A stretch of DNA of 64,000 bases, taken from NCBI GenBank assembly GCA_902827205.1, contig LR792634.1, positions 1,116,001 to 1,180,000 on the forward strand, given 5' to 3'. Below the pieces are notes generated by a model. It was given only the letters and a program-made list of their open reading frames with translations. It was not told the DNA's origin and ran no database searches. Below are positions 1 through 64,000 of the stretch, one piece after another; positions within the stretch are counted from its first letter, which is position 1, and each line of letters starts with the position of its first letter. Made by a program: the position numbers and the translations under genes. The DNA is from Methanocaldococcus lauensis (lineage in GTDB: Archaea > AGJL01 > Methanococci > Methanococcales > Methanocaldococcaceae).

Positions 1-2418
1 AATGTTTCTATTGTATATCAATACTCTAATATATCTTCTATAACCAACAGCAATATAAGAAGATCTAATTTTTCCTATTTAGATAATTTTACAATAAATA
101 CAAGTTTATTAAAATTAGTATATTACAAGTTCAATCCAAATAATCTATTGTGGAAAAAATATCCTGCAATAATAAAAATTTATAGAAATAAAATTGTAGT
201 TAATTTAACATTAGAAGATGGAAAATTTGGAGATGATGATAATAAAACAAATGGTATTATAGAAGATGATGGGGGTGTTGGATGGGTAGGATATTATAAT
301 GTATGGGATGTAGCAATAGGTAGTAATGTTCATCAGCAAGTACATACTTATTGGCTTTATGTACCTAAGGGGATTAATAATTTTAGTTTTGGAGTTTATG
401 ATGGAGACGGTTTTATTGTAAATATTTATTATCCAAATGGGACATTATATACAACATTAAATGAATCTGCAAATAATAATTGGAACTACACTTTAATATA
501 TACAAATGGCTCTTTTGGGTTTTGGAAAATTGTTATTAATAATACTTTGTCACCAGTTTCTGACTATAATATTTATGGTCTAAATATTAGTGGTAGTAAC
601 AGTTTAGACCTTAAAGTAAATACAACTTATGTTATAAATGGAACTACATATTATGGTACTCCTAATGCAACATTGTTGAGTTATGGAAGTACAGTAACTT
701 CTAGTTATCATGATTTCTATGTTTATGCAACATCTGACTTTAATATAGCAATATTTGATCCGGATAACTTAAACGGATCTATAAATTTATTTGGTCTTAT
801 TACAATACCAGTAATTCAAAATAGATTAAAAGTTAGTGTTTATTACCCTAATGGTACATTATATTATTCATTTTATCCATATGATAATACTTTATCATCA
901 TTATTTAATGAAAATGACAATCCAATATGGGTTATTCAAAATATATCTATTCATGGGCAAACTGGATGGTGGAGAATAGAACTAACACAAGAACAAGATT
1001 ATTATGACGATGATCTTGGAAATAATCAAGTAATCCTTGCTACTAATCTATCAGGTGGATTGTGGTTTAAGATACCAATACCTCCATCCTCAGCAGATTC
1101 AGGAACGGCAACAATATGTAGGAATTATCAAACTAATATGGTTCATAGATACTATGTAATAGTACCTTATGGAATATCAAACTTTACTGTTGGTATTTAT
1201 GATGGAGATGGATTAATTGTCAATGTATCTTATCCAAATGGAACATGGTATGGTTCATATATAGCACCAAATAATGCTCAAGCTGGAGAACCTCCAAATT
1301 ACTTTTTGATTAATACAAGTAATGTGTATGGTTGGTGGATTGTAGATATTTTTGAAAATAGTTGGCCTAGTACTAATGGTAACTATTACTCTTTATTAAC
1401 TATAAATTCTCCTGTTTTGAAATTAAACAAAACTTATCTTATAAATGGATCTACTTACTATGGTACTCCTGATGCAATGATTGTTGGTGATGATACAACT
1501 AATTTAGGAAATAAAACATGGTATATCTCAACACCAAAAGGACTTTCTTTATTTAATCTATCGGTATATGATGGAGATGGAGCGATAAATGTTTCTATAT
1601 ACTTACCAAATGGAACAAAATATAAAGAATTTACAGCATATGGAAATGAAAGTTGGTATAGTTATATAGTCAATGTTACTAACCCTAATCAGAATTATGG
1701 TGTTTGGAAAATTTTTGTTCATGAAATAAGAAATTATGATGATTATATAACTGGAGGGAATGTTTATAGAATAGCTACAACAACAAAAACAGGAATTCTC
1801 TCAGGTAATCCACGATATAATTTATCAATAGTTAATGTTTCTACTAAAACTTTGGTTAATATATCAGAAACATTTAATATTACAGTATATGTTAAAAATA
1901 CAGGAACTATGGATTTATCAAATGTATCTGTAAATATAACCCTTCCAATTGGTTGGAGTGGAGAAACATATAAAGTTATTCCATATCTATTACCAAATCA
2001 AACAGTTGCTATAAACTTTACATTAACTGCTCCTGTGATTCCAGGTAATTATACACTAATTGTAAATACGACAAATGATTATGTACATTGGGATTTTGAT
2101 GATTATAAAAATATTACAATAACTGTAATATCACCTATTAAGAATATGAACATAACTTCAAGTATTTCTATGTTACCTCAGGGATACTTTATTTCTGTTA
2201 AAAGTTTTATAAATGCTACAGATGTTTATGTTTTTTGGTATAAACCAAATAATACAGGTGTAATAGATATTTCTGGAAACTTTGATTTAAATGGAACTTA
2301 TAATAATGTTTATTGGTTTGAATTTAATACAATAAATGCAAACGAAACAAAAAACATTACAATAACAACAAACATTACAACAATTGAAGGGCTTATTATA
2401 GGTGTAGATCCAAAATAA
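1..2418 (+). CDS. Large secreted repeat-containing surface protein (5' end outside window)
   Basis: The reading frame is open from the first base, so the gene starts before the window; a TTG at 148 is only an internal codon. The visible part is 805 residues, rich in Asn, Thr, Tyr and N-glycosylation sequons. Four repeats, near bases 340-540, 710-990, 1140-1350 and 1510-1730, share a core resembling YDGDGxIVNxxYPNGT followed by a W-rich strand (WKI, WWR, WWI, WKI). Linkers with INGxTYYGTP sit between repeats. A CARDB-like Ig fold (NVSVNITLP) lies near 1810-2120. No C-terminal membrane anchor is seen. It is probably a cell-envelope or adhesive protein. Function is inferred only from composition and repeats. 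The next gene follows after 64 bases on the same strand. Confidence 0.8.
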   Translation, partial: NVSIVYQYSNISSITNSNIRRSNFSYLDNFTINTSLLKLVYYKFNPNNLLWKKYPAIIKIYRNKIVVNLTLEDGKFGDDDNKTNGIIEDDGGVGWVGYYNVWDVAIGSNVHQQVHTYWLYVPKGINNFSFGVYDGDGFIVNIYYPNGTLYTTLNESANNNWNYTLIYTNGSFGFWKIVINNTLSPVSDYNIYGLNISGSNSLDLKVNTTYVINGTTYYGTPNATLLSYGSTVTSSYHDFYVYATSDFNIAIFDPDNLNGSINLFGLITIPVIQNRLKVSVYYPNGTLYYSFYPYDNTLSSLFNENDNPIWVIQNISIHGQTGWWRIELTQEQDYYDDDLGNNQVILATNLSGGLWFKIPIPPSSADSGTATICRNYQTNMVHRYYVIVPYGISNFTVGIYDGDGLIVNVSYPNGTWYGSYIAPNNAQAGEPPNYFLINTSNVYGWWIVDIFENSWPSTNGNYYSLLTINSPVLKLNKTYLINGSTYYGTPDAMIVGDDTTNLGNKTWYISTPKGLSLFNLSVYDGDGAINVSIYLPNGTKYKEFTAYGNESWYSYIVNVTNPNQNYGVWKIFVHEIRNYDDYITGGNVYRIATTTKTGILSGNPRYNLSIVNVSTKTLVNISETFNITVYVKNTGTMDLSNVSVNITLPIGWSGETYKVIPYLLPNQTVAINFTLTAPVIPGNYTLIVNTTNDYVHWDFDDYKNITITVISPIKNMNITSSISMLPQGYFISVKSFINATDVYVFWYKPNNTGVIDISGNFDLNGTYNNVYWFEFNTINANETKNITITTNITTIEGLIIGVDPK

Positions 2419-2482
2419 AAATGTCTAAAAATTGTTCTATAAAGATTAAATACTTTAAATAACAAAAGTAATTTAGGGGAAT

Positions 2483-3952
2483 ATGAAATTAGTATATTTG
2501 ATAGTAGCATTGTTTGTATTGCTTTCTTTAATCTATGGAGAAATATACGAGTATAGAGAAGTTGTATTTTATCCAAATGGTTCTCAAAATGTAGATATCT
2601 CTAAATTATATATAAACTATGAAAATCCAGAGTCTTTTAACATTTATATATATTATGGGAATATTTCTATTTATATTCCTTATCCAAAAAACATAACCAT
2701 TAACCTCCCCCCTAAAAAATTTAATTTATCTATAACTATTTCTGCAGATAAGATTAGTGAAAGTGAATGGGAAGTATATTATAAAATAATCAATAATTAT
2801 TCTTATAATATATTATTTAATGTTTCATTTCCAGATGGATTTAACATTAAAAACATTTCAGTTTTAGTTCCTGCTAATTCTTACAAAGTAATAGTTTTAT
2901 CAAAAATTGATAGTTCTCCAACTTTATATTTTGGGGAACATAACATAAGTTTTAATGTTCCTGGAAAAGTGAAAATAAGATATTCCTTACCAATACCATT
3001 CTCAATAATAAAGTCAAATAGAATTTTAAGTAATGGTTCAATAGAATGGATAGCAATATATACAATAAAAAACGATAAATCAGTATCATTAAATATAAAT
3101 GTTAGTTATTGGGCCAAAGTAAATAATAGAAAAATAAATTTTGGAAATTATACTTATATATTAAATCCAAATGAAAATATAAGTGAATCATTTAATATCA
3201 TATCAGATGAGGTTCCTATTTTTTACCTAAAGCTTTACGCTTGGAGAGATATAGATGAAAATATAACAATAAAGCCTGTACTTAAAGTAGGAAACTCATA
3301 CATTATTGGGCTGGCAAAAGTAGAAGGCATAAATTTTACTACGTCATTTTCAAAAAAAATGAAAAGATATAATATAAATAAAATACCAACAAAAAAGAAA
3401 AATACTCGAGAAAAAATTAGGGTTATCAACAAAGAAGAAATAAAAAGTAGATCTTCGAAATATAATTTGAAACAAAAAACCTCTAATACAAAAACTACTT
3501 CAGAAAATAAAAAAATAGAGATAATGAAATTTCCTTTAGTAATTGACAAAAAAAAAGTAAAAGATGCTATTATTGTCACGACAACTACAGCCTCTACATT
3601 AATGATAATATTTATTCCTCCTCTATTTAGAAGGACACCAGATATAGCTGATAATGGGATTTTTACCATTGAAGATCTTGAAAAATTACATACCACAGTG
3701 TATGTTCCAGAAGGTTGTGAATTGGGAAATTTTTTACCTGGAGGAATTGTTATTGTTGAACTCAACGAGGTCGAAAAAGACCTTGCAAGAGATTTACATG
3801 AAATTTACAATATTCCCCTAAATTCTGCAAAAGCTATTGTACTAGGTATTAAATATGGGGGTAGAGTTTTTTTAAGTGATGCAAAAGCTCAGGAGATAGC
3901 ATTAAAGATAGGTCTTGAAGTATATCCTTTTTTTAACAAGAAGGTGAAATAA
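2483..3952 (+). CDS. Membrane-anchored surface protein with PIN-like C-terminal domain
   Basis: 489 residues; ATG preceded by GGGGA. Residues 1-18 form a signal peptide. Residues 20-300 are beta-rich with many NxS/T sequons, so probably extracytoplasmic. A Lys-rich, low-complexity linker spans about 300-355, and a hydrophobic segment about 358-380. The last ~100 residues resemble the C-terminal half of a PIN-like domain: a helix around LARDLHEIYNI, then SAKAIVLGIKYG, then VFLSDAKAQEIA. The acidic residue usual in the middle helix of PIN nucleases appears to be replaced by Ser/Ala, so catalysis is doubtful. The charges on both sides of the hydrophobic segment leave topology uncertain. Its stop overlaps the next start (TAATG), so the two are co-translated. 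The PIN-like reading is an inference. Confidence 0.75.
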   Translation: MKLVYLIVALFVLLSLIYGEIYEYREVVFYPNGSQNVDISKLYINYENPESFNIYIYYGNISIYIPYPKNITINLPPKKFNLSITISADKISESEWEVYYKIINNYSYNILFNVSFPDGFNIKNISVLVPANSYKVIVLSKIDSSPTLYFGEHNISFNVPGKVKIRYSLPIPFSIIKSNRILSNGSIEWIAIYTIKNDKSVSLNINVSYWAKVNNRKINFGNYTYILNPNENISESFNIISDEVPIFYLKLYAWRDIDENITIKPVLKVGNSYIIGLAKVEGINFTTSFSKKMKRYNINKIPTKKKNTREKIRVINKEEIKSRSSKYNLKQKTSNTKTTSENKKIEIMKFPLVIDKKKVKDAIIVTTTTASTLMIIFIPPLFRRTPDIADNGIFTIEDLEKLHTTVYVPEGCELGNFLPGGIVIVELNEVEKDLARDLHEIYNIPLNSAKAIVLGIKYGGRVFLSDAKAQEIALKIGLEVYPFFNKKVK

Positions 3953-4200
3953 TGGCTGAAAATGATAAAAAATTGTTAGAAATGTTAAAAAAAATTAAAA
4001 ATATGAGAAAAAAAAGATTAATTATTGGTTCATTTTTAATATCAACATCTATTGTGTTATCACAAATTTCAGTTTATATATTTGTTGGAATATTTGATAT
4101 AAATATATATATTGGTTTATTATTATTGTTTATTTCGTTAGTTTTTTTAGCAGTAGGGATATATTTGATTATTTATATGCCTCCAATTGTTATTGAGTGA
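3952..4200 (+). CDS. Small membrane protein with two transmembrane segments
   Basis: 82 residues. A charged, Lys-rich amphipathic N-terminus (1-22) is followed by two hydrophobic helices, roughly residues 23-46 and 50-77, with a very short tail. The start ATG overlaps the stop of the upstream surface protein by one base, which points to translational coupling and probable work in the same complex at the membrane. I do not recognise a named family. Confidence 0.7.
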   Translation: MAENDKKLLEMLKKIKNMRKKRLIIGSFLISTSIVLSQISVYIFVGIFDINIYIGLLLLFISLVFLAVGIYLIIYMPPIVIE

Positions 4201-4217
4201 TATTATAAAAGTCAATA

Positions 4218-4811
4218 TTATTTTAGGATTTCAAAAATAAAATTATATTTTTTATATTTTTCAATATTGCTTAAAATCTCTTTTAAAATATTATCCAATT
4301 GATTTATACAATCTTCAAAACTACTCTCATTTATTACAACAAAATCAGATAAGGCAATGGCATGCCCAATACTAAAGTTAAGTTCTCTCAAATCTCTCTC
4401 TACAAACACTTCCCAACTTGTTGAATCATCCTCTCTACCTCTATTTACCAATCTATTAAATCTTGTTAAAGGAGAAGAATGAATTGCTATTAAAACTAAT
4501 GGATAATGTTTTCTAAAATAATTAACTTCATATAAACTTCTAATTCCTTCAACTACAACAATATCTTTGTCTTTTAAATTATTTTCAATGTATTTTAAAC
4601 ACACTACAGCAATAGCCTCATTTCCATATTCTTTCCTTAAATTTATAGCAGTATTTCCAACATTTTCAGGAGTTAGTTCTAAACCTCTTTTTTTTGTCTC
4701 ATATCTGACAACATCCCCCATAGACACAACTGGCAAGTTGTATTTTTTTGCCACTTCATATATTGCACTTTTTCCAGCTCCGGGCATTCCAGTAATCCCT
4801 ATTAGTAACAT
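4218..4811 (-). CDS. P-loop nucleotide kinase-like protein (UPF0200 / dephospho-CoA kinase-like)
   Basis: 197 residues. The N-terminus carries a Walker A motif, GMPGAGKS (residues 7-14), followed by a kinase-like core (VVVEGIRS around 90) and Arg-rich lid-like segments ([15 protein letters not shown]). This matches the archaeal UPF0200 family of adenylate kinase/dephospho-CoA kinase-type NTPases; the substrate is not established from sequence. The ATG is preceded by AAGGGAAAG. The pilin-like gene on the same strand starts upstream, and the two are separated by 31 bases, so they are possibly cotranscribed. Confidence 0.8.
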
Positions 4812-4842
4812 ATCTTTCCCTTATTATATGGTTATTTTTTAA

Positions 4843-5043
4843 TTATGAAACTGTACTTAAAGCATCTTTAGCCGCATTAGATGTGGCATTAATAGTAGCC
4901 ATATCAGCCTTTCGTACATCAATAGCAGAAGATATTAGATAATATGAAACAATTAAAGCTGAAACTATAACAACCATAACTAATAAAGAAAATTCTAAAG
5001 AAATTTGTCCTCTGTTTGATTTTATAATTTTTATAATTTTCAT
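4843..5043 (-). CDS. Class III signal peptide (type IV pilin-like) protein
   Basis: 66 residues. The N-terminus has the archaeal class III (EppA-type) signal: a basic stretch, then NRGQISLEF directly before a hydrophobic helix (LLVMVVIVSALIVSYYLIS). In known substrates of this class the peptidase cuts between G and Q, leaving QxSxEF at the mature N-terminus. The mature protein would be about 54 residues, mostly one helix, as in minor pilins or DUF361 proteins. It is divergent from the helicase gene; a TATA-like element lies just upstream. Confidence 0.85.
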   Translation of the reverse strand: MKIIKIIKSNRGQISLEFSLLVMVVIVSALIVSYYLISSAIDVRKADMATINATSNAAKDALSTVS

Positions 5044-5071
5044 AGTATTCCCCCTAAACTGTTGATATTAT

Positions 5072-5083
5072 AATATATAAAAG
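5072..5083 (-). promoter_or_regulatory. TATA-like promoter element for the pilin-like gene
   Basis: On the minus strand CTTTTATATATT lies about 30 bases before the pilin-like ATG (5043), which fits an archaeal TATA box with a short leader. The rest of 5044-5163, between the two divergent genes, is low-complexity AT with no other recognisable element. Confidence 0.45.
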
Positions 5084-5163
5084 CTAATGCTAATAATTTT
5101 TATTATCTTCAATTATTCTTTATTATTGTTTTTATTTTTATAAATTTTTAATGGTGATTTATT

Positions 5164-7599
5164 ATGATTATTATTAGGAAACCAAAAAAGAAAAAAGATG
5201 AAATTGAAATAGTTAAAATTAATGGTAAGATAGAAGACGGAGTAGAGATTAAAGATAATCAAAAAATATTTGCAAACTATAAGAAGATTGGTAATAAATA
5301 TAAATTGTATAGATGTAGATTAGGAGATAAGTTAATTCAGCCATCTAAGGTTATAGAACTGCTAAAAAGAGAGGATATATTTATATTAAAAGGAAATGAA
5401 GAGATTGGAGAACTCTTAAAATCTTACAATTTAAAGTTTGATTATATAAAATTATGTCCATTTTGTTTATTAAAAAACATTTATAAGAGATTAACAAGAA
5501 ATAATAGATGCAAATATGGAAATTTAGAAATATGTATTGATTGTGGAGTTAGAGAGATTAGAGAGGAAGTTAGAATTAATGAAGAGTTTATAGAAAAACT
5601 TTTAAGAAGATTTAAAGATGTTGATAAAGTTTTATCTTTACTAAGAATAAGAAATCCACTCAATAATCCAGAATTAACAAGATATGACATAATAATTTGT
5701 AGCAAAGAGGACAAAATTAGAAATTATAAGATAGATGAATTGAATATACCTGAAGAACTTAGAAAAATAATTAAAGATAGAGGAATTTATGAACTTTTGC
5801 CCGTCCAAACATTGGCTGTTAAAGGAGGTTTATTAAAAGGGGAGGATTTATTAATTGTCTCAGCAACTTCTTCGGGAAAAACGCTAATTGGAGAATTGGC
5901 TGGAATTAAAAATTTGATAGAGAAGGGAAAGAAGTTTCTATTTTTAGTCCCATTGGTTGCATTAGCAAATCAAAAATATTTAGAATTTAAAGAAAGATAT
6001 GAAAAATTAGGATTTAAAGTAAGTTTAAGAGTAGGTTTGGGAAGAATAGGAAAAAAGTCAGATGATATTGAAACATCGTTAGATGCAGATATTATTGTAG
6101 GAACTTATGAAGGTATAGATTATTTAATTAGAACTAAAAAATTAAAGGATGTTGGAACTGTTGTAATTGATGAGATTCATTCTTTGAATATGGAGGAGAG
6201 AGGAGCGAGATTGGATGGATTAATTGGTAGATTAAGATTTTTATTTAAAGATGCTCAAAAGATATATTTATCTGCAACAATTGGAAATCCTAAGGAGTTA
6301 TCTAAACAATTAAATGCTAAATTAGTTTTATACAATGGAAGACCTGTTCCTTTAGAGAGGCACATAATTTTCTGTAAAAATGAGTTTGCTAAATTAAGTA
6401 TAATTAGAGATATAGTTAAAAGAGAGTGGCAAACAATCTCAAAGTTTGGTTATAGGGGACAGTGTTTAATCTTTACTTATTCAAGAAAAAGGGCTGAATA
6501 TATAGCAAAATCTTTAAAATCTAAGGGGATTAAGGCTGAATTTTATCACGGAGGTATGGAGTATTTAAGGAGGAGAAAAGTTGAAGAAGATTTTGCTAAT
6601 CAAAAAATTCAATGTGTGGTTACAACTGCTGCCTTATCTGCGGGTGTTGATTTTCCAGCCTCAACGGTTATATTGGAAAGTTTGGCTATGGGGGCTGAGT
6701 GGTTAAATCCAGCAGAGTTTCAGCAGATGTGTGGAAGGGCTGGAAGAAAAGGAATGCACGAAATTGGAAAGGTTTATCTTTTAGTGGAGATTGGGAAAAA
6801 GTATCACATGAAAATGGAGAATACTGAGGATGAAGTGGCATTTAAATTATTAAACGCTGTTCCAGAAGATGTAAAAGTTGAATATAGCGAAGATGAAGAG
6901 GAAGAGCAAATATTAGCTACAATTTCTGCGGGAATTGAAAATATAAAAGATATTGATAGAGTTCCATATCTTGGAAGGGTTTTTCAATTGAATAAAATTT
7001 TGAATAGTTTAGAGAGTTATTCTATGATAAAAATATACAAGGATAAAGTAAAACTAACAAATTATGGAAAATCTGCTGCTATTTCATTTTTATATCCAAA
7101 AATAGCAGAAAAAATTAAAGAAGGAGTTTTAGAAAATAAGCCAATACTTGAATTAATAACAGAAATAATGCCTTTTGAAAATGTCTATATATCAAATAAT
7201 TTAAAAATAAAACTTTCAAAAATTTTAAATATAAATATTCCTTCGAGATTCTTTGATGCCTTAGAGGTTATTAGAGAAAATATGCAAAAAATTGAAAAGA
7301 TTGGAGACAAAAAATTAAAGGATGATTTAATTTCAATAATTGTTGAATTCGAAGGAGTAAATGTTGAAGAAAAGATTTTGGAGTTAATTATTAATTTAAG
7401 ATTAAGCAAAAAAACGCCCGGACAAATTTCTAAGACATTATATATAGATTATAAGATTCAAACATACTCTGGAGATATTTATTACTATTTAGAGCAACTT
7501 TTAAATCTATTGGATGCCATAGAAAGAATTGCTAATATATTTAATAAAAAGTATGCAGAAAAAGTCCATAAATTAAAGGAAAGGATAGAAAATCCTTAA
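5164..7599 (+). CDS. Ski2-like superfamily 2 helicase with N-terminal zinc-finger module
   Basis: 811 residues. The N-terminal ~200 residues contain two CxxC pairs (C98/C101 and C124/C127), likely binding zinc. The helicase core has the Q-like segment LLPVQTLAV, Walker A SATSSGKT (233-240), DEIH (336-339), SAT (370-372) and motif VI QMCGRAGRKG (~523-532). A C-terminal helical region follows. Sequence and layout place it with archaeal Ski2/Hel308-type helicases; the extra N-terminal zinc module separates it from classical Hel308. Substrate (DNA or RNA) cannot be told from sequence. The K+ channel gene follows after 12 bases. Confidence 0.9.
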   Translation: MIIIRKPKKKKDEIEIVKINGKIEDGVEIKDNQKIFANYKKIGNKYKLYRCRLGDKLIQPSKVIELLKREDIFILKGNEEIGELLKSYNLKFDYIKLCPFCLLKNIYKRLTRNNRCKYGNLEICIDCGVREIREEVRINEEFIEKLLRRFKDVDKVLSLLRIRNPLNNPELTRYDIIICSKEDKIRNYKIDELNIPEELRKIIKDRGIYELLPVQTLAVKGGLLKGEDLLIVSATSSGKTLIGELAGIKNLIEKGKKFLFLVPLVALANQKYLEFKERYEKLGFKVSLRVGLGRIGKKSDDIETSLDADIIVGTYEGIDYLIRTKKLKDVGTVVIDEIHSLNMEERGARLDGLIGRLRFLFKDAQKIYLSATIGNPKELSKQLNAKLVLYNGRPVPLERHIIFCKNEFAKLSIIRDIVKREWQTISKFGYRGQCLIFTYSRKRAEYIAKSLKSKGIKAEFYHGGMEYLRRRKVEEDFANQKIQCVVTTAALSAGVDFPASTVILESLAMGAEWLNPAEFQQMCGRAGRKGMHEIGKVYLLVEIGKKYHMKMENTEDEVAFKLLNAVPEDVKVEYSEDEEEEQILATISAGIENIKDIDRVPYLGRVFQLNKILNSLESYSMIKIYKDKVKLTNYGKSAAISFLYPKIAEKIKEGVLENKPILELITEIMPFENVYISNNLKIKLSKILNINIPSRFFDALEVIRENMQKIEKIGDKKLKDDLISIIVEFEGVNVEEKILELIINLRLSKKTPGQISKTLYIDYKIQTYSGDIYYYLEQLLNLLDAIERIANIFNKKYAEKVHKLKERIENP

Positions 7600-7611
7600 A
7601 AATGTGAAAGT

Positions 7612-8661
7612 ATGGAAGCATCAAAAAAGATAATAGTTGTAGTTATACTTTCAATTGCATTAATTTTAACTTATGCATATTTAATAAGTGTTATTGAATC
7701 AGTTGACTATTTTACAGCTTTATATTTCAGTATTATTACAATAACTACAACAGGTTATGGGGATTTCACTCCAAAAACATTTTGGGGTAGGTTATTGACT
7801 GTAATTTACTTATGTGTTGGCGTTGGAATAGTGATGTATCTATTTAGTTTGATAGCAGAATTTATAGTTGAAGGGAAGTTTGGTGAGTTTATGAAAATGA
7901 AAAAGATGATGCATAAAATTAAAACATTAAAAGATCATTATATAATTTGTGGATATGGAAGATTAGGAAAAGTTATAGGAGAGAAATTTATTCAAGAAGA
8001 TATTCCATTTATTGTAATTGACATTAATGAAAATGTTTTAAAAGAAGAATATGAAAAGCATCCTGATAAGTTTTTATATATAGTAGGAGATGCTAAAAAA
8101 GATGAAACTCTAAAAAAGGCAAGAATTGATAAGGCTAAGGGTTTAATTGCCACACTACCAACAGATGCTGACAATGTTTTTATTACACTAACTGCGAGAG
8201 AATTAAATCCAAATATTTTAATAACTGCAAAGGCGGATGAAAAAGAGGCTATAAAAAAATTAAAAATAGCAGGGGCTAATAGAGTAGTATCTCCTTATTT
8301 AATTGGCGGTTTAAGAATGGCAGAAGTCTCTGTTAGACCTGGAATTTTAGACTTCCTAAGCACATTTATTAAAGTTGCTAAAAATGAATATAAAGAAGAT
8401 ATTGATGTAAAAAAATATGTCATTGAAGAAGATTCTAAATTGGCATATAAAACATTAAAAGAGTCAAATATAAGAGCTATAACTGGAGCTACAATTTTAG
8501 GAATAAAGAGAGGAAATAAACTTTATATAAATCCATATCCAGAATTTATTTTAAAACCTGGAGATATAATATATGCGTTTGGAACTGAGGAGAATTTAAA
8601 GTATTTGGAGAGTATTATAAAAAAGAAAAAAGATTCTTTTAAGGGTGATAACAATGAATAA
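7612..8661 (+). CDS. Two-TM potassium channel with cytoplasmic RCK (TrkA-N/TrkA-C) domains
   Basis: 349 residues. TM1 lies at about 7-27, the pore loop carries the selectivity filter TTTGYGDFTP (45-54), and TM2 at about 60-85. A Rossmann RCK domain starts at ~108 with GYGRLG (114-119) and the acidic strand end VIDIN, followed by a TrkA-C-like domain (about 260-345). This is the MthK-like layout of ligand-gated K+ channels. The 3' end overlaps nadE by 8 bases, so the two are probably cotranscribed. Confidence 0.93.
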   Translation: MEASKKIIVVVILSIALILTYAYLISVIESVDYFTALYFSIITITTTGYGDFTPKTFWGRLLTVIYLCVGVGIVMYLFSLIAEFIVEGKFGEFMKMKKMMHKIKTLKDHYIICGYGRLGKVIGEKFIQEDIPFIVIDINENVLKEEYEKHPDKFLYIVGDAKKDETLKKARIDKAKGLIATLPTDADNVFITLTARELNPNILITAKADEKEAIKKLKIAGANRVVSPYLIGGLRMAEVSVRPGILDFLSTFIKVAKNEYKEDIDVKKYVIEEDSKLAYKTLKESNIRAITGATILGIKRGNKLYINPYPEFILKPGDIIYAFGTEENLKYLESIIKKKKDSFKGDNNE

Positions 8662-9424
8662 TATTAATGACGTTATTGAGAAAATAACAAATTTTATTAG
8701 AGAAAAAGTTAATGAGGCTAATGCTAACGGTGTAGTTATTGGACTAAGTGGGGGAATTGATTCTACAGTCACAGCCTATCTATGTGTCAAAGCCCTTGGA
8801 AGTGATAAAGTTTTAGGTATAATAATGCCAGAGAAAAATACAAATCCTAAAGATGTTGAACATGCGAAAATGGTTGCTGAAAAGTTAAATATAAAATACA
8901 TTATTTCAGAGATAACAGATATTTTAAAGGCATTTGGTACTGGAGGATATGTTCCTACGAGAGAATTTGATAAAATTGCTGATGGAAATCTAAAAGCAAG
9001 AATTAGGATGTGTATTCTTTATTATTTTGCAAACAAATATAATCTATTAGTTGCAGGAACATCTAATAAGTCAGAGATTTATGTTGGTTATGGTACAAAA
9101 CATGGAGATATTGCTTGTGATATAAGACCCATTGGAAATTTATTTAAAACAGAGGTTAGAGAGCTTGCTAAGTATCTTGGTGTTCCAAAAGAGATTATTG
9201 AAAAACCACCATCAGCAGGACTTTGGGAGGGGCAAACTGATGAGGAAGAACTTGGCATTAAATATGAAACTTTAGATAAAATATTGAAATTGTATGAAGA
9301 AGGAAAAAATCCAGATGAAATTTCTAAAGAACTCAATGTTCCTTTAAAAGATGTTGAGTATGTCTTCAATTTAATTAAAAAGAATGAGCATAAGAGAACT
9401 CTTCCTCCAACACCAGAGATTTAA
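8654..9424 (+). CDS. nadE: NH3-dependent NAD+ synthetase
   Basis: 256 residues from the ATG at 8654, chosen because GGGTGAT lies just before it; an upstream in-frame GTG at 8645 is part of that site. The PP-loop SGGIDST is at residues 32-38; later blocks GTSNKSE and KPPSAGLWEGQTDE are typical. The enzyme amidates deamido-NAD using ammonia and ATP, the last step of NAD synthesis. No glutaminase domain is present, so ammonia is the nitrogen donor. The gene overlaps the channel gene upstream; nadM and a NAD kinase are elsewhere in the window. Confidence 0.95.
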   Translation: MNNINDVIEKITNFIREKVNEANANGVVIGLSGGIDSTVTAYLCVKALGSDKVLGIIMPEKNTNPKDVEHAKMVAEKLNIKYIISEITDILKAFGTGGYVPTREFDKIADGNLKARIRMCILYYFANKYNLLVAGTSNKSEIYVGYGTKHGDIACDIRPIGNLFKTEVRELAKYLGVPKEIIEKPPSAGLWEGQTDEEELGIKYETLDKILKLYEEGKNPDEISKELNVPLKDVEYVFNLIKKNEHKRTLPPTPEI

Positions 9425-9551
9425 TTAAAATATGAAGAAAAACAAAAGAATTAAATTAAAAGAAAAAAACAGGAAGTGTAGGAACAACATAATCTTAATT
9501 AGTTTTTGAACCTAATTAATTTCTTTTTTAATTAAATTTTAAGGTGAAATC

Positions 9552-10652
9552 ATGAAATTTTTCAATAGAGAAGAGGAGATAAAGGAAATTTTATCTATTT
9601 TAGAAGGGGAGCCCAATTTTATTTATTTTATTTTTGGACCTATAAACAGTGGAAAAACTGCATTAATTACGGAGGTAATAAACAATAAGTTAGACAAAAA
9701 TAAGTATGTAGTATTTTATATAAACCTTAGGGGGAGGTTTATAGATGATTACGATAAGTTTTTAAAGGTTTTATTTAATGTTTATGAGGAACCATTAATT
9801 GATAAGATAAGAACTGCTTTATTATCTATAGTAAAAGACCTTCCAGAGGTTATAAAATCAACTATAATATCCAAATTATCAGGAGGAGTTGTTAGCGGAA
9901 TACCAATACCCAAAAATTTATTAACACAGTTATTATTGAAAAAAGATAATATAGAGGATGTTTTTGAATTTTTGGATGGGTATTTTATTGAAATAAATAA
10001 AAAAGGTAAAAAACCTATTTTAATTATCGATGAACTGCAAGTTATTGGTGATTTAAAAATTAACGGTTTTTTAATTTATAAACTTTTTAACTTTTTTGTT
10101 AGATTAACTAAAGAGTTACATCTTTGCCATGTCTTATGTTTAAGTTTAGATAGTTTGTTTATTGAGTATGTTTATAACACTGGAGAGTTAGAAGGAAGAG
10201 CTAAATACATATTAGTAGATGATTTTGATAAAGAAACTGCCTTAAAGTTTATGGATTTCTTAGCTAAAGAAATATTAAATAAAAATCTCTCTGATGATGA
10301 GAAGGAATTAATCTATAGTTATGTTGGTGGGAAGCCAGTTTTAATCTATAAAGTTATTGATAAAATGAGATATGAGGAATTAGATAATATACTAAATGAG
10401 ATGTTAAAAATAGAAATTTCAAAATTGAAATACTTTTTAGAAGATGTAAAAGAGGATAATGAAAAATTTTATAAAGAAGTTGTCAATTATTTAAGTTTAT
10501 TTAAAGAAAATTATATAATTGAAGATGTTAAAATCCCTAAAAAAATTAGAGAGTTTTTAATTAAAAAGAATATTTTATTCCTAAATCCAATTGATGGAAA
10601 TTTAAAACCTCAAAGTTATTTAATCTGGAACGCTATAAAGAGAGTTTTATAA
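9552..10652 (+). CDS. Archaeal-type STAND/AAA-like ATPase (PF01637-like)
   Basis: 366 residues. It begins with the family signature [11 protein letters not shown]; Walker A is GPINSGKT (29-36) and Walker B LIIDEL (157-162). The C-terminal 100 residues look like a winged-helix region. The family is expanded in Methanocaldococcus and of unknown role; members are often thought to act as signalling or mobile-element ATPases. GGTGAAATC precedes the ATG. It is followed after 14 bases by the convergent end of purL. Confidence 0.85.
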
Positions 10653-10666
10653 AAATTTATTAATTT

Positions 10667-12868
10667 TTAATAAGTTCCCATCATCTTTGGAAATGCCTCA
10701 TAATACCTCTTTTTAAGTTCGCTTACATCTAAATTGATAATCTCTTTTTTGTTAATAATTATCTTTAATTTATTGTCTTTTTCAACTTTTCCAATTACAT
10801 AAGCATTGCTTAATTTATTTAAAACTTTATCATAATTTTTCTCACTAACAGCTAATATAATTCTTCCAGATGTTTCAGAAAACAATAATATGTCCTCTCT
10901 TAAATTATTTTTATTGTATTCAGTTAAATCTACATTTAAGCCAACATTGTTTATTATAGCTATCTTTGCTAATGCTACAGCCAATCCACCTCTTGAACAA
11001 TCTACTGCCTCATTGACTAAACCTTCCCTTATAACTTCCCTTACTTCAGAGTATATTTTCTTTTCCTTCTCTAAATCAACTCTTGGAACTTTTCCATCTT
11101 CAGTATTATGTATAACTTTGTAGTACTCACTACCTCCCATTTCATCTTTAGTTTCATTAGTTATAATTAAAAGGTCTCCTTCTTTAATCTTGTTAAATAC
11201 TGAAGGAACTTTTTCAACATTTTCTATTTTACCAAGCACAAATATTGCAGGAGTTGGATTTATTGGATGTTCTTTTCCATTAATAATAGTTTCATTGTAT
11301 AAACTTACATTTCCTCCAACAACTGGAATTTCAAAGAATTCTGCCGCATCTGATAGACCTCTAATACATTCTGAAAGTTGCCAGAATCTCTCTGGTTTTT
11401 CAGGATTTCCAAAGTTTAAATTATCGAGCATTGCTATTGGTTCAGATCCAACTGTTGCTAAATTTCTAACTGCTTCAGCAACTGCATTTATTGAACCAAC
11501 ATAAGGATTTAACTTACAGTATCTTGAATTACAGTCGGTAGTTAATGCTATGCCCATTGGATATACTTCGTTTATCCTTAACACAGCCGCATCTTTTCCT
11601 GGCTTTATAACTGTTCTAATTTGAACATCGTAGTCATACTGCTGATATATCCACTCTTTTGAGCAAATATTTGGACTTTCGAGCAATTTTAACAATACTT
11701 CATTTAAATCCTCAGGCATTTTTATTTTTTCTTTATCGTCTTCTTTTTCTTTAATATCCTCTTTTCCCACTCTATCATATAGTGGAGCTTCGCATAATAA
11801 ATCTAATGGCAAATCAACTACAATCTCCCCATTATATTTTGCTATAATTCTCTTTTCAGGAATAGTTTTCCCAATAACTGATGTAGGTAATTCATATTTT
11901 TTAAAGATTTTAATTATTTCTTCTTCACTTCCAGGTTCAACAGCCAATAACATTCTCTCCTGACTTTCAGAAACCATAATTTCGTAAGGAGTTAGTGGCT
12001 CTCTTAATATAACATTTTCTAAGTAAAGTTCGCATCCTACTCCTCCACCGTAGCACATTTCAGATGACGCCCCTGAAAGTCCTGCCGCTCCTAAATCTTT
12101 CATTGCCTTAACTTTTCCTGTTTTCACAGCCTCTAAGACAGCATCAATTAAACATTTTTCAGCAAATGCATCACCAACTTGGACACAAGGTCTTTCTTCC
12201 TCACTCTCTTCAGTTAAATCTTTTGACGCAAAAGAAGCCCCTCCTATTCCGTCCCTACCTGTAGAGCCAACTAATATTAAAGACAAACCTGGTTCTTTGG
12301 CTTTTCCAGTAATGATTTCATTTTCTTTAACTAAACCTACACATACGACATTCACTAAGTTGTTGTAATCAAAGGAACTGTCGAATTCACACTCTCCACC
12401 AACTGTTGGAACTCCTATTCTGTTTCCATAATCTCCTATTCCCCTAACAACTCCATCAATTAGCCATCTAACTTTATCTCCTTCTTTTCCATTGACATCT
12501 CCAAATCTCAAAGGATCCATTAATGCAATTGGCTTAGCACCCATTGACAAAACATCTCTAACAATTCCCCCTACTCCAGTAGCAGCTCCATTGTAAGGAT
12601 CTATATATGAAGGGTGATTGTGGCTTTCCATAGCTATTGCTAAGCAGATATCATCCTTTAATCTAATTACTGCGGCATCATCTCCAATTCCGACAACAAT
12701 GTTTTTCTTAGTTTTTTCATTGATTGTCTTAGCAAACATCCTCAATAATTTTTTTGAAGTTCTATATGCACAATGCTCACTCCAAAGGTTTTCAAACATT
12801 GCCAACTCTATGTGGTTAGGTTTCCTCCCTAAAACTTTCTCTATATATTTTAAATCGTTCTCATTCAT
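10667..12868 (-). CDS. purL: Phosphoribosylformylglycinamidine synthase subunit II
   Basis: 733 residues, the usual length for the small-type PurL that works with separate PurS and PurQ. It starts with an ENLWSEHCAYRTSK block, followed by GIGDDAAVI and VGGIVRDV. It converts FGAR to FGAM in purine synthesis, using ATP and ammonia channelled from PurQ. The two duplicated halves of the AIRS/PurL fold are visible: a second copy begins around residue 420 (KPGKDAAVLRI) with GGNVSLYNE. ndk lies upstream on the same strand, an arrangement I recall from M. jannaschii. Confidence 0.96.
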   Translation of the reverse strand: MNENDLKYIEKVLGRKPNHIELAMFENLWSEHCAYRTSKKLLRMFAKTINEKTKKNIVVGIGDDAAVIRLKDDICLAIAMESHNHPSYIDPYNGAATGVGGIVRDVLSMGAKPIALMDPLRFGDVNGKEGDKVRWLIDGVVRGIGDYGNRIGVPTVGGECEFDSSFDYNNLVNVVCVGLVKENEIITGKAKEPGLSLILVGSTGRDGIGGASFASKDLTEESEEERPCVQVGDAFAEKCLIDAVLEAVKTGKVKAMKDLGAAGLSGASSEMCYGGGVGCELYLENVILREPLTPYEIMVSESQERMLLAVEPGSEEEIIKIFKKYELPTSVIGKTIPEKRIIAKYNGEIVVDLPLDLLCEAPLYDRVGKEDIKEKEDDKEKIKMPEDLNEVLLKLLESPNICSKEWIYQQYDYDVQIRTVIKPGKDAAVLRINEVYPMGIALTTDCNSRYCKLNPYVGSINAVAEAVRNLATVGSEPIAMLDNLNFGNPEKPERFWQLSECIRGLSDAAEFFEIPVVGGNVSLYNETIINGKEHPINPTPAIFVLGKIENVEKVPSVFNKIKEGDLLIITNETKDEMGGSEYYKVIHNTEDGKVPRVDLEKEKKIYSEVREVIREGLVNEAVDCSRGGLAVALAKIAIINNVGLNVDLTEYNKNNLREDILLFSETSGRIILAVSEKNYDKVLNKLSNAYVIGKVEKDNKLKIIINKKEIINLDVSELKKRYYEAFPKMMGTY

Positions 12869-12891
12869 ATTTACACCTTCTATTTTGTATT

Positions 12892-13314
12892 TTACTCACT
12901 AAAAATTTCATCATCTTTAAAGAATAGTTTTATTTCTCTTTCGGCACTCTCTTTAGAGTCTGAAGCATGAATTACATTATCAGGAGTTGTTAATGCAAAA
13001 TCTCCCCTAATAGTTCCTGGCTCTGCCTCAGATGGATTAGTTTTTCCAATCATCTTTCTAACAACAGATATTGCATTTTCTCCTTCTATAACCATTACTA
13101 CCATTCTTCCAGACATCATAAAGTTTATTAATCTCTCATAAAACTCTTTTCCTTTATGCTCTTCATAATATTTTTCAGCCAACTCTCTATTTAACTTAAT
13201 CATTTTCATAGCAACAATTTCAAAACCTTTGTTTTCAAACCTCTCTATAATTTTTCCTATTAATTTCCTTTTTACAGCATCTGGCTTTATAGCTACGAAT
13301 GTCCTTTCTTTCAT
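12892..13314 (-). CDS. ndk: Nucleoside diphosphate kinase
   Basis: 140 residues from the ATG at 13314. The longer frame to 13338 adds eight residues not found in the family, so the inner start is preferred. It begins [14 protein letters not shown]; the active-site histidine is H116 in the block NVIHASDS, which carries the phosphate between NTP and NDP. It lies 23 bases upstream of purL on the same strand, consistent with a purine nucleotide operon. A degenerate transposase ends 62 bases upstream of its start. Confidence 0.96.
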
Positions 13315-13376
13315 AACTATCCCATAGTTAATTTTCAAAGGTAAAAGCTAAATTATATTTTTTATAGTACTATGCT

Positions 13377-13856
13377 TTATTTTAATATACTTCTTACGAA
13401 TAATATAGTATCGAGACTACTTCGAGTTTTGGAGACATAAATACTCAAGCATTCCTTAGATTCTACATCGATGGCAGACCATACATAAATAGTTTCGTTA
13501 CCAAACTTTAGTTTGGTTTCATCGATAGCGATTAAGTTTCTTGTCTTTCGGAGTGAGCGAAGCGAACGGAGATCTACAAAATCACGACGTGATTTTGTTC
13601 AATATTTCAGGCTCGTTTAAAATCTCTTTAAGCTTATGATAATAAGTTCTAACAGATTCATGGCTTATACTTTCAAATTGAGAAAGGAACAAACTAACTT
13701 TCCTCAACGATAACCCTAAGTAGTACAAAATTCTTTCCAAGATTTTAATCTTTATCGACTTCCTATTCCTCTTAAAAATATTCTTCTGTAAGCTTCATAG
13801 TTTTCTATTTTTTTATACATCCTTATTATTAAATTTTTATCTTGACAACCTCTCAT
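13377..13856 (-). pseudogene. Degenerate DDE transposase fragment (IS6-like)
   Basis: Reading the minus strand from the ATG at 13856 gives a Cys/Lys-rich start (MRGCQDKNLI), then frame changes. A second frame carries an HTH-like region ([17 protein letters not shown], then [15 protein letters not shown]). A third carries [20 protein letters not shown] and [16 protein letters not shown], which matches the start of an IS6-type DDE domain, with Asp in IDET and a second Asp in AID. The frame stops at SILK, so the rest of the catalytic domain is lost. A palindromic insert lies between the HTH and DDE parts. No terminal inverted repeats or target duplications were identified. This explains most of the 670-base gap between ndk and livJ. 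Confidence 0.75.
13576..13598. repeat. 23-bp palindrome inside transposase remnant
   Basis: Two arms of 11 bases (ACAAAATCACG and CGTGATTTTGT) flank a single central A. Just beside it (13549-13572) is a GC-richer stretch with a GCGAA GCGAA direct repeat. Both fall exactly where the transposase reading frame breaks, so they look like a later small insertion. Confidence 0.7.
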
Positions 13857-13917
13857 TAAAATATAGTATAGTAATGTAATATTAAAAATAGTAATAATAT
13901 TTATTAACTAAACTCAT

Positions 13918-13936
13918 CTCGAAAAACTTAAATATT
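13918..13936 (+). promoter_or_regulatory. Likely BRE/TATA promoter of livJ
   Basis: The stretch CTCGAAAAACTTAAATATTG has an A-rich BRE (CGAAAAA) followed by a TATA-like CTTAAATA, about 60 bases before the proposed livJ start. Position and composition match archaeal promoters. Confidence 0.5.
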
Positions 13937-13985
13937 GTCCATTCATAAAAAATGAAATTACCATAGCTTTTAATGAGGTGATACT

Positions 13986-15224
13986 ATTAAAAAGATAATC
14001 GCCATATTATTGGGGGCTATTCTCATAGGAAGTGTGTTTTTAACAGGATGTACCCAAAAACAAGAAGAAGAAAATGTTATTAAAGTTGGATTGTTGGTTG
14101 ATTTATCTGGAGGTTTAGCAACCTATGGAAACAATGAAAAGCATATTTGTGAAATTGCTGAAGAGAAAATAAACAAATACTTTGAAGAGAGAGGAATGCC
14201 TTACAAAGTTAAGCTCTATGTTGAAGACACAAAGGCAGATCCAAAGGTTTGTTTAGATAAAATGCAAGCACTTCATGCTATGGGAATAAACTTTTTCTTA
14301 GGTCCAATGGCAAGTGGAGAAGTTAAGAACGTTAAAAACTTCGTAAATTCAAACAAACTTGTAATTATATCACCATCATCCACAGCACCACCAGAAGATA
14401 TTGGATGTGCTAAACCAGAAGATAAGAAATATATATTTAGATTCGTCCCAACAGATAACTTCCAAGGAAATGCTATAGGTGATTTAGCTAAAGAACTTGG
14501 TTTAAAGAATGTTATTGTTATTTATAGAAAAGATGCGTGGGGAGATGGTTTAGAGAAAGCTACTGTTGAGAAATTAAAAGCTAATGGAATAAAGGTTATA
14601 GATGAAATACCTTACGACCCTAACATTGGTGATTGGAGTCCAATAATTCAAACAGCAACAAATGATATTAGTGGAAAAGGAAACGATACAGGAATAATAT
14701 TCATTGGTTATGAAGAAGTTGCAACACTCTTAGCTCAGATAAAAGATGACTCACCTTTATTAAACTACACGTGGGTTGGATGTGATGGAACAGCAAACAG
14801 TAAAAAAGTTTTAGAAGAAGTTAAGGATAAAGCCATAAAAGTTGGTTTATATTCAACAATGTTCTACTCTGAAACAGATGAAGCAGAAAAGTTAAAAGAA
14901 GAATTTAAAAAGAGAGGTTATGGAGAACCAGACCAGTATGCATTAAACGTCTATGATGCGTTTTGGGTTGGAGCTATTTCATACGCTGAAATGTTAAATG
15001 AATCTGGAAAATATGATGCCGATTTATTAGCTAAGAAGATAAAAGAGAACGCAATAAAATATTCCGAAGGGCAGTTTGGAGTTAAGTCAGTAACTGGATA
15101 CATAAAATTAAATGAATGGAACGATAGAGCAAGTGGAAACTATGGAATCTTTGCAGTAACAGAAGATGGATGGAAGTTAGTTGGAATCTGGGACTCAACA
15201 ACTGGAAAAATCAGCTGGCAATAA
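13986..15224 (+). CDS. livJ: Branched-chain amino acid ABC transporter, substrate-binding lipoprotein; probable ATT start
   Basis: The binding protein of a HAAT-type ABC importer. The frame after the in-frame stop at 13974-13976 reads GGT GAT ACT ATT AAA AAG. Starting at ATT 13986 gives a complete lipoprotein signal peptide (KKIIAILLG, hydrophobic core, lipobox LTGC), with the binding site GGTGAT three bases upstream. The only canonical start, TTG at 14010, would remove the basic n-region. The mature part starts at the Cys and contains VGLLVDLSGGLATYG and the periplasmic-binding fold (~380 residues). The gene leads the liv cluster and is separated from livG by a T-rich gap. Gene identity is firm; the start codon is an inference. 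Confidence 0.9.
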   Translation: MKKIIAILLGAILIGSVFLTGCTQKQEEENVIKVGLLVDLSGGLATYGNNEKHICEIAEEKINKYFEERGMPYKVKLYVEDTKADPKVCLDKMQALHAMGINFFLGPMASGEVKNVKNFVNSNKLVIISPSSTAPPEDIGCAKPEDKKYIFRFVPTDNFQGNAIGDLAKELGLKNVIVIYRKDAWGDGLEKATVEKLKANGIKVIDEIPYDPNIGDWSPIIQTATNDISGKGNDTGIIFIGYEEVATLLAQIKDDSPLLNYTWVGCDGTANSKKVLEEVKDKAIKVGLYSTMFYSETDEAEKLKEEFKKRGYGEPDQYALNVYDAFWVGAISYAEMLNESGKYDADLLAKKIKENAIKYSEGQFGVKSVTGYIKLNEWNDRASGNYGIFAVTEDGWKLVGIWDSTTGKISWQ

Positions 15225-15229
15225 ATTTA

Positions 15230-15300
15230 ATCTCTTTTTTCTTTTTTCTAATTTTTTAATTTTTGTTTTTGCTTCTATAATTTTAAAACCTATTTTTTAT
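15230..15300 (+). terminator. T-rich terminator-like region after livJ
   Basis: Several runs of five to six T residues (CTTTTTTCTTTTTTC, ATTTTTTAATTTTTG) follow the livJ stop. Archaeal RNA polymerase terminates at such U-runs, so transcription may partly end here. The 166-base livJ-livG gap also holds further AT-rich DNA with a possible second TATA before livG. Confidence 0.5.
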
Positions 15301-15390
15301 TTTTTAGTTTTTTATCAATAAAGTATAAAAATTATAATTTTTTTATTTTTTAAATAGAGTTTTAATGCTACTTACTTTTTGAGGGATAAA

Positions 15391-16152
15391 ATGGAAATTT
15401 TAAGAACAGAAAATATTGTAAAGTATTTTGGAGAGTTTAGAGCTTTAAATGGAGTGTCTATAAGTGTAAATAAAGGAGATGTTACATTAATTATAGGGCC
15501 AAATGGGAGTGGAAAATCAACACTAATAAATGTCATCACTGGGTTTTTAAAGGCAGATGAGGGGAAGGTTTATTTTGAAAATAAAGATATAACAAACAAA
15601 GAGCCAGCAGAACTCTATCATTATGGTATTGTTAGAACTTTCCAAACGCCACAACCTTTAAAAGAAATGACAGTGCTTGAAAATTTGTTAATAGGAGAAA
15701 TTAATCCTGGAGAAAGTCCATTAAAAGCGCTGTTTTATAAAAAATGGATTCCAAAAGAGGAAGAGATGGTTGAAAAGGCTTTCAAAATATTGGAATTTTT
15801 GAAATTATCTCACTTATATGATAGAAAGGCTGGAGAGTTGAGTGGAGGGCAGATGAAACTTGTTGAAATTGGAAGAGCTTTAATGACAAATCCAAAAATG
15901 ATTGTTATGGATGAGCCAATAGCTGGAGTAGCTCCAGGTTTAGCTCATGATATATTTAATCATGTCCTTGAATTGAAAGAGAAGGGAATAACTTTCCTAA
16001 TTATTGAACACAGGTTGGATATTGTTTTGAACTATATAGACCATTTATATGTTATGTTCAATGGGCAGATTATTGCTGAAGGTAGAGGAGAAGAAGAGAT
16101 TAAGAAGGTTTTATCAGACCCAAAAGTTGTGGAAATTTATATTGGAGAGTAA
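15391..16152 (+). CDS. livG: Branched-chain amino acid ABC transporter ATPase
   Basis: 253 residues from ATG 15391, chosen because GAGGGA precedes it directly; a TTG at 15379 overlaps that site. Walker A is GPNGSGKS near residue 36, the signature LSGGQMK and Walker B MIVMDEPIAG follow. The insert around LYHYGIVRTFQTPQP is typical of LivG rather than LivF. With LivF it forms the cytoplasmic ATPase pair that drives LivHM. The livF start lies 15 bases after its stop. Confidence 0.95.
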   Translation: MEILRTENIVKYFGEFRALNGVSISVNKGDVTLIIGPNGSGKSTLINVITGFLKADEGKVYFENKDITNKEPAELYHYGIVRTFQTPQPLKEMTVLENLLIGEINPGESPLKALFYKKWIPKEEEMVEKAFKILEFLKLSHLYDRKAGELSGGQMKLVEIGRALMTNPKMIVMDEPIAGVAPGLAHDIFNHVLELKEKGITFLIIEHRLDIVLNYIDHLYVMFNGQIIAEGRGEEEIKKVLSDPKVVEIYIGE

Positions 16153-16167
16153 TATTTGGTGATGAAT

Positions 16168-16881
16168 ATGATAAAGGTAAAAAACCTAAATGCTGGATAT
16201 GGAAAATTACAGATACTATTTGATGTGAATGCAAAAATAGAAAAAGGGAAGATTACAACAGTTGTAGGACCTAATGGTAGTGGAAAATCTACATTTTTAA
16301 AAACTTTGTTTGGTTTAACAAAGATATATTCTGGAGAGATTATATTTAAAGATAAAGATATAGCAAAAGTTCCTCCTCACAAAAAAGCAAGGATGAAAAT
16401 AGCCTATTTACCACAAACAAACAACGTATTTGCTAATTTAACTGTTGAAGAAAACTTAAAGATTGCAGGCTATGTGCTAAATAAAGATAAAGTTAAAGAG
16501 AGGATAGAAATTGCTTTAAATGTATTTCCAGAACTTAAAGATATTTTAAAGAGAAAAGCAGGAACACTAAGTGGAGGGCAAAGACAATTTTTAGCTATGG
16601 GAATGGCTTTAGTTAGAGATGCTGAAGTTTTAATGTTGGATGAGCCAACTGCCCAACTATCGCCAAAACTTGCAGAAGTGATTTTTGAAAAGATTATTGA
16701 GATGAAAGATGATTTTGGATTAACAATTTTATTAGTTGAGCAAAATGCAAAGAGAGCTTTAGAGATTAGTGATAACGGATATATGTTTGTTAGTGGAAGA
16801 GTGGCATTTGAAGGAACTGCTGAGGAATTATTGAATCACGAGAAGTTTAAGGAATACTCATTAGGAATAACAGCAATTTAA
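16168..16881 (+). CDS. livF: Branched-chain amino acid ABC transporter ATPase
   Basis: 237 residues from ATG 16168. GGTGAT lies in front, while the in-frame TTG and ATG at 16156 and 16162 overlap that site. Walker [10 protein letters not shown], signature LSGGQRQ and Walker [14 protein letters not shown] are intact. It is slightly shorter than LivG, as is usual, and partners with it. The next gene begins 10 bases after the stop. Confidence 0.95.
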
Positions 16882-16891
16882 GGTGAAAATA

Positions 16892-17803
16892 ATGATTTTA
16901 GAGGGAGCAATTATTTATTCCAACCTTTTAGTTTTATTGGCTTTAGGATTAACTCTAACTTATATAACAACAAACGTTCCAAACTTTGCCCAGGGAAGTT
17001 ATGCAATAGTTGGGAGTTATGTTGCTTTAACCATGTTAAAGTTGTTTGATATAGGTCCTTATCTTTCTCTGCCAGTATTATTTGTTGTTGGGGCAGTTGT
17101 TGGTTTAGTAACTTACTTAGCTTTAAAGCCATTGATAAAAAGAGGAGCTTCAGTAGAGATTTTAATGATTGCTACATTGGCAATTGATTTGATATTGTTG
17201 GGAGTTATTGGAGCTTATTCTGAAATATTAAGTGCAATTGTTGGCTCTACTCAGGCAAAATTCGTTTTTGCAAACTTAGACTTTACGGCATTTGGATTTA
17301 AAGGAATTTTGTTCGTTTCAACATTTGTTATTATTTTACTATTACTTGGGCTTTATCTTCTATTGTATAAAACAAAGTTTGGTATTGCTTTAAGAGCATC
17401 AATGGAAAATCCTTCCCTTGCTCAAACAATGGGGATTGATGTAGAAAAAACAAGATTATTCTCTTGGATTCTATCTGGAGCTTTAGCTGGAGTTGCTGGA
17501 GGACTTTTACCTTTCATGCAAGAAATTGTTCCAGCTACAGGAGGTTTAATAATTATTTCAATCTTTGCAGCGAGTATTGTTGGAGGATTGAGACATATAA
17601 GTGGGGCTTTAATTGGGGGTTACATAATTGGAGTATCTGAGAGTTTAATAACCTATTACTTGGCATCAGTATTTGGTACTGGATTCTTAGTTTATGGAAA
17701 GGTCATCTCCCTAATTATAATGATAATAACATTGTTAGTTGCACCTTATGGAATTACAGGGGTTGATTGGAAGAAGGTTAAAGCTAAATTAGTATCATCT
17801 TAG
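16892..17803 (+). CDS. livH: Branched-chain amino acid ABC transporter permease LivH
   Basis: 303 residues from ATG 16892; the GTG at 16883 is part of GGTGAAA and is not preferred. About eight hydrophobic segments are visible. The N-terminal block LTLTYITTNVPNFAQGSY and the cytoplasmic loop FGIALRASMENPSLAQTMGID, seen in LivH-type permeases, couple to the ATPases. It forms the membrane channel together with LivM. The spacing to livM is 42 bases. Confidence 0.94.
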   Translation: MILEGAIIYSNLLVLLALGLTLTYITTNVPNFAQGSYAIVGSYVALTMLKLFDIGPYLSLPVLFVVGAVVGLVTYLALKPLIKRGASVEILMIATLAIDLILLGVIGAYSEILSAIVGSTQAKFVFANLDFTAFGFKGILFVSTFVIILLLLGLYLLLYKTKFGIALRASMENPSLAQTMGIDVEKTRLFSWILSGALAGVAGGLLPFMQEIVPATGGLIIISIFAASIVGGLRHISGALIGGYIIGVSESLITYYLASVFGTGFLVYGKVISLIIMIITLLVAPYGITGVDWKKVKAKLVSS

Positions 17804-17845
17804 ATTTTGATAAATTAATTTTTAATATTTTTATGAGGTGAAAAA

Positions 17846-18886
17846 ATGATTGTTGAGCTTATATCATTAATCTTATTGTGGTTTGGGATTTATTATATAG
17901 TGTCTTTATCCTTAAATATGGAGTTTGGTTATGCTGGAATCCCTAACTTTGGTAAAGCTTTATCTGTTTTAGTTGGGGCAATTGCAGTTGGAGGAATTTT
18001 AGATAGATTGTTAATGCTTTATTTCGGTGTTGGAGGAGGATTGATTGAAGGCTCTACTTATGCAACATCTATGATAAATGATGTAATTGCTTCAAATCCA
18101 TTAGTTGGGATTGGAATTTTAATATTGGCTATAATATTAGCTTCAATTTTAGGATTTATTGTTGGAGCTATCTTTATTCTACCAAGTGCTAAGTTAAAAG
18201 AAGACTATTTGGGGATTACATTGTTGGCAATAAGTGAGGCAGTATTTTTAGTTTGTACCTATGATTTAAATATAATTGGTGGATATTATGGAATCTCCAC
18301 TCCAGATATTTTAGCGTTTGTCTCTGGGGAGTATAGAGGTTGGGTATTTACAGGAATAGTATTATTTATTGCCTTCTTAGTTTATTTATTCTTTGAAAGA
18401 TTACTAAATACACCATTTGGGAGAATATTGAAAGCAATGAGAGAAAATGAAGACACTGTTAAGGCATTTGGTAGAGATATAATGAAGTTGAGGATAAAAA
18501 CAATGGCAATTGGTTCTGCAATTGGTGCTATTGCAGGAGCTTTGTATTCATTATATACAGTAAATATAGTAGCTAATGCATTTACAAGGGTTGAATGGAC
18601 GTTTTTCCCATTCTTAATGGTTTTATTGGGAGGAAAAGGAAATAATAAAGGAGTTGCTTTAGGGGTTTTGTGTTATGTTATAGTTAAAGTATTATTAGAT
18701 GTTTATAAGTATGACTTAAAATATACCTTAAATATTCCATTTGAGCCTGTTTGGTTATCTTATATACTATTTGGAGTTTTAATGCTTCTCATTCTTTACT
18801 ATAAGCCGTCTGGTTTAATCCCTGAAAAACCAATTATAACTCCTCCAATGAAAAAGAAAATTATGGAAATTAGTAATAATAAATAA
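17846..18886 (+). CDS. livM: Branched-chain amino acid ABC transporter permease LivM
   Basis: 346 residues with about nine hydrophobic segments. The N-terminal block LSLNMEFGYAGIPNFGKAL and the ATPase-coupling loop FGRILKAMRENEDTVKAFGRD are characteristic. GAGGTGAAAAA precedes the ATG. It completes the five-gene transporter. The following 144 bases contain only AT-rich DNA with T-runs and the leader of the next gene. Confidence 0.94.
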   Translation: MIVELISLILLWFGIYYIVSLSLNMEFGYAGIPNFGKALSVLVGAIAVGGILDRLLMLYFGVGGGLIEGSTYATSMINDVIASNPLVGIGILILAIILASILGFIVGAIFILPSAKLKEDYLGITLLAISEAVFLVCTYDLNIIGGYYGISTPDILAFVSGEYRGWVFTGIVLFIAFLVYLFFERLLNTPFGRILKAMRENEDTVKAFGRDIMKLRIKTMAIGSAIGAIAGALYSLYTVNIVANAFTRVEWTFFPFLMVLLGGKGNNKGVALGVLCYVIVKVLLDVYKYDLKYTLNIPFEPVWLSYILFGVLMLLILYYKPSGLIPEKPIITPPMKKKIMEISNNK

Positions 18887-19030
18887 TTTATAATAAATAA
18901 TATTGTATATTAAAATTTTTATCTTTTTTAAATAATTTTAAATAAAAAAGTCCTAAAATTTTTAAACTTATAGTAAATTATATTTTAAAATCAAAATCAC
19001 TATAAAATACAATGGTTTTTTGGTGATAAA

Positions 19031-19519
19031 ATGATAATTAAAGGTAGAGTTCATAAATATGGGGATGATGTAGATACTGATGCTATTATTCCTGGTCCAT
19101 ATTTGAGAACTACAGACCCTTACGAATTGGCAAAATACTGTATGGCAGGGATTGATGAAAATTTCCCAAAAAAAGTTAAAGAAGGAGATGTTATAGTTGC
19201 AGGAGAAAACTTTGGATGTGGTTCAAGTAGGGAACAAGCTGTAATAGCAATAAAATACTGTGGTATTAAAGCGGTTATAGCAAAGAGTTTCGCAAGAATT
19301 TTTTATAGAAACGCCATAAATATTGGTCTAATTCCTATAATTGCAAATACTGATGAAATTGAGGATGGAGATATAATAGAAATCGACTTAGATAAAGAAG
19401 TTATAAAAATAATTAATAAAAACAAGACCATAAAGTGTAAAGCTCCAAAAGGTTTAGAATGGGAAATTCTGAATGCAGGAGGGTTAGTAAATTATTTTAA
19501 AAAGAAAAAAAGGTGCTAA
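19031..19519 (+). CDS. hacB: Homoaconitase-type small subunit
   Basis: 162 residues, the swivel domain of a two-subunit aconitase-family hydro-lyase. [17 protein letters not shown] is at residues 11-27 and FGCGSSRE at 61-68. In methanogens the loop YLRT, seen here at 24-27, marks homoaconitase (coenzyme B and 2-oxosuberate pathway), whereas YLVY-type loops mark isopropylmalate isomerase; this is family knowledge. The large catalytic subunit is not in the window. The next gene starts 3 bases after the stop, implying cotranscription. Confidence 0.88.
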
Positions 19520-19522
19520 ACT

Positions 19523-20011
19523 ATGCTTTTAGAACTAAATGGATTACACGCAGGTTTAAGGTTTTCATCTGCCCATATTGTATTTGGACATCCAACTTGT
19601 GGGGTTATTCATGGGCATTCATACTATGTTGATGTAAAAATTAATGGAGAAAGATTTGGAGAATTCAACTTTGTCTGTGACTTTAAAATAATTAAAAAAA
19701 TTGTAAAAGAGATTTGTGATAGTATAGATCATAAATTAATACTTCCAAAAAATCATAAAGATGTTTATTATGAGTTGAGAGACACAACCCTATATTTTAA
19801 ATATAAGAACAAAGAATACTCTATCCCTGTGGAAGATGTGATTTTATTACCTATTCCTTCCACCACTGCTGAGGATTTAGCAATATATTTTGCTAATGAA
19901 ATTTCAAAAAAATTAAAAGATCTCGGTTTTTCTAATATAAATTGGATAGAAGTTTCTATCAACGAAGGAATAGGACAGGGAGCTTGCTATAGAATGTATT
20001 TAAAACCATAG
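19523..20011 (+). CDS. 6-pyruvoyl-tetrahydropterin synthase/QueD-family protein
   Basis: 162 residues. The zinc-ligand histidines are visible in FSSAHIVFGH and HGHSYYVDV; a conserved Cys sits between them (HPTCGVIHGH), and a C-terminal Glu lies in EVSINEG. Family members act on dihydroneopterin triphosphate in pterin or queuosine/archaeosine routes; which one applies here cannot be decided. The last codons, including the TAG stop, lie inside hairpin repeat copy A, so the C-terminus may have been reshaped by the repeat. Confidence 0.85.
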   Translation: MLLELNGLHAGLRFSSAHIVFGHPTCGVIHGHSYYVDVKINGERFGEFNFVCDFKIIKKIVKEICDSIDHKLILPKNHKDVYYELRDTTLYFKYKNKEYSIPVEDVILLPIPSTTAEDLAIYFANEISKKLKDLGFSNINWIEVSINEGIGQGACYRMYLKP

Positions 20012-20042
20012 AGGGGGTGAAACCCTCTCTATTAGTATACTC
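20006..20042 (+). repeat. Hairpin repeat copy A
   Basis: The copy starts CCATAGAGGGGG, has a TGAAA loop, then CCCTCTCTATTAGTATAC. It shares its outer ends (CCATAG and CTATTxGTATAC) with copies B and C. It includes the stop codon of the PTPS-like gene. Confidence 0.65.
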
Positions 20043-20069
20043 TCCCATATGCTTGTATATTTTTAATTT

Positions 20070-20097
20070 CCATAGGGCTTCGCCCTATTGGGATACC
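20070..20097 (+). repeat. Hairpin repeat copy B
   Basis: CCATAGGGC, TTCG-centred loop, GCCCTATTGGGATACC: the same ends as copy A with a shorter hairpin core, same orientation. Confidence 0.65.
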
Positions 20098-20128
20098 TAA
20101 AATTAAACAAAAAAGGCAAATATTCGGG

Positions 20129-20162
20129 GGTATACCAATAGGGGGCAGAGCCCCCTCTATGG
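20129..20162 (-). repeat. Hairpin repeat copy C (inverted)
   Basis: On the minus strand it reads CCATAGAGGGGGCTCTG then CCCCCTATTGGTATACC, nearly the same outline as copies A and B but inverted. With copy B it can form a long imperfect stem around a 31-base AT-rich loop. It ends 18 bases before the bpsA start, so it lies in the bpsA leader. Confidence 0.65.
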
Positions 20163-20179
20163 TTATGAGAGGTGAAATA

Positions 20180-21232
20180 ATGGATAGAATATTAGAGAAG
20201 GTTAAAGAGAGATCAGAGATTCCAGTATATGATAAATCTATAGAGAATGTTTTATCAGCAATATTGACATCAGAAGATTTTTGGAAAATTGTTGATTTAA
20301 GTGAAGAACCTCTTCCTTTAGTAGCTGATATAATAAGAGTTTTGAAAGAGGAAGGATTATTAAAAATAAAAGATAGTATAAAATTAACTGAAAAAGGTTA
20401 TGAGTTTGTAAAAGAGTATGGAATTAGTAAAAAGATGGACGATATATGTGAATGTTGTGAAGGGAGAGGAGTTTCTTTAAAGAACTATAAAGATTTATTA
20501 GAAAAGTTTAAAGAGATTGTTAAAAATAGACCTTTGCCAAAACACGAATATGACCAAGGTTTTGTCACTCCAGAATGCACAGTTTCGAGAATCGCTTTAA
20601 TGAATTCAAGAGGTGATTTATTCAATAAAGATGTTTTAGTTTTAGGAGACGATGATTTAACAAGTATTGCCTTAATGCTTTCAAATCTTCCAAGAAAAAT
20701 AGTAGTTGTAGATATTGATGAGAGATTAATTAATTTCATAAAAGAAGTTGCTGAAGAATTAAACTATAAAAATATTGAAGTTATCACATTAGATTTAAGA
20801 AAACCACTTCCAGAAAAGTATAGTAGAGCATTTGATACATTTATTACAGACCCTCCTGAAACTGTATATGCAATAAAAACATTTATTGGTAGAGGAATTT
20901 CAGCATTAAAAGGAGAGAGAAGAGCAGGATACTTTGGAATTACAAGAAGAGAGAGTTCCTTAGACAAGTGGAGAGAAATTCAAAGAACATTAATAAATGA
21001 GTTCAATGTAGTTATAACTGATATAATTAGAAATTTCAATCACTATGTAAATTGGGGCTATGATGAGGAAACAAGAGCGTGGAAGTTGGCTCCAATAAAG
21101 AAAAAACCAAAAGATATTTGGTATAAGTCATATATGTTTAGAATAGAAACATTAAAAGATAGTAGAGGTTTTGAAGAGGAAGTAGATATTGGAGATGAGT
21201 TATATAATGATGCCGAAAGTTCAACAACATAA
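20180..21232 (+). CDS. bpsA: N4-bis(aminopropyl)spermidine synthase (branched-chain polyamine synthase)
   Basis: 350 residues from ATG 20180; AGGTGAAAT precedes it and the longer frame from 20159 only adds repeat-derived codons. An N-terminal winged-helix-like part (to ~80) is followed by a CECC region and a Rossmann aminopropyltransferase core with VLGDDDLTSIAL and the catalytic block TDPPETVYAI. The enzyme adds aminopropyl groups to make branched polyamines that stabilise nucleic acids in hyperthermophiles. The C-terminus is acidic. Confidence 0.92.
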   Translation: MDRILEKVKERSEIPVYDKSIENVLSAILTSEDFWKIVDLSEEPLPLVADIIRVLKEEGLLKIKDSIKLTEKGYEFVKEYGISKKMDDICECCEGRGVSLKNYKDLLEKFKEIVKNRPLPKHEYDQGFVTPECTVSRIALMNSRGDLFNKDVLVLGDDDLTSIALMLSNLPRKIVVVDIDERLINFIKEVAEELNYKNIEVITLDLRKPLPEKYSRAFDTFITDPPETVYAIKTFIGRGISALKGERRAGYFGITRRESSLDKWREIQRTLINEFNVVITDIIRNFNHYVNWGYDEETRAWKLAPIKKKPKDIWYKSYMFRIETLKDSRGFEEEVDIGDELYNDAESSTT

Positions 21233-21255
21233 AAATCAAAAAATTAATTAAAAAA

Positions 21256-22029
21256 TTAAATATTTTCACATAGGTATTTTAATGCCTCTTCTTCCATAAA
21301 ATGCAATTTTCCTGGAATTATTATTGAATGTAAAGGTTTTCCAAAATCATAATTAATTAAATCTTTTATTTTTCCGTAAACTAATTTTGGTTTTAAACTA
21401 CCCAATCTTGCAACTACTACAACCTTAGTTTCTTCACTCAATACATTTTCTTTTTTTCTATTCTCCAATTCTAATAAAATTTTTAATCCTTCGTTAGCAG
21501 TCATAAATCTTTTTTCATTTTCTTCTATCCTTATATCTAATAAACAGAGAGTATGTAATCCTCTCTCTAAGTTTTCTTTTATTACATTATATGGAGTTTC
21601 TGGGAAATAATTTTCCTCTGGGAAGACAATTGATGTAGTTTTGCCAAATTTATATAATTGTAATCCAGTGATTCCTACTGCCGAATAAATTGATGGAGCA
21701 TTTATAATTAAAACTTCGACTCCTCTCTTTTTTGCCTCAATTGCCAAATCTATATGGGTTGTTGCGACCATAGGGTCTCCAGCGGTTAAAAACATTATAT
21801 CTTTGTCTTTTGCTTCCTCTATTATTTTATAGCCATCATATTCCACATCTTTTCTACTAAGAACTATAATTTTTTTACCTAAAACTTCCTCTATTTTTTC
21901 TATAGTTGTGCCAGTTAAAACAGATGTGTAAAATTCTGCATAAATTTTATCTACCTTTTTAGCAAATTTTAAAGTTTTTAGAGTCATATCATTTTCATCA
22001 TATAATCCTAATCCAGCAAAGACTATCAT
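21256..22029 (-). CDS. dphB: Diphthine synthase
   Basis: 257 residues from ATG 22029, preceded by AGGTGAT; the GTG at 22038 is inside that site. The family start IVFAGLGLYDENDMT and the SAM-binding block LTAGDPMVATTH are present. It methylates the modified histidine of elongation factor 2 during diphthamide synthesis. It is convergent with bpsA, with 23 bases between stops. Confidence 0.94.
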   Translation of the reverse strand: MIVFAGLGLYDENDMTLKTLKFAKKVDKIYAEFYTSVLTGTTIEKIEEVLGKKIIVLSRKDVEYDGYKIIEEAKDKDIMFLTAGDPMVATTHIDLAIEAKKRGVEVLIINAPSIYSAVGITGLQLYKFGKTTSIVFPEENYFPETPYNVIKENLERGLHTLCLLDIRIEENEKRFMTANEGLKILLELENRKKENVLSEETKVVVVARLGSLKPKLVYGKIKDLINYDFGKPLHSIIIPGKLHFMEEEALKYLCENI

Positions 22030-22154
22030 TAATATCACCTACGATAAATTAATAAACATAAAAAACTATAGACCTATGTTAAATTTAATTAAAATTTAAG
22101 TTAATTTAAATTAATTACTATTACTATATTACTATAATCCTTAATGGTGAGGTA

Positions 22155-23318
22155 ATGGAGAGCTATTACTACATATTTTTTATTATACTGTCGATAATTT
22201 TTATTGTTCCAAACTTATTAAAGAGATTTAACATCCCAGTTATAACCTCTATAATGATTGCAGGAATGATTATTGGACCCTATGGATTAGGAATTTTACA
22301 ATTAGATGAAACTTTAAAAGTTCTATCTGAGCTTGGAGCAATTATGTTAATGTTTTTGGCTGGATTGGAAGTAGATAACGAAACTTTAAGAGGGGAATTA
22401 AAAAATTCATTATTATTGGCATTATTTTCTTTAATAATTCCAGGAATTGGAGGATATTTGGTTGGAGAATATTTGAACCTTGGATTTATTGGAAGTTTAT
22501 TGTATGCAGTAATTTTTGCTTCACACTCTGTAGCTATTGTTTATGGAATTCTAAACGAGTTAAATATGGTTAAAACAAGATTAGGTACTATAATATTAAG
22601 TGCTACGATTGTTGTTGATTTATTAACTTTATTGCTACTTTCAGTAGTTATAAAGTTAGGAGTTGGAGAAAGCAATATAGGAATATTCCTATTAGAAGCA
22701 TTTTTATACATTGCTGTATTATTATTGGCAATTCCTTATGTATCTAAGTATATTCTTAAATTATTTGAAAAACTTCACGCACAGAGGATTCATTATATTT
22801 TATTTATTATATTTATAGCAATAATAATTGGAGAAATCCTTGGAATTCATCCAATAGTTGGAGCTTTTATATGTGGAGTTGCTGTTAGTGAGGCATTAAC
22901 TAAAGAAGAACACGACGAACTATTAAATAAAAATTTAAATGCAATTGGTTATGGATTTTTTATTCCAATATTCTTTTTAGTTTTGGGAATGGAAACTAAT
23001 CTTAAAGTAGTTTTTAATTTAAGCAATTTGGAACTATTGTTAATTACATTAATTTCAGCAATATCTTTAAAATTTATTTCAGGTTTATTTGCGTTAAAAT
23101 TACTAAAATTTGATAAACTAAGAAGTATCTTTGGAAGTTTATTAACAATTCCAAAAATTTCAGCCTCATTAGTTGCGGCATCAATTGGAAAAGAGTTTGG
23201 TTTAATAGATAACAGTATATTCGTAACAATCGTAACTCTCTCTATAATAACCTCTATAATAACTCCAATCTTAGCAAAACATATATTTATGCAAAAATGT
23301 AGTAATAATAATCATTAG
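22155..23318 (+). CDS. CPA2-type Na+/H+ (cation/proton) antiporter
   Basis: 387 residues with about twelve hydrophobic segments and no cytoplasmic regulatory domain. Typical blocks are LGAIMLMFLAGLEVD near residue 60, IVVDLLTLLLL near 155 and GIHPIVGAFICGVAVSE near 235. It probably exchanges protons for Na+ or K+ to control cytoplasmic pH; ion specificity is not readable. GGTGAGGTA precedes the ATG. The 116 bases before it, divergent from dphB, are low-complexity AT. Confidence 0.9.
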   Translation: MESYYYIFFIILSIIFIVPNLLKRFNIPVITSIMIAGMIIGPYGLGILQLDETLKVLSELGAIMLMFLAGLEVDNETLRGELKNSLLLALFSLIIPGIGGYLVGEYLNLGFIGSLLYAVIFASHSVAIVYGILNELNMVKTRLGTIILSATIVVDLLTLLLLSVVIKLGVGESNIGIFLLEAFLYIAVLLLAIPYVSKYILKLFEKLHAQRIHYILFIIFIAIIIGEILGIHPIVGAFICGVAVSEALTKEEHDELLNKNLNAIGYGFFIPIFFLVLGMETNLKVVFNLSNLELLLITLISAISLKFISGLFALKLLKFDKLRSIFGSLLTIPKISASLVAASIGKEFGLIDNSIFVTIVTLSIITSIITPILAKHIFMQKCSNNNH

Positions 23319-23329
23319 AATATTAATAA

Positions 23330-23590
23330 TTAGTAGAATCTTAAAACTACCCTTTTATTTTGTGTAGTATGTACTACCTCTAAAATGTCTTCTAATATAC
23401 TTTCGAGGTCTAACTCAATAATCCCAAATTTTTTATTGAGTATCCTTAAAAATCCTTCATCATAGTGTAATAATTTTCCCTCAACATGAACTCTACCAAA
23501 GTATATTTCAACATACTCTCCATAATCAATATTCTCAAAGTAATCAAAGATTTCTTCAGGATTTTTAATGTCAATAAATTCCTCTATCAT
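23330..23590 (-). CDS. Small conserved archaeal protein of unknown function
   Basis: 86 residues, acidic and beta-rich (EYVEIYFGRVHVEGKLL), ending in a hydrophobic-basic strand (KRVVLRFY). The pattern suggests a small barrel, possibly DUF2097-like, but I cannot confirm this. It starts 10 bases after nadM on the same strand with GAGGT upstream, so it probably shares the nadM transcript. Confidence 0.7.
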   Translation of the reverse strand: MIEEFIDIKNPEEIFDYFENIDYGEYVEIYFGRVHVEGKLLHYDEGFLRILNKKFGIIELDLESILEDILEVVHTTQNKRVVLRFY

Positions 23591-23600
23591 ACTATTAACC

Positions 23601-24146
<546 letters not shown>

Positions 24147-24193
24147 TTAATATAAAATAACTAAAATAAAAAATAAAAGAGGAATCATTAAAT

Positions 24194-27100
24194 TTACTCT
24201 TTTTCTAAGTAAGATTTTCTAATAAAGTTCAATATTACTTTCTGCTCAGTTCTTGCTACTACTCTTCTTATTGTTTCTACAGCGTCAATATTTGCCGATA
24301 CACTGTCAATTCCCCACTCTACTAATTTCTCAACTATGTGAGGTCTGCTACCAGCTTGCCCACATATTGATGTTTTTATTCCATGTTTCTTACAAGTTTT
24401 TATAACATACTCCACCAATTTTAATACAGCAGGATGATCTTCTTTGTAGTATTTTGAAACTAACTCGTTGTTTCTATCTATTGCTATTGTGTATTGAGTT
24501 AAATCATTAGTTCCTAAACTTACAAAGTTAATTCCCTCTTTTATAAAGTCCTCAATGATTAAAGCTGCAGCTGGTGTTTCAACCATAATTCCAAATGGAA
24601 TATCCTTTCCTAATTCTAAACCAACATCTCTTGCAATTTCTTTAACTTTTTTAACTTCATCAGGATGAGTTACTAATGGAATCATGATTTCTATATTTTT
24701 ATAACCTTCCTCTCTCAATCTCTTAATAGCCTTTAACTCACATTTTAAAATATCTACTTCATCTAAACCTCTTCTGATACCTCTCCAACCTAACATAGGA
24801 TTATGTTCAATAGGCTCGTTTTCTCCTCCTTCTAATCCCCTAAATTCATCTGTTGGAGCATCTAATGTTCTATAAGTTACAGGTCTTGGATAGAATGCAT
24901 CTGCTACCTTTCTAATTCCTTCCATTAATGCTTCAATTAAAGCCTCCTCTCCTTCTTCTTCTAAAATCTTTCTTGGATGCTTACCTAAACCTAAAATCAT
25001 ATGCTCTGCTCTTAATAAACCAACCCCATCTGCTCCTGTTGCCGCCGCTCTCTCGGCAACCTCAGGCATACTAACATTAACTTTAACCTCTGTGGCTGTA
25101 ATAATTGGAACTTGTTGAACTATTGTTGTTGTACTAACCTCTGGTTTTTTCTCCTCTTCAACTTTTTTAATTACTCCTTCATAAACAATTCCTTTTTCCC
25201 CATCAACTGTAACTATCATGCCATCTTTTAAAATCTCTGTTGCCTTCTTTGTTCCAACAACGCAAGGAGTTCCCAACTCTCTTGAAACAATTGCCGCGTG
25301 GCAATTAAATACTACTATTGGAGTGTAATTTTTAGTCCAAACTACATAGTTGTGGTCAAAGTCATTGTTTGCCTTTACAGTAATGTTATATACCTCACCA
25401 TAATCTTCGTTAATTTTTGTTAATCTTATGCTATGTATATCAGAATCTTTTATTAATTCTACTTTTTTCAATAGAGATTTTAAGCCAGTATCTACTTTTT
25501 TACACTCTTTTAAGTAGGTATATAATTTATTAACTCCAATAAATGATTTATTTTTGAAATACTTGTATAAATATCCTCTATAATCATATTCTTTACACTC
25601 TGGAAGCATCTGAGCAATGTCAATTAATTTTGCATCAACTTTTATCTTAGAATCAAATTCATTCAATTTTTCAATTGAAATTCTTTTAGTTTTTGATAGT
25701 ATTTTTTCAATGTTGTTCTTTATTGATATAACTGCGGTTTTTGTATCTTTTTTGACTCTCATTCTTGGTATTGCTCCAATTCTATACAACGCTAAAATAA
25801 TTCCTTCAATTTTCTTTTTATGTTCTACATTTTCATATATCTCTAATCTACTTCTGCTTATACAACCATCACCATCAACATAACCTGCTAAAAAATCTAT
25901 TAACTCACTTTCTGTTGCATATAATGGAATTGTATTAATGTTATCTTCAACATGCCCCAATATTTCTGATGGCTGTTTTTTACTTGTTTGATATTCTACA
26001 TCTGATAAAATTGCTCCACACAAATACATTATATCAGATAGAGTTTCATATTTCTCCTCAATCATTGGAATATAGTCAATGCTTAACACTGAGTAGTTGT
26101 TATTTATTACATCCTCCAATGGTATTTTTTGCAATCCTCCATCTTTAAATATTGGAAACTTATGGTCTGGTGTTATCTTTATAGTATCTGTTGTTTTCTT
26201 GTTCTTTCTATATACTCCAACTTCATACCTAACAGCAGTCCTTACCTGTGCGTCAATAATCTCCTTCCATTCAGTTTTTAATGTTTTGGAATTTAATCCC
26301 AACACTTTTAATTTTTCTCCTTTTTTAACTAATTTATAGATATCTTTTATTTTCATAAAGCCTCTGTCTGTAAGTATTTTTGCGTCTCCTTCTATACAGG
26401 TCAATCCACCCTCATCTGTTATTATTGCTGCAGCCTTTTTCATTGCTGGAACCATATCTGGTGTAGTCATCTTTGTTACTAATATGTCTCCTTCTTTAAC
26501 TTTATCTATCTCTTTTACATCCATAATTATCTTAACTGGTCCAGTAGCAATTCCTGGGGAGGCACCAATACCCTTCAACAATATTTTACTTTCAATATCC
26601 TCTTCTGAAACAGTCTTTTTTTCTTTTTTACCTTTCTTCAATGTAGTTATTGGTCTTGCCTGAACCATATAGAATTTGCCTTTTTCATAAGCCCATTCAA
26701 CATCCATTGGCTTTTTATAATGATTCTCAATATTTATACCAATTTTAGCGAGTTCTTTTATTTCATCATCTGTTAAAACCTGCTTTTCTTTCATATCCTC
26801 AGGAACATCAACTATTTTTGTTTCTCCTTTTTCATCCTTAACAAACATTATTTCCTTTCTTGCTATGTATTTATCAATAATCTCCAAAGTTTTCTTATTG
26901 ACTATGTATGTGTCTGGAGAAACAGAACCACTTACAACTCCTTCCCCTAAACCCCAAGCTGCCTCTATAACTAACTCATCGTAGTTTTCTGTTATTGGAT
27001 TAACGGTAAACATAACTCCTGCTTTTTCAGAATTGACTAATTTTTGGACAACAACAGCTAACGCTACTTTAAAGTGATCAAAACCTTTTTGCTCTCTATA

Positions 27101-27598
27101 AAAAATAGCTCTTGGTGTAAATAATGATGAAAAACACTTTTGAACATATTTAACTACATTCTCTGCTCCTTTTATATTCAAATAAGTGTCTTGCTGTCCT
27201 GCAAAACTTGCATCTGGCAAATCTTCGGCAGTTGCTGAACTTCTCACTGCAACAGTTACATCTTCTTCATTACAAATCTCTGACAATTTGTTGTATGCTT
27301 CAATTATAGCAAGTTTTAAATCATCTGGCATTTCTACCTCTTCAAACATCTTCCTAATTTTTTCTGAAGCTTCATTTAACTTATCTGTATCGTTGATATC
27401 TAAATTTTTTAAAATCTCTTTTATCTTGTCAATTAAACCAGTTTCTTTTATAAAGTATCTGTAAGCATCAGCAGTAACTACGAATGCTGGAGGTACTGGT
27501 AAACCAGCGTTCCACATTTCTCCTAATGAAGCCCCTTTTCCTCCTGCTATATCAACATCTTTATTTGAAAGTTCATCTAACCATGCGATAAATTTCAT
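24194..27598 (-). CDS. ppsA: Phosphoenolpyruvate synthase containing an intein
   Basis: 1134 residues encoded. Residues 1-320 form the ATP-grasp nucleotide-binding domain (GGKGASLGEMW, AVRSSATAEDLPDASFAGQQ), and 340-400 plus 766-840 the phosphohistidine domain. The C-terminal PEP/pyruvate barrel contains MLGWRGIRR and FGIMVETPAA. An intein of 365 residues interrupts the active-site segment GGLT/CHAAI, directly before the catalytic His. The spliced enzyme would have 769 residues, the usual PpsA length. It makes PEP from pyruvate and ATP for gluconeogenesis. Splicing is required for activity, as the His loop is split. Confidence 0.97.
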   Translation of the reverse strand: MKFIAWLDELSNKDVDIAGGKGASLGEMWNAGLPVPPAFVVTADAYRYFIKETGLIDKIKEILKNLDINDTDKLNEASEKIRKMFEEVEMPDDLKLAIIEAYNKLSEICNEEDVTVAVRSSATAEDLPDASFAGQQDTYLNIKGAENVVKYVQKCFSSLFTPRAIFYREQKGFDHFKVALAVVVQKLVNSEKAGVMFTVNPITENYDELVIEAAWGLGEGVVSGSVSPDTYIVNKKTLEIIDKYIARKEIMFVKDEKGETKIVDVPEDMKEKQVLTDDEIKELAKIGINIENHYKKPMDVEWAYEKGKFYMVQARPITTLKKGKKEKKTVSEEDIESKILLKGIGASPGIATGPVKIIMDVKEIDKVKEGDILVTKMTTPDMVPAMKKAAAIITDEGGLTCIEGDAKILTDRGFMKIKDIYKLVKKGEKLKVLGLNSKTLKTEWKEIIDAQVRTAVRYEVGVYRKNKKTTDTIKITPDHKFPIFKDGGLQKIPLEDVINNNYSVLSIDYIPMIEEKYETLSDIMYLCGAILSDVEYQTSKKQPSEILGHVEDNINTIPLYATESELIDFLAGYVDGDGCISRSRLEIYENVEHKKKIEGIILALYRIGAIPRMRVKKDTKTAVISIKNNIEKILSKTKRISIEKLNEFDSKIKVDAKLIDIAQMLPECKEYDYRGYLYKYFKNKSFIGVNKLYTYLKECKKVDTGLKSLLKKVELIKDSDIHSIRLTKINEDYGEVYNITVKANNDFDHNYVVWTKNYTPIVVFNCHAAIVSRELGTPCVVGTKKATEILKDGMIVTVDGEKGIVYEGVIKKVEEEKKPEVSTTTIVQQVPIITATEVKVNVSMPEVAERAAATGADGVGLLRAEHMILGLGKHPRKILEEEGEEALIEALMEGIRKVADAFYPRPVTYRTLDAPTDEFRGLEGGENEPIEHNPMLGWRGIRRGLDEVDILKCELKAIKRLREEGYKNIEIMIPLVTHPDEVKKVKEIARDVGLELGKDIPFGIMVETPAAALIIEDFIKEGINFVSLGTNDLTQYTIAIDRNNELVSKYYKEDHPAVLKLVEYVIKTCKKHGIKTSICGQAGSRPHIVEKLVEWGIDSVSANIDAVETIRRVVARTEQKVILNFIRKSYLEKE
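25304..26398 (-). mobile_element. Intein with LAGLIDADG (DOD) homing endonuclease domain in ppsA
   Basis: The intein runs from Cys (codon 26396-26398) to Asn (25304-25306), followed by a +1 Cys. Block A is CIEGDAKILTDRGF; block B includes ITPDHKFPIF with the TxxH motif; blocks F and G include YNITVKANNDFDHNYVV and VVFN. Two DOD motifs are visible: a diverged MYLCGAILSDVE and a good FLAGYVDGDG. In the first, the final Gly is replaced, so endonuclease activity is uncertain. The penultimate residue is Phe rather than His (VVFN/C), which is unusual for standard inteins but occurs in some. Confidence 0.93.
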
Positions 27599-27714
27599 TT
27601 TCTATCCCCTTTTTAATGTTATATAAATTATTTGTATAATTAAAGAATTATATAAACTTTTTATTTCTATAAATTTAAATATATTGATTCAAAATATAAT
27701 AAAAAATAGTTAAT

Positions 27715-28239
27715 TTAAAATTTGAGCAACTCTTTTCCTTGCTCAACAACGATTTTACAAGGCATTGGTAATTTCATTGCCGCTCTTCTTAATGCTTCCT
27801 TAGCATCTTGGAATTTATCTGGGTTAACCCATACTGTCATTATTGCCTGTCCCTCCTTAACTCTTGCCGCTGTTCCAATAGGCTTTCCAAATGCCAATCT
27901 CATACCGTCTGAAATTCTATCTGCCCCAGCTCCTGTAGCCATCTTGTGTTCTCTTAAAATTTGGTGTGGATAGACTCTAATCTGAAATTTATATCCTAAT
28001 CTTCCACATTTCTTTGTTAAATATTTGTTTGCCGCAACTCTCGCAGCCTCTAAAGCATTGTGTCTTATTTGAATATGTTTTGTAGATACTAAATTAACTT
28101 TAACTGGAAAATCTGCAGATAAATTACCCATTATGTAATGAACTACTTTTGGTTGTGGAACCCCTTTAACATACTCTTTTCTTGTGTATGGTGGCTTATC
28201 TACATCTCTGTAGCATCTATTTGGTCTTAATGTAGCCAT
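27715..28239 (-). CDS. rpl10e: 50S ribosomal protein L10e (uL16)
   Basis: 174 residues from ATG 28239, after GGTGATGATA; the frame extends to 28248 but those codons form the binding site. It begins [22 protein letters not shown] and contains the conserved [18 protein letters not shown] block. It is a large-subunit protein near the peptidyl transferase centre. It appears to be a single-gene unit preceded by an AT-rich promoter region that includes a 12-bp inverted repeat. Confidence 0.96.
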
Positions 28240-28337
28240 TATCATCACCTGTTTTTTTAATCATTATTCAATAGAATAAATTTGCTATATAAATAAATAT
28301 TACTTATTTACTTTTAATTTCAAAAGAGTTTTATCTT

Positions 28338-28379
28338 AATATTATGTTATGCTTGACCTTATATTTTTAACATAATATT
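28338..28379. repeat. 12-bp perfect inverted repeat
   Basis: AATATTATGTTA and TAACATAATATT are separated by 18 bases. It sits between the stop of the glycosyltransferase gene and rpl10e, both on the minus strand. It could be a hairpin terminator for the upstream gene or part of the rpl10e promoter; no T-run follows immediately, so a role is not proven. Confidence 0.55.
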
Positions 28380-28395
28380 TAAACCTTACTGTTAC

Positions 28396-29079
28396 TTAAA
28401 AAATAAATCTTATAACCTTCTCAGCGACTTCTAAGATTTTTCTCATTGTTATATATGAAACTGCTTCATCGTGATATTCAACATTTACATACTCTTCAAC
28501 GATTTTAGCCCCTTTTTTTGCCAACTGTAAGGCTATAAAGTGTTCAACAGCGTAACCCTCTCCAAAGTGGATATCCTTTAATAACTCTGCCTTTATAATT
28601 CTAAATCCACATTGAACATCCCTAAAAAAATAGATTCTCTTTGCATATATAAAAACTGCCAATGAAGTTAAAATTGATGCAAAGAAGTTAGAGATTCTTC
28701 TATGGAAAGGGATATGCTTATATTTTCTAACCCCAAAAACAGCATCTGCATTATATTTTTTTAATTTATTTAATAGCTTTGGAATATCCATAGGCTTATG
28801 CTGATAGTCCCCATCAACATATATAATATATCTATATTTATTTAAAGATAAAGCAAATTTTGTTCCAACTTCTATAGCCTTTGCCTTACCTAAATTTTTT
28901 TCATTTCTTATCAAATAAACTTTAATATTACAATTCTTAGCAAAATCTTCAACGACTTTTGAAGTATTATCTATAGAACCGTCATCAACTACTATAGCAT
29001 CTATTTTCAACTTTTCTAAATCTTTTAAGACTTTTAAAATATTTTTCTCTTCATTATAAGCAGGAATTACTGCAATCAT
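28396..29079 (-). CDS. Family 2 glycosyltransferase (dolichyl-phosphate sugar synthase-like)
   Basis: 227 residues. The GT2 start IAVIPAYNEEKNI, VVDDGSIDNT (34-43 region) and DGDYQHKP (DxD-type metal site) are present, along with the later VQCGFRIIKAELL block typical of DPM1-like enzymes. There is one weakly hydrophobic segment (LTSLAVFIYA) but no clear C-terminal membrane anchor. It probably transfers mannose or another sugar from a nucleotide sugar to a lipid carrier for N-glycosylation; donor and acceptor are not readable. The neighbouring surface protein is rich in sequons. Confidence 0.88.
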   Translation of the reverse strand: MIAVIPAYNEEKNILKVLKDLEKLKIDAIVVDDGSIDNTSKVVEDFAKNCNIKVYLIRNEKNLGKAKAIEVGTKFALSLNKYRYIIYVDGDYQHKPMDIPKLLNKLKKYNADAVFGVRKYKHIPFHRRISNFFASILTSLAVFIYAKRIYFFRDVQCGFRIIKAELLKDIHFGEGYAVEHFIALQLAKKGAKIVEEYVNVEYHDEAVSYITMRKILEVAEKVIRFIF

Positions 29080-29140
29080 AATTTATCACTATATTTAAAA
29101 TTTTAAAAGAGAAAATAGTAGTAAATGTAGTAATGAAGAT

Positions 29141-29875
29141 TTACAATTTAATTATATATATTACAAAGAATCCAAATAATACTCCTAATATTAAACCTAA
29201 AATTCCATAGAGTAATATATTATCATTCTGCTGTTGTTGATATTCTATATTAGTATTACTATTATTGTTTTTTAAGACATAGGACGTATTTTTGCTATTA
29301 TTTTCCATCTGATTTTTATTAGATATATTTATATTAATTACTTCTTTAGTTTCATTTAATGTATTCAAACCAACATTACCCAAATTAGATATATTATTAG
29401 ATACGTTGTTTGAAATAATATTATTAATTGTAGCATTACTAATAACAGTTATATTTGTTTTTGATTCAGTAGTCGTAGACAAATTTATATTGCTGTTTAT
29501 TGTTAAAGATAATATCGATATTTTTTTCAAAAATGTTCTCTTTATATAAATCCCTTCACCAAAATATTGCATTTTAACTATTATAGTATGATTACCTGGT
29601 TTAATTGCTTTACCCTTAAAAATATAAAATATTTTAACATCTTCAGCAACTCCTGCATAGTGTAAGGTTGAATTTTTAAACTTTATAGCATCGGAATAGA
29701 CTGTAACATTAAAATCCTCTATAGGATATGGAGTTCTCCACTGAAATATAACATATACTGAGTCATTAATTAAACATTTTTCTGGAACAATACTAATTTC
29801 TGGAGTATTTAGAGCATAACTAATCTCTGAAATTAAAAAGATTAAGAAGAAGAAAGCAAAAATTATTTTTTTCAT
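29141..29875 (-). CDS. Surface protein with Asn/Ser/Thr-rich stalk and C-terminal membrane anchor
   Basis: 244 residues. A signal peptide covers 1-21 (KKIIFAFFFLIFLISEISYA). A beta-rich domain with an Ig-like pattern (FNVTVYSD, GNHTIIVKMQYFGEG) runs to about 120. A stalk of about 100 residues follows, dominated by Asn, Ser and Thr with many NxS/T sequons, then one hydrophobic helix at about 221-242 (LLYGILGLILGVLFGFFVIYI). It is a probable glycosylated type I-like membrane protein. It lies immediately downstream of a 59-residue membrane protein and minD on the same strand. Confidence 0.75.
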   Translation of the reverse strand: MKKIIFAFFFLIFLISEISYALNTPEISIVPEKCLINDSVYVIFQWRTPYPIEDFNVTVYSDAIKFKNSTLHYAGVAEDVKIFYIFKGKAIKPGNHTIIVKMQYFGEGIYIKRTFLKKISILSLTINSNINLSTTTESKTNITVISNATINNIISNNVSNNISNLGNVGLNTLNETKEVININISNKNQMENNSKNTSYVLKNNNSNTNIEYQQQQNDNILLYGILGLILGVLFGFFVIYIIKL

Positions 29876-29877
29876 AT

Positions 29878-30057
29878 TTATCCCTCAATTTTTAATTTTC
29901 TCAACCTCTCGTTTAGTTTCTCAACCTCCTCTTTTGTTAATCTTGTAGCTCTTTTAACATTTTCTAATTCTTTCTGTAGTTGTATTACTTTAATACCCAA
30001 TATTATGTTTAAAAGTAAGCTAATAAATACGATAACATATAATATCGTCAGATCCAT
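29878..30057 (-). CDS. 59-residue protein: N-terminal membrane helix plus coiled coil
   Basis: ATG at 30057-30055, stop TAA at 29880-29878. The residues run MDLTILYVIVFISLLLNIIL (membrane helix 3-24), then a charged, heptad-like helix with QLQKELENV and EEVEKLNERLRKLK to residue 57. The ribosome site GGGGGGAGAT lies in the end of minD, whose stop is 2 bases before this ATG, and the surface protein ATG follows within 3 bases of the stop. Tight packing, strong binding site and sensible composition support it as a real gene. It could anchor or link a partner at the membrane. Confidence 0.72.
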   Translation of the reverse strand: MDLTILYVIVFISLLLNIILGIKVIQLQKELENVKRATRLTKEEVEKLNERLRKLKIEG

Positions 30058-30059
30058 TA

Positions 30060-30842
30060 TTATCTCCCCCCAAACAATCCTTTAAGGAACCTTGAGATAA
30101 AGGTTTCTTTTTTCTGCTTAATTTTTGCTTCATACTTAACTCCAATTAGCTTTGCCGCTATTTCCATAATTGCCTGAGCTGCTGGAGAGTCAGGATATAA
30201 TATAACTAAAGGAGTTCCAAACGCCGCCGCTTTTCTAACATGTGGATCTTCTGGAACAACGCCAATAACAGGAACTTCTAAAATAGTTTCTATTGCCTTA
30301 ACACTCAACTCAGTACTCTCATTAGAAACTCTGTTAACAATAGCTCCTATAATATCTGTTCCTAATCTTCTTGTGATTGCTATAATCTTCAAAGCATCAG
30401 ATATTGAAGATATTTCAGGGTTTACTACAACTATTAAACCATCTGCTGATGATATAGCAATTAATGTCTCTTTTCCAATACCTGCTGGACAGTCAATAAT
30501 CAATATGTCAACTAAATCATGTATAGTCTTTAAAACTTCTTCTAATTTTTCTGGATTAGCTCTCCTAAACTTTTCTAAGGATATACCTGCTGGAATAACT
30601 AAAACTCCTTCAGGACCTTCATAAATAGCGTCTTTAATATGTGCCTTACCTGCCAAAACATCGTTTAATGTAATTGGCTTTCCTTCCAAACCCATAATTA
30701 ATTCTAAGTTTGCCATTGCTATATCTGCATCTAAAACAGCGACTTTTTTTCCAAATTTTGCCATAGCCACAGCAAGATTAGCCGCAATTGTAGTTTTTCC
30801 AGTTCCACCCTTTCCAGAAGCTATTGCAATAGCTATTGCCAT
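30060..30842 (-). CDS. minD: MinD/ParA-family ATPase
   Basis: 260 residues from ATG 30842, after AGGTGAC; the GTG at 30851 is within that site. The deviant Walker A is KGGTGKTT (11-18). Switch and Walker B regions appear as VLDADIAMANLELIMGLE and ILIIDCPAGIG. The C-terminus (ETFISRFLKGLFGG) is amphipathic, like the membrane-targeting sequence of MinD. Archaeal MinD proteins position surface structures rather than the division ring in the few cases studied. No MinE is seen; the two genes immediately downstream encode membrane proteins. Confidence 0.92.
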   Translation of the reverse strand: MAIAIAIASGKGGTGKTTIAANLAVAMAKFGKKVAVLDADIAMANLELIMGLEGKPITLNDVLAGKAHIKDAIYEGPEGVLVIPAGISLEKFRRANPEKLEEVLKTIHDLVDILIIDCPAGIGKETLIAISSADGLIVVVNPEISSISDALKIIAITRRLGTDIIGAIVNRVSNESTELSVKAIETILEVPVIGVVPEDPHVRKAAAFGTPLVILYPDSPAAQAIMEIAAKLIGVKYEAKIKQKKETFISRFLKGLFGGR

Positions 30843-30906
30843 TAATGTCACCTTTTACTAATCTCTATAATTTAAAAAGTTACAAAAATATATACCACTT
30901 TAATTT

Positions 30907-30930
30907 ACTAATGTAATAATTAGTATATAA
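30907..30930 (-). promoter_or_regulatory. Putative minD promoter with overlapping 6-bp inverted repeat
   Basis: On the minus strand GTTATATAC forms a TATA-like box about 80 bases before minD. An inverted repeat, ACTAAT-N6-ATTAGT (30907-30924), adjoins and partly overlaps it, so a repressor site is possible. The sequence is AT-rich, so chance is not excluded. Confidence 0.35.
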
Positions 30931-30955
30931 CTTTAATCATTAGTCATGTGGTTAT

Positions 30956-31840
30956 TCAAAATTTGTAACAAATTATATAATTTGTCATTACTTTTTTATC
31001 AGTTCCTTTTATTCTCATATCTCCGTTTTCTATCACTACTATGTCACCATCTTTAAAATCTCCTTCGACTTCTATTACTTTAAATACATTTGGGTTAGGA
31101 TCTATTTTGTTTATGGCTATATAATCATCATAAAGATGTAGTTTTCCATCTTTAATACATCCGATTTCTCCATTTTTTACAATTCTATTAACTATAGTCA
31201 TAACCTTTCCAAAGTCAATTAACTGCTGTCTTAATTGGTCTCTATATTTAAATAATTCTTCTATGTCCTTCTTAATAATTTCCTCAAAATTTTCTTCATA
31301 TTTATTTACACTATATATATCATACTCCTTACTTAGTGTGGGATTCCACTTAAATTTTTCAAAAATATTTTTTATAGTTTCTTCAATACTTTCTAATGGC
31401 ATCATTGGGAAAAGTTTAGCAGTTTTTTTTAGTTCTTCCTCAACTTTCTTTTTTAAAAATTTATTTCCAAAAATGACAATTCCAAAGCCTTCTTTTAGTA
31501 TCTGATTTATGACTTCATCATTTAAAATTTCTAAAATTGCACATTTTCCTTTAGTAGCATAAACTCTCCTTCTTTTTGCCTCTATTCCCAAACTTCTAAC
31601 TTCTCCGACAACAACTGAATCAGATAATTTTCTAACTTTTTCTCTATTATCTTCAATTATAATTTTTATATTAAGTTTTTCAGCCAAATTATATAGATCT
31701 TCTTCTGATTTTATTTCTCCATTGTATAATTTTTCTTCTAATAATTTTCTATTTTGTTCATTGCCCCTAAAAAATATTTGTCTTCGATCGCCTCCAATAA
31801 CAGCCCCGTTATTTCCATAATAACATATTATTAATGTCAT
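30956..31840 (-). CDS. Conserved archaeal protein (DUF2121-like)
   Basis: 294 residues. The N-terminus [20 protein letters not shown] resembles the N-terminal strand of Ntn-hydrolase/proteasome-like folds (GxxxxGDRR). A long charged helical middle follows, then a short beta-rich end ([22 protein letters not shown]). I recall this as DUF2121 of methanogens, function unknown. GGTGAAAAA precedes the ATG. It is divergent from nikR, and both leaders contain the same 20-base repeat. Confidence 0.75.
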
Positions 31841-31850
31841 TTTTTCACCA

Positions 31851-31870
31851 TAATTATTACTTAAAAATTT
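31851..31870. repeat. 20-bp direct repeat, copy 1
   Basis: TAATTATTACTTAAAAATTT lies directly upstream of the DUF2121-like gene, next to its ribosome binding site. An identical copy lies at 31979-31998 before nikR. Confidence 0.75.
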
Positions 31871-31952
31871 CTAAAATTTAAGTTTAACTCTCTATATGTA
31901 TTTTTTGAAATCGTTTATTAATAATTCCTTAGTATTATTGTCATAGTTAATC

Positions 31953-31962
31953 TTATATATTA
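31953..31962 (+). promoter_or_regulatory. TATA-like box of nikR
   Basis: CTTATATATT lies about 50 bases before the nikR ATG (32011). Transcription would start near 31980, within or next to the palindrome at 31973-31988. Confidence 0.5.
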
Positions 31963-31972
31963 GTTATTAAAT

Positions 31973-31988
31973 AGTAATAATTATTACT
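31973..31988. promoter_or_regulatory. Candidate operator: perfect 16-bp palindrome before nikR
   Basis: AGTAATAATTATTACT is a perfect palindrome overlapping the expected start of the nikR transcript. NikR is a DNA-binding repressor that often controls its own gene, so this is a reasonable operator candidate. It does not match the E. coli NikR site (GTATGA-N16-TCATAC). Confidence 0.5.
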
Positions 31989-31998
31989 TAAAAATTTT
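31979..31998. repeat. 20-bp direct repeat, copy 2
   Basis: Identical to 31851-31870 and overlapping the right half of the palindrome at 31973-31988. It ends 12 bases before the nikR start. Confidence 0.75.
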
Positions 31999-32010
31999 AT
32001 GAGGGGGATT

Positions 32011-32436
32011 ATGACTGAGATGGATAGAATAAGTATATCTCTCCCAACAAAACTCTTACAAGAATTTGATGAAATAATTGCTGAGAGAGGATATGCAAGT
32101 AGAAGTGAAGCTATTAGAGATGCTATTAGAGATTATATAATAAAACACAAGTGGATACACAGTTTAGAGGGAGAAAGAGCGGGGAGTATTAGCGTAATTT
32201 ATAATCACCATGAGTCTGATGTTATGGAAAAAATTACTGAGATTCAACATGAATATACCGATATTATTGTTGCCACTTTGCATTTACACTTAGACCATGA
32301 CCACTGTTTGGAGTCTATATTAGTTAGAGGAGATGCTAAAAGAATTAGAGAATTAACAGATAAATTAACAGCCTTAAAAGGAGTTAAACAAGTTAAATTA
32401 AGTGTTATGGTTCCAGGGGGATATATTCCTGAATAA
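32011..32436 (+). CDS. nikR: Nickel-responsive transcriptional regulator NikR
   Basis: 141 residues from ATG 32011. The strong site GAGGGGG precedes it, so the ATG at 31999, which lies before that site, is rejected. Residues 4-45 form the ribbon-helix-helix domain (DRISISLPTKLLQEFDEI, SRSEAIRDAIRDYI). The ACT-like C-terminal domain carries the nickel ligands: one His before SDV and the cluster HLHLDHDHC. In methanogens it would adjust nickel uptake, needed for hydrogenases, CODH and F430. Confidence 0.95.
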   Translation: MTEMDRISISLPTKLLQEFDEIIAERGYASRSEAIRDAIRDYIIKHKWIHSLEGERAGSISVIYNHHESDVMEKITEIQHEYTDIIVATLHLHLDHDHCLESILVRGDAKRIRELTDKLTALKGVKQVKLSVMVPGGYIPE

Positions 32437-32441
32437 ATATA

Positions 32442-33530
32442 TTAATTTGAACTAAAAATTTTTCTCTCATCTCCTAACGGAACTATATTTTTACTCTCAA
32501 CTTCTATATATGCCTCCCACAACTTTTTACATTCGCATTCTACATTTAAAACATCTATATCTTGCGTTAAAGTGAATCTTTCTAATCTTTCTTTAATTAT
32601 TTTATTACACTTACATCCATATAGATTGTGTGCCCCTCTCTCACTACCAACTCCTGAAGTATCACACATAATCAAAGCATTTTTATTTTCTTTTTTTACA
32701 TTTTTTAATATTTCAATAATACTCCATAAAAATGGTGGTCTATATTGATTTTTATTCCAGAAGTATTCTATTAAACTTCCTTTATGAATTGTAGTAGGAC
32801 AGAATGATATTCTTGAACAGCCCAACTTTATACATTCGTTTGCTGATTGTATAGCATCTTTTATTGCATCTTTTTCAGTTATAAAAGGAGGCTTTATTAA
32901 TAAATAGGCTTTTATTCCAATATCATAATTTTTTGCTAATTCTATAACTTTAATGATTTCTTCATTAGTTATTCCTTTGTTTATTGCATAATTTCTAATT
33001 TCTTCATTAAAACTTTCAATTCCAACCCCTATTTCCACATTAATATTTAAATATTTTCTAATTTCATTTAATTTTTCTTCAGTTATAAATTCTGGTCTTG
33101 ATTCTATAGCTACTTCTTTTAAATTTTCAAATTCACTAAGTTTTTTAAATATATACTCTCTCGCCTCCCTATGAACTTCTCTATCATCTAAAAAACTTCC
33201 AGAAGTGAATATTTTAACACTGAAATCTTTTAAATCCTTTAACTTTTCTTTATATTTCTCAATTGCATAATTAAATTGATTTATTATATTTTCAGATGTT
33301 ATTTTTTCAGGAGATGAGTCCATTAGGTAAGAGCACATTAAACATCCTCCTTCTTTTGCATAGAAACATCCTTCTGTTCTTAAAATTATAGTTAATGATT
33401 TACCAATTGTAAAATCTCTATAAATGTCATCTTGAATCCACACTGCAATAGGTTTATTTTTATCTCTCACTTTTCTTTTTTTTAGGTTTTTTTCTCTAAA
33501 TTTTCTTAAAAATTCTTTGTAATCTTCCAT
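32442..33530 (-). CDS. Radical SAM protein, archaeosine biosynthesis type (RaSEA-like)
   Basis: 362 residues. The cluster-binding motif is unusual, Cx6CxxC (CFYAKEGGCLMC near residue 58), with GGCLMCSYL following. The barrel continues with IFTSGSFLDDREV and VEIGVGIESFNE. A C-terminal CKCNK and a CECKK pair may bind another metal or tRNA. This matches the TIGR01210 family; its Thermococcus member works with ArcS to turn lysine-modified preQ0-tRNA into archaeosine at position 15. It is convergent with nikR, the stops 5 bases apart. Confidence 0.82.
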   Translation of the reverse strand: MEDYKEFLRKFREKNLKKRKVRDKNKPIAVWIQDDIYRDFTIGKSLTIILRTEGCFYAKEGGCLMCSYLMDSSPEKITSENIINQFNYAIEKYKEKLKDLKDFSVKIFTSGSFLDDREVHREAREYIFKKLSEFENLKEVAIESRPEFITEEKLNEIRKYLNINVEIGVGIESFNEEIRNYAINKGITNEEIIKVIELAKNYDIGIKAYLLIKPPFITEKDAIKDAIQSANECIKLGCSRISFCPTTIHKGSLIEYFWNKNQYRPPFLWSIIEILKNVKKENKNALIMCDTSGVGSERGAHNLYGCKCNKIIKERLERFTLTQDIDVLNVECECKKLWEAYIEVESKNIVPLGDERKIFSSN

Positions 33531-33549
33531 TTTATCAACTCTTTATAAT

Positions 33550-34296
33550 TTATTTTTTATTTTTTAAATAATTAATAAGCTCATCTATATCACTAAAACA
33601 TATTGGATAGTTCAATTTAGGTCTTTCAACTACTATAACCTTAGTCCCTACTTCTAAGGCACCATAAACTTTTTCATAAAATCCTCCACTACTCCCACTA
33701 TCTTTGGTTATAATAGCATCACATCCGTAATCTCTTATTAAATATTTATTTAATTCCTTAGAAAATGTTCCATACATTGCTACAATATTCTGCTGAGGTA
33801 GAATTTTTAAAGCCTCATTCACTGAAATTGGTAAAACTCTGGCAACAACTTTATCTTTTCCAACTATATCAACAACAGTTTTTAAGTTTTTAATTCCTGC
33901 CATATGGAAGATTTTATTAAATTTTTTAGCTAATTTCGCCCCTTCTTCAAAATCTTTAACATAAATAACATTTGGATGCTCTATTTTTTTCCATTCTCTT
34001 TCAAATCTTACATACTCTATATTGTTAGATTTACAAACCTCCATAGCGTTTTTACTTGCATTTACAGCAAAGGGATGCGTAGCGTCAATTAAAACATCAA
34101 TATTATATTCCTTTATTGTTTTATTTAAATCATCTTTGTTTAGAGGTTTGTCAATTATTTTATCAGCAAATTCTAAACCTAACTTCCCTCCATAATCTGT
34201 TGTTGAAGTATATAAAATAAATAAATTATCTAAATTTTTTAATTTTCTCCCAATTTCTACGCTATCTTTAGTACCTCCCATTAATAAAACTCTCAT
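33550..34296 (-). CDS. cobK: Precorrin-6A / cobalt-precorrin-6A reductase
   Basis: 248 residues from ATG 34296 (RVLLMGGTKDSVEIG); the in-frame TTG at 34305 adds no homologous residues. Family blocks include GGKLGLEFADKII, DVLIDATHPFAVNASKNA and ITKDSGSSGG. It reduces the macrocycle in cobamide (B12) synthesis using a nicotinamide cofactor. It stands next to hemB, in divergent orientation, linking early and late tetrapyrrole steps; the interrupted cobN is further along. RaSEA follows after 19 bases. Confidence 0.92.
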   Translation of the reverse strand: MRVLLMGGTKDSVEIGRKLKNLDNLFILYTSTTDYGGKLGLEFADKIIDKPLNKDDLNKTIKEYNIDVLIDATHPFAVNASKNAMEVCKSNNIEYVRFEREWKKIEHPNVIYVKDFEEGAKLAKKFNKIFHMAGIKNLKTVVDIVGKDKVVARVLPISVNEALKILPQQNIVAMYGTFSKELNKYLIRDYGCDAIITKDSGSSGGFYEKVYGALEVGTKVIVVERPKLNYPICFSDIDELINYLKNKK

Positions 34297-34381
34297 AACA
34301 ACCAACCCATAAGTTTATTTAAACTTTTGTTAGATATAGTATAACTAAATTATTATAAGTAGTTGAAGATGGTGAATATTA

Positions 34382-35353
34382 ATGTTAATAAGACCAAGAA
34401 GATTGAGAAAAAATCAAAAAATTAGAGATTTGGTTAGAGAAACAACTTTAACAAAGAACGATTTAATTATGCCTATTTTTGTTGATGAAAATTTAAAAGG
34501 AAATGAAAAGAGAGAAATTAATTCTATGCCTAACCAGTATAGATTTAGTGTTGAAGGGGCAATAGAAGAAGCAAAAAATATTGCAGATTTAGGAATTCCA
34601 GCAATAATATTATTTGGTATTCCAAAGTATAAAGATGAAATTGCAAGTTCTGCCTACGATAAAAATGGAGTAGTTCAGAGAACTATAAGGGGAATTAAAG
34701 AGGAGTTAGGGGATGAGATTTTAGTTATTGCTGACTGTTGTCTATGTGAATATACTTCCCATGGACACTGTGGAATTGTTAAAAATGGTAAAATATTAAA
34801 TGATGCCACACTACCAATTTTAGCTAAGATAGCTTTATCTTATGCAGAATCTGGAGTTGATATAGTAGCCCCATCAGATATGATGGATGGAAGAGTTAGA
34901 GTAATAAGAGAAAGTTTAGAAGAAAATGGATATGATGATGTATTAATAATGAGCTATTCAGCAAAGTATGCCTCTTCATTTTATGGACCATTTAGAGAAG
35001 CTGCAGAAAGTGCCCCTAAGTTTGGAGATAGAAAAAGTTATCAGATGGATATTGGTAATTCAAGAGAGGCTTTAAAAGAAATTGCCTTAGACATTGAGGA
35101 AGGGGCAGATATGATATTGATAAAACCAGCATTATCTTACTTAGATATTATAAGATTAGCTAAAAATAACTTTAATGTCCCTATTGGTGGTTATTCAGTA
35201 AGTGGAGAGTATGCAATGGTTGAGGCGGCATCTAAAAATGGATGGTTAGATAAGGATAAAGTTATTTATGAAATACTGTTAAGTATAAAAAGAGCTGGAG
35301 CTGATTTTATTATTACATACTGGGCTAAATATGCCGCTGAAAAATTACTCTAA
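34382..35353 (+). CDS. hemB: Porphobilinogen synthase (delta-aminolevulinate dehydratase)
   Basis: 323 residues. Active-site elements are visible: the Cys-rich zinc segment [14 protein letters not shown], the lysine in [14 protein letters not shown] and the Schiff-base lysine in [12 protein letters not shown]. It joins two 5-aminolevulinate molecules into porphobilinogen, a precursor of F430, cobamide, siroheme and heme d1-like compounds. The presence of three Cys indicates the zinc-dependent type. The next gene is 21 bases downstream on the same strand. Confidence 0.96.
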
Positions 35354-35374
35354 ATAAAACATTAAGGGAATAGT

Positions 35375-35965
35375 ATGAAGATATTAAAAAATTTTTCAGT
35401 TCCTAACTTGTGTGATGCAGGGGCAATACCTTTAAAAGACATTAAACCAATTTTAGAGAATCAAAAATTAATTTTTGGAGAGGTAATAACTGTAAAGATA
35501 AATTATAATGACTGGGGAACTTTAATTAAATCAATAAGTTTTGCTAAAGATAAAATTATAGTTGTTGAAGTTGTAGGAGAAAAAAAATATGAAACTGCTG
35601 TATGGGGAGGATTAGCCTCTCTAAACGCTAAAATTAAAGGAGTTAAAGGAGTAGTTATAGATGGTTGTGTTAGAGATTTGGAAGATATAAGATCATTAAA
35701 GTTCCCAGTTTTTGCAAAAAACTTTTGTCCAAGTGCAGGAAAACCTTTAAATTGTGGTAAGATAAATGTTCCTATAACTTGTGGAGATGTTTTAGTTAAT
35801 CCGGGAGATATTGCTGTTGGAGACAACAATGGAGTGGTAATTATAAAAAAAGAACATCTCCAAGAGATTATTGAAAATGCAAAATATATAAAAGAAAAAG
35901 AGAAAAAAATAAAGGAAAGAATTTTAAGAGGCGAAGATTTAAGAAATATTTTAAAATTAAAATAA
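35375..35965 (+). CDS. RraA-like / demethylmenaquinone methyltransferase-family protein
   Basis: 196 residues. Conserved blocks include SVPNLCDAG at the N-terminus, AVWGGLASLNAKIKGVKGVVIDGCVRD and NPGDIAVGDNNGVVII. The family shares the swivelling beta-alpha-beta fold of RraA and HMG aldolases; members called menG do not methylate. In the HMG/CHA aldolase branch the G-x-R-D motif binds metal, and GCVRD here fits. The substrate is unknown. It probably shares a transcript with hemB. Confidence 0.85.
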   Translation: MKILKNFSVPNLCDAGAIPLKDIKPILENQKLIFGEVITVKINYNDWGTLIKSISFAKDKIIVVEVVGEKKYETAVWGGLASLNAKIKGVKGVVIDGCVRDLEDIRSLKFPVFAKNFCPSAGKPLNCGKINVPITCGDVLVNPGDIAVGDNNGVVIIKKEHLQEIIENAKYIKEKEKKIKERILRGEDLRNILKLK

Positions 35966-36028
35966 AAATAAATTAAATAATAAATTTAATTGATATATTA
36001 AAATGATAGAATATTTAAAAGGTGATAT

Positions 36029-36604
36029 GTGTTGAAAATTCCGCGTAGTTTGAAGTTAGTTTTAGAAATACTAAATAAAGAATCAGGAACGAGATATATT
36101 GTTAGAGGACTTATAGATGGAACTTTATCAGCTCTTGGAGTAGTTATTGGAGCCAGTGGTTCCTCAGATCCGTCAGTTATTATAGCTGCAGGGCTTGGAG
36201 GAGGAGTGGCTAATGGTTTATCTAATATCTTAGGGGCATTCACAGCAGAAAAGGCATCGTTAGAGAGAGACAGAATTCAAAAGGAAAAAAACTTATTAAA
36301 GCATAATGGATATTTAAAAAAATCTATAATTTACAAAAGGGCTATTAGAGAAACTATGATCTGTGGGCTTATTGATGGAATATCTACAACAGTAGGATCT
36401 GCACTACCAATTATTCCATTTTTTTTATTTGATATAAAAACTGCCTTATATTTAGCAGTAGCAATAACTGTAGGACTATTATTTATATTGGGTGTATTTA
36501 TTGGAAACATTTCCAAGGAAAATGTTGTAATTTCAGGAATAAAAATGGTGATAGGGGCGATAATTGTAACATTCCTATGCTTTATGATAGAAAAAGCATT
36601 TTAA
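36029..36604 (+). CDS. Four-TM membrane protein, VIT1/CCC1-like
   Basis: 191 residues. GGTGAT is followed by GTG 36029 and TTG 36032; either may be the start. Blocks IVRGLIDGTLSALGVVIGASGSS and MICGLIDGISTTVGSALPIIPFF are two related halves, as in VIT1-type iron/manganese transporters, with hydrophobic helices at about 38-58, 68-80, 115-150 and 155-188. Transport of a divalent metal is an inference. A gene of DUF2115 type follows after 18 bases. Confidence 0.75.
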   Translation: MLKIPRSLKLVLEILNKESGTRYIVRGLIDGTLSALGVVIGASGSSDPSVIIAAGLGGGVANGLSNILGAFTAEKASLERDRIQKEKNLLKHNGYLKKSIIYKRAIRETMICGLIDGISTTVGSALPIIPFFLFDIKTALYLAVAITVGLLFILGVFIGNISKENVVISGIKMVIGAIIVTFLCFMIEKAF

Positions 36605-36622
36605 AATATAGATTGGGAAACT

Positions 36623-37120
36623 ATGAAAGCTAAGGAGTTATTTGAAAAATTAAAAAAAGAACTTGATAAGTTTAGTATATATGACATAATGAAAATTAAG
36701 TGTTATATTGAAAAAGATGCTAAATATCTCCCAAATAAATATAAAAATCATTATGTTGAATCAATGATGAAATACCTAATTGAAACATTTAATGAAATTA
36801 AAAGGAAAAAAACTAACGAAATTAAAGATGAAGATATAGACGAAAAAAAATTAAATGAAATGCTTAAAAGGATTGAAAATTTTAAAAACTATAATACTGA
36901 GGATGAGGAAACATTTATAAATCTTTCTAAAATATTATGTCCTTATTTAACTTTCATTGCAAAAAAACCCTTGCATCCTACATATTTAGTGTTTCCAGGA
37001 AATGTAAAAATTGTTAAAAAAGGTAATATCTATTATTGTCCTGTTAAAAATAAACAACTTAATGAATATTCATTGTGCGAATTTTGTGTGGCAAAAAGTA
37101 TTGATGAACTAAAAAAATAA
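36623..37120 (+). CDS. DUF2115 (UPF0305)-like protein
   Basis: 165 residues, charged and helical for the first 110 (ELFEKLKKELDKFSIYDI). A C-terminal region follows with LHPTYLVFPG and a cysteine cluster (YYCPVKNKQ, then LCEFCVAK) that could bind a metal. It matches my recollection of the methanogen UPF0305 family, with no known role. It is spaced 26 bases from the reductase gene on the same strand. Confidence 0.78.
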   Translation: MKAKELFEKLKKELDKFSIYDIMKIKCYIEKDAKYLPNKYKNHYVESMMKYLIETFNEIKRKKTNEIKDEDIDEKKLNEMLKRIENFKNYNTEDEETFINLSKILCPYLTFIAKKPLHPTYLVFPGNVKIVKKGNIYYCPVKNKQLNEYSLCEFCVAKSIDELKK

Positions 37121-37146
37121 AATCTAAAAATTATAATGGTGAAGAG

Positions 37147-38490
37147 ATGAGGGCAGTAATTGTAGGAAGTGGAGCAGGAGGTTTAACAACGGCATCAACA
37201 ATTAGAAAATACGATAAAGATATTGAGATAGTTGTAGTAACCAAAGAGAAAGAGATTGCCTATTCTCCTTGTGCTATTCCTTATGTAATTGAAGGAGTTA
37301 TAAAGAGTTTTGACGATATAGTTATGCACACACCGGAATATTACAAAAAAGAAAGAAACATTAATGTATTGACAGAAACTACCGTTACAGATGTAAATTC
37401 AAAGGAAAATAAAATAATGTGCATAGATAAAGATGGAAATAAATTTGAAATAGATTATGATTATTTAGTTTTAGCTACTGGGGCAGTTCCATTTATCCCA
37501 CCAATTGAAGGAAAAGATTTAGAGGGAGTATTTAAGGTTAGAACTATTGAAGATGGAAGAAATATATTAAAATATATTGAAGAAAATAATTGCAGAAGAG
37601 TTGCTGTTGTTGGAGCAGGGGCAATAGGTTTAGAAATGGCTTATGGTTTAAAGAAAAGAGGTTTAGAAGTCTTAGTTATTGAAATGGCACCTCAAGTTTT
37701 ACCAAGATTTTTAGATCCAGACATGGCTGAAATTGTCCAAAAATATTTGGAAAAAGAAGAAATTAAAATTATATTGTCAAAACCTTTGGAAAAAATTGTA
37801 GGAAAAGATAGAGTTGAAGCAGTTTGTGTTGATAATAAATTATATGATGTTGATATGGTAGTAATGGCTACTGGTGTAAGACCAAATATAGAATTGGCAA
37901 AAAAGGCAGGATGTAAAATAGGAAAATATGCTATAGAAGTCAATGAAAAAATGCAAACATCAATTCCAAATATATATGCAGTTGGAGACTGTGTTGAAGT
38001 AACTGATTTTATAACTGGGGAGAAAACATTATCTCCATTTGGATCAACTGCTGTAAGGCAGGGAATTGTTGCTGGTAAAAACATTGCTGGAATTGAAGCA
38101 AAATTTTACCCAGTTTTAAATTCAGCAGTTAGTAAAATTGGAGATTTAGAAATTGGTGGAACTGGATTAACAGCATTTTCTGCTAATTTAAAAAGAATAC
38201 CTATAATTATTGGTAAAGCAACAGCATTAACAAGAGCAAGATACTATCCAGGAGGAAAGAGAATAGATATTAAAATGATATTTAATGAAGATTGTAGAGT
38301 TGTTGGATGTCAAATTGTTGGAGGAGAAAGAGTCGCTGAAAGAATTGACGCAATGTCAATTGCAATATTTAAAAAAGTTACAGCTGAAGAACTTGCTAAT
38401 ATGGAATTCTGCTATGCTCCACCAGTTTCTATGGTGTATGAGCCTTTATCTTTAGCCGTAGAAGATGCATTAAATAAATTTATCAAATAA
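37147..38490 (+). CDS. FAD-dependent NADH oxidase / CoA-disulfide reductase family enzyme
   Basis: 447 residues. The FAD motif is GSGAGG (7-12) and the redox Cys is C42 in YSPCAIPYVIEG. The NAD-binding motif VVGAGAIGLEMA lies near 155 and a C-terminal dimerisation domain after about 330. A single active Cys without a CxxC places it with NADH oxidases, peroxidases and CoA-disulfide reductases. In anaerobes it probably detoxifies oxygen or reduces disulfides. GGTGAAGAG precedes the ATG. Confidence 0.92.
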   Translation: MRAVIVGSGAGGLTTASTIRKYDKDIEIVVVTKEKEIAYSPCAIPYVIEGVIKSFDDIVMHTPEYYKKERNINVLTETTVTDVNSKENKIMCIDKDGNKFEIDYDYLVLATGAVPFIPPIEGKDLEGVFKVRTIEDGRNILKYIEENNCRRVAVVGAGAIGLEMAYGLKKRGLEVLVIEMAPQVLPRFLDPDMAEIVQKYLEKEEIKIILSKPLEKIVGKDRVEAVCVDNKLYDVDMVVMATGVRPNIELAKKAGCKIGKYAIEVNEKMQTSIPNIYAVGDCVEVTDFITGEKTLSPFGSTAVRQGIVAGKNIAGIEAKFYPVLNSAVSKIGDLEIGGTGLTAFSANLKRIPIIIGKATALTRARYYPGGKRIDIKMIFNEDCRVVGCQIVGGERVAERIDAMSIAIFKKVTAEELANMEFCYAPPVSMVYEPLSLAVEDALNKFIK

Positions 38491-38563
38491 TAAAAGTTAA
38501 ATAAATAATAATTTAATAATTACTAAATACAATTATGGTTAAATATTTAACTTAGTTTTTATT

Positions 38564-38589
38564 AAATATTTACTTCTAAATATTTACTT
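38564..38589. repeat. Short tandem AT repeat
   Basis: AAATATTTACTT occurs twice, 2 bases apart, in front of the SepF-like gene; a variant, AAATATTTAACTT, lies at 38541-38553. It is AT-rich and may be chance, or a binding region over the promoter. Confidence 0.35.
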
Positions 38590-38612
38590 TAAAATTTAAC
38601 GAGGGTTGTGTT

Positions 38613-39095
38613 ATGGTTATAAAAAAAATCATAAAAAAAATTAGAGGAAATAAAGACCTTCCTACACCCGTTGAAGTTCCTGAAGAGGAAGAATATATTG
38701 TCATTGGAGAAGAAAAACCTGCTTATATATTAGAAGAAGAAAAAAAAGAAGAACTACAAAATGTAGAAACAGAAAACATAAAAGAGGTTGAAGTTAAGGA
38801 AGTCGTAAAAATTGAAAAAATTTTACCTAAATTGTACGTTGTTAGAATTAAACATCCCTTAGACTTCGAAAAGATTAAGGATAATATTCCCGAGTATGAT
38901 GTTATAATAGTAAACTTAGAAGAGGTTCCATTTGAATCCATAATCAAAGAACTCAATGAATTTAGAGATTATATGAATGTTTTAAATTACAGATTGGGAT
39001 TCATCGCTGAAAATGTATTATTAGCATATAAGGATGATGTTATATTAGATAAATATGTCTCAGAAATTTCTGACGATGCTGAAAATATAGAATAA
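38613..39095 (+). CDS. SepF-like (DUF552) protein, divergent
   Basis: 160 residues. A basic N-terminus (VIKKIIKKIRGNKD), suited to membrane contact, is followed by an acidic linker (25-65) and a C-terminal domain (about 70-150) with the SepF pattern: IKHPLDFEKIKDNIPEYDVIIVNLEEVPFES, then a helix and a LGFIAENVLLAYK strand. SepF anchors FtsZ to the membrane in archaea lacking FtsA. This copy is more diverged than the one at 46360-46824, so it may have another task. GAGGG precedes the ATG. Confidence 0.65.
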   Translation: MVIKKIIKKIRGNKDLPTPVEVPEEEEYIVIGEEKPAYILEEEKKEELQNVETENIKEVEVKEVVKIEKILPKLYVVRIKHPLDFEKIKDNIPEYDVIIVNLEEVPFESIIKELNEFRDYMNVLNYRLGFIAENVLLAYKDDVILDKYVSEISDDAENIE

Positions 39096-39221
39096 ACTTT
39101 TATTAGTTTCTATTAGATTTTTATTAGTTTATAATTTCTCAGTCTTATTTATATTATTTTTATTTTAAGTTATATTATTTTTATATTATTTTTAATGTAT
39201 TCGTTTGTTTTCGGTGATTTA

Positions 39222-39755
39222 ATGAGAATTGCTATAACTGGAACTCCGGGAGTGGGAAAGACAACAGTATCTAAGGTTTTAGGAGATAAATTAGGAATAA
39301 AAGTTATAGATATAACTGAGTTTGTTAAAAAATATAAACTATATAAGGAAAAAGATATAGATATGGACTCTTATGTTATTGATTTTGAAAAATTAGAAAA
39401 CTTTATTAAAAAAATTGAAGATAAAGAAAAAACTATAATTTTAGATGGACATGTATCTCACTTATTAAATCCTGATTACACGATAGTTCTTAGATGCAAT
39501 CCAGTGATTATTAAAAAAAGATTAGAAGAGAGAGGATATAAGCCAAAAAAGGTTTTGGAAAATGTTCAAGCAGAAATATTAGATGTTTGTTTATGTGAAA
39601 GTAAAGGCAAAGTTTATGAGATAGATACGACAAATAGAGATGTTGATGATATTGTCAATGAGATTATTGAAGCAATAAAACATAAAAAAGAGAGAAAGGG
39701 TATTGTAGATTGGACTACCAAATATTTTGACTATTTAATCTTAGAAATTAAATAA
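39222..39755 (+). CDS. Adenylate kinase-like NMP kinase (Fap7 type)
   Basis: 177 residues from ATG 39222 with GGTGAT upstream; the earlier ATG at 39195 would add nine residues before the strand RIAITGTPGVGKTT. Walker A is GTPGVGKT; a short LID/second motif (LDGHVSHLL) is as in Fap7/hCINAP proteins, which act in small ribosomal subunit maturation. The last 25 bases overlap the convergent carbamoyltransferase gene. Confidence 0.88.
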   Translation: MRIAITGTPGVGKTTVSKVLGDKLGIKVIDITEFVKKYKLYKEKDIDMDSYVIDFEKLENFIKKIEDKEKTIILDGHVSHLLNPDYTIVLRCNPVIIKKRLEERGYKPKKVLENVQAEILDVCLCESKGKVYEIDTTNRDVDDIVNEIIEAIKHKKERKGIVDWTTKYFDYLILEIK

Positions 39756-41281
39756 TTGCCTAATAATAGAGCGTCAAAATCTGCCGTTAAAAAGCTTTTT
39801 ATTGCATCCTTTTCATTGCAAACTATTGGCTCTCCGTGTATATTAAAAGATGTATTTAAAACTACTGGAACTTCAGTTATGTCATATATATATTTTATTA
39901 AATTATAATATGTCTCATTTGATTCTTTTTTTAATGTTTGTGGTCTTGTAGTTTTGTCTACATGAACAACTCCTTCAATTTCTTTTATTTTATCTTCTTT
40001 AACTTTAAATATTTGCGTCATAAAGGGAGAATATCTTGGATTTATTAAATAATCCTCTATATACTCATAAAGTATTGTAGGAGCAAATGGCATAAACCAA
40101 TCTCTTTTTAATTTTTTGTTTATTTTTTCTTTATTTTCTTTTGTAGGTAAAGACAATATACTCCTATTCCCTAAAGCTCTTGGACCAAATTCCATTTTAC
40201 CTCTTGCTATGCATACAATATTATTTTCAACTATTAAATTACCAACAACCTCAGGAATGTCCTTTTCTTCAATAAAATCTATTTTGTAATTTTTAAGTTT
40301 GTTTTTTATATCTTCCAATATTTTTTTAATATATCCATTTTTAATTTCATATCCAAAGTATGTATTTATTAAATTAATTCTGTCTATTCTTTTATCAGCT
40401 AAACTTGCTCCTAAACAAAGCCCTTCATCACCCATAAAAGGAGGGACAAATAAATTATACTTTTCAGCAATTTTTGAGTTTAACTTAACATTCTGTGCCA
40501 CACCTCCAACAAATACAACATTATCTATATTATATTCATAAGTTAAACTATTTATAGCCTTTAAAACAATATCTTCCAAAGTTTTTTGAGCAAATTTTGA
40601 TATTTTTACTTTATCTTCAAAAGATAATTTATCTTTACTATTTAGATAAGGAATCATAAGTTTTTTTAATGCTTTGGTAGCTTCATAACCAATAACACCT
40701 AAATAGTTTTTAAATGATTTTATCCCCTCAATATAATCAATAACTTTTAAATTTATATTATCTTCACAATCAAAAGAGGATAATGACATAACCTTACCTT
40801 CGTCTTTCATTGGTTTAAAACATAGTAGTTCAGTTATTGATGCGTAAAAATCTCCAACTGAATCTATTAAATCACTCTGAGCAATAATTTCTAAATCTTT
40901 TTTATTAGCAATCGATGCCAAAAAAGAGAGTCCATCCCCTCCCCCATCAATTGAAATAACTATGGATTCTTTAAAATTTGATAATTTATATAGATATGAA
41001 TGAGCCATATGATGATAAATGTATAAAAATTTTTTCTTTATTTTATTTTGAAAATTTTTTAATTTCTTTATTCTTTCTCCTCTCCTAAAAACTCCCCCAA
41101 CAGAAACATATTCAATATTTTCAGCATCAACATTACTTAATATATAATTTATAGAGTTTTCTGGGAAACCCCTTTGATTTTTTTTTCTTGTAAATCTTTC
41201 TTCACTAATTGCATATAAAATATTATTTTTATCAATTAATGAGGCACTTGCGTTATGTCCGTCACATAACCCTAAAATCAT
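39731..41281 (-). CDS. Carbamoyltransferase (NodU/CmcH family)
   Basis: 516 residues. The N-terminal kinase-like part has LGLCDGHNASASLI and VSIDGGGDGLS. The YrdC-like C-terminal part includes ARGKMEFGPRALGNRSIL and VPVVLNTSFNIHGEP. Members transfer a carbamoyl group from carbamoyl phosphate to a hydroxyl of sugars or antibiotics; in methanogens the acceptor may be a surface or cofactor sugar, which sequence cannot show. The gene overlaps the end of the adenylate kinase-like gene. Confidence 0.9.
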   Translation of the reverse strand: MILGLCDGHNASASLIDKNNILYAISEERFTRKKNQRGFPENSINYILSNVDAENIEYVSVGGVFRRGERIKKLKNFQNKIKKKFLYIYHHMAHSYLYKLSNFKESIVISIDGGGDGLSFLASIANKKDLEIIAQSDLIDSVGDFYASITELLCFKPMKDEGKVMSLSSFDCEDNINLKVIDYIEGIKSFKNYLGVIGYEATKALKKLMIPYLNSKDKLSFEDKVKISKFAQKTLEDIVLKAINSLTYEYNIDNVVFVGGVAQNVKLNSKIAEKYNLFVPPFMGDEGLCLGASLADKRIDRINLINTYFGYEIKNGYIKKILEDIKNKLKNYKIDFIEEKDIPEVVGNLIVENNIVCIARGKMEFGPRALGNRSILSLPTKENKEKINKKLKRDWFMPFAPTILYEYIEDYLINPRYSPFMTQIFKVKEDKIKEIEGVVHVDKTTRPQTLKKESNETYYNLIKYIYDITEVPVVLNTSFNIHGEPIVCNEKDAIKSFLTADFDALLLGNYLISKIK

Positions 41282-41295
41282 ATAAACACCAAAAA

Positions 41296-41589
41296 TTATA
41301 GTTCTCCAATTGCCTTTAACTTTCTCTCAATAGTATTTTCTTTATCTTTTCTTTCATCAATTTTTAAACTACTTACAACTCTATCCACATCATTTAAGAC
41401 GATTGAGTGAGCTTCTTTAAATGCTTTTAAAATTTCATCCAAATCCCCTTCCAACACTGTGCCCATTGCGTTTGTTTCAACTTTTAAGTTGTATTTTTTA
41501 AAAACATCAATAGCCTTTTTAACATACTTTGAAACACTTGCACCTTTTCCTAATGGGATTATTGAAACTTCTGCCACGACTTTTCTCAC
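41296..41589 (-). CDS. MTH1187/YkoF-family (UPF0045) thiamine-binding-like protein
   Basis: 97 residues. The start is taken as GTG 41589 (RKVVAEVSIIPLGKGASVSKYV), preceded by AGGTGAT; the upstream GTG at 41598 lies inside that site. The small ferredoxin-like fold is typical of UPF0045, members of which bind thiamine-like or other small ligands as tetramers. It lies 14 bases upstream of the carbamoyltransferase gene on the same strand, so they are likely cotranscribed. Confidence 0.88.
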   Translation of the reverse strand: MRKVVAEVSIIPLGKGASVSKYVKKAIDVFKKYNLKVETNAMGTVLEGDLDEILKAFKEAHSIVLNDVDRVVSSLKIDERKDKENTIERKLKAIGEL

Positions 41590-41663
41590 AATTATCACCT
41601 AATAAAAACAAAAATAGATGTAAAATTTTTAAGAGATAGTATAAATAAAAGAAATTAAAGCGT

Positions 41664-42155
41664 TTATTCTAATTCTTTTAATGCTTCTTTTAAGATTTCT
41701 TTAACTTTTTCTAATTTCTTAGCTAACTCTTCATTCTCTTTCTTAAGTTTTTCAATTTCTTCTTCTAATTTCTTAATATTTGCCAATTTTTCTTCTATGT
41801 CTTCTTTTCTTACAACAGCCTCTAAGAATTTCTCAACTTCTTCAATATTCAATTCTCCTCTCTTTAACATCTCATAAGTTTCTATTACTAATTTACCTGC
41901 CTTAGTTTCTCCTTTTAAGTGCTTTCTAATTGTTTGTTCAGTTCTTCCCAACTCATCAGCAATTTCTCTTATTGTGTAACCTGCCTTTTCTCTTGCTAAG
42001 GCTCCAGCGGCAATTGCTAATGAATCAACCCATGTAACTTTTTCAATAGGATCCTTTATTAAATCCAAAATTTCTGGTCTAAAAAGAGTTCCTAAAATTA
42101 AAACATGCTCTAATTTGTCTATTTCTGTTCTTGATGTTGGTACCAATGGAATCAT
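41664..42155 (-). CDS. HTH DNA-binding regulator with C-terminal coiled coil
   Basis: 163 residues. Residues 50-85 form a helix-turn-helix: YTIREIADELGRTEQTIRKH followed by LKGETKAG. From about 115 to the end is a long, Lys/Glu-rich heptad pattern (VEKFLEAVVRKEDIEEKL and EIEKLKKENEELAKKLEK), which should make a coiled-coil dimer or larger assembly. GGGGGATAAA precedes the ATG. It is on the same strand as, and 118 bases downstream of, the KaiC-like gene. Confidence 0.8.
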   Translation of the reverse strand: MIPLVPTSRTEIDKLEHVLILGTLFRPEILDLIKDPIEKVTWVDSLAIAAGALAREKAGYTIREIADELGRTEQTIRKHLKGETKAGKLVIETYEMLKRGELNIEEVEKFLEAVVRKEDIEEKLANIKKLEEEIEKLKKENEELAKKLEKVKEILKEALKELE

Positions 42156-42273
42156 ATTTTATCCCCCACTTTAATTTTTATTGTCTACATATAATATATA
42201 CCGTTAAAGTTCTATATAAATCTTTTGATTAAAAATAAAATTATTAATAAATAAAAATGATTGAATATACAAC

Positions 42274-43002
42274 TTATCTAAGTTTTAAAACCTTATCAGC
42301 ATATACAATTATTCCCTTATCAGTTATTTCAAATGGATGTCTTTTTAATGAGTGGCTTGTTCCTCTCATTTTCCAAACGATTAAACTTCTTTTAAGTTCT
42401 CCATTAATTTCATCTAAATCTAATCTTATAATTCCATCAACTGCATGCTCTACTCCTGGTCCTCCAAAACCTCTTTCTCCAACTGATATTTGAGAAGTAA
42501 ATATTGCAGTACAACCTAATCCAGCAATAACTCTTTTTAGTAAGAATACGGTTTTTCTTGCCATCATTGGCTTAGTTAAATATAATGTAGTAACAGAATC
42601 TATTCCAATCCTTTTAGCGCCTATCTCATCTATTGCAGTTTTTAAGACATCTACTAACTCTCTCTCATCGTTAGGATCGTAAACAACATACTTTTCTCTT
42701 TTTGCGGCACTTCCAATGCCATAGGTAAATGCGTCTATTATAGCAAATTTTCCTTCTTCTTCTAACTTTCTAACGTCCCATCCAAACTGCCTCATATTTT
42801 CTCTAATTTGGACAGGATGTTCCTCTAATGCTACTAAAACTCCTGGTTCGTTGTAATCTACTACTCCCTTGTATAAAAATTGTTGGCAGAATATTGACTT
42901 CCCAGTTCCTGGACCTCCTGATAATAATACAACATTTCTCTCTGGTATTCCCCCATATAGTATTTCGTCCATTCCAGGAATTCCAGTTTTTACTCTTCTC
43001 AT
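42274..43002 (-). CDS. KaiC/RadA-like single-domain ATPase (UPF0273 type)
   Basis: 242 residues. It begins [20 protein letters not shown], with Walker A GGPGTGKS (29-36), Walker [15 protein letters not shown] and the late [16 protein letters not shown] block of KaiC-like proteins. It is one RecA-like domain, not the double domain of the cyanobacterial clock protein. These archaeal ATPases are thought to be signalling or taxis-linked switches; the role here is unknown. Two small protein genes are upstream on the same strand. Confidence 0.9.
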
Positions 43003-43024
43003 TTTCTCACCTTATTTTTAATTT

Positions 43025-43291
43025 TTACTTCATATTTCTATCAGGAATATCATCTAAAATCATCAAGGAGCCATAAACTTCTACACAACAAACTTTAGAT
43101 GGATCAATAATAGCAAATGACTTAGTATCTGTATTCCAAATAATTATAGGATCTTTTTTTCCAGTCCATAAGTACTTCATTATTGTATCTTTTAATCGAG
43201 TTACTGAGTCAAAATCAAATTCACCTTCTAATTTATTACTGCCCTCAAAATAAACTATCAAGTATAATTTATCTCCTTTTTTTTTGGTCAT
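43025..43291 (-). CDS. Small uncharacterised protein upstream of KaiC-like ATPase
   Basis: 88 residues from ATG 43291. It is beta-rich: KLYLIVYFEGSNKLEGEFDF, DPIIIWNTDTKSFAIIDPS, then VCCVEVYGS. Its stop lies 22 bases before the KaiC-like gene, so a shared transcript is likely. I do not recognise the family. Confidence 0.65.
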   Translation of the reverse strand: MTKKKGDKLYLIVYFEGSNKLEGEFDFDSVTRLKDTIMKYLWTGKKDPIIIWNTDTKSFAIIDPSKVCCVEVYGSLMILDDIPDRNMK

Positions 43292-43366
43292 ATTATTCAC
43301 TTTTAATACACTTTTAGGGTTTATTTTTATAGATAGTTATAAATTATATTAAATTATCTTTAATAA

Positions 43367-43636
43367 TTATTTCTTTAAAAATCCATAGTTAGCTTCTGCA
43401 GGAGGTTTAACTAATATTATATTCCCAATGGCTGTGATTAAGTTAAATGGTAAAACGACTTTCTTTGAAGGATCAGTAACATATTCTTTTAAACATCCAT
43501 TTTGAATATCAGAAACTATTAAACCACTAATTGCTCCTTTGCTTAAATCTATCATCACATCATAAACTTTTCCAACGTATATTGCAGATGTTGTATAGAT
43601 TGGTTTGTCTAATAAATCACTAACTCTAATTGCCAT
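43367..43636 (-). CDS. PRC-barrel domain protein
   Basis: 89 residues making one PRC-barrel: [21 protein letters not shown], then [18 protein letters not shown], and [17 protein letters not shown]. Such proteins bind RNA or other proteins; stand-alone archaeal ones, sometimes linked with CdvA-like division or RNA maturation proteins, are small. GGTGAAACT precedes the ATG. It is on the same strand as the KaiC-like cluster, 75 bases upstream. Confidence 0.82.
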
Positions 43637-43714
43637 AGTTTCACCTTATAATTAAAGAATTTTATTTAATGTTTATTTAATTTATATTTATTTATAATTT
43701 TTTGTGTGATAGTT

Positions 43715-45430
43715 ATGGAAGGTTTAAAAATTGGAATGAAAGTTATTGAAGAGATTGACAAAAAGATAAAGCCATTAATTGGTTGGGAAAAAGCTGACGA
43801 AATAGTAAAAATAGGAGCAGATGGAACTCCAACTAAGAGAATAGATCTTATTGCAGAAAATATTGCCATAAGTATATTAGAAAAGTATGGAGGAGGCATT
43901 TTAATAAGTGAGGAAATTGGTTTAAAAGTAGTTGGTAACGATTTAGAGCATATATTTATTTTAGATCCAATAGATGGAACATACAACTCTTTGAAATCTA
44001 TTCCTATTTATTCAACATCTATTGCCGTTACAAAAATTAGAAGTGAAGATAAAAAATCAATTAGAGAGAATATTAACGATTTAAAATGGATTAAAAATTT
44101 TATAGCAAGTAGATATAATATAAACGATTTATATATCGGAATTGTAAAAAATTTAGCTACTGGAGATATATACTATGGTATTAAAGGCTATGGAAGTTTC
44201 TTAGAGAAGGATAAAGAAAAAATAAAGATCAAAACTAATAATATAAAGAGTTTAAGTGAGGCATCAGTTGGATTATTTGTTTATGGGTTATCTAATGACC
44301 TTTTAGAATTCTTAAAAGAGGGAAAAGTTAGGAGGATTAGATTATTTGGCTCAACTGCCTTAGAAATGTGTTATGTTGTTAGTGGTGCATTAGATGCCTA
44401 TATAAATGTTAATGAAAACTCTCGACTATGTGATATTGCAGGAGCTTATGTAATATGTAAGGAAGGAAATGCTGTAATAACTAACAAAAATGGGAAAGAG
44501 TTAAATATAAAGTTAGATTTGATGGAAAAAACTTCTTTAATTGTTAGTAATAAATATTTACATAAAAAGTTAATATCTCTTTTTGGAAATAAGTGGGTTA
44601 TAAAGCCAATAAGATTTGGGATAATAGTTAGAGAAGATAAAAAAGAGGCAATTGAATTGGCTATAAAAGTTTGTGAGTATTTAAAAAACAAAAATATACC
44701 TTACTGTGTTGAGCCATTTTTAAAAGATATAGCTGGAGGAGAACCTTTTAATATTCAAAAAATATCTCACATCATAGCAATAGGGGGAGATGGAACTATA
44801 TTGAGAGCTTCGAGGTTAGTTAATGGTGAAGTAGTTCCAATAATTGCAGTAAATATGGGAAAAGTTGGATTTTTATCTGAATTTAGTAAAGATGAAATTT
44901 TTAAAGTAATTGATAAAGTAATCTCTGGAGATTATGATATAGAAAAAAGAAGTAAATTAAAATGTGAAATTATAAAAGATAATAATGTTATAGAAACTCC
45001 ATCTGCCCTAAATGAGATGGTGGTTATTACCAAAAATCCAGCGAAAATTTTAGAGTTTGAATTATATATCAATGATAACCTCATAGAAAATGTTAGAGCT
45101 GATGGAATTATTATATCGACGCCAACGGGTTCTACAGCTTATTCATTAAGTGCTGGTGGTCCCATAGTATCTCCAAATGTAGATTGCTTTATAATAACTC
45201 CAATATGCCCTTATAAACTATCTTCTCGACCTTTAGTAGTTCCAAGTTCAGATAAAATTAAATTAAAACTTAAATTAGATAAACCCGCTCTATTGGTGAT
45301 AGATGGTAGTGTTGAATATGAAATAAATAGAGATGATGAATTAATATTTAAAAAATCAGATAGTTACGCATATTTTGTAAAAGGACAGAGTTTTTATGAT
45401 AAATTAAACAGATGTTTTGGTGTAAAATAA
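43715..45430 (+). CDS. Bifunctional NADP phosphatase / NAD kinase
   Basis: 571 residues from ATG 43715; the in-frame GTG at 43706 lies just before. Residues 1-265 form an inositol monophosphatase-like domain: DPIDGT (84-89), a metal site in ISEEIGL and a WMxD-like segment in LCDIAGAYVI. From about 290 comes a NAD kinase domain with GGDGTILRASRLV and TPTGSTAYSLSAGGPI. The M. jannaschii homologue is known to both make and dephosphorylate NADP. The fusion sets NADP level in one polypeptide. It is convergent with trpC, 8 bases apart. Confidence 0.94.
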   Translation: MEGLKIGMKVIEEIDKKIKPLIGWEKADEIVKIGADGTPTKRIDLIAENIAISILEKYGGGILISEEIGLKVVGNDLEHIFILDPIDGTYNSLKSIPIYSTSIAVTKIRSEDKKSIRENINDLKWIKNFIASRYNINDLYIGIVKNLATGDIYYGIKGYGSFLEKDKEKIKIKTNNIKSLSEASVGLFVYGLSNDLLEFLKEGKVRRIRLFGSTALEMCYVVSGALDAYINVNENSRLCDIAGAYVICKEGNAVITNKNGKELNIKLDLMEKTSLIVSNKYLHKKLISLFGNKWVIKPIRFGIIVREDKKEAIELAIKVCEYLKNKNIPYCVEPFLKDIAGGEPFNIQKISHIIAIGGDGTILRASRLVNGEVVPIIAVNMGKVGFLSEFSKDEIFKVIDKVISGDYDIEKRSKLKCEIIKDNNVIETPSALNEMVVITKNPAKILEFELYINDNLIENVRADGIIISTPTGSTAYSLSAGGPIVSPNVDCFIITPICPYKLSSRPLVVPSSDKIKLKLKLDKPALLVIDGSVEYEINRDDELIFKKSDSYAYFVKGQSFYDKLNRCFGVK

Positions 45431-45438
45431 GTTATTTT

Positions 45439-46239
45439 TTATTTTTTAGCTAATTCATTAACCTTTTCTTTAATATTCTCACTCTCCATTATAGAAGAGC
45501 CAATTAGTGCAGAATCTACAAATTTTAATATATAGTTTAAATCTTCTTTATTATAAATTCCACTCTCTCCAACTTTTATTTTATTGTTTGGAATTAATGG
45601 GGCTAATTTTTCAGTAGTAGATAAATCTATTTTCAATGTTTTTAAATCTCTATTGTTTATCCCTATTATTTTAGCTCCAGAGTCTAAGGCAATATCTATT
45701 TCTTCCTCATTATGTGTCTCAACTAAACACTCTAAGTCATTCTCCTTAGCATAATCTAAGAATTCTCCAATGTCTTCTCCTAAAACAGAAACCATCAACA
45801 AAATAGCATTAGCTCCAATTTCACTGGCAATGTCTATCTGATAAAAATCAACAACGAAATCTTTCATCAATATTGGAATATCAAATTTTCTCACGACTAT
45901 TAAATTATAATAACTACCATCAAAATATTTTGGTTCTGTTAAAATAGATATTCCACAACATCCTCCATCAATCATCTCTTTTGCTATATTTTCAACATCT
46001 TCAAGTGTGATTTTTTTAATATTTCCTTTTGATGGAGATGACGGTTTAATTTCGGTTATTATAGGATTTTTTATCTCTTTTACCTTTTTTATACTCTTAG
46101 ATAATTTTAATTTTTTCTTTTTTTCAATATCTATATCTTTATTTTCAATAAAACTTCTTAAATCTTGAATTATATTTTTCCTTTTTTCTAATTCAATCAT
46201 TTTTTTTCTATCAGCAACAATTTTTTTTAAGACATCCAT
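45439..46239 (-). CDS. trpC: Indole-3-glycerol phosphate synthase
   Basis: 266 residues, one TIM barrel. Family blocks include IIxEIKPSSPSKG (here ITEIKPSSPSKGNIKKI), GISILTEPKYFDGSY, the catalytic Lys in PILMKDFVVDFYQI, GINNRDLKTLKIDLS and VGESGIY. It closes the indole ring in tryptophan synthesis. No other trp gene is adjacent. The N-terminal helix is charged and long. It starts about 120 bases from the second SepF-like gene. Confidence 0.95.
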   Translation of the reverse strand: MDVLKKIVADRKKMIELEKRKNIIQDLRSFIENKDIDIEKKKKLKLSKSIKKVKEIKNPIITEIKPSSPSKGNIKKITLEDVENIAKEMIDGGCCGISILTEPKYFDGSYYNLIVVRKFDIPILMKDFVVDFYQIDIASEIGANAILLMVSVLGEDIGEFLDYAKENDLECLVETHNEEEIDIALDSGAKIIGINNRDLKTLKIDLSTTEKLAPLIPNNKIKVGESGIYNKEDLNYILKFVDSALIGSSIMESENIKEKVNELAKK

Positions 46240-46359
46240 AATTACCCCTTCAAATAGATTGAATAAAACTTAAAATTAAAAAATTAATTTTATTAATTAA
46301 ATTTAAATATAATTGAACATAAATTAAAAATAAAATAATTAAAAATTGGAAAAACTTGA

Positions 46360-46824
46360 TCACTCTTCTTTTTCCGTTTCCTTTTTTTCTTCTTTTGTAT
46401 CTTTTTCTTCTTTAATATATTTATCTAATATTTTATTTTTTTTAGGTTCTTCTTTCTGTTTTTCTATAACGACATTTTTTGGAGTAATCAACAAATGCTC
46501 GTCTCCTAAAATAATTACATTACCACCATTTTTTAAAACTTCATTTCTAATTTTTTTAATTATTTCAATAAATTCATCATCAATTTCTTTTTCTAAGTTT
46601 GGAGTTTTTGCAATTACTATATATCCAGCCTCAGCTAAGATTATGGCGGTTACAGCATCTTTATCATCTTCAATGCTACAAACTTTTATAACTATTTTTT
46701 CTTCTTCTACTGGGGTTATTGGGATCTCCTCAATTTCTCCTAAGTAATCATCTATAGGTATTGGAGGAGTAGATATTGGTTTCCCTTCACCACCTTTTAA
46801 AAGTTTTTTAATTTTTTCCAGCAT
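46360..46824 (-). CDS. sepF: SepF-like cell division protein
   Basis: 154 residues from ATG 46824 (GGTGAT precedes). An amphipathic N-terminal helix (LEKIKKLLKGG) suits membrane binding. A Pro/Glu linker leads to the core (about 45-125): VIKVCSIEDDKDAVTAIILAE, the strand IVIAKTP, then NGGNVIILGDEHLLITPKNV, which is the SepF/DUF552 pattern. A charged C-terminal tail (KKETEKEE) follows. In archaea SepF links FtsZ to the membrane. It follows an Era-like GTPase gene by 4 bases. Confidence 0.82.
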   Translation of the reverse strand: MLEKIKKLLKGGEGKPISTPPIPIDDYLGEIEEIPITPVEEEKIVIKVCSIEDDKDAVTAIILAEAGYIVIAKTPNLEKEIDDEFIEIIKKIRNEVLKNGGNVIILGDEHLLITPKNVVIEKQKEEPKKNKILDKYIKEEKDTKEEKKETEKEE

Positions 46825-46828
46825 CAAA

Positions 46829-47386
46829 TCACCTTTTTAAGTATCTTATTATTGTATCTAACAATTCTGGAATTCCTTCAAAAGTTTTTGCAGATACAAA
46901 TATTGGAGTATTTTTTAATCTATTTTCTACATATTTTTTTAATATTTCTTTATCAATATTGTTTAATAAATCACATTTATTAATTACCACTATAATAGGT
47001 TTTTGGTATCTAAATTTTAATAAGTGGTGGAGTTTTTCAAAACTTCTTAATAATCCTATACTTCCATCAATTACATGGATAATCATATCTGCATCATTAA
47101 TCTCATTAAAAGTTTTTTCTAAGATTTTTGGCGTCATAATTGGAGATTGCTTATCTGATGTTGTATATAAACCTCCTAAATCTACAAAAACTATATTTAT
47201 AAACTCTGGATTTTCTTTACTTCTCCCAATCTTTAACTTTCCCCAGTATTTTTTTATTGGCATTTTTGTAGTTCCCCCAACTTCAGAAACTAATGAGACA
47301 TACCTTCCAAATAAAGCGTTCATTATAGAAGATTTTCCGGAATTTTCAGGTCCTAATATTGCTATTTTGAACTTTCTATCTTCCAT
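46829..47386 (-). CDS. Small Era/Rab-like GTPase
   Basis: 185 residues. G1 is GPENSGKS (11-18), G3 DLGG around residue 69, G4 NKCD near 136 and G5 SAK near 165. The G2 threonine is probably in GGTTKMPIK. The protein is a single G domain without a KH or other tail. It is translationally adjacent to the SepF-like gene downstream, which makes a role in division or surface organisation attractive; this is inference. GAGAGT precedes the ATG. Confidence 0.87.
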   Translation of the reverse strand: MEDRKFKIAILGPENSGKSSIMNALFGRYVSLVSEVGGTTKMPIKKYWGKLKIGRSKENPEFINIVFVDLGGLYTTSDKQSPIMTPKILEKTFNEINDADMIIHVIDGSIGLLRSFEKLHHLLKFRYQKPIIVVINKCDLLNNIDKEILKKYVENRLKNTPIFVSAKTFEGIPELLDTIIRYLKR

Positions 47387-47496
47387 ACTCTCACAAAAAG
47401 AATTTTATTCATCAATTTTTTAATACCATCACATTATAAATACTAAATGTACTAAATGTATATTAAATTTTATAATTTTTTCATAAAGAAAGATTT

Positions 47497-48243
47497 ATGA
47501 ACCAAACACTTAAAAAACTTATTATAGATCCGTTAATTTATCCTTTTTATAGAGAAAATTATAAAAAAACATTATTGGGTGGCTTAATAATTCTTTCTCT
47601 CTGGGTCTTAACTTTATTTCCAAATATTTTATGCTATATCTTCTTTGGTGGTATTGTTGGAATTTTTATATTAGGATACTGCCTTACCATTTTTATATAC
47701 ACTCTTAAAAATATAGACACTCTTCCAACCTTAAAAAATAAGGAAATATTTTCTAATGGTTTTAAAATTTTTGTAGTTATATTATTTTTATCTATTCCGA
47801 GTTTATTAATATGTCTATTTTTGGTAGAGTCATATATTCTAAAATTTTTAATCTGGATTTATATATTATTATCTTTAATACTACTTATATTTGTCTGTCT
47901 GTTATTTCCATATCCAATTTCTACTGAAACACTTTTATTTATTCAAAACTATGATGTTAAGTTATTTATAATCTTAGCAATTTTTTATTATTTCTTACCG
48001 CTAATAGTTTTTAAATTATATAACAAAAAAATAAGAATTAAAAACTTAGTTAAAGTTTTAATTTTTCCTAAGTATGTTTTAATTATTGGAATGTCTCTGA
48101 TTTATTTATTATTTCTTCTAAAAGTTGCTATTTATTTAATGTTTTTAAAATCTTTCATTGTTTTTTATCTTCTTATTGTAATAGCACGAATGTTCGGAGT
48201 TTATTTTAGAGACGAAATAAAAATAGAGATAATGAAACTATAA
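47497..48243 (+). CDS. DUF4013-like polytopic membrane protein
   Basis: 248 residues. The N-terminus IIDPLIYPFYRENYKKTLLGG is the DUF4013 start. About six hydrophobic helices follow: ~30-50, 52-75, 90-112, 113-140, 150-172, 190-225. It is Phe, Ile and Leu rich. Function is unknown. It is divergent from the GTPase gene, with 110 bases between. Confidence 0.72.
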   Translation: MNQTLKKLIIDPLIYPFYRENYKKTLLGGLIILSLWVLTLFPNILCYIFFGGIVGIFILGYCLTIFIYTLKNIDTLPTLKNKEIFSNGFKIFVVILFLSIPSLLICLFLVESYILKFLIWIYILLSLILLIFVCLLFPYPISTETLLFIQNYDVKLFIILAIFYYFLPLIVFKLYNKKIRIKNLVKVLIFPKYVLIIGMSLIYLLFLLKVAIYLMFLKSFIVFYLLIVIARMFGVYFRDEIKIEIMKL

Positions 48244-48386
48244 ACTTAGCAATTAACTTATTATAGAACCATGGCACAATTTTTAAATATTATTACATTT
48301 ATCTAAATTTTTAATAATAATTCAAAATATTTTAAAGATTATTTAATATTTAAATTTCCAAATTAAAAAATAGTATAGTGATACGC

Positions 48387-51300
48387 ATGGCAGATAAAAA
48401 AATAAAGATCTTTCTCATTTCAACTGTTGTAAATAAAAGTATTGTAAAGGCTATTGGAGATGTTAAAGAATATGCAGATGTTAAATTAATATTTGCCCAT
48501 GAGATGAACAAATACAACCTCCAAGAACTTATCGATTGGGCTGATATTGTTTTGATTGATGTTAGGGGCGATGCATTAGCACTTACTGAACTTGATTATA
48601 AAGATAGGGATGTTATTGCATTAGTTGGAGGTTCTTCTTTATTTTCCATTGCAAAACTTGGCAGTTTTAAGATGAGTAAAGTGAAAGGAGCCAATATGTC
48701 CTATGGAGGAAATCCTGAAAGTGTGAAGATATGGATAAACAGAATGCAAAAGATTATAGAAACTGCAGGGAAAATTTTGCCTTTCGGTGTCTTTAAAGAT
48801 GCGAGAAATTACATTAGAATTGTAAGGTATTGGGCAAATGGGGGCTATGAGAATTACAAAAACATGTTTCTATTCATTTGCAAAATAAAAGGGGCCAATA
48901 TTAAAGTTAAGATTAAGGACCCAATAGAATATCCAGAAATTGGGCTATATCATCCAGATTATGGATATAATTATAAACCTCAAATTGACCCAAATAAGCC
49001 AACTGTTGGGATAATCTTTTATGGTGGGATGCATTTAGAGTCTTGTGAGCCAACACTCAAAGAAATTATTAATAGATTAAATGCTAATGTTATCCCTGTT
49101 TGTTCAGATGGAATTGTAAATTTAAAGGCAATGAGAGAATATTTTAAAGATAAGGATTTAGATGCCATAATTAGTTTATTGTGGTTTAGGTTAAATGGAG
49201 GACCATTAGGTGGAAATCCAGAGCCAACAATTAAACTTTTAAAAGAAATGAAAGCAAAATTATTCTGTCCAGCAATGATGATAATGCAAGAAATAGAGGA
49301 TTGGGAGAGAAGTGAGAGGGGATTAAATATTCTTCAAACAATAACTACCGTTGAGATGCCAGAAATGGATGGTGGGGTTGAGCCGATTCCTATTTGTGGG
49401 GTAGAAGGTTGTGACGTAGTTCCAATAATGGATAGGGTTGATAAATTTGTTAGTAGAGTAAATAGATGGATAAATTTGAAGAGGAAGCCAAATAAAGATA
49501 AAAGAATAGCAATTATCATTTACAACTATCCTCCAGGAGAGGAGAATCTTGGTAATGCAGCATATATAGATACCTTTGCAAGTGTTGAAAGAATTCTTGA
49601 AAGACTAAAAGAGGAAGGCTATAATGTTGAGAAAACCAAAAAAATAAAGGATATATTTGTAGAGAGAAAACTCTTCAATCCAAAATTTTATCCTCCAGAG
49701 GAAATTGAATGCCCAAGGATGAGTGTTGATGAATATCTAAGATATTCCAATGAATTGCCAGACGAATGCAAAAGAGATGTTATAAAGTATTGGGGAGAAC
49801 CACCAGGAAATATAATGGTTGATGACAAGGGCATTTTAATCCCCGGCGTTATTTTAGGAAATATTTTCATTGGAGTTCAACCTTCAAGACCTCCGTTAGA
49901 TAATAAGGATATAAATTCAGCAATTCACGACCTAACTAAGCCACCTCATCACCAATATATTGCATTCTATAAATAGATTGAGCATATTTTTAAAGCAGAT
50001 TGCATCATTCACCTTGGAACCCATGGATTAGCAGAATTTATGAAAGGGAAAGAGGTTGGGCTGAGCTCAAAATGCTTCCCAGACATTTTAATTGGAACAA
50101 TGCCACATCTATATGTTTATCATGTCATTAACACTTCCGAGGCAACAATAGCAAAGAGAAGGTTATATGGGACATTGATAAGTTACAACTCCCCACCATA
50201 CACAACATCTGAACTTTATGATGAATATGCAAAACTTGAAGAGCTTTTAAATGAATATAGGGATGCATTAATAAAAGATAAGCCAAGGGCAGAGATAGCA
50301 AAGAAAAAAGCGTTAGAGCTTGCAAAGAAGTTGAATCTTGGAAATAATTTAGATGAAATAGAGGCAAAACTTTATGAATATAAGAGGGCAATAATCCCAA
50401 AAGGTTTGCATATAGTTGGGGAAAAATACAGTTTGGAAGATTTAGAGGAATTTATAACCATTATAGCAAGATATGATAGAGGAGAAATAAAATCACTAAA
50501 TAGATTAATTGCTGAAAAGAAAGGATTAAAATATGAGGAATTAACACCTAAAGAACTTAAAGAAATTGATGAAGAGGCAAAAGAAATTGTAAAAAGATTC
50601 TTAAATGGAGAAAGATTCCCAGAGTATGAAAAAACATTAAAATATGCTTATAATGTTGCTAAAAAATATGCAGATAACTCTTTGGAAATCGAAAATTTAA
50701 TTGAGGGTTTAAACTCATTCTATATTGAGCCATCTGTTGGTGGAGATGTGATAAGGAATCCAGAGGTATTACCAACAGGAAGAAACATTTATGCCTTTGA
50801 CCCATTAAAAGTCCCAACAGAATCTGCTGTTGAAAGGGGAAAATATATAGCCAAAAAAACCATTGAAGAATATTTAAAGAGATACAACAAATATCCTGAA
50901 TCTGTTGGTGTGGTTCTTTGGGGATTTGAGACAGCAAAGACCTATGGGGAGACAATTGCCCAAATCTTAGAATACATTGGAGTTAGAGTTATTCACAAAA
51001 CCCCTTGGGAAAAGGAACTTGAAGTAATTCCACTTGAAGAACTTGGAAGACCAAGGATTGATGTTGTTGTTACAATTTGTGGTTTCTTTAGAGAGATGTT
51101 CCCAAATGTTATGGAACTGCTTGATAAGGCATTTAGAATGGTTGCAGAACTTGATGAACCAGAAGATATGAATTTTATTAAAAACCATGTAAAAGAGATG
51201 GCTGATTATGGAGATTTGGCAAAGGCAAGGATTTTTGGACCTACTGCTACAGAATATAACACAAGACTCCTCCAACTTGTTGAAGATAGTGCTTGGAATG

Positions 51301-51941
51301 ATGAGAGAGATTTGGCCGAAGCATATATTTCATCAATGTGCTATGCATACACAAAGGGACATTATTCAAAAGAAGCAAGAGGGGTTTTTGAAAATCTCTT
51401 AAAAAATGTTGAACTTGTTTCACAAGTTAGAGATTGTCACGACTATGATATAACTGATTTAGACCACTATTACGAGTTCTTTGGAGGTTTATCAAAATCC
51501 GTTGAAATTTTGAGAGGGAAGAAACCAGAAATGCTCATAGCAGATACTACAAAGGAGGTTGTGAAAGTTGAGAATATCAAAGATTCAATAGAGAGAGGAA
51601 CTATAACAAGAACCCTCAATCTAAAATGGATTAATGAGATGTTAAAACATGAATTCCATGGAGCCCAGAAAATTGCTGAAAGAATTGAGAATCTATTAGG
51701 ATTAGATGCAACAACTAATGTTGTTGAAAATTGGGTTTGGGATAGGGTTGCTGAAAAATTTGTATTTGATGAAGAAATTTTTGAGAGGTTGAGGGAAAAT
51801 AACATCTATGCTACCAAAGAAATCCTCGAAAGACTTATAGAGGCTGAGAGAAGAGGTTATTGGAAAACAGATGAGGAAGTGATTGATAAAATAATTAAGA
51901 AATATCTTGAATTGGAGGGAATGCTGGAAGATGATGTTTAA
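48387..51941 (+). pseudogene. cobN: Cobaltochelatase/magnesium chelatase large subunit (CobN/BchH type), interrupted by in-frame TAG
   Basis: From ATG 48387 to TAG 49974-49976, then open in the same frame to 51941. The first part (529 residues) holds the H-subunit N-terminal and central blocks, such as PTVGIIFYGGMHLESCEP and IIIYNYPPGEENLGNAAYIDTF, and ends LTKPPHHQYIAFYK. Past the TAG comes IEHIFKADCIIHLGTHGLAE, then GKEVGLS and over 600 residues more. The family usually has Trp at the TAG position, so TGG to TAG explains it. Total length (~1184) is as expected. It inserts cobalt in B12 synthesis or metal in related tetrapyrroles. No other damage was seen. The second half has its own ATG (50040) but no good ribosome site. 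Confidence 0.88.
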
Positions 51942-52122
51942 TTTTCTCTACAAAAAATAATTGTAATAAAGAAGTTTTTAGGATCAAAACTTAATAGATA
52001 ATATTTTTACAAACTACAAAGTATATATTTAACCTAAATTAATAAGCATATATAAATAAAATAATTACATAAAATAAATATTATTACTATACTTAACTTA
52101 AAATTATTGTTAGGTGATAATT

Positions 52123-52836
52123 ATGGTAAAGTATGGAATAAAAATTGATGATGAAAATGTGGAGATTGTAAAATATTCAACAGTATATACTGATGAAGGT
52201 GTTGAAGAGTTGGAAGAGACATATATGTTAATTAAAGCAGATGATTATGAAAGAATTTTAGGAAAATATGAACCATTTCCAAAAAAAGATGTTAGATTTG
52301 TAGGTAACTTAGATGATTTAAAAGTGGTTAGAGGACAAGAAATGAGAACTGCGGTTCCAATTCCATTATCTATATGTAAGGCAAAATATTTAAAAAGAAT
52401 TGAAGAGGAAGATGAGAGAATTACATATTTAGATATTAATGGAGCTCCAATTCAAAGAGGTATTATTGTAGGTATCGTTGTAGGAGTTCAGCATAGAAAA
52501 ACATCTACCGGCAAAGATTATACGATATTTAGAGTATTTGATGGTTATGGTTGGGGAAGATTGAGATTATTTGGTATAAAAGCAAATCCAGAGATCTTTA
52601 CAGGAATGTTTATAAGAGGTTTTGTAAGATTTGGATATATGGAGTTTAGAACTGAAGAAGGAGAAATTAGAAAGGCAATATCTTTAACATTGAATGATAT
52701 GCCAGTAATTGTCCAACCAAAAGAATACTTTGTCCATAAAAAGTTTATAGATGAAGTCATTATGCCAAGGATAAAATCAAAAGAAGATGAGGACATTGAA
52801 GAATCTGAGGAAGAAGAAATAGAAGCAAGCAGTTAA
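52123..52836 (+). CDS. OB-fold nucleic acid binding protein (RPA-like partner)
   Basis: 237 residues from ATG 52123, after AGGTGAT. The N-terminal ~110 residues are acidic and beta/alpha (KYGIKIDDENVEIVKYSTVY). The second half forms an OB fold: GIIVGIVVGVQHRKTSTGKDYT, WGRLRLFGI and MFIRGFVRFGYMEF. The tail is very acidic (EDEDIEESEEEEIEASS). Pairing with the next gene, which has an OB fold plus zinc finger, recalls archaeal multi-subunit replication protein A complexes. The exact function is not shown. Confidence 0.78.
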   Translation: MVKYGIKIDDENVEIVKYSTVYTDEGVEELEETYMLIKADDYERILGKYEPFPKKDVRFVGNLDDLKVVRGQEMRTAVPIPLSICKAKYLKRIEEEDERITYLDINGAPIQRGIIVGIVVGVQHRKTSTGKDYTIFRVFDGYGWGRLRLFGIKANPEIFTGMFIRGFVRFGYMEFRTEEGEIRKAISLTLNDMPVIVQPKEYFVHKKFIDEVIMPRIKSKEDEDIEESEEEEIEASS

Positions 52837-52858
52837 AAATATCATTTGGTGATATACT

Positions 52859-53563
52859 ATGGTATTGGGAAAAATATCTTCACTATTACCAAATTCACAG
52901 ATTTTAACAAAAGTTAAAATTGTAGATATAAGAAAGAAGGAAAGTGAGGAAGGTTCTGTATTTTACATTGGAATTATGGTGGATAGGGATGGAGTAGCAA
53001 ATTTTATAACAACGATTCCCTTAGAAAAAGGAAAATGTTACGAAATATTTGGAAGGATTACTGAAGAAAAAAGTGTTAGAATTATTGAAAAGGTTATTAA
53101 GGGTGTTAAATATCCAAGAGAAATTCCAGAAATTCCTGAAGAGAAATTATATAACAGAGGGGAAGTTTTAGATGTAAAAGTCCCTGCTATATTAGAAGTT
53201 TCTCCATCCACTATATTTGTAAATTATTACTGTAAAATATGTAAGGGTATAGTTGATGCAAAAATCAAACCAAGAGGTATGGTTTATATATGTAGAAACT
53301 GCGGAGAAATAGACCCAGAAGATGTAGATGTAAAAATAAAAGTATTTGGAAAAATACATTTTGGAACGTTATCAAAAAGATGCTACATCCCTCCTGCAAC
53401 ATTAGAAAACTTTATACCTGGAATTATAGATATGCTTGATGAGTATGGTATTGAGGATACAATTAGAGAGATTTGTATAAAACTACATGGGAAGACATTT
53501 TTAGTTAGAGGATTTGAAGGAAAAGAAGGAAATTACATTATAACAGATATGGAAGATATATAA
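52859..53563 (+). CDS. OB-fold protein with CxxC zinc finger (RPA-like)
   Basis: 234 residues; GGTGAT precedes the ATG. An N-terminal OB-like domain (KVKIVDIRKKESEEGSVFYIG, YEIFGRITEEKSVRIIEKV) is followed by a zinc ribbon with CKIC and CRNC (about residues 124-147). A C-terminal domain (KVFGKIHFGTLSKRCYIPP, HGKTFLVRGFEGKEG) ends the protein. Gap to the upstream OB-fold gene is 22 bases. The layout resembles zinc-finger RPA subunits, which bind single-stranded DNA. Confidence 0.8.
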   Translation: MVLGKISSLLPNSQILTKVKIVDIRKKESEEGSVFYIGIMVDRDGVANFITTIPLEKGKCYEIFGRITEEKSVRIIEKVIKGVKYPREIPEIPEEKLYNRGEVLDVKVPAILEVSPSTIFVNYYCKICKGIVDAKIKPRGMVYICRNCGEIDPEDVDVKIKVFGKIHFGTLSKRCYIPPATLENFIPGIIDMLDEYGIEDTIREICIKLHGKTFLVRGFEGKEGNYIITDMEDI

Positions 53564-53625
53564 ATATGAGGCTATTATTAACACACAAATATTATTTTAT
53601 TCTTAGGTTTTTGTAGGTTATAAAT

Positions 53626-54423
53626 ATGGAGATAGAAAAAATTATTGAAGAAAAAATAAATAAAAAATTGAGTGAATTAAGATTAAAAAATTCTTTGGAA
53701 ATTTTAGAAAAATTAAATTTAAGTAATAATGTAAAATATGCTTTAAAAAATATGCTTTTAAGGAGATTAAATGAAGAAAAGGATTTTTATAAAATCTCTA
53801 TTGATGAAGAGGAGAAACCAAAGGCTATAATTGCATTCAGTGGCGGAGTTGATAGCACAACATCCTTAATAATTGCCAAACAAATATTTAATGTAAAGGC
53901 TGTTTCTTGCTATTCAAAGTACATAATAACTGATGATATAAAAAAAAATATTAAAAGTTTGGCTAAACATTTAAAGGTAGATTTGGAATTTATAGACATT
54001 GATTTAGAAGATGTTTATAAAAAGGTTGTTGAGGGGAGATTTCATCCCTGCGGTAGATGTCACAAAATCATTGAAGAATCTGTTTTAAATTATGCAAAGA
54101 AAGTTAATGCTGAATTTGTTATATTTGGAGATTTATTAGCGTTTGGATATCTATCACTATATAAGATAGACAATAATATTTTTAGGTTTAATTTACCTTC
54201 TTTTTTTGCTCTAACTAAGGATGAAGAAAGAGAGATATTAAAAAATAATAAAATTTTTATAGAATCATCTTATGGTTGCCCTTTGCTAAAAGTTTATCAT
54301 AAATACAATAGAGGATATAAATTTTCAATCCAAAGAATATTGAGAGAAGTCAGAGGGAGAGTTATTAGTGAAGAGGAAGGATTTAAAAATATAGTTGAAC
54401 TTATTGAAAATTTAGAGGATTAA
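53626..54423 (+). CDS. PP-loop superfamily ATPase (ExsB/TtcA-like)
   Basis: 265 residues. An N-terminal helical extension of ~60 residues precedes the PP-loop FSGGVDSTTSL (near 72). The block GRFHPCGRCHKIIEESV carries CxxC, and LLAFGYLSLYKID follows. A late Cys lies in SSYGCPLLKVYH. Such enzymes adenylate a substrate, often for tRNA thiolation or base modification. The target is not clear from sequence. It is spaced 20 bases from the next gene. Confidence 0.85.
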   Translation: MEIEKIIEEKINKKLSELRLKNSLEILEKLNLSNNVKYALKNMLLRRLNEEKDFYKISIDEEEKPKAIIAFSGGVDSTTSLIIAKQIFNVKAVSCYSKYIITDDIKKNIKSLAKHLKVDLEFIDIDLEDVYKKVVEGRFHPCGRCHKIIEESVLNYAKKVNAEFVIFGDLLAFGYLSLYKIDNNIFRFNLPSFFALTKDEEREILKNNKIFIESSYGCPLLKVYHKYNRGYKFSIQRILREVRGRVISEEEGFKNIVELIENLED

Positions 54424-54442
54424 AAAATTAGATGGGATACTT

Positions 54443-55045
54443 ATGTTTAATATTAGAAAAATCTTAACAGTATCAGATTATGTAACAATGCTAAATATTA
54501 TCTCTGGTCTCTTAGCAATATTTTTAAATAGTTTTTCCTTTATTTATTTAGCAGTTGTTTTTGATTCCTTAGATGGGTATGTTGCGAGAAAAACAAATAC
54601 AGTCTCTGACTTCGGGGCTGAACTTGATAGTATTTCAGATGTTGTTAGTTTTGGAGTGGCTCCCGCATATTTATTATATACTAATTATGAATCTACATTA
54701 TCTTTAATATCTGCCATAATATTCTGCCTTTGCGGTGCTTTGAGATTGGCGAGATTTGGAATATTGAATGTTAAGGGCTTTATTGGACTACCAATACCAG
54801 CTGGGGCTTTATTAGTTGTAAGTTTTTGTCAATTAATTAACAATAAAATGATAGATTCAATATTTGCCATATTTGTGGGATTACTAATGATTAGTGATGT
54901 AAAATACCCAAAATATCCAAAGAAAATATTTATTTACATGTTTGCAATATCTTTAATTTTAGCAATTTTTGGAATTCCTCACTTTGCCTTGTTATTATGT
55001 TTAATATATGCAATCTATGGTTTAATTAAACACTTTAATAGGTGA
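54443..55045 (+). CDS. CDP-alcohol phosphatidyltransferase, archaetidylserine synthase-like
   Basis: 200 residues with about seven hydrophobic segments. The catalytic motif DG(x)2AR(x)8G(x)3D(x)3D is seen as DSLDGYVARKTNTVSDFGAEL then DSISD, in residues 42-65. It fits the archaeal PssA group that makes archaetidylserine from CDP-archaeol and serine, though archaetidylinositol phosphate synthase is a near relative. It is followed directly by the kinase-like gene (TGATTG: stop then TTG). Confidence 0.9.
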   Translation: MFNIRKILTVSDYVTMLNIISGLLAIFLNSFSFIYLAVVFDSLDGYVARKTNTVSDFGAELDSISDVVSFGVAPAYLLYTNYESTLSLISAIIFCLCGALRLARFGILNVKGFIGLPIPAGALLVVSFCQLINNKMIDSIFAIFVGLLMISDVKYPKYPKKIFIYMFAISLILAIFGIPHFALLLCLIYAIYGLIKHFNR

Positions 55046-55684
55046 TTGAAAATTAAAGAGGAGATTTTAAAAAAAATTCCAGAAAATATATTAAATATAG
55101 AAACATTGAATAGATTAGAGGAGATTAAAAAAGTAGAGATTATAGATGTCTTAGGAAAGGGACATAGGGGGGTTGTATTAAAAGGAATATACAATAATAA
55201 AGAGGTGGCTATAAAAATTCCAAGAAAAGATAGTCCAAAAAATACTATAAAAAATGAGGCAATGATTTTAAATATGCTAAAAAAATATAATATTGCACCA
55301 AAAGTTTATGACTATGGTGAAGATTATTTAATTATGGAATTTATAGATGGGGAGGAGTTAAAATCTGCAGTAGATAAGTTAGAAAAAAATAAATTATTGA
55401 AGGTTGTTGAAGATATATTAAGGATTACTTTAAAACTTGACAACCTTGGAATAGAGCATAAAGAAATTCAAGGGGGAAGACATTTTTTAATAACCAATGA
55501 AAAAACTTACATTATTGACTTTGATAAGGCAAAGATAAAAAAAACTACTAAAAACTTTACTGGGGCAATTGCATTATTATTTGGTGAAAGTAAAATATCA
55601 AAAACAATTAGGGAAAAGCTGAATATTGATAATGATGAAATAACTTTCATAAGAAAATTTGCAAAAACTTATAAAAAACTTTAA
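55046..55684 (+). CDS. Atypical small protein kinase (RIO/Bud32-like)
   Basis: 212 residues from TTG 55046, immediately after the upstream stop with AGGTGA in front. Gly-rich loop LGKGHRGVVLKG is followed by the ATP-site lysine VAIKIP. The HKE segment (LGIEHKEIQGGRH) and DFD (IIDFDKAK) replace the usual HRD and DFG. The layout resembles RIO or Bud32 kinases, which in archaea act in ribosome assembly or tRNA modification. A lipid or other small-molecule kinase is possible given its neighbour. Confidence 0.78.
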   Translation: MKIKEEILKKIPENILNIETLNRLEEIKKVEIIDVLGKGHRGVVLKGIYNNKEVAIKIPRKDSPKNTIKNEAMILNMLKKYNIAPKVYDYGEDYLIMEFIDGEELKSAVDKLEKNKLLKVVEDILRITLKLDNLGIEHKEIQGGRHFLITNEKTYIIDFDKAKIKKTTKNFTGAIALLFGESKISKTIREKLNIDNDEITFIRKFAKTYKKL

Positions 55685-55713
55685 GGATAATAAAATTATT
55701 AAGGTGATGTCAT

Positions 55714-56481
55714 ATGGTTAAGATTATTACAAGAGTTATAAAAGAGATTGAACCTCTAAAAAATGCTCTATTAATTGAAGGATTACCTGGAATTGGACAC
55801 GTTGGTAGATTAGCGGCTGAGCATTTAGTTCATGAATTTAATGGAGAATTATTTTTAGAGTTATTCTGTTATGATTTCCCTCCACAAGTTTTAGTTAAGG
55901 ATGATGGGACAATTGAGTATATGAGTGCTAAATTCTATGCTATAAGAGAACCAAAGCCAATGATAGTTGTTTTAGGTAATACTCAGGCATTATCTCCTAT
56001 AGGGCAGTATCATTTAGCAGAAGAAATTGTAAAAATTGGAATAAAGTATGGAGCTAACTTCGTTTATACATTAGGTGGTTTTGGAGTTGGAAAGTTATGT
56101 GAAGAAATTAAAGTTTATGGAGCCACAACATCAAAAGAGCTTGCTGAAAAGCTTAAAGAGCATGGAATTTTATTCAGAACAGATGGAGGAGGGATTGTTG
56201 GAGCTGCAGGTTTAATGCTAATGTTTGCAGATTTAAATGGAATTCCAGGAATTTGCTTAATGGGAGAAACTCCTGGTTATTTAATTGATCCAAATGCAGC
56301 AAAGGCTGTTTTAGAAAAATTTTGCAAACTTGAAAATATAGAAGTTGATATGACAGAGTTAGAGAAGAGGGCTAAGGGTATGGAGCAGTTTATTGAAAAG
56401 ATTAAGAAGTTTGAAGAAGAGATGTTAAAGGCAGCTCAAGCAAAACCACCAAGTGATGAAGATTTAAGATACATTGGATAA
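55714..56481 (+). CDS. PAC2-family protein (proteasome assembly chaperone-like)
   Basis: 255 residues. Characteristic block: LIEGLPGIGHVGRLAAEHLV; then YTLGGFGVGK, GGGIVGAAGLMLMFADL and MGETPGY. A helical tail (FIEKIKKFEEEMLKAAQAK) completes it. The family is ancient and resembles the eukaryotic PAC2/PSMG2 chaperone for the 20S proteasome. Whether it assembles proteasomes in methanogens is not known. GGTGATGTC precedes the ATG. Confidence 0.88.
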   Translation: MVKIITRVIKEIEPLKNALLIEGLPGIGHVGRLAAEHLVHEFNGELFLELFCYDFPPQVLVKDDGTIEYMSAKFYAIREPKPMIVVLGNTQALSPIGQYHLAEEIVKIGIKYGANFVYTLGGFGVGKLCEEIKVYGATTSKELAEKLKEHGILFRTDGGGIVGAAGLMLMFADLNGIPGICLMGETPGYLIDPNAAKAVLEKFCKLENIEVDMTELEKRAKGMEQFIEKIKKFEEEMLKAAQAKPPSDEDLRYIG

Positions 56482-56591
56482 ACAATTAACTTTAGATATT
56501 ATCTTCTCTTTTTAATTTTGCTAAATTTTCCTCATTTTATTAAAAATTTAAATCCATTTTTAGTTCTAATCTTTAAGTAATGGTGATTATT

Positions 56592-57366
56592 GTGAAAATC
56601 TGGAATAAAATCAATGGAATAACTCTAATAAATGATGATTTTTTAAATGTGAATTAGCCTAAGAAGAGTATTGATTTAATAGTTACTTCTCCTCCCTATA
56701 ATGTAGGAATTGACTACAACCAACACGATGATACAATTCCCTATGAAGAATACTTAGATTGGACAAAACAATGGTTAAAGAAGGCATTAACACTTTTAAA
56801 AAGATGGACGACTTTGTTTGAACATTCCGTTAGATAAAAATAAGGGAGGTATAAAACCAGTTTATGCGGATATAGTCAAAATTGCTTTAGATGTTGGATT
56901 TAAATATCAAACAACAATAATATGGAATGAACAAAATATATCAAGAAGAACAGCATGGGGCAGCTTTATGAGTGCCTCTGCCCCTTATGTTATTACCCCA
57001 GTTGAAACTATTGTAGTATTATATAAAGAAAGTTGGAAAAAGATTTCAAAAGGAGAATCTGATATAACAAAAGAAGAATTTATTGAATGGACAAATGGTT
57101 TATGGACTTTTCCAGGAGAGAGTAAAAAAAGAATAGGACATCCTGCACCGTTTCCATTAGAACTCCCAAAAAGATGTATTAAACTTTTTAGCTATGTGGG
57201 GGATACTGTTTTAGACCCATTTTTAGGTAGTAGAACAACAGCAATAGCTGCATATAAATTAAGAAGAAAAGCTATTGGTGTGGAAATAGACGAAAAATAT
57301 TTTGAATTAGCAATAAAAAGAATAACAAGAGAATGTTGCACTTTGGAGGGTATATTATGGAGATAA
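56592..57366 (+). pseudogene. Degraded type II DNA methyltransferase (SPPY, beta class)
   Basis: GTG 56592 follows GGTGAT. The frame reads to TAG (56655-56657), then VTSPPYNVGIDY (motif IV, typical of N4-cytosine or some N6-adenine enzymes). A frame change at an A-run (56798-56802) joins DGRLCLNIPLDK to the second part, which is intact to 57366. That part has GLWTFPGESKKRIGHPAPFP and the late motif I DPFLGSRTTAIAA, so the order is beta class. Two lesions argue for an inactive gene unless either is a sequencing artefact. It overlaps the endonuclease start. Confidence 0.85.
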
Positions 57367-58000
57367 CCAACATATCTAAGATTTTAGAAAAAGAAAGAGA
57401 AAAATACATCAAAAATAAAGTTGAAGAATATTTAAAACAAGGTTTTTCCAAAGATGATGCGATAAATAAGGCAAATCAATCGTGGAGAACCTATATTGGT
57501 CATAGAATTCAAGATGTAATTTATAATCTTCTCAAAAAATTCTTAGAAAATAGTGAATTAAAAGTAACAACAGACAAAGTTTTAAGTAGTCAAAATCTAT
57601 CTGAAGAGTTAGATAAAGTTAAATGATTGATAGCAGTAAGTTACGGCAAATACTTATTCCTTCCAGATGCAGATATTATCATTTATAAAGTTGAAAATAA
57701 TAATGTGAGAATAATAGCAATTATTTCAGTTAAAAATTCTTTTAGAGAAAGAGAATTCGAAACAACATATTGGAAACTAAAATTAAAAGAATCTCCTGTA
57801 ACTTCCCATATAAAGGTATTTTTATAAAGATAATGAAATTTCATATAAATGTCCTAATGGAAAGCCTAAAAAAATGAGGATAATTTTAGAATACGAACTT
57901 GATGGAATATATTTCCTAAAAGGACTTTGAAGAAACAGAAAAAGCAAAACATTTTGAAAAAATTGTTGAAGATATTATAGAAATTTCTAAGAAATTATAA
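57357..58000 (+). pseudogene. Degraded type II restriction endonuclease (PD-(D/S)xK type)
   Basis: ATG 57357 has GGAGGG upstream and overlaps the methyltransferase end. The frame contains KANQSWRTYIGHRIQDVI, then an in-frame TGA (57624-57626), then LFLPDADIIIYK and IIAIISVKNSFRER, which resembles a PD-(D/E)xK core with Ser at the second acidic position. After KVFL at 57824 a frameshift is needed to reach DNEISYK and later KPKKMRIILEYELDGIYFLK, and another to reach DFEETEKAKHFEKIVEDI. The original stop is at 57998-58000. With three lesions it cannot be functional. Confidence 0.85.
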
Positions 58001-58023
58001 AAAATTATTTTTATTTTTTAGAT

Positions 58024-59244
58024 TTAGAATGTATTTACTTTGCCTTCAACTATCATTTTTTGAACTTCCATAATATTATCTAACCACTTATTTGCAATTT
58101 CTTTTGCTTTTGGCTCAATATCCTTTATATCATAGCCATTTTCTGTAATTATCTCAATATCTAATGCCTTTGGTTCATTTATTGGCTTACCAATTTGACT
58201 CAATATTCTTACATAACACTCCTTAACTCCTTCTAATTTTGCTATATCATTTGCTATTAAGTTAGCTAATATATTATAAATCTTACCTACGTGATTTACT
58301 GGGTTTTTACCGCTCGCCGCTTCCATACTCATAGGTCTAAATGGTGTTATTAATCCATTAACTCTATTCCCTCTACCAACAGAACCATCATCTCCCATTT
58401 CTGAAGAAGTTCCTGTAACAGTTAAATAGACACTTCCTCTTTCATAATCATCTGCAGTATTTATATTTACTTCTACTTCATATCCATTTGCTATTTTTTT
58501 AGCCAAATCTTCAACTTTTTCTTTTACTTTTCTAATAACTTCTTTATACTCCTCAATATTTTTAACATACTTATCAACGACAGCCATTGCAATAGTTAAA
58601 GTTATTTTATTCCCTTCTCTTAAACCCATAACTTTTATATCCTCACCTACTGCTGGAATTTCTTTCTTCAATTCATCACTGTTTAAAAATCTTTCAGTTT
58701 CTAAAACTAATTTTTCAGTTGTTGATAATGGAGCATAGCCAACTCCAAATGATGTATCATTTGCCAAAGGAACTTTATTTTTTTGCCTTTCAAAAACATC
58801 TATTAAATCCATACTACCCTGTCCAATTCTACAGTCAATAATTACATCTTTATCAACATCAATATTTCTTAGAACCTTTTTTAAGTATTCTTTGGCGGCT
58901 TTAACTGCTGTAGTTCCAACAGGCAATTTAATAATTTCGTTCTTTTCTCTATCATAGATTTCCATTGTAGCTCTACCAGATAATAAAATATATATTGGAC
59001 TTACAAGTTCTCCTCCACCAAACTTTGGATAAGCATGACCTCCAACAAGTTCTACCTGATCTGTATTGTGGTGCAAAATAGTTCCAAATTTTTCAATATA
59101 CATTTTACATAATGCCCTACTAACGCTTTCTGCTATACCGTCACAAATTGAATCCGGATGTCCCAACCCTTTTCTTTCAACGATCTCAACCTCTCTTTCT
59201 TCTATTGGCTCAATATCTAATTTTTTTACAATTATGTTTCTCAT
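58024..59244 (-). CDS. mat: Archaeal-type S-adenosylmethionine synthetase (methionine adenosyltransferase)
   Basis: 406 residues. It begins [20 protein letters not shown], followed by [18 protein letters not shown] and the late [21 protein letters not shown] block of the archaeal family, which is unlike the bacterial MetK sequence. It makes SAM for methylation, polyamine and radical SAM enzymes, several of which are in this window. GGTGATAC precedes the ATG. TTTAAATATA near 59292-59301 on the minus strand is a probable TATA. Confidence 0.96.
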
Positions 59245-59291
59245 TATGTATCACCTTAAACAATAGATAAAAAAGATAAGATTAAATTTTT

Positions 59292-59301
59292 ATATTTAAA
59301 G
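59292..59301 (-). promoter_or_regulatory. TATA-like box of the SAM synthetase gene
   Basis: On the minus strand TTTAAATATA lies about 50 bases before the ATG at 59244, preceded by AT-rich sequence. Fits an archaeal promoter position. Confidence 0.4.
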
Positions 59302-59327
59302 TTAATCCTCATAATTATTACAATCAT

Positions 59328-60023
59328 TTATAGCCTTTTTATCATTCTTAGCCATTCTTTAACCACTTCTTTTTCTTCAAATCCTAATTTTTTGTAAAAT
59401 TCTCTTGCATTTTTATTTTCTACCCCAACCCATAGTTCAACTAAATCTTTTCCTCTTTTTTTAGCATAATCTATTGCCTTGTTCATTAACAATTTACCTA
59501 TTCCTCTACCCCTATAATCTGGATCTACAAATATCTCGTGGATTTCAGCAACATCTCTTTTCTCTATATTACTAATCCAATTACAATCACAACCTATAAA
59601 TCCAACTGGTTTATTGTTAATTTCACAGACAAAAAATCCATCCTTATCTCTTTTCATTAACCACTTAAAATACCACTTAGCCCATCTTCTTGTCTTGTAA
59701 TAGTATTTATCAAAACCTCTATATGCTTTAAAATATAAATTTAAAAAACTATCTAAGTCATCCTTAATTACATTTCTTATTACAAGTTTTTCATCTTTAT
59801 CTTTTTTTGTTAAATAATAAGTTTTCATACTGACATCTAAACATCTGAAAAAATCATCTAAAATTGACTTTAAAGAACCGATAGAATGGGTTTTAACATA
59901 TAATATTGGCTCTTTTTCACATTGTAATTTAATCGTAATATCATCTTTAATATAGTTATCAACCTCTAAACTTTTACAAACTTCTTTTGGAATGTCTAAT
60001 TTAAGTTTTAAATTGACCCTCAT
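59328..60023 (-). CDS. GNAT-family N-acetyltransferase with N-terminal extension
   Basis: 231 residues. The first ~75 residues (NLKLKLDIPKEVCKSLEVDN) resemble a small beta-alpha regulatory domain of KEOPS-Pcc1 type, possibly a nucleic-acid-binding unit; this is a weak inference. The GNAT fold follows, with motif A AEIHEIFVDPDYRGRGIGKLL around 165-185 and ENKNAREFYKKLGFEEKE at the end. The acceptor is unknown. Start RVNLKLKLD at ATG 60023. Confidence 0.82.
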   Translation of the reverse strand: MRVNLKLKLDIPKEVCKSLEVDNYIKDDITIKLQCEKEPILYVKTHSIGSLKSILDDFFRCLDVSMKTYYLTKKDKDEKLVIRNVIKDDLDSFLNLYFKAYRGFDKYYYKTRRWAKWYFKWLMKRDKDGFFVCEINNKPVGFIGCDCNWISNIEKRDVAEIHEIFVDPDYRGRGIGKLLMNKAIDYAKKRGKDLVELWVGVENKNAREFYKKLGFEEKEVVKEWLRMIKRL

Positions 60024-60079
60024 AATCTCACAAAGAATTAAAAAAGTTAATTTGTTGATTTAATTCTATAAATATATTG

Positions 60080-60094
60080 TTCAAAAATAAAAAA
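60080..60094 (-). terminator. T-rich terminator after tRNA-Gly(TCC)
   Basis: Directly after the encoded CCA the minus strand reads TTTTTTATTTTTGA. Archaeal polymerase stops at such U-runs, so this should end the tRNA transcript. Confidence 0.6.
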
Positions 60095-60170
60095 TGGTGC
60101 GCCGGCCGGGATTTGAACCCGGGTTGCTGGCTTGGAAGGCCAGAGTGATACCAGGCTACACCACCGGCGC
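60095..60170 (-). tRNA. tRNA-Gly(TCC), CCA encoded
   Basis: The minus strand folds as a cloverleaf with acceptor GCGCCGG/CCGGCGC and discriminator A, followed by an encoded CCA. The anticodon stem CTGGC/GCCAG holds loop CTTCCAA with anticodon TCC (plus-strand 60134-60136). The T arm contains GGGTTCAAATCCC. No intron is seen. Confidence 0.96.
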
Positions 60171-60195
60171 TTATTTAACAGATACTCAAATTCAG

Positions 60196-60271
60196 TGGTG
60201 CGGCCTCCGGGATTTGAACCCGGGGTCCGGGCGTGGCAGGCCCGTGTGTTACCAGGCTACACCAAGGCCGC
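60196..60271 (-). tRNA. tRNA-Gly(GCC), CCA encoded
   Basis: The minus strand has acceptor GCGGCCT/AGGCCGC, discriminator A and encoded CCA. The anticodon stem CGGGC/GCCCG closes loop CTGCCAC with anticodon GCC (plus-strand 60235-60237). The T arm is GGGTTCAAATCCC. It lies 25 bases upstream of tRNA-Gly(TCC), so both share a transcript. Confidence 0.96.
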
Positions 60272-60310
60272 TCATTTGAGCGGTTGTAAGCAAGAATAAC
60301 ATACTCAAAA

Positions 60311-60330
60311 CTTATATATATAATTTTCGG
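60311..60330 (-). promoter_or_regulatory. Strong BRE/TATA promoter for the tRNA-Gly pair
   Basis: On the minus strand CCGAAAATTATATATATAAG combines a BRE (CGAAAA) and TATA (TTATATATA), about 40-55 bases before the tRNA. This is a near-consensus archaeal stable-RNA promoter. The rest of 60331-60586, up to dnaG, is AT-rich leader DNA. Confidence 0.75.
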
Positions 60331-60586
60331 TCATAAGATTGAAATATATAAAAGTTTTTAAATAAAAATGTAATATTAAAATATTTTTTAAAATATTTTT
60401 AGTCGTTTATTAGCATAATAGACTGTAATAGTGTACTAAAACATCTTATAAAACTTATTTAATTTTCTTAAATTTAGTAACACTTATACACATAAAAATA
60501 ATTTTTTATACTTTGATTTGTTTTATTAATATCATTGAGAGATTACTATTCCTTGGTGAGAATCAAAATTATTACTGGTGATGATT

Positions 60587-61840
60587 ATGAATAATTTGGG
60601 GACTACTAAGTATATAATTCATGCTGAACTTATTGCTGATGGTTATGTTGAGAAACATGACGTTATTGGAGCAATATTTGGACAAACAGAGGGACTTTTA
60701 GGAGATGAATTAGATTTAAAAGAATTACAAAAGTCTGGGAGAATAGGAAGGATTGATGTAGAATTAACTAATATAAACGGAAAGTCTATTGCTAAAATTA
60801 CTGTTCCTTCAAGTTTAGATAGAATAGAAACTTCTATACTGGCGGCTACCTTGGAGACAATAGATAGGGTAGGGCCATGTGTAGCTACTGTTAAAGTAGT
60901 AGATATTGAAGATATTAGAAAGAAAAAGAGAGAATATATTATTGAAAGAGCTAAGGAGATATTAAAGCAGTTAATGAGTAATATTGATGTAAATACAATA
61001 ATTGAGGAGGTTAAAGAAAGCGTAAGAATGGGAGAAATTATTGAATATGGTCCTGAAAAACTACCTGCTGGACCAGCAGTTGATATATCTGACGATATTA
61101 TTGTAGTTGAAGGAAGGGCGGATGTTTTAAATTTATTAAGATGTGGTTTTAAAAATGTCATAGCAGTTGAGGGAACATCAGTTCCTAAAACCATAATAGA
61201 GCTTAGTAAAAAAAAGATAGTAACCATCTTTACAGATGGAGATAGAGGAGGAGAACTTATTTTAAAAGAATTACTACAAGTTTGTGATGTTGATTTTATA
61301 GCAAGAGCTCCTCCTGGAAAAGAAGTTGAAGAACTTTCTAAAAAGGAGATAATAAAATGTTTAAGAAGTAAAATTCCAGTAGAACATTTTTTAACCCAAC
61401 AATTATGTAGTGAGAAAAATAGGGATAAACTTGAATATGAAAAATTTTTATATGCTGCTGATAATAATAACAATAATACTAATGTTGATATTATTTCAAC
61501 AGTAAAAACAGATTCTGATATAGAAAATAATATAGAAAAATATCCACAAACATTAAAACATATAAAATATAAAAAATATTATGAGAAATTTGTTAATTTA
61601 AAAGATTCTGAAGTTTTAGTAATTTATAATGGTGAAGAGAAAATTGTAAATCTTAATGAATTGATATCTAATATATCTCACTATGACCTATTTGATGCCA
61701 TTATAATTAAAGGAACTGTAAATCAAAAGTTAGTAGATATTTTATATGAAAAAACTAACTTAATTTTTTGTAATGATGCCAAAATAATAAAAAAGCCAGC
61801 AAACTTGAGAATTATCTCTTTTGGTGATTTAAATGCATAA
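60587..61840 (+). CDS. dnaG: Archaeal DnaG (TOPRIM primase-like protein)
   Basis: 417 residues from ATG 60587 (GGTGATGATT in front). An N-terminal domain ([19 protein letters not shown]) is followed by a TOPRIM core at about 165-260, with [18 protein letters not shown] and [16 protein letters not shown], the metal-binding Glu and DxD. A divergent C-terminal domain follows an Asn-rich linker (~300). Archaeal DnaG associates with the exosome and may prime DNA. The UPF0058 gene overlaps the 3' end by 8 bases. Confidence 0.94.
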
Positions 61841-62147
61841 AGATGAACTTATTCAGTTACATCAACTACTTGTTTATTTAAGAAAATACATTGAAAAAAA
61901 ATATAACTGTAGTAATGATGAATTTAAAGAGTATGATGACTTAAATATTTATCCCCATCACATTCATAGGACTAAAGCAGAGCATATATATGCGATATTT
62001 TTACTCTCTACAATAATCGCAAAAATATTATCAAATAATGGAAAAATTCCTAGAAGTGTTTCAAACTTGCTTAGAATAAGTGGAGAAGAAGTAAAAAAAG
62101 AAATCCAGAGAAAAAGATTAAAAATAAAAAATAAATTTAAAAAGTAA
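61833..62147 (+). CDS. UPF0058 family protein
   Basis: 104 residues, helical. It contains [20 protein letters not shown] and [20 protein letters not shown], with a basic C-terminus ([17 protein letters not shown]). Start ATG overlaps the dnaG end. It matches the archaeal UPF0058 family, whose function is not known; the His-rich centre suggests a metal site. hisG follows after 11 bases. Confidence 0.88.
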
Positions 62148-62158
62148 AATGGGATAGA

Positions 62159-63025
62159 ATGATAATGTTTGCTTTACCAAATAAGGGAAGGATTTCAGAA
62201 CCAGTTATGAAGGTCTTAGAAAAGGCAGGTTTAAAAATTACTGTTCAAGGTAGAAGTTTATTTGCAAATACAGTAGATGAGGATATTAAAGTAATGTTTG
62301 CAAGAGCAAGAGATATTCCAGAATTTGTAGCTGATGGTGTTGCTGATGTTGGTGTTACTGGATATGACTTAGTCTTAGAGAGAAATGTAGAAGATAAGGT
62401 TGAGTTTTTATTAGATTTTGGTTTTGGATTTGCAAAATTAGTTTTAGCCGCTCCAGAGAACTCAAATATTAACAGTGTTGATGATATAAAGGATGGTATG
62501 AGAGTAGCAACAGAATTTCCAAATTTAACAAGAAAATTTTTTGAAAAATTAAATAAAAAAGTTGAAATTATTGAACTTAGTGGAGCCACAGAGATAGCCC
62601 CATTTATAGGAGTAGCGGATATAATAAGTGATTTAACATCTACAGGAACCACGTTAAAGTTAAATAGATTAAAGGTTATTGAAGAAATTGTATCATCAAC
62701 TACAAGGTTAATAGCAAATAAAAATAGTCTAAAAGATAAAGAAAAGAGAGATAAAATAAATAAAATTGTATTAGCGATAAAAAGTGCATTATTTGCAGAG
62801 ACTAAGAGATTAATTATGATGAACGCTCCTAAGGATAAAGTTGAAGAAATAAAAAAGTTAATTCCTGGAATGAGTGGCCCTACAGTGGCAAAGGTTTTAT
62901 CTGACGATAATATGGTAGCTATTCACGCAGTTGTTAATGAAGATGAAATATTTAATTTAGTTCCTAAACTTAACGCCTTAGGAGCAAGAGATATATTAAT
63001 AGTGCCAATTGAAAGAATTTTATAA
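62159..63025 (+). CDS. hisG: ATP phosphoribosyltransferase, long form
   Basis: 288 residues. The N-terminal [12 protein letters not shown] and [12 protein letters not shown], then [12 protein letters not shown], define HisG. The extra C-terminal ~75 residues ([22 protein letters not shown]) are the regulatory ACT-like domain of the long form, which does not need HisZ. It catalyses the first step of histidine synthesis and is normally feedback inhibited by histidine. The start is ATG 62159 after GGGATA. Confidence 0.95.
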
Positions 63026-63032
63026 ATCCAAA

Positions 63033-63046
63033 AGTTTTATATACTA
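63033..63046 (+). promoter_or_regulatory. Likely TATA box of rpl7ae
   Basis: AGTTTTATATACT sits about 75 bases before the rpl7ae start, preceded by CCAAA. The predicted transcript starts near 63070 and gives a leader of about 45 bases. Confidence 0.5.
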
Positions 63047-63115
63047 AAAATAATTAAGTTGTTATACCTTCTTAACCAATGACTGAAAAATAAAAAGATG
63101 AAGGAGGTCGAAAAT

Positions 63116-63466
63116 ATGGCAGTTTATGTAAAGTTTAAAGTTCCAGAAGAAATTCAAAAAGAATTATTAGACGCTGTAGCAAAAGCTCAAAAAATCAAAA
63201 AAGGAGCAAATGAAGTAACTAAAGCTGTAGAGAGAGGAATTGCAAAATTAGTTATAATCGCTGAAGATGTTAAACCAGAAGAAGTTGTTGCTCATTTACC
63301 ATACTTATGTGAAGAAAAAGGAATTCCTTATGCTTATGTAGCATCAAAACAAGATTTAGGTAAAGCTGCTGGATTGGAAGTTGCAGCATCATCCGTGGCT
63401 ATTATCAACGAAGGAGATCCAGAAGAATTTAAAGCGCTAATTGAAAAAATAAATGCTTTAAAATAA
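63116..63466 (+). CDS. rpl7ae: 50S ribosomal protein L7Ae
   Basis: 116 residues from ATG 63116 ([15 protein letters not shown]). GGAGGT lies just before; the ATG at 63098 overlaps that site. The kink-turn binding face includes [14 protein letters not shown] and [18 protein letters not shown]. In archaea L7Ae is part of the ribosome, box C/D and H/ACA particles and RNase P. rps28e follows after 134 bases. Confidence 0.97.
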
Positions 63467-63600
63467 TAAAAACACGATGATATAAAGTTAAAAAATAAAA
63501 AGTATGAATTATCACTTTTTTTATAGATTTTTTATATTAAACTTTTAAATTTTCTTTTAAGATATAAATATACTAACATTTTTATTATTAGGTGATGAGG

Positions 63601-63828
63601 ATGGAAGACGAATTTGTATATAAAGAGGCAGTAGCAGCTGAAGTTATTGAAGTAATTGGTAGAACAGGAGTTACTGGAGGGATTATCCAAGTTAGATGTA
63701 AAATTTTAGGTGGAAAAGACGCTGGTAGAGTTTTAGTTAGAAACGTTAAAGGGCCAGTAAAAGTAGGAGATATAATTATGTTAAGAGAAACAGAAAGAGA
63801 AGCAAGACCATTAGACAGAAAAAGATAA
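63601..63828 (+). CDS. rps28e: 30S ribosomal protein S28e
   Basis: 75 residues from ATG 63601; GGTGATGAGG precedes it and the TTG/ATG starts further up lie inside the binding site. It contains the OB-like core [20 protein letters not shown] and ends in [16 protein letters not shown], as in the family. It is found only in archaea and eukaryotes. It stands before rpl24e, as is usual. Confidence 0.96.
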
Positions 63829-63861
63829 AACATTAAAAAATTAATTTTAAGGTGAAGAACT

Positions 63862-64000
63862 ATGCCAGAGTGGAGAGTTTGCAGTTTCTGTGGATATGAA
63901 ATTGAGCCTGGAAAAGGAAAAATGGTTGTAGAAAAAGATGGAACAGTATTATATTTCTGCTCATCAAAGTGTGAGAAAAGTTATAGAATGGGAAGAAATC
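63862..64000 (+). CDS. rpl24e: 50S ribosomal protein L24e (3' end outside window)
   Basis: The ATG at 63862 follows GGTGAAG and 46 codons are visible. [19 protein letters not shown] carries the first zinc pair (CxxC), and [17 protein letters not shown] the second (C-x3-C), as in the family. The gene runs off the window end. It follows S28e by 33 bases, likely in one operon. Confidence 0.95.

Follow-up and report, generated by a model that had tools for sequence, protein, structure and literature searches.

The chelatase locus at 48387-51941 is very probably a very young pseudogene, created by a recent null mutation in an accessory gene for a BchH/ChlH-type chelatase H subunit. It lies within the 64,000-nucleotide stretch of Methanocaldococcus lauensis DNA analysed here (the window). 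Recent null mutation was one of several options listed in the original prediction, and it is the best supported of them: the stop is found only in this genome (G000), and the relatives carry TGG. The gene has a single stop, redundant paralogs, a sister strain that dispenses with it, a history of recent exchange and no recognisable means of rescue (Table 1). The locus appears to be a recent pseudogene of the ordinary kind, and neither a threat to vitamin B12 synthesis nor a special decoding trick. It resembles other nonsense pseudogenes of accessory, horizontally exchanged genes in its single derived stop, its redundant paralogs, its absence from a sister strain and its raised ratio of replacement to silent changes; only its youth and the repeated loss of the gene in relatives stand out.

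Table 1. Features of the interrupted chelatase gene and its surroundings (window coordinates)
Feature	Position	Strand	Remarks
Membrane protein gene	47497..48243	+	No Pfam match; within the exchanged, strain-variable segment
Segment missing from same-species strain G041	47567..52011		4.4-kb gap in the comparison
5' part of BchH/ChlH-type chelatase H-subunit gene	48387..49973	+	Codons 1-529
Nonsense mutation TGG to TAG, Trp530 (W530*)	49974..49976	+	Derived; G000 only
3' part of chelatase gene	49977..51941	+	Codons 531-1184 and TAA
HLGTHGLAE	50010..50036	+	H546 and E550, past the TAG and ahead of the first ATG
First ATG past the TAG, Met552	50040..50042	+	Best Shine-Dalgarno-like match GGA, 12 bases upstream
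Glu585	50139..50141	+	Counterpart of catalytic Glu660 (E660) of Synechocystis ChlH
His1027 of DLDHYYEFFGG	51465..51467	+	Second active-site His motif

A single derived stop in an open frame

When the TAG is counted as a residue, the locus reads as one frame of 1,184 codons belonging to the CobN/ChlH family, and a scan of this frame found no further stops or frameshifts. The frame begins with an ATG preceded by GTGA five bases upstream, and an in-frame GTG is present at 48378. The halves align to successive stretches of the PF02514 profile (positions 2-416 for the 529-aa half and 418-1089 for the 654-aa half), confirming that a TAG breaks an otherwise open frame; codons 1-529 comprise the head and neck domains and the beginning of the body. 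Trp had been described as usual at the stop site, and residue 530 is indeed Trp in all four subclade orthologs (TGG in G009, G001 and G005; Trp in G015), with Trp or Tyr at this position across the wider family. Because the orthologs carry Trp, the TAG is a derived single transition, one G-to-A change. Comparison with other Methanocaldococcus genomes, which had been proposed as a check, thus gave TGG in the close relatives and no stop with a conserved ribosome site at the second half; the G009 ortholog is intact over its full length.

A consensus sequencing error, with a real codon of TGG and an intact gene, would account for Trp in every subclade ortholog that covers the site and for the intact remainder of the frame, as a single base suffices. 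This is improbable: the change is a substitution and not the commoner indel error, the genome is a single contig with 99.4% completeness, the ortholog has also been struck by nonsense or loss in other genomes, and the G000 branch carries further unusual changes. Polarised using G005 and G001, the replacements on this branch are E24G, K115I, W530*, K933N, P1079L and A1107D, alongside four silent codon changes. The ratio of replacement to silent changes is 5:4, or 6:4 with the stop counted, versus 94:291 for G000-G001 (Fisher p 0.048 and 0.020, respectively). Two of the five replacements, at K933 and P1079, fall at sites whose conservation among distant members is at least 90%, versus 4 of 90 G001-G009 differences (p 0.03). 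The original claim of no other damage therefore misses two G000-only replacements at near-invariant positions. Both tests, although made with small numbers, point to relaxed constraint of the kind expected after loss of function, a pattern that makes a mere sequencing error less likely; with a very recent import into G000, some of the G000-only changes may be older than the import.

Family identity and paralogs

The interrupted gene had been taken for an otherwise intact cobN split by a TAG; the split stands, and the cobN identity does not. The read-through protein scores 926.1 bits over its full length against the BchH model TIGR02025 (curated cut-off 829), and it falls under the cut-offs of the CobN models TIGR02257 (650.6 bits; cut-off 822) and NF004643 (629.5 bits; cut-off 1926). 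It shares with CobN the common Pfam family PF02514, but the CobN models are passed instead by the two other paralogs of G000. The gene is thus a third, BchH/ChlH-type paralog and not the cobN of this genome. This membership denotes the protein family only, and no role in (bacterio)chlorophyll synthesis is claimed.

The solved structure matching best is the Mg-chelatase subunit ChlH (4zhj), and alignment to it was used to assign H546, E550 and E585. The active-site residues of ChlH have been named as H621, E625, E660 and H1174 (PMC13297055). H546, in the HLGTHG motif, is the active-site His invariant across the superfamily and is equivalent to H621 of Synechocystis ChlH and His-538 of HmuS, and E550 is equivalent to E625; H1027 probably corresponds to H1174. 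Unlike a BchH acting in its usual pathway, the G000 copy bears a stop and is accompanied by no sign of the next Mg-porphyrin step, as a profile search of G000 for BchM (TIGR02021) returned background methyltransferases only, all under the cut-off.

The heme dechelatase HmuS (9d26; PMC12583661) belongs to the same class I chelatase superfamily, and both of its described active-site His motifs (HxGTHG and LDHxxEFxGG) are kept in the M. lauensis gene. Substitution of the first of these His residues (H538A) abolishes turnover in HmuS, and the function of archaeal CobN/ChlH/HmuS-like proteins has been stated to be unclear (PMC12583661). A further likeness is that distant orthologs of the G000 gene adjoin uptake transporters. 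HmuS is further marked by a Met-rich insertion and by the heme ligands Met-79 and His-254. However, the G000 protein is 1,184 aa in length versus 1,463 for HmuS, the Met-rich insertion is not seen (no stretch of 60 residues has more than 6 Met), and the hmu operon is absent from the surrounding window.

A search for a second cobN/bchH copy, as suggested previously, identified exactly two further PF02514 genes in G000, both uninterrupted and 37% identical to the interrupted gene. One passes the CobN model TIGR02257 and also, by a smaller margin, TIGR02025, and the other passes the CobN model NF004643. A maximum-likelihood tree places the three H-subunit types in well-separated clades; its main forks are fully supported but are to be read with caution since long branches meet there. 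With two intact CobN-type paralogs, the loss of an essential cobN was rejected. The argument that such a loss would be serious, since methanogenesis requires cobamide, finds no support, given these paralogs and a same-species strain (G041) that lives without the gene.

A ChlI/D AAA partner is encoded elsewhere in the genome, by the single ChlI/D gene of G000 (G000:C1:221463-223408), and the interrupted gene stands without ChlI/D or transporter partners in the window. The ChlI/D frame changes at a run of nine A (A9), TTAAAAAAAAACATGATGTAA. Published fs-chlD genes have the same programmed-frameshift arrangement (PMC9227772), which is here observed in Methanocaldococcus.

Search for rescue of the stop

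Functional UAG readthrough, whether by a suppressor tRNA, Pyl insertion or leaky termination, would yield the full-length protein, and the frame downstream of the stop is open with its active-site residues intact; an open frame is expected in any case given the youth of the stop. The proposed check for a CTA-anticodon suppressor and Pyl genes found neither in G000. None of 36 tRNA hits has a CUA anticodon, so a suppressor tRNA was rejected; the anticodon loops of the two intron-bearing hits left unnamed by ARAGORN contain CAT (Met) and CCA (Trp). A PylS profile search of G000 returned only background class-II synthetases under the cut-off, which exactly one of 14 control genomes exceeds. Among the ORFs of the window, TAG also terminates four others of at least 120 aa.

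The stop is likewise not conserved in any relative. The G005 copy has a TAA at codon 24, on a contig of about 2.6x coverage; the copy in G015, from another family of the same order, is 92% identical, with a stop at codon 409 and a match ending at codon 775; and G006 retains a 191-codon remnant containing a TAG. The orthologs of these other lineages are thus broken too, and the positions of their stops argue against a conserved recoding site. A TAA flagged in G036 was discarded as lying outside the aligned gene. Programmed readthrough and a Pyl gene were rejected on these grounds, and functional readthrough of any kind is very unlikely.

The two halves might also be produced separately and then reassemble. 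The superfamily may contain a precedent for divided H subunits: the CobN-like gene at L034:7630-11428 comprises two ORFs, of 776 and 491 aa, that overlap, and it could represent either a naturally two-chain protein or a MAG frameshift. The L034 split, however, lies about 200 residues further on, between overlapping ORFs. In G000 the second half has no plausible start. The first ATG, 22 codons past the TAG, has no Shine-Dalgarno site, in agreement with the earlier remark that no good ribosome site precedes the second half, while neighbouring genes have GGTGA-type sites, and a product begun there would be without H546 and E550. An internal start was rejected for both reasons, and two functional chains are very unlikely.

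The disruption is thus absent from the orthologs, with no recognisable rescue by recoding or restart. In the young pseudogene, translation would end at codon 529, leaving a fragment that lacks the active site and hence presumably no chelatase.

Recent exchange and loss of the segment

Over 3,549 aligned bases, the chelatase genes of G000 and G009 show 12 differences (dS 0.007), whereas the two genes immediately downstream (RPA-like) differ at 10% of bases (dS 0.45-0.55). The near-identity spans 47,875, where the G009 contig ends, to about 51,925, near which it falls off. The segment has been recently exchanged between lineages, and the TAG is younger than the exchange.

In strain G041 the gap is bordered by flanks 97.7-98.4% identical to G000, with a transposase-like insertion, judged by eye, at its left edge; only the first ~66 bp of the membrane protein gene are retained, at 84.5% identity. 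In the simplest history, with the direction of the G000/G009 exchange as we infer it, the orthologous segment was lost in G041 and was exchanged or imported into G000 (or G009) once the strains had separated. Full-length copies were found among the searched genomes of the genus only in G000, G009, G005 and G001, beside the remnant in G006. The gene is dispensable: the segment is missing in its entirety from G041, and most members of the genus carry no full-length copy. The accessory H-subunit gene would thus have been exchanged among Methanocaldococcus lineages through recombination at one chromosomal site, the exchanged gene then being hit by the single G-to-A mutation W530*.

Another segment of the window (56482-57998) is also missing from G041 and contains an ORF resembling a truncated DNA methyltransferase (56818-57366). 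The G005 copy (L085:350-3904) is a mosaic in which stretches identical to G000/G009 alternate with stretches matching G001, a pattern that points to recombination or to a mixture of strains in a low-coverage MAG.

Gene neighbourhoods and possible former role

MAG contigs with the labels Archaeoglobaceae, Thermococci and Deltaproteobacteria carry orthologs of about 80% identity, each followed directly downstream by a ChlI/D-type gene, and the Archaeoglobaceae-labelled contig has FecCD-type transporter and binding-protein genes upstream as well. The neighbours of a 42-44%-identical relative in G036 include ECF-type transporter genes of the CbiQ family along with ChlI/D. The row at L081:8088-16213 of this genome reads ChlI/D, ECF S-like, CbiQ-family T, double ABC ATPase and BchH-like, an order that, as read from the genes, links the chelatase with an uptake transporter of unassigned substrate. 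A pre-mutation role follows from family membership and from these operons, in which the H-subunit gene is accompanied by a ChlI/D motor and by uptake transporters of FecCD or ECF type: the protein probably acted on a bound tetrapyrrole, placing a metal in it or taking one out with power from the shared ChlI/D AAA motor.

It is conceivable, though unlikely, that the BchH-type gene moves between hyperthermophilic methanogens by recombination at a single site and that selection inactivates it time and again. One reason might be that an orphan H subunit, lacking a motor or transporter of its own, interferes with the resident CobN-type chelatases, which presumably share the single ChlI/D motor with it. 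If so, the broken state would be a selected outcome and not drift. With the locus read as an ordinary young pseudogene, a false lead is removed, whether of essential cobN loss or of UAG recoding in a methanogen. The strains also form a natural knockout series of modest value, in which the gene is intact (G009, G001), stopped (G000) or deleted (G041) and which could be compared for tetrapyrrole content and for metal or heme use.

Other apparently decaying H-subunit paralogs

H-subunit paralogs decay repeatedly in the genus. In G041, the ortholog of the NF004643-type cobN (L117/L118; G041:C1:1424786-1427331) is 95-98% identical to the G000 copy (L084) and apparently shifts frame twice, near residues 318 and 1086, which reflects either a genuine loss or an assembly error. 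In G010, a CobN-type paralog (L079:5373-7852; G010:C1:1267408-1269842) is reduced to multiply disrupted debris, which adjoins the same neighbour genes as the G000 copy (L083).
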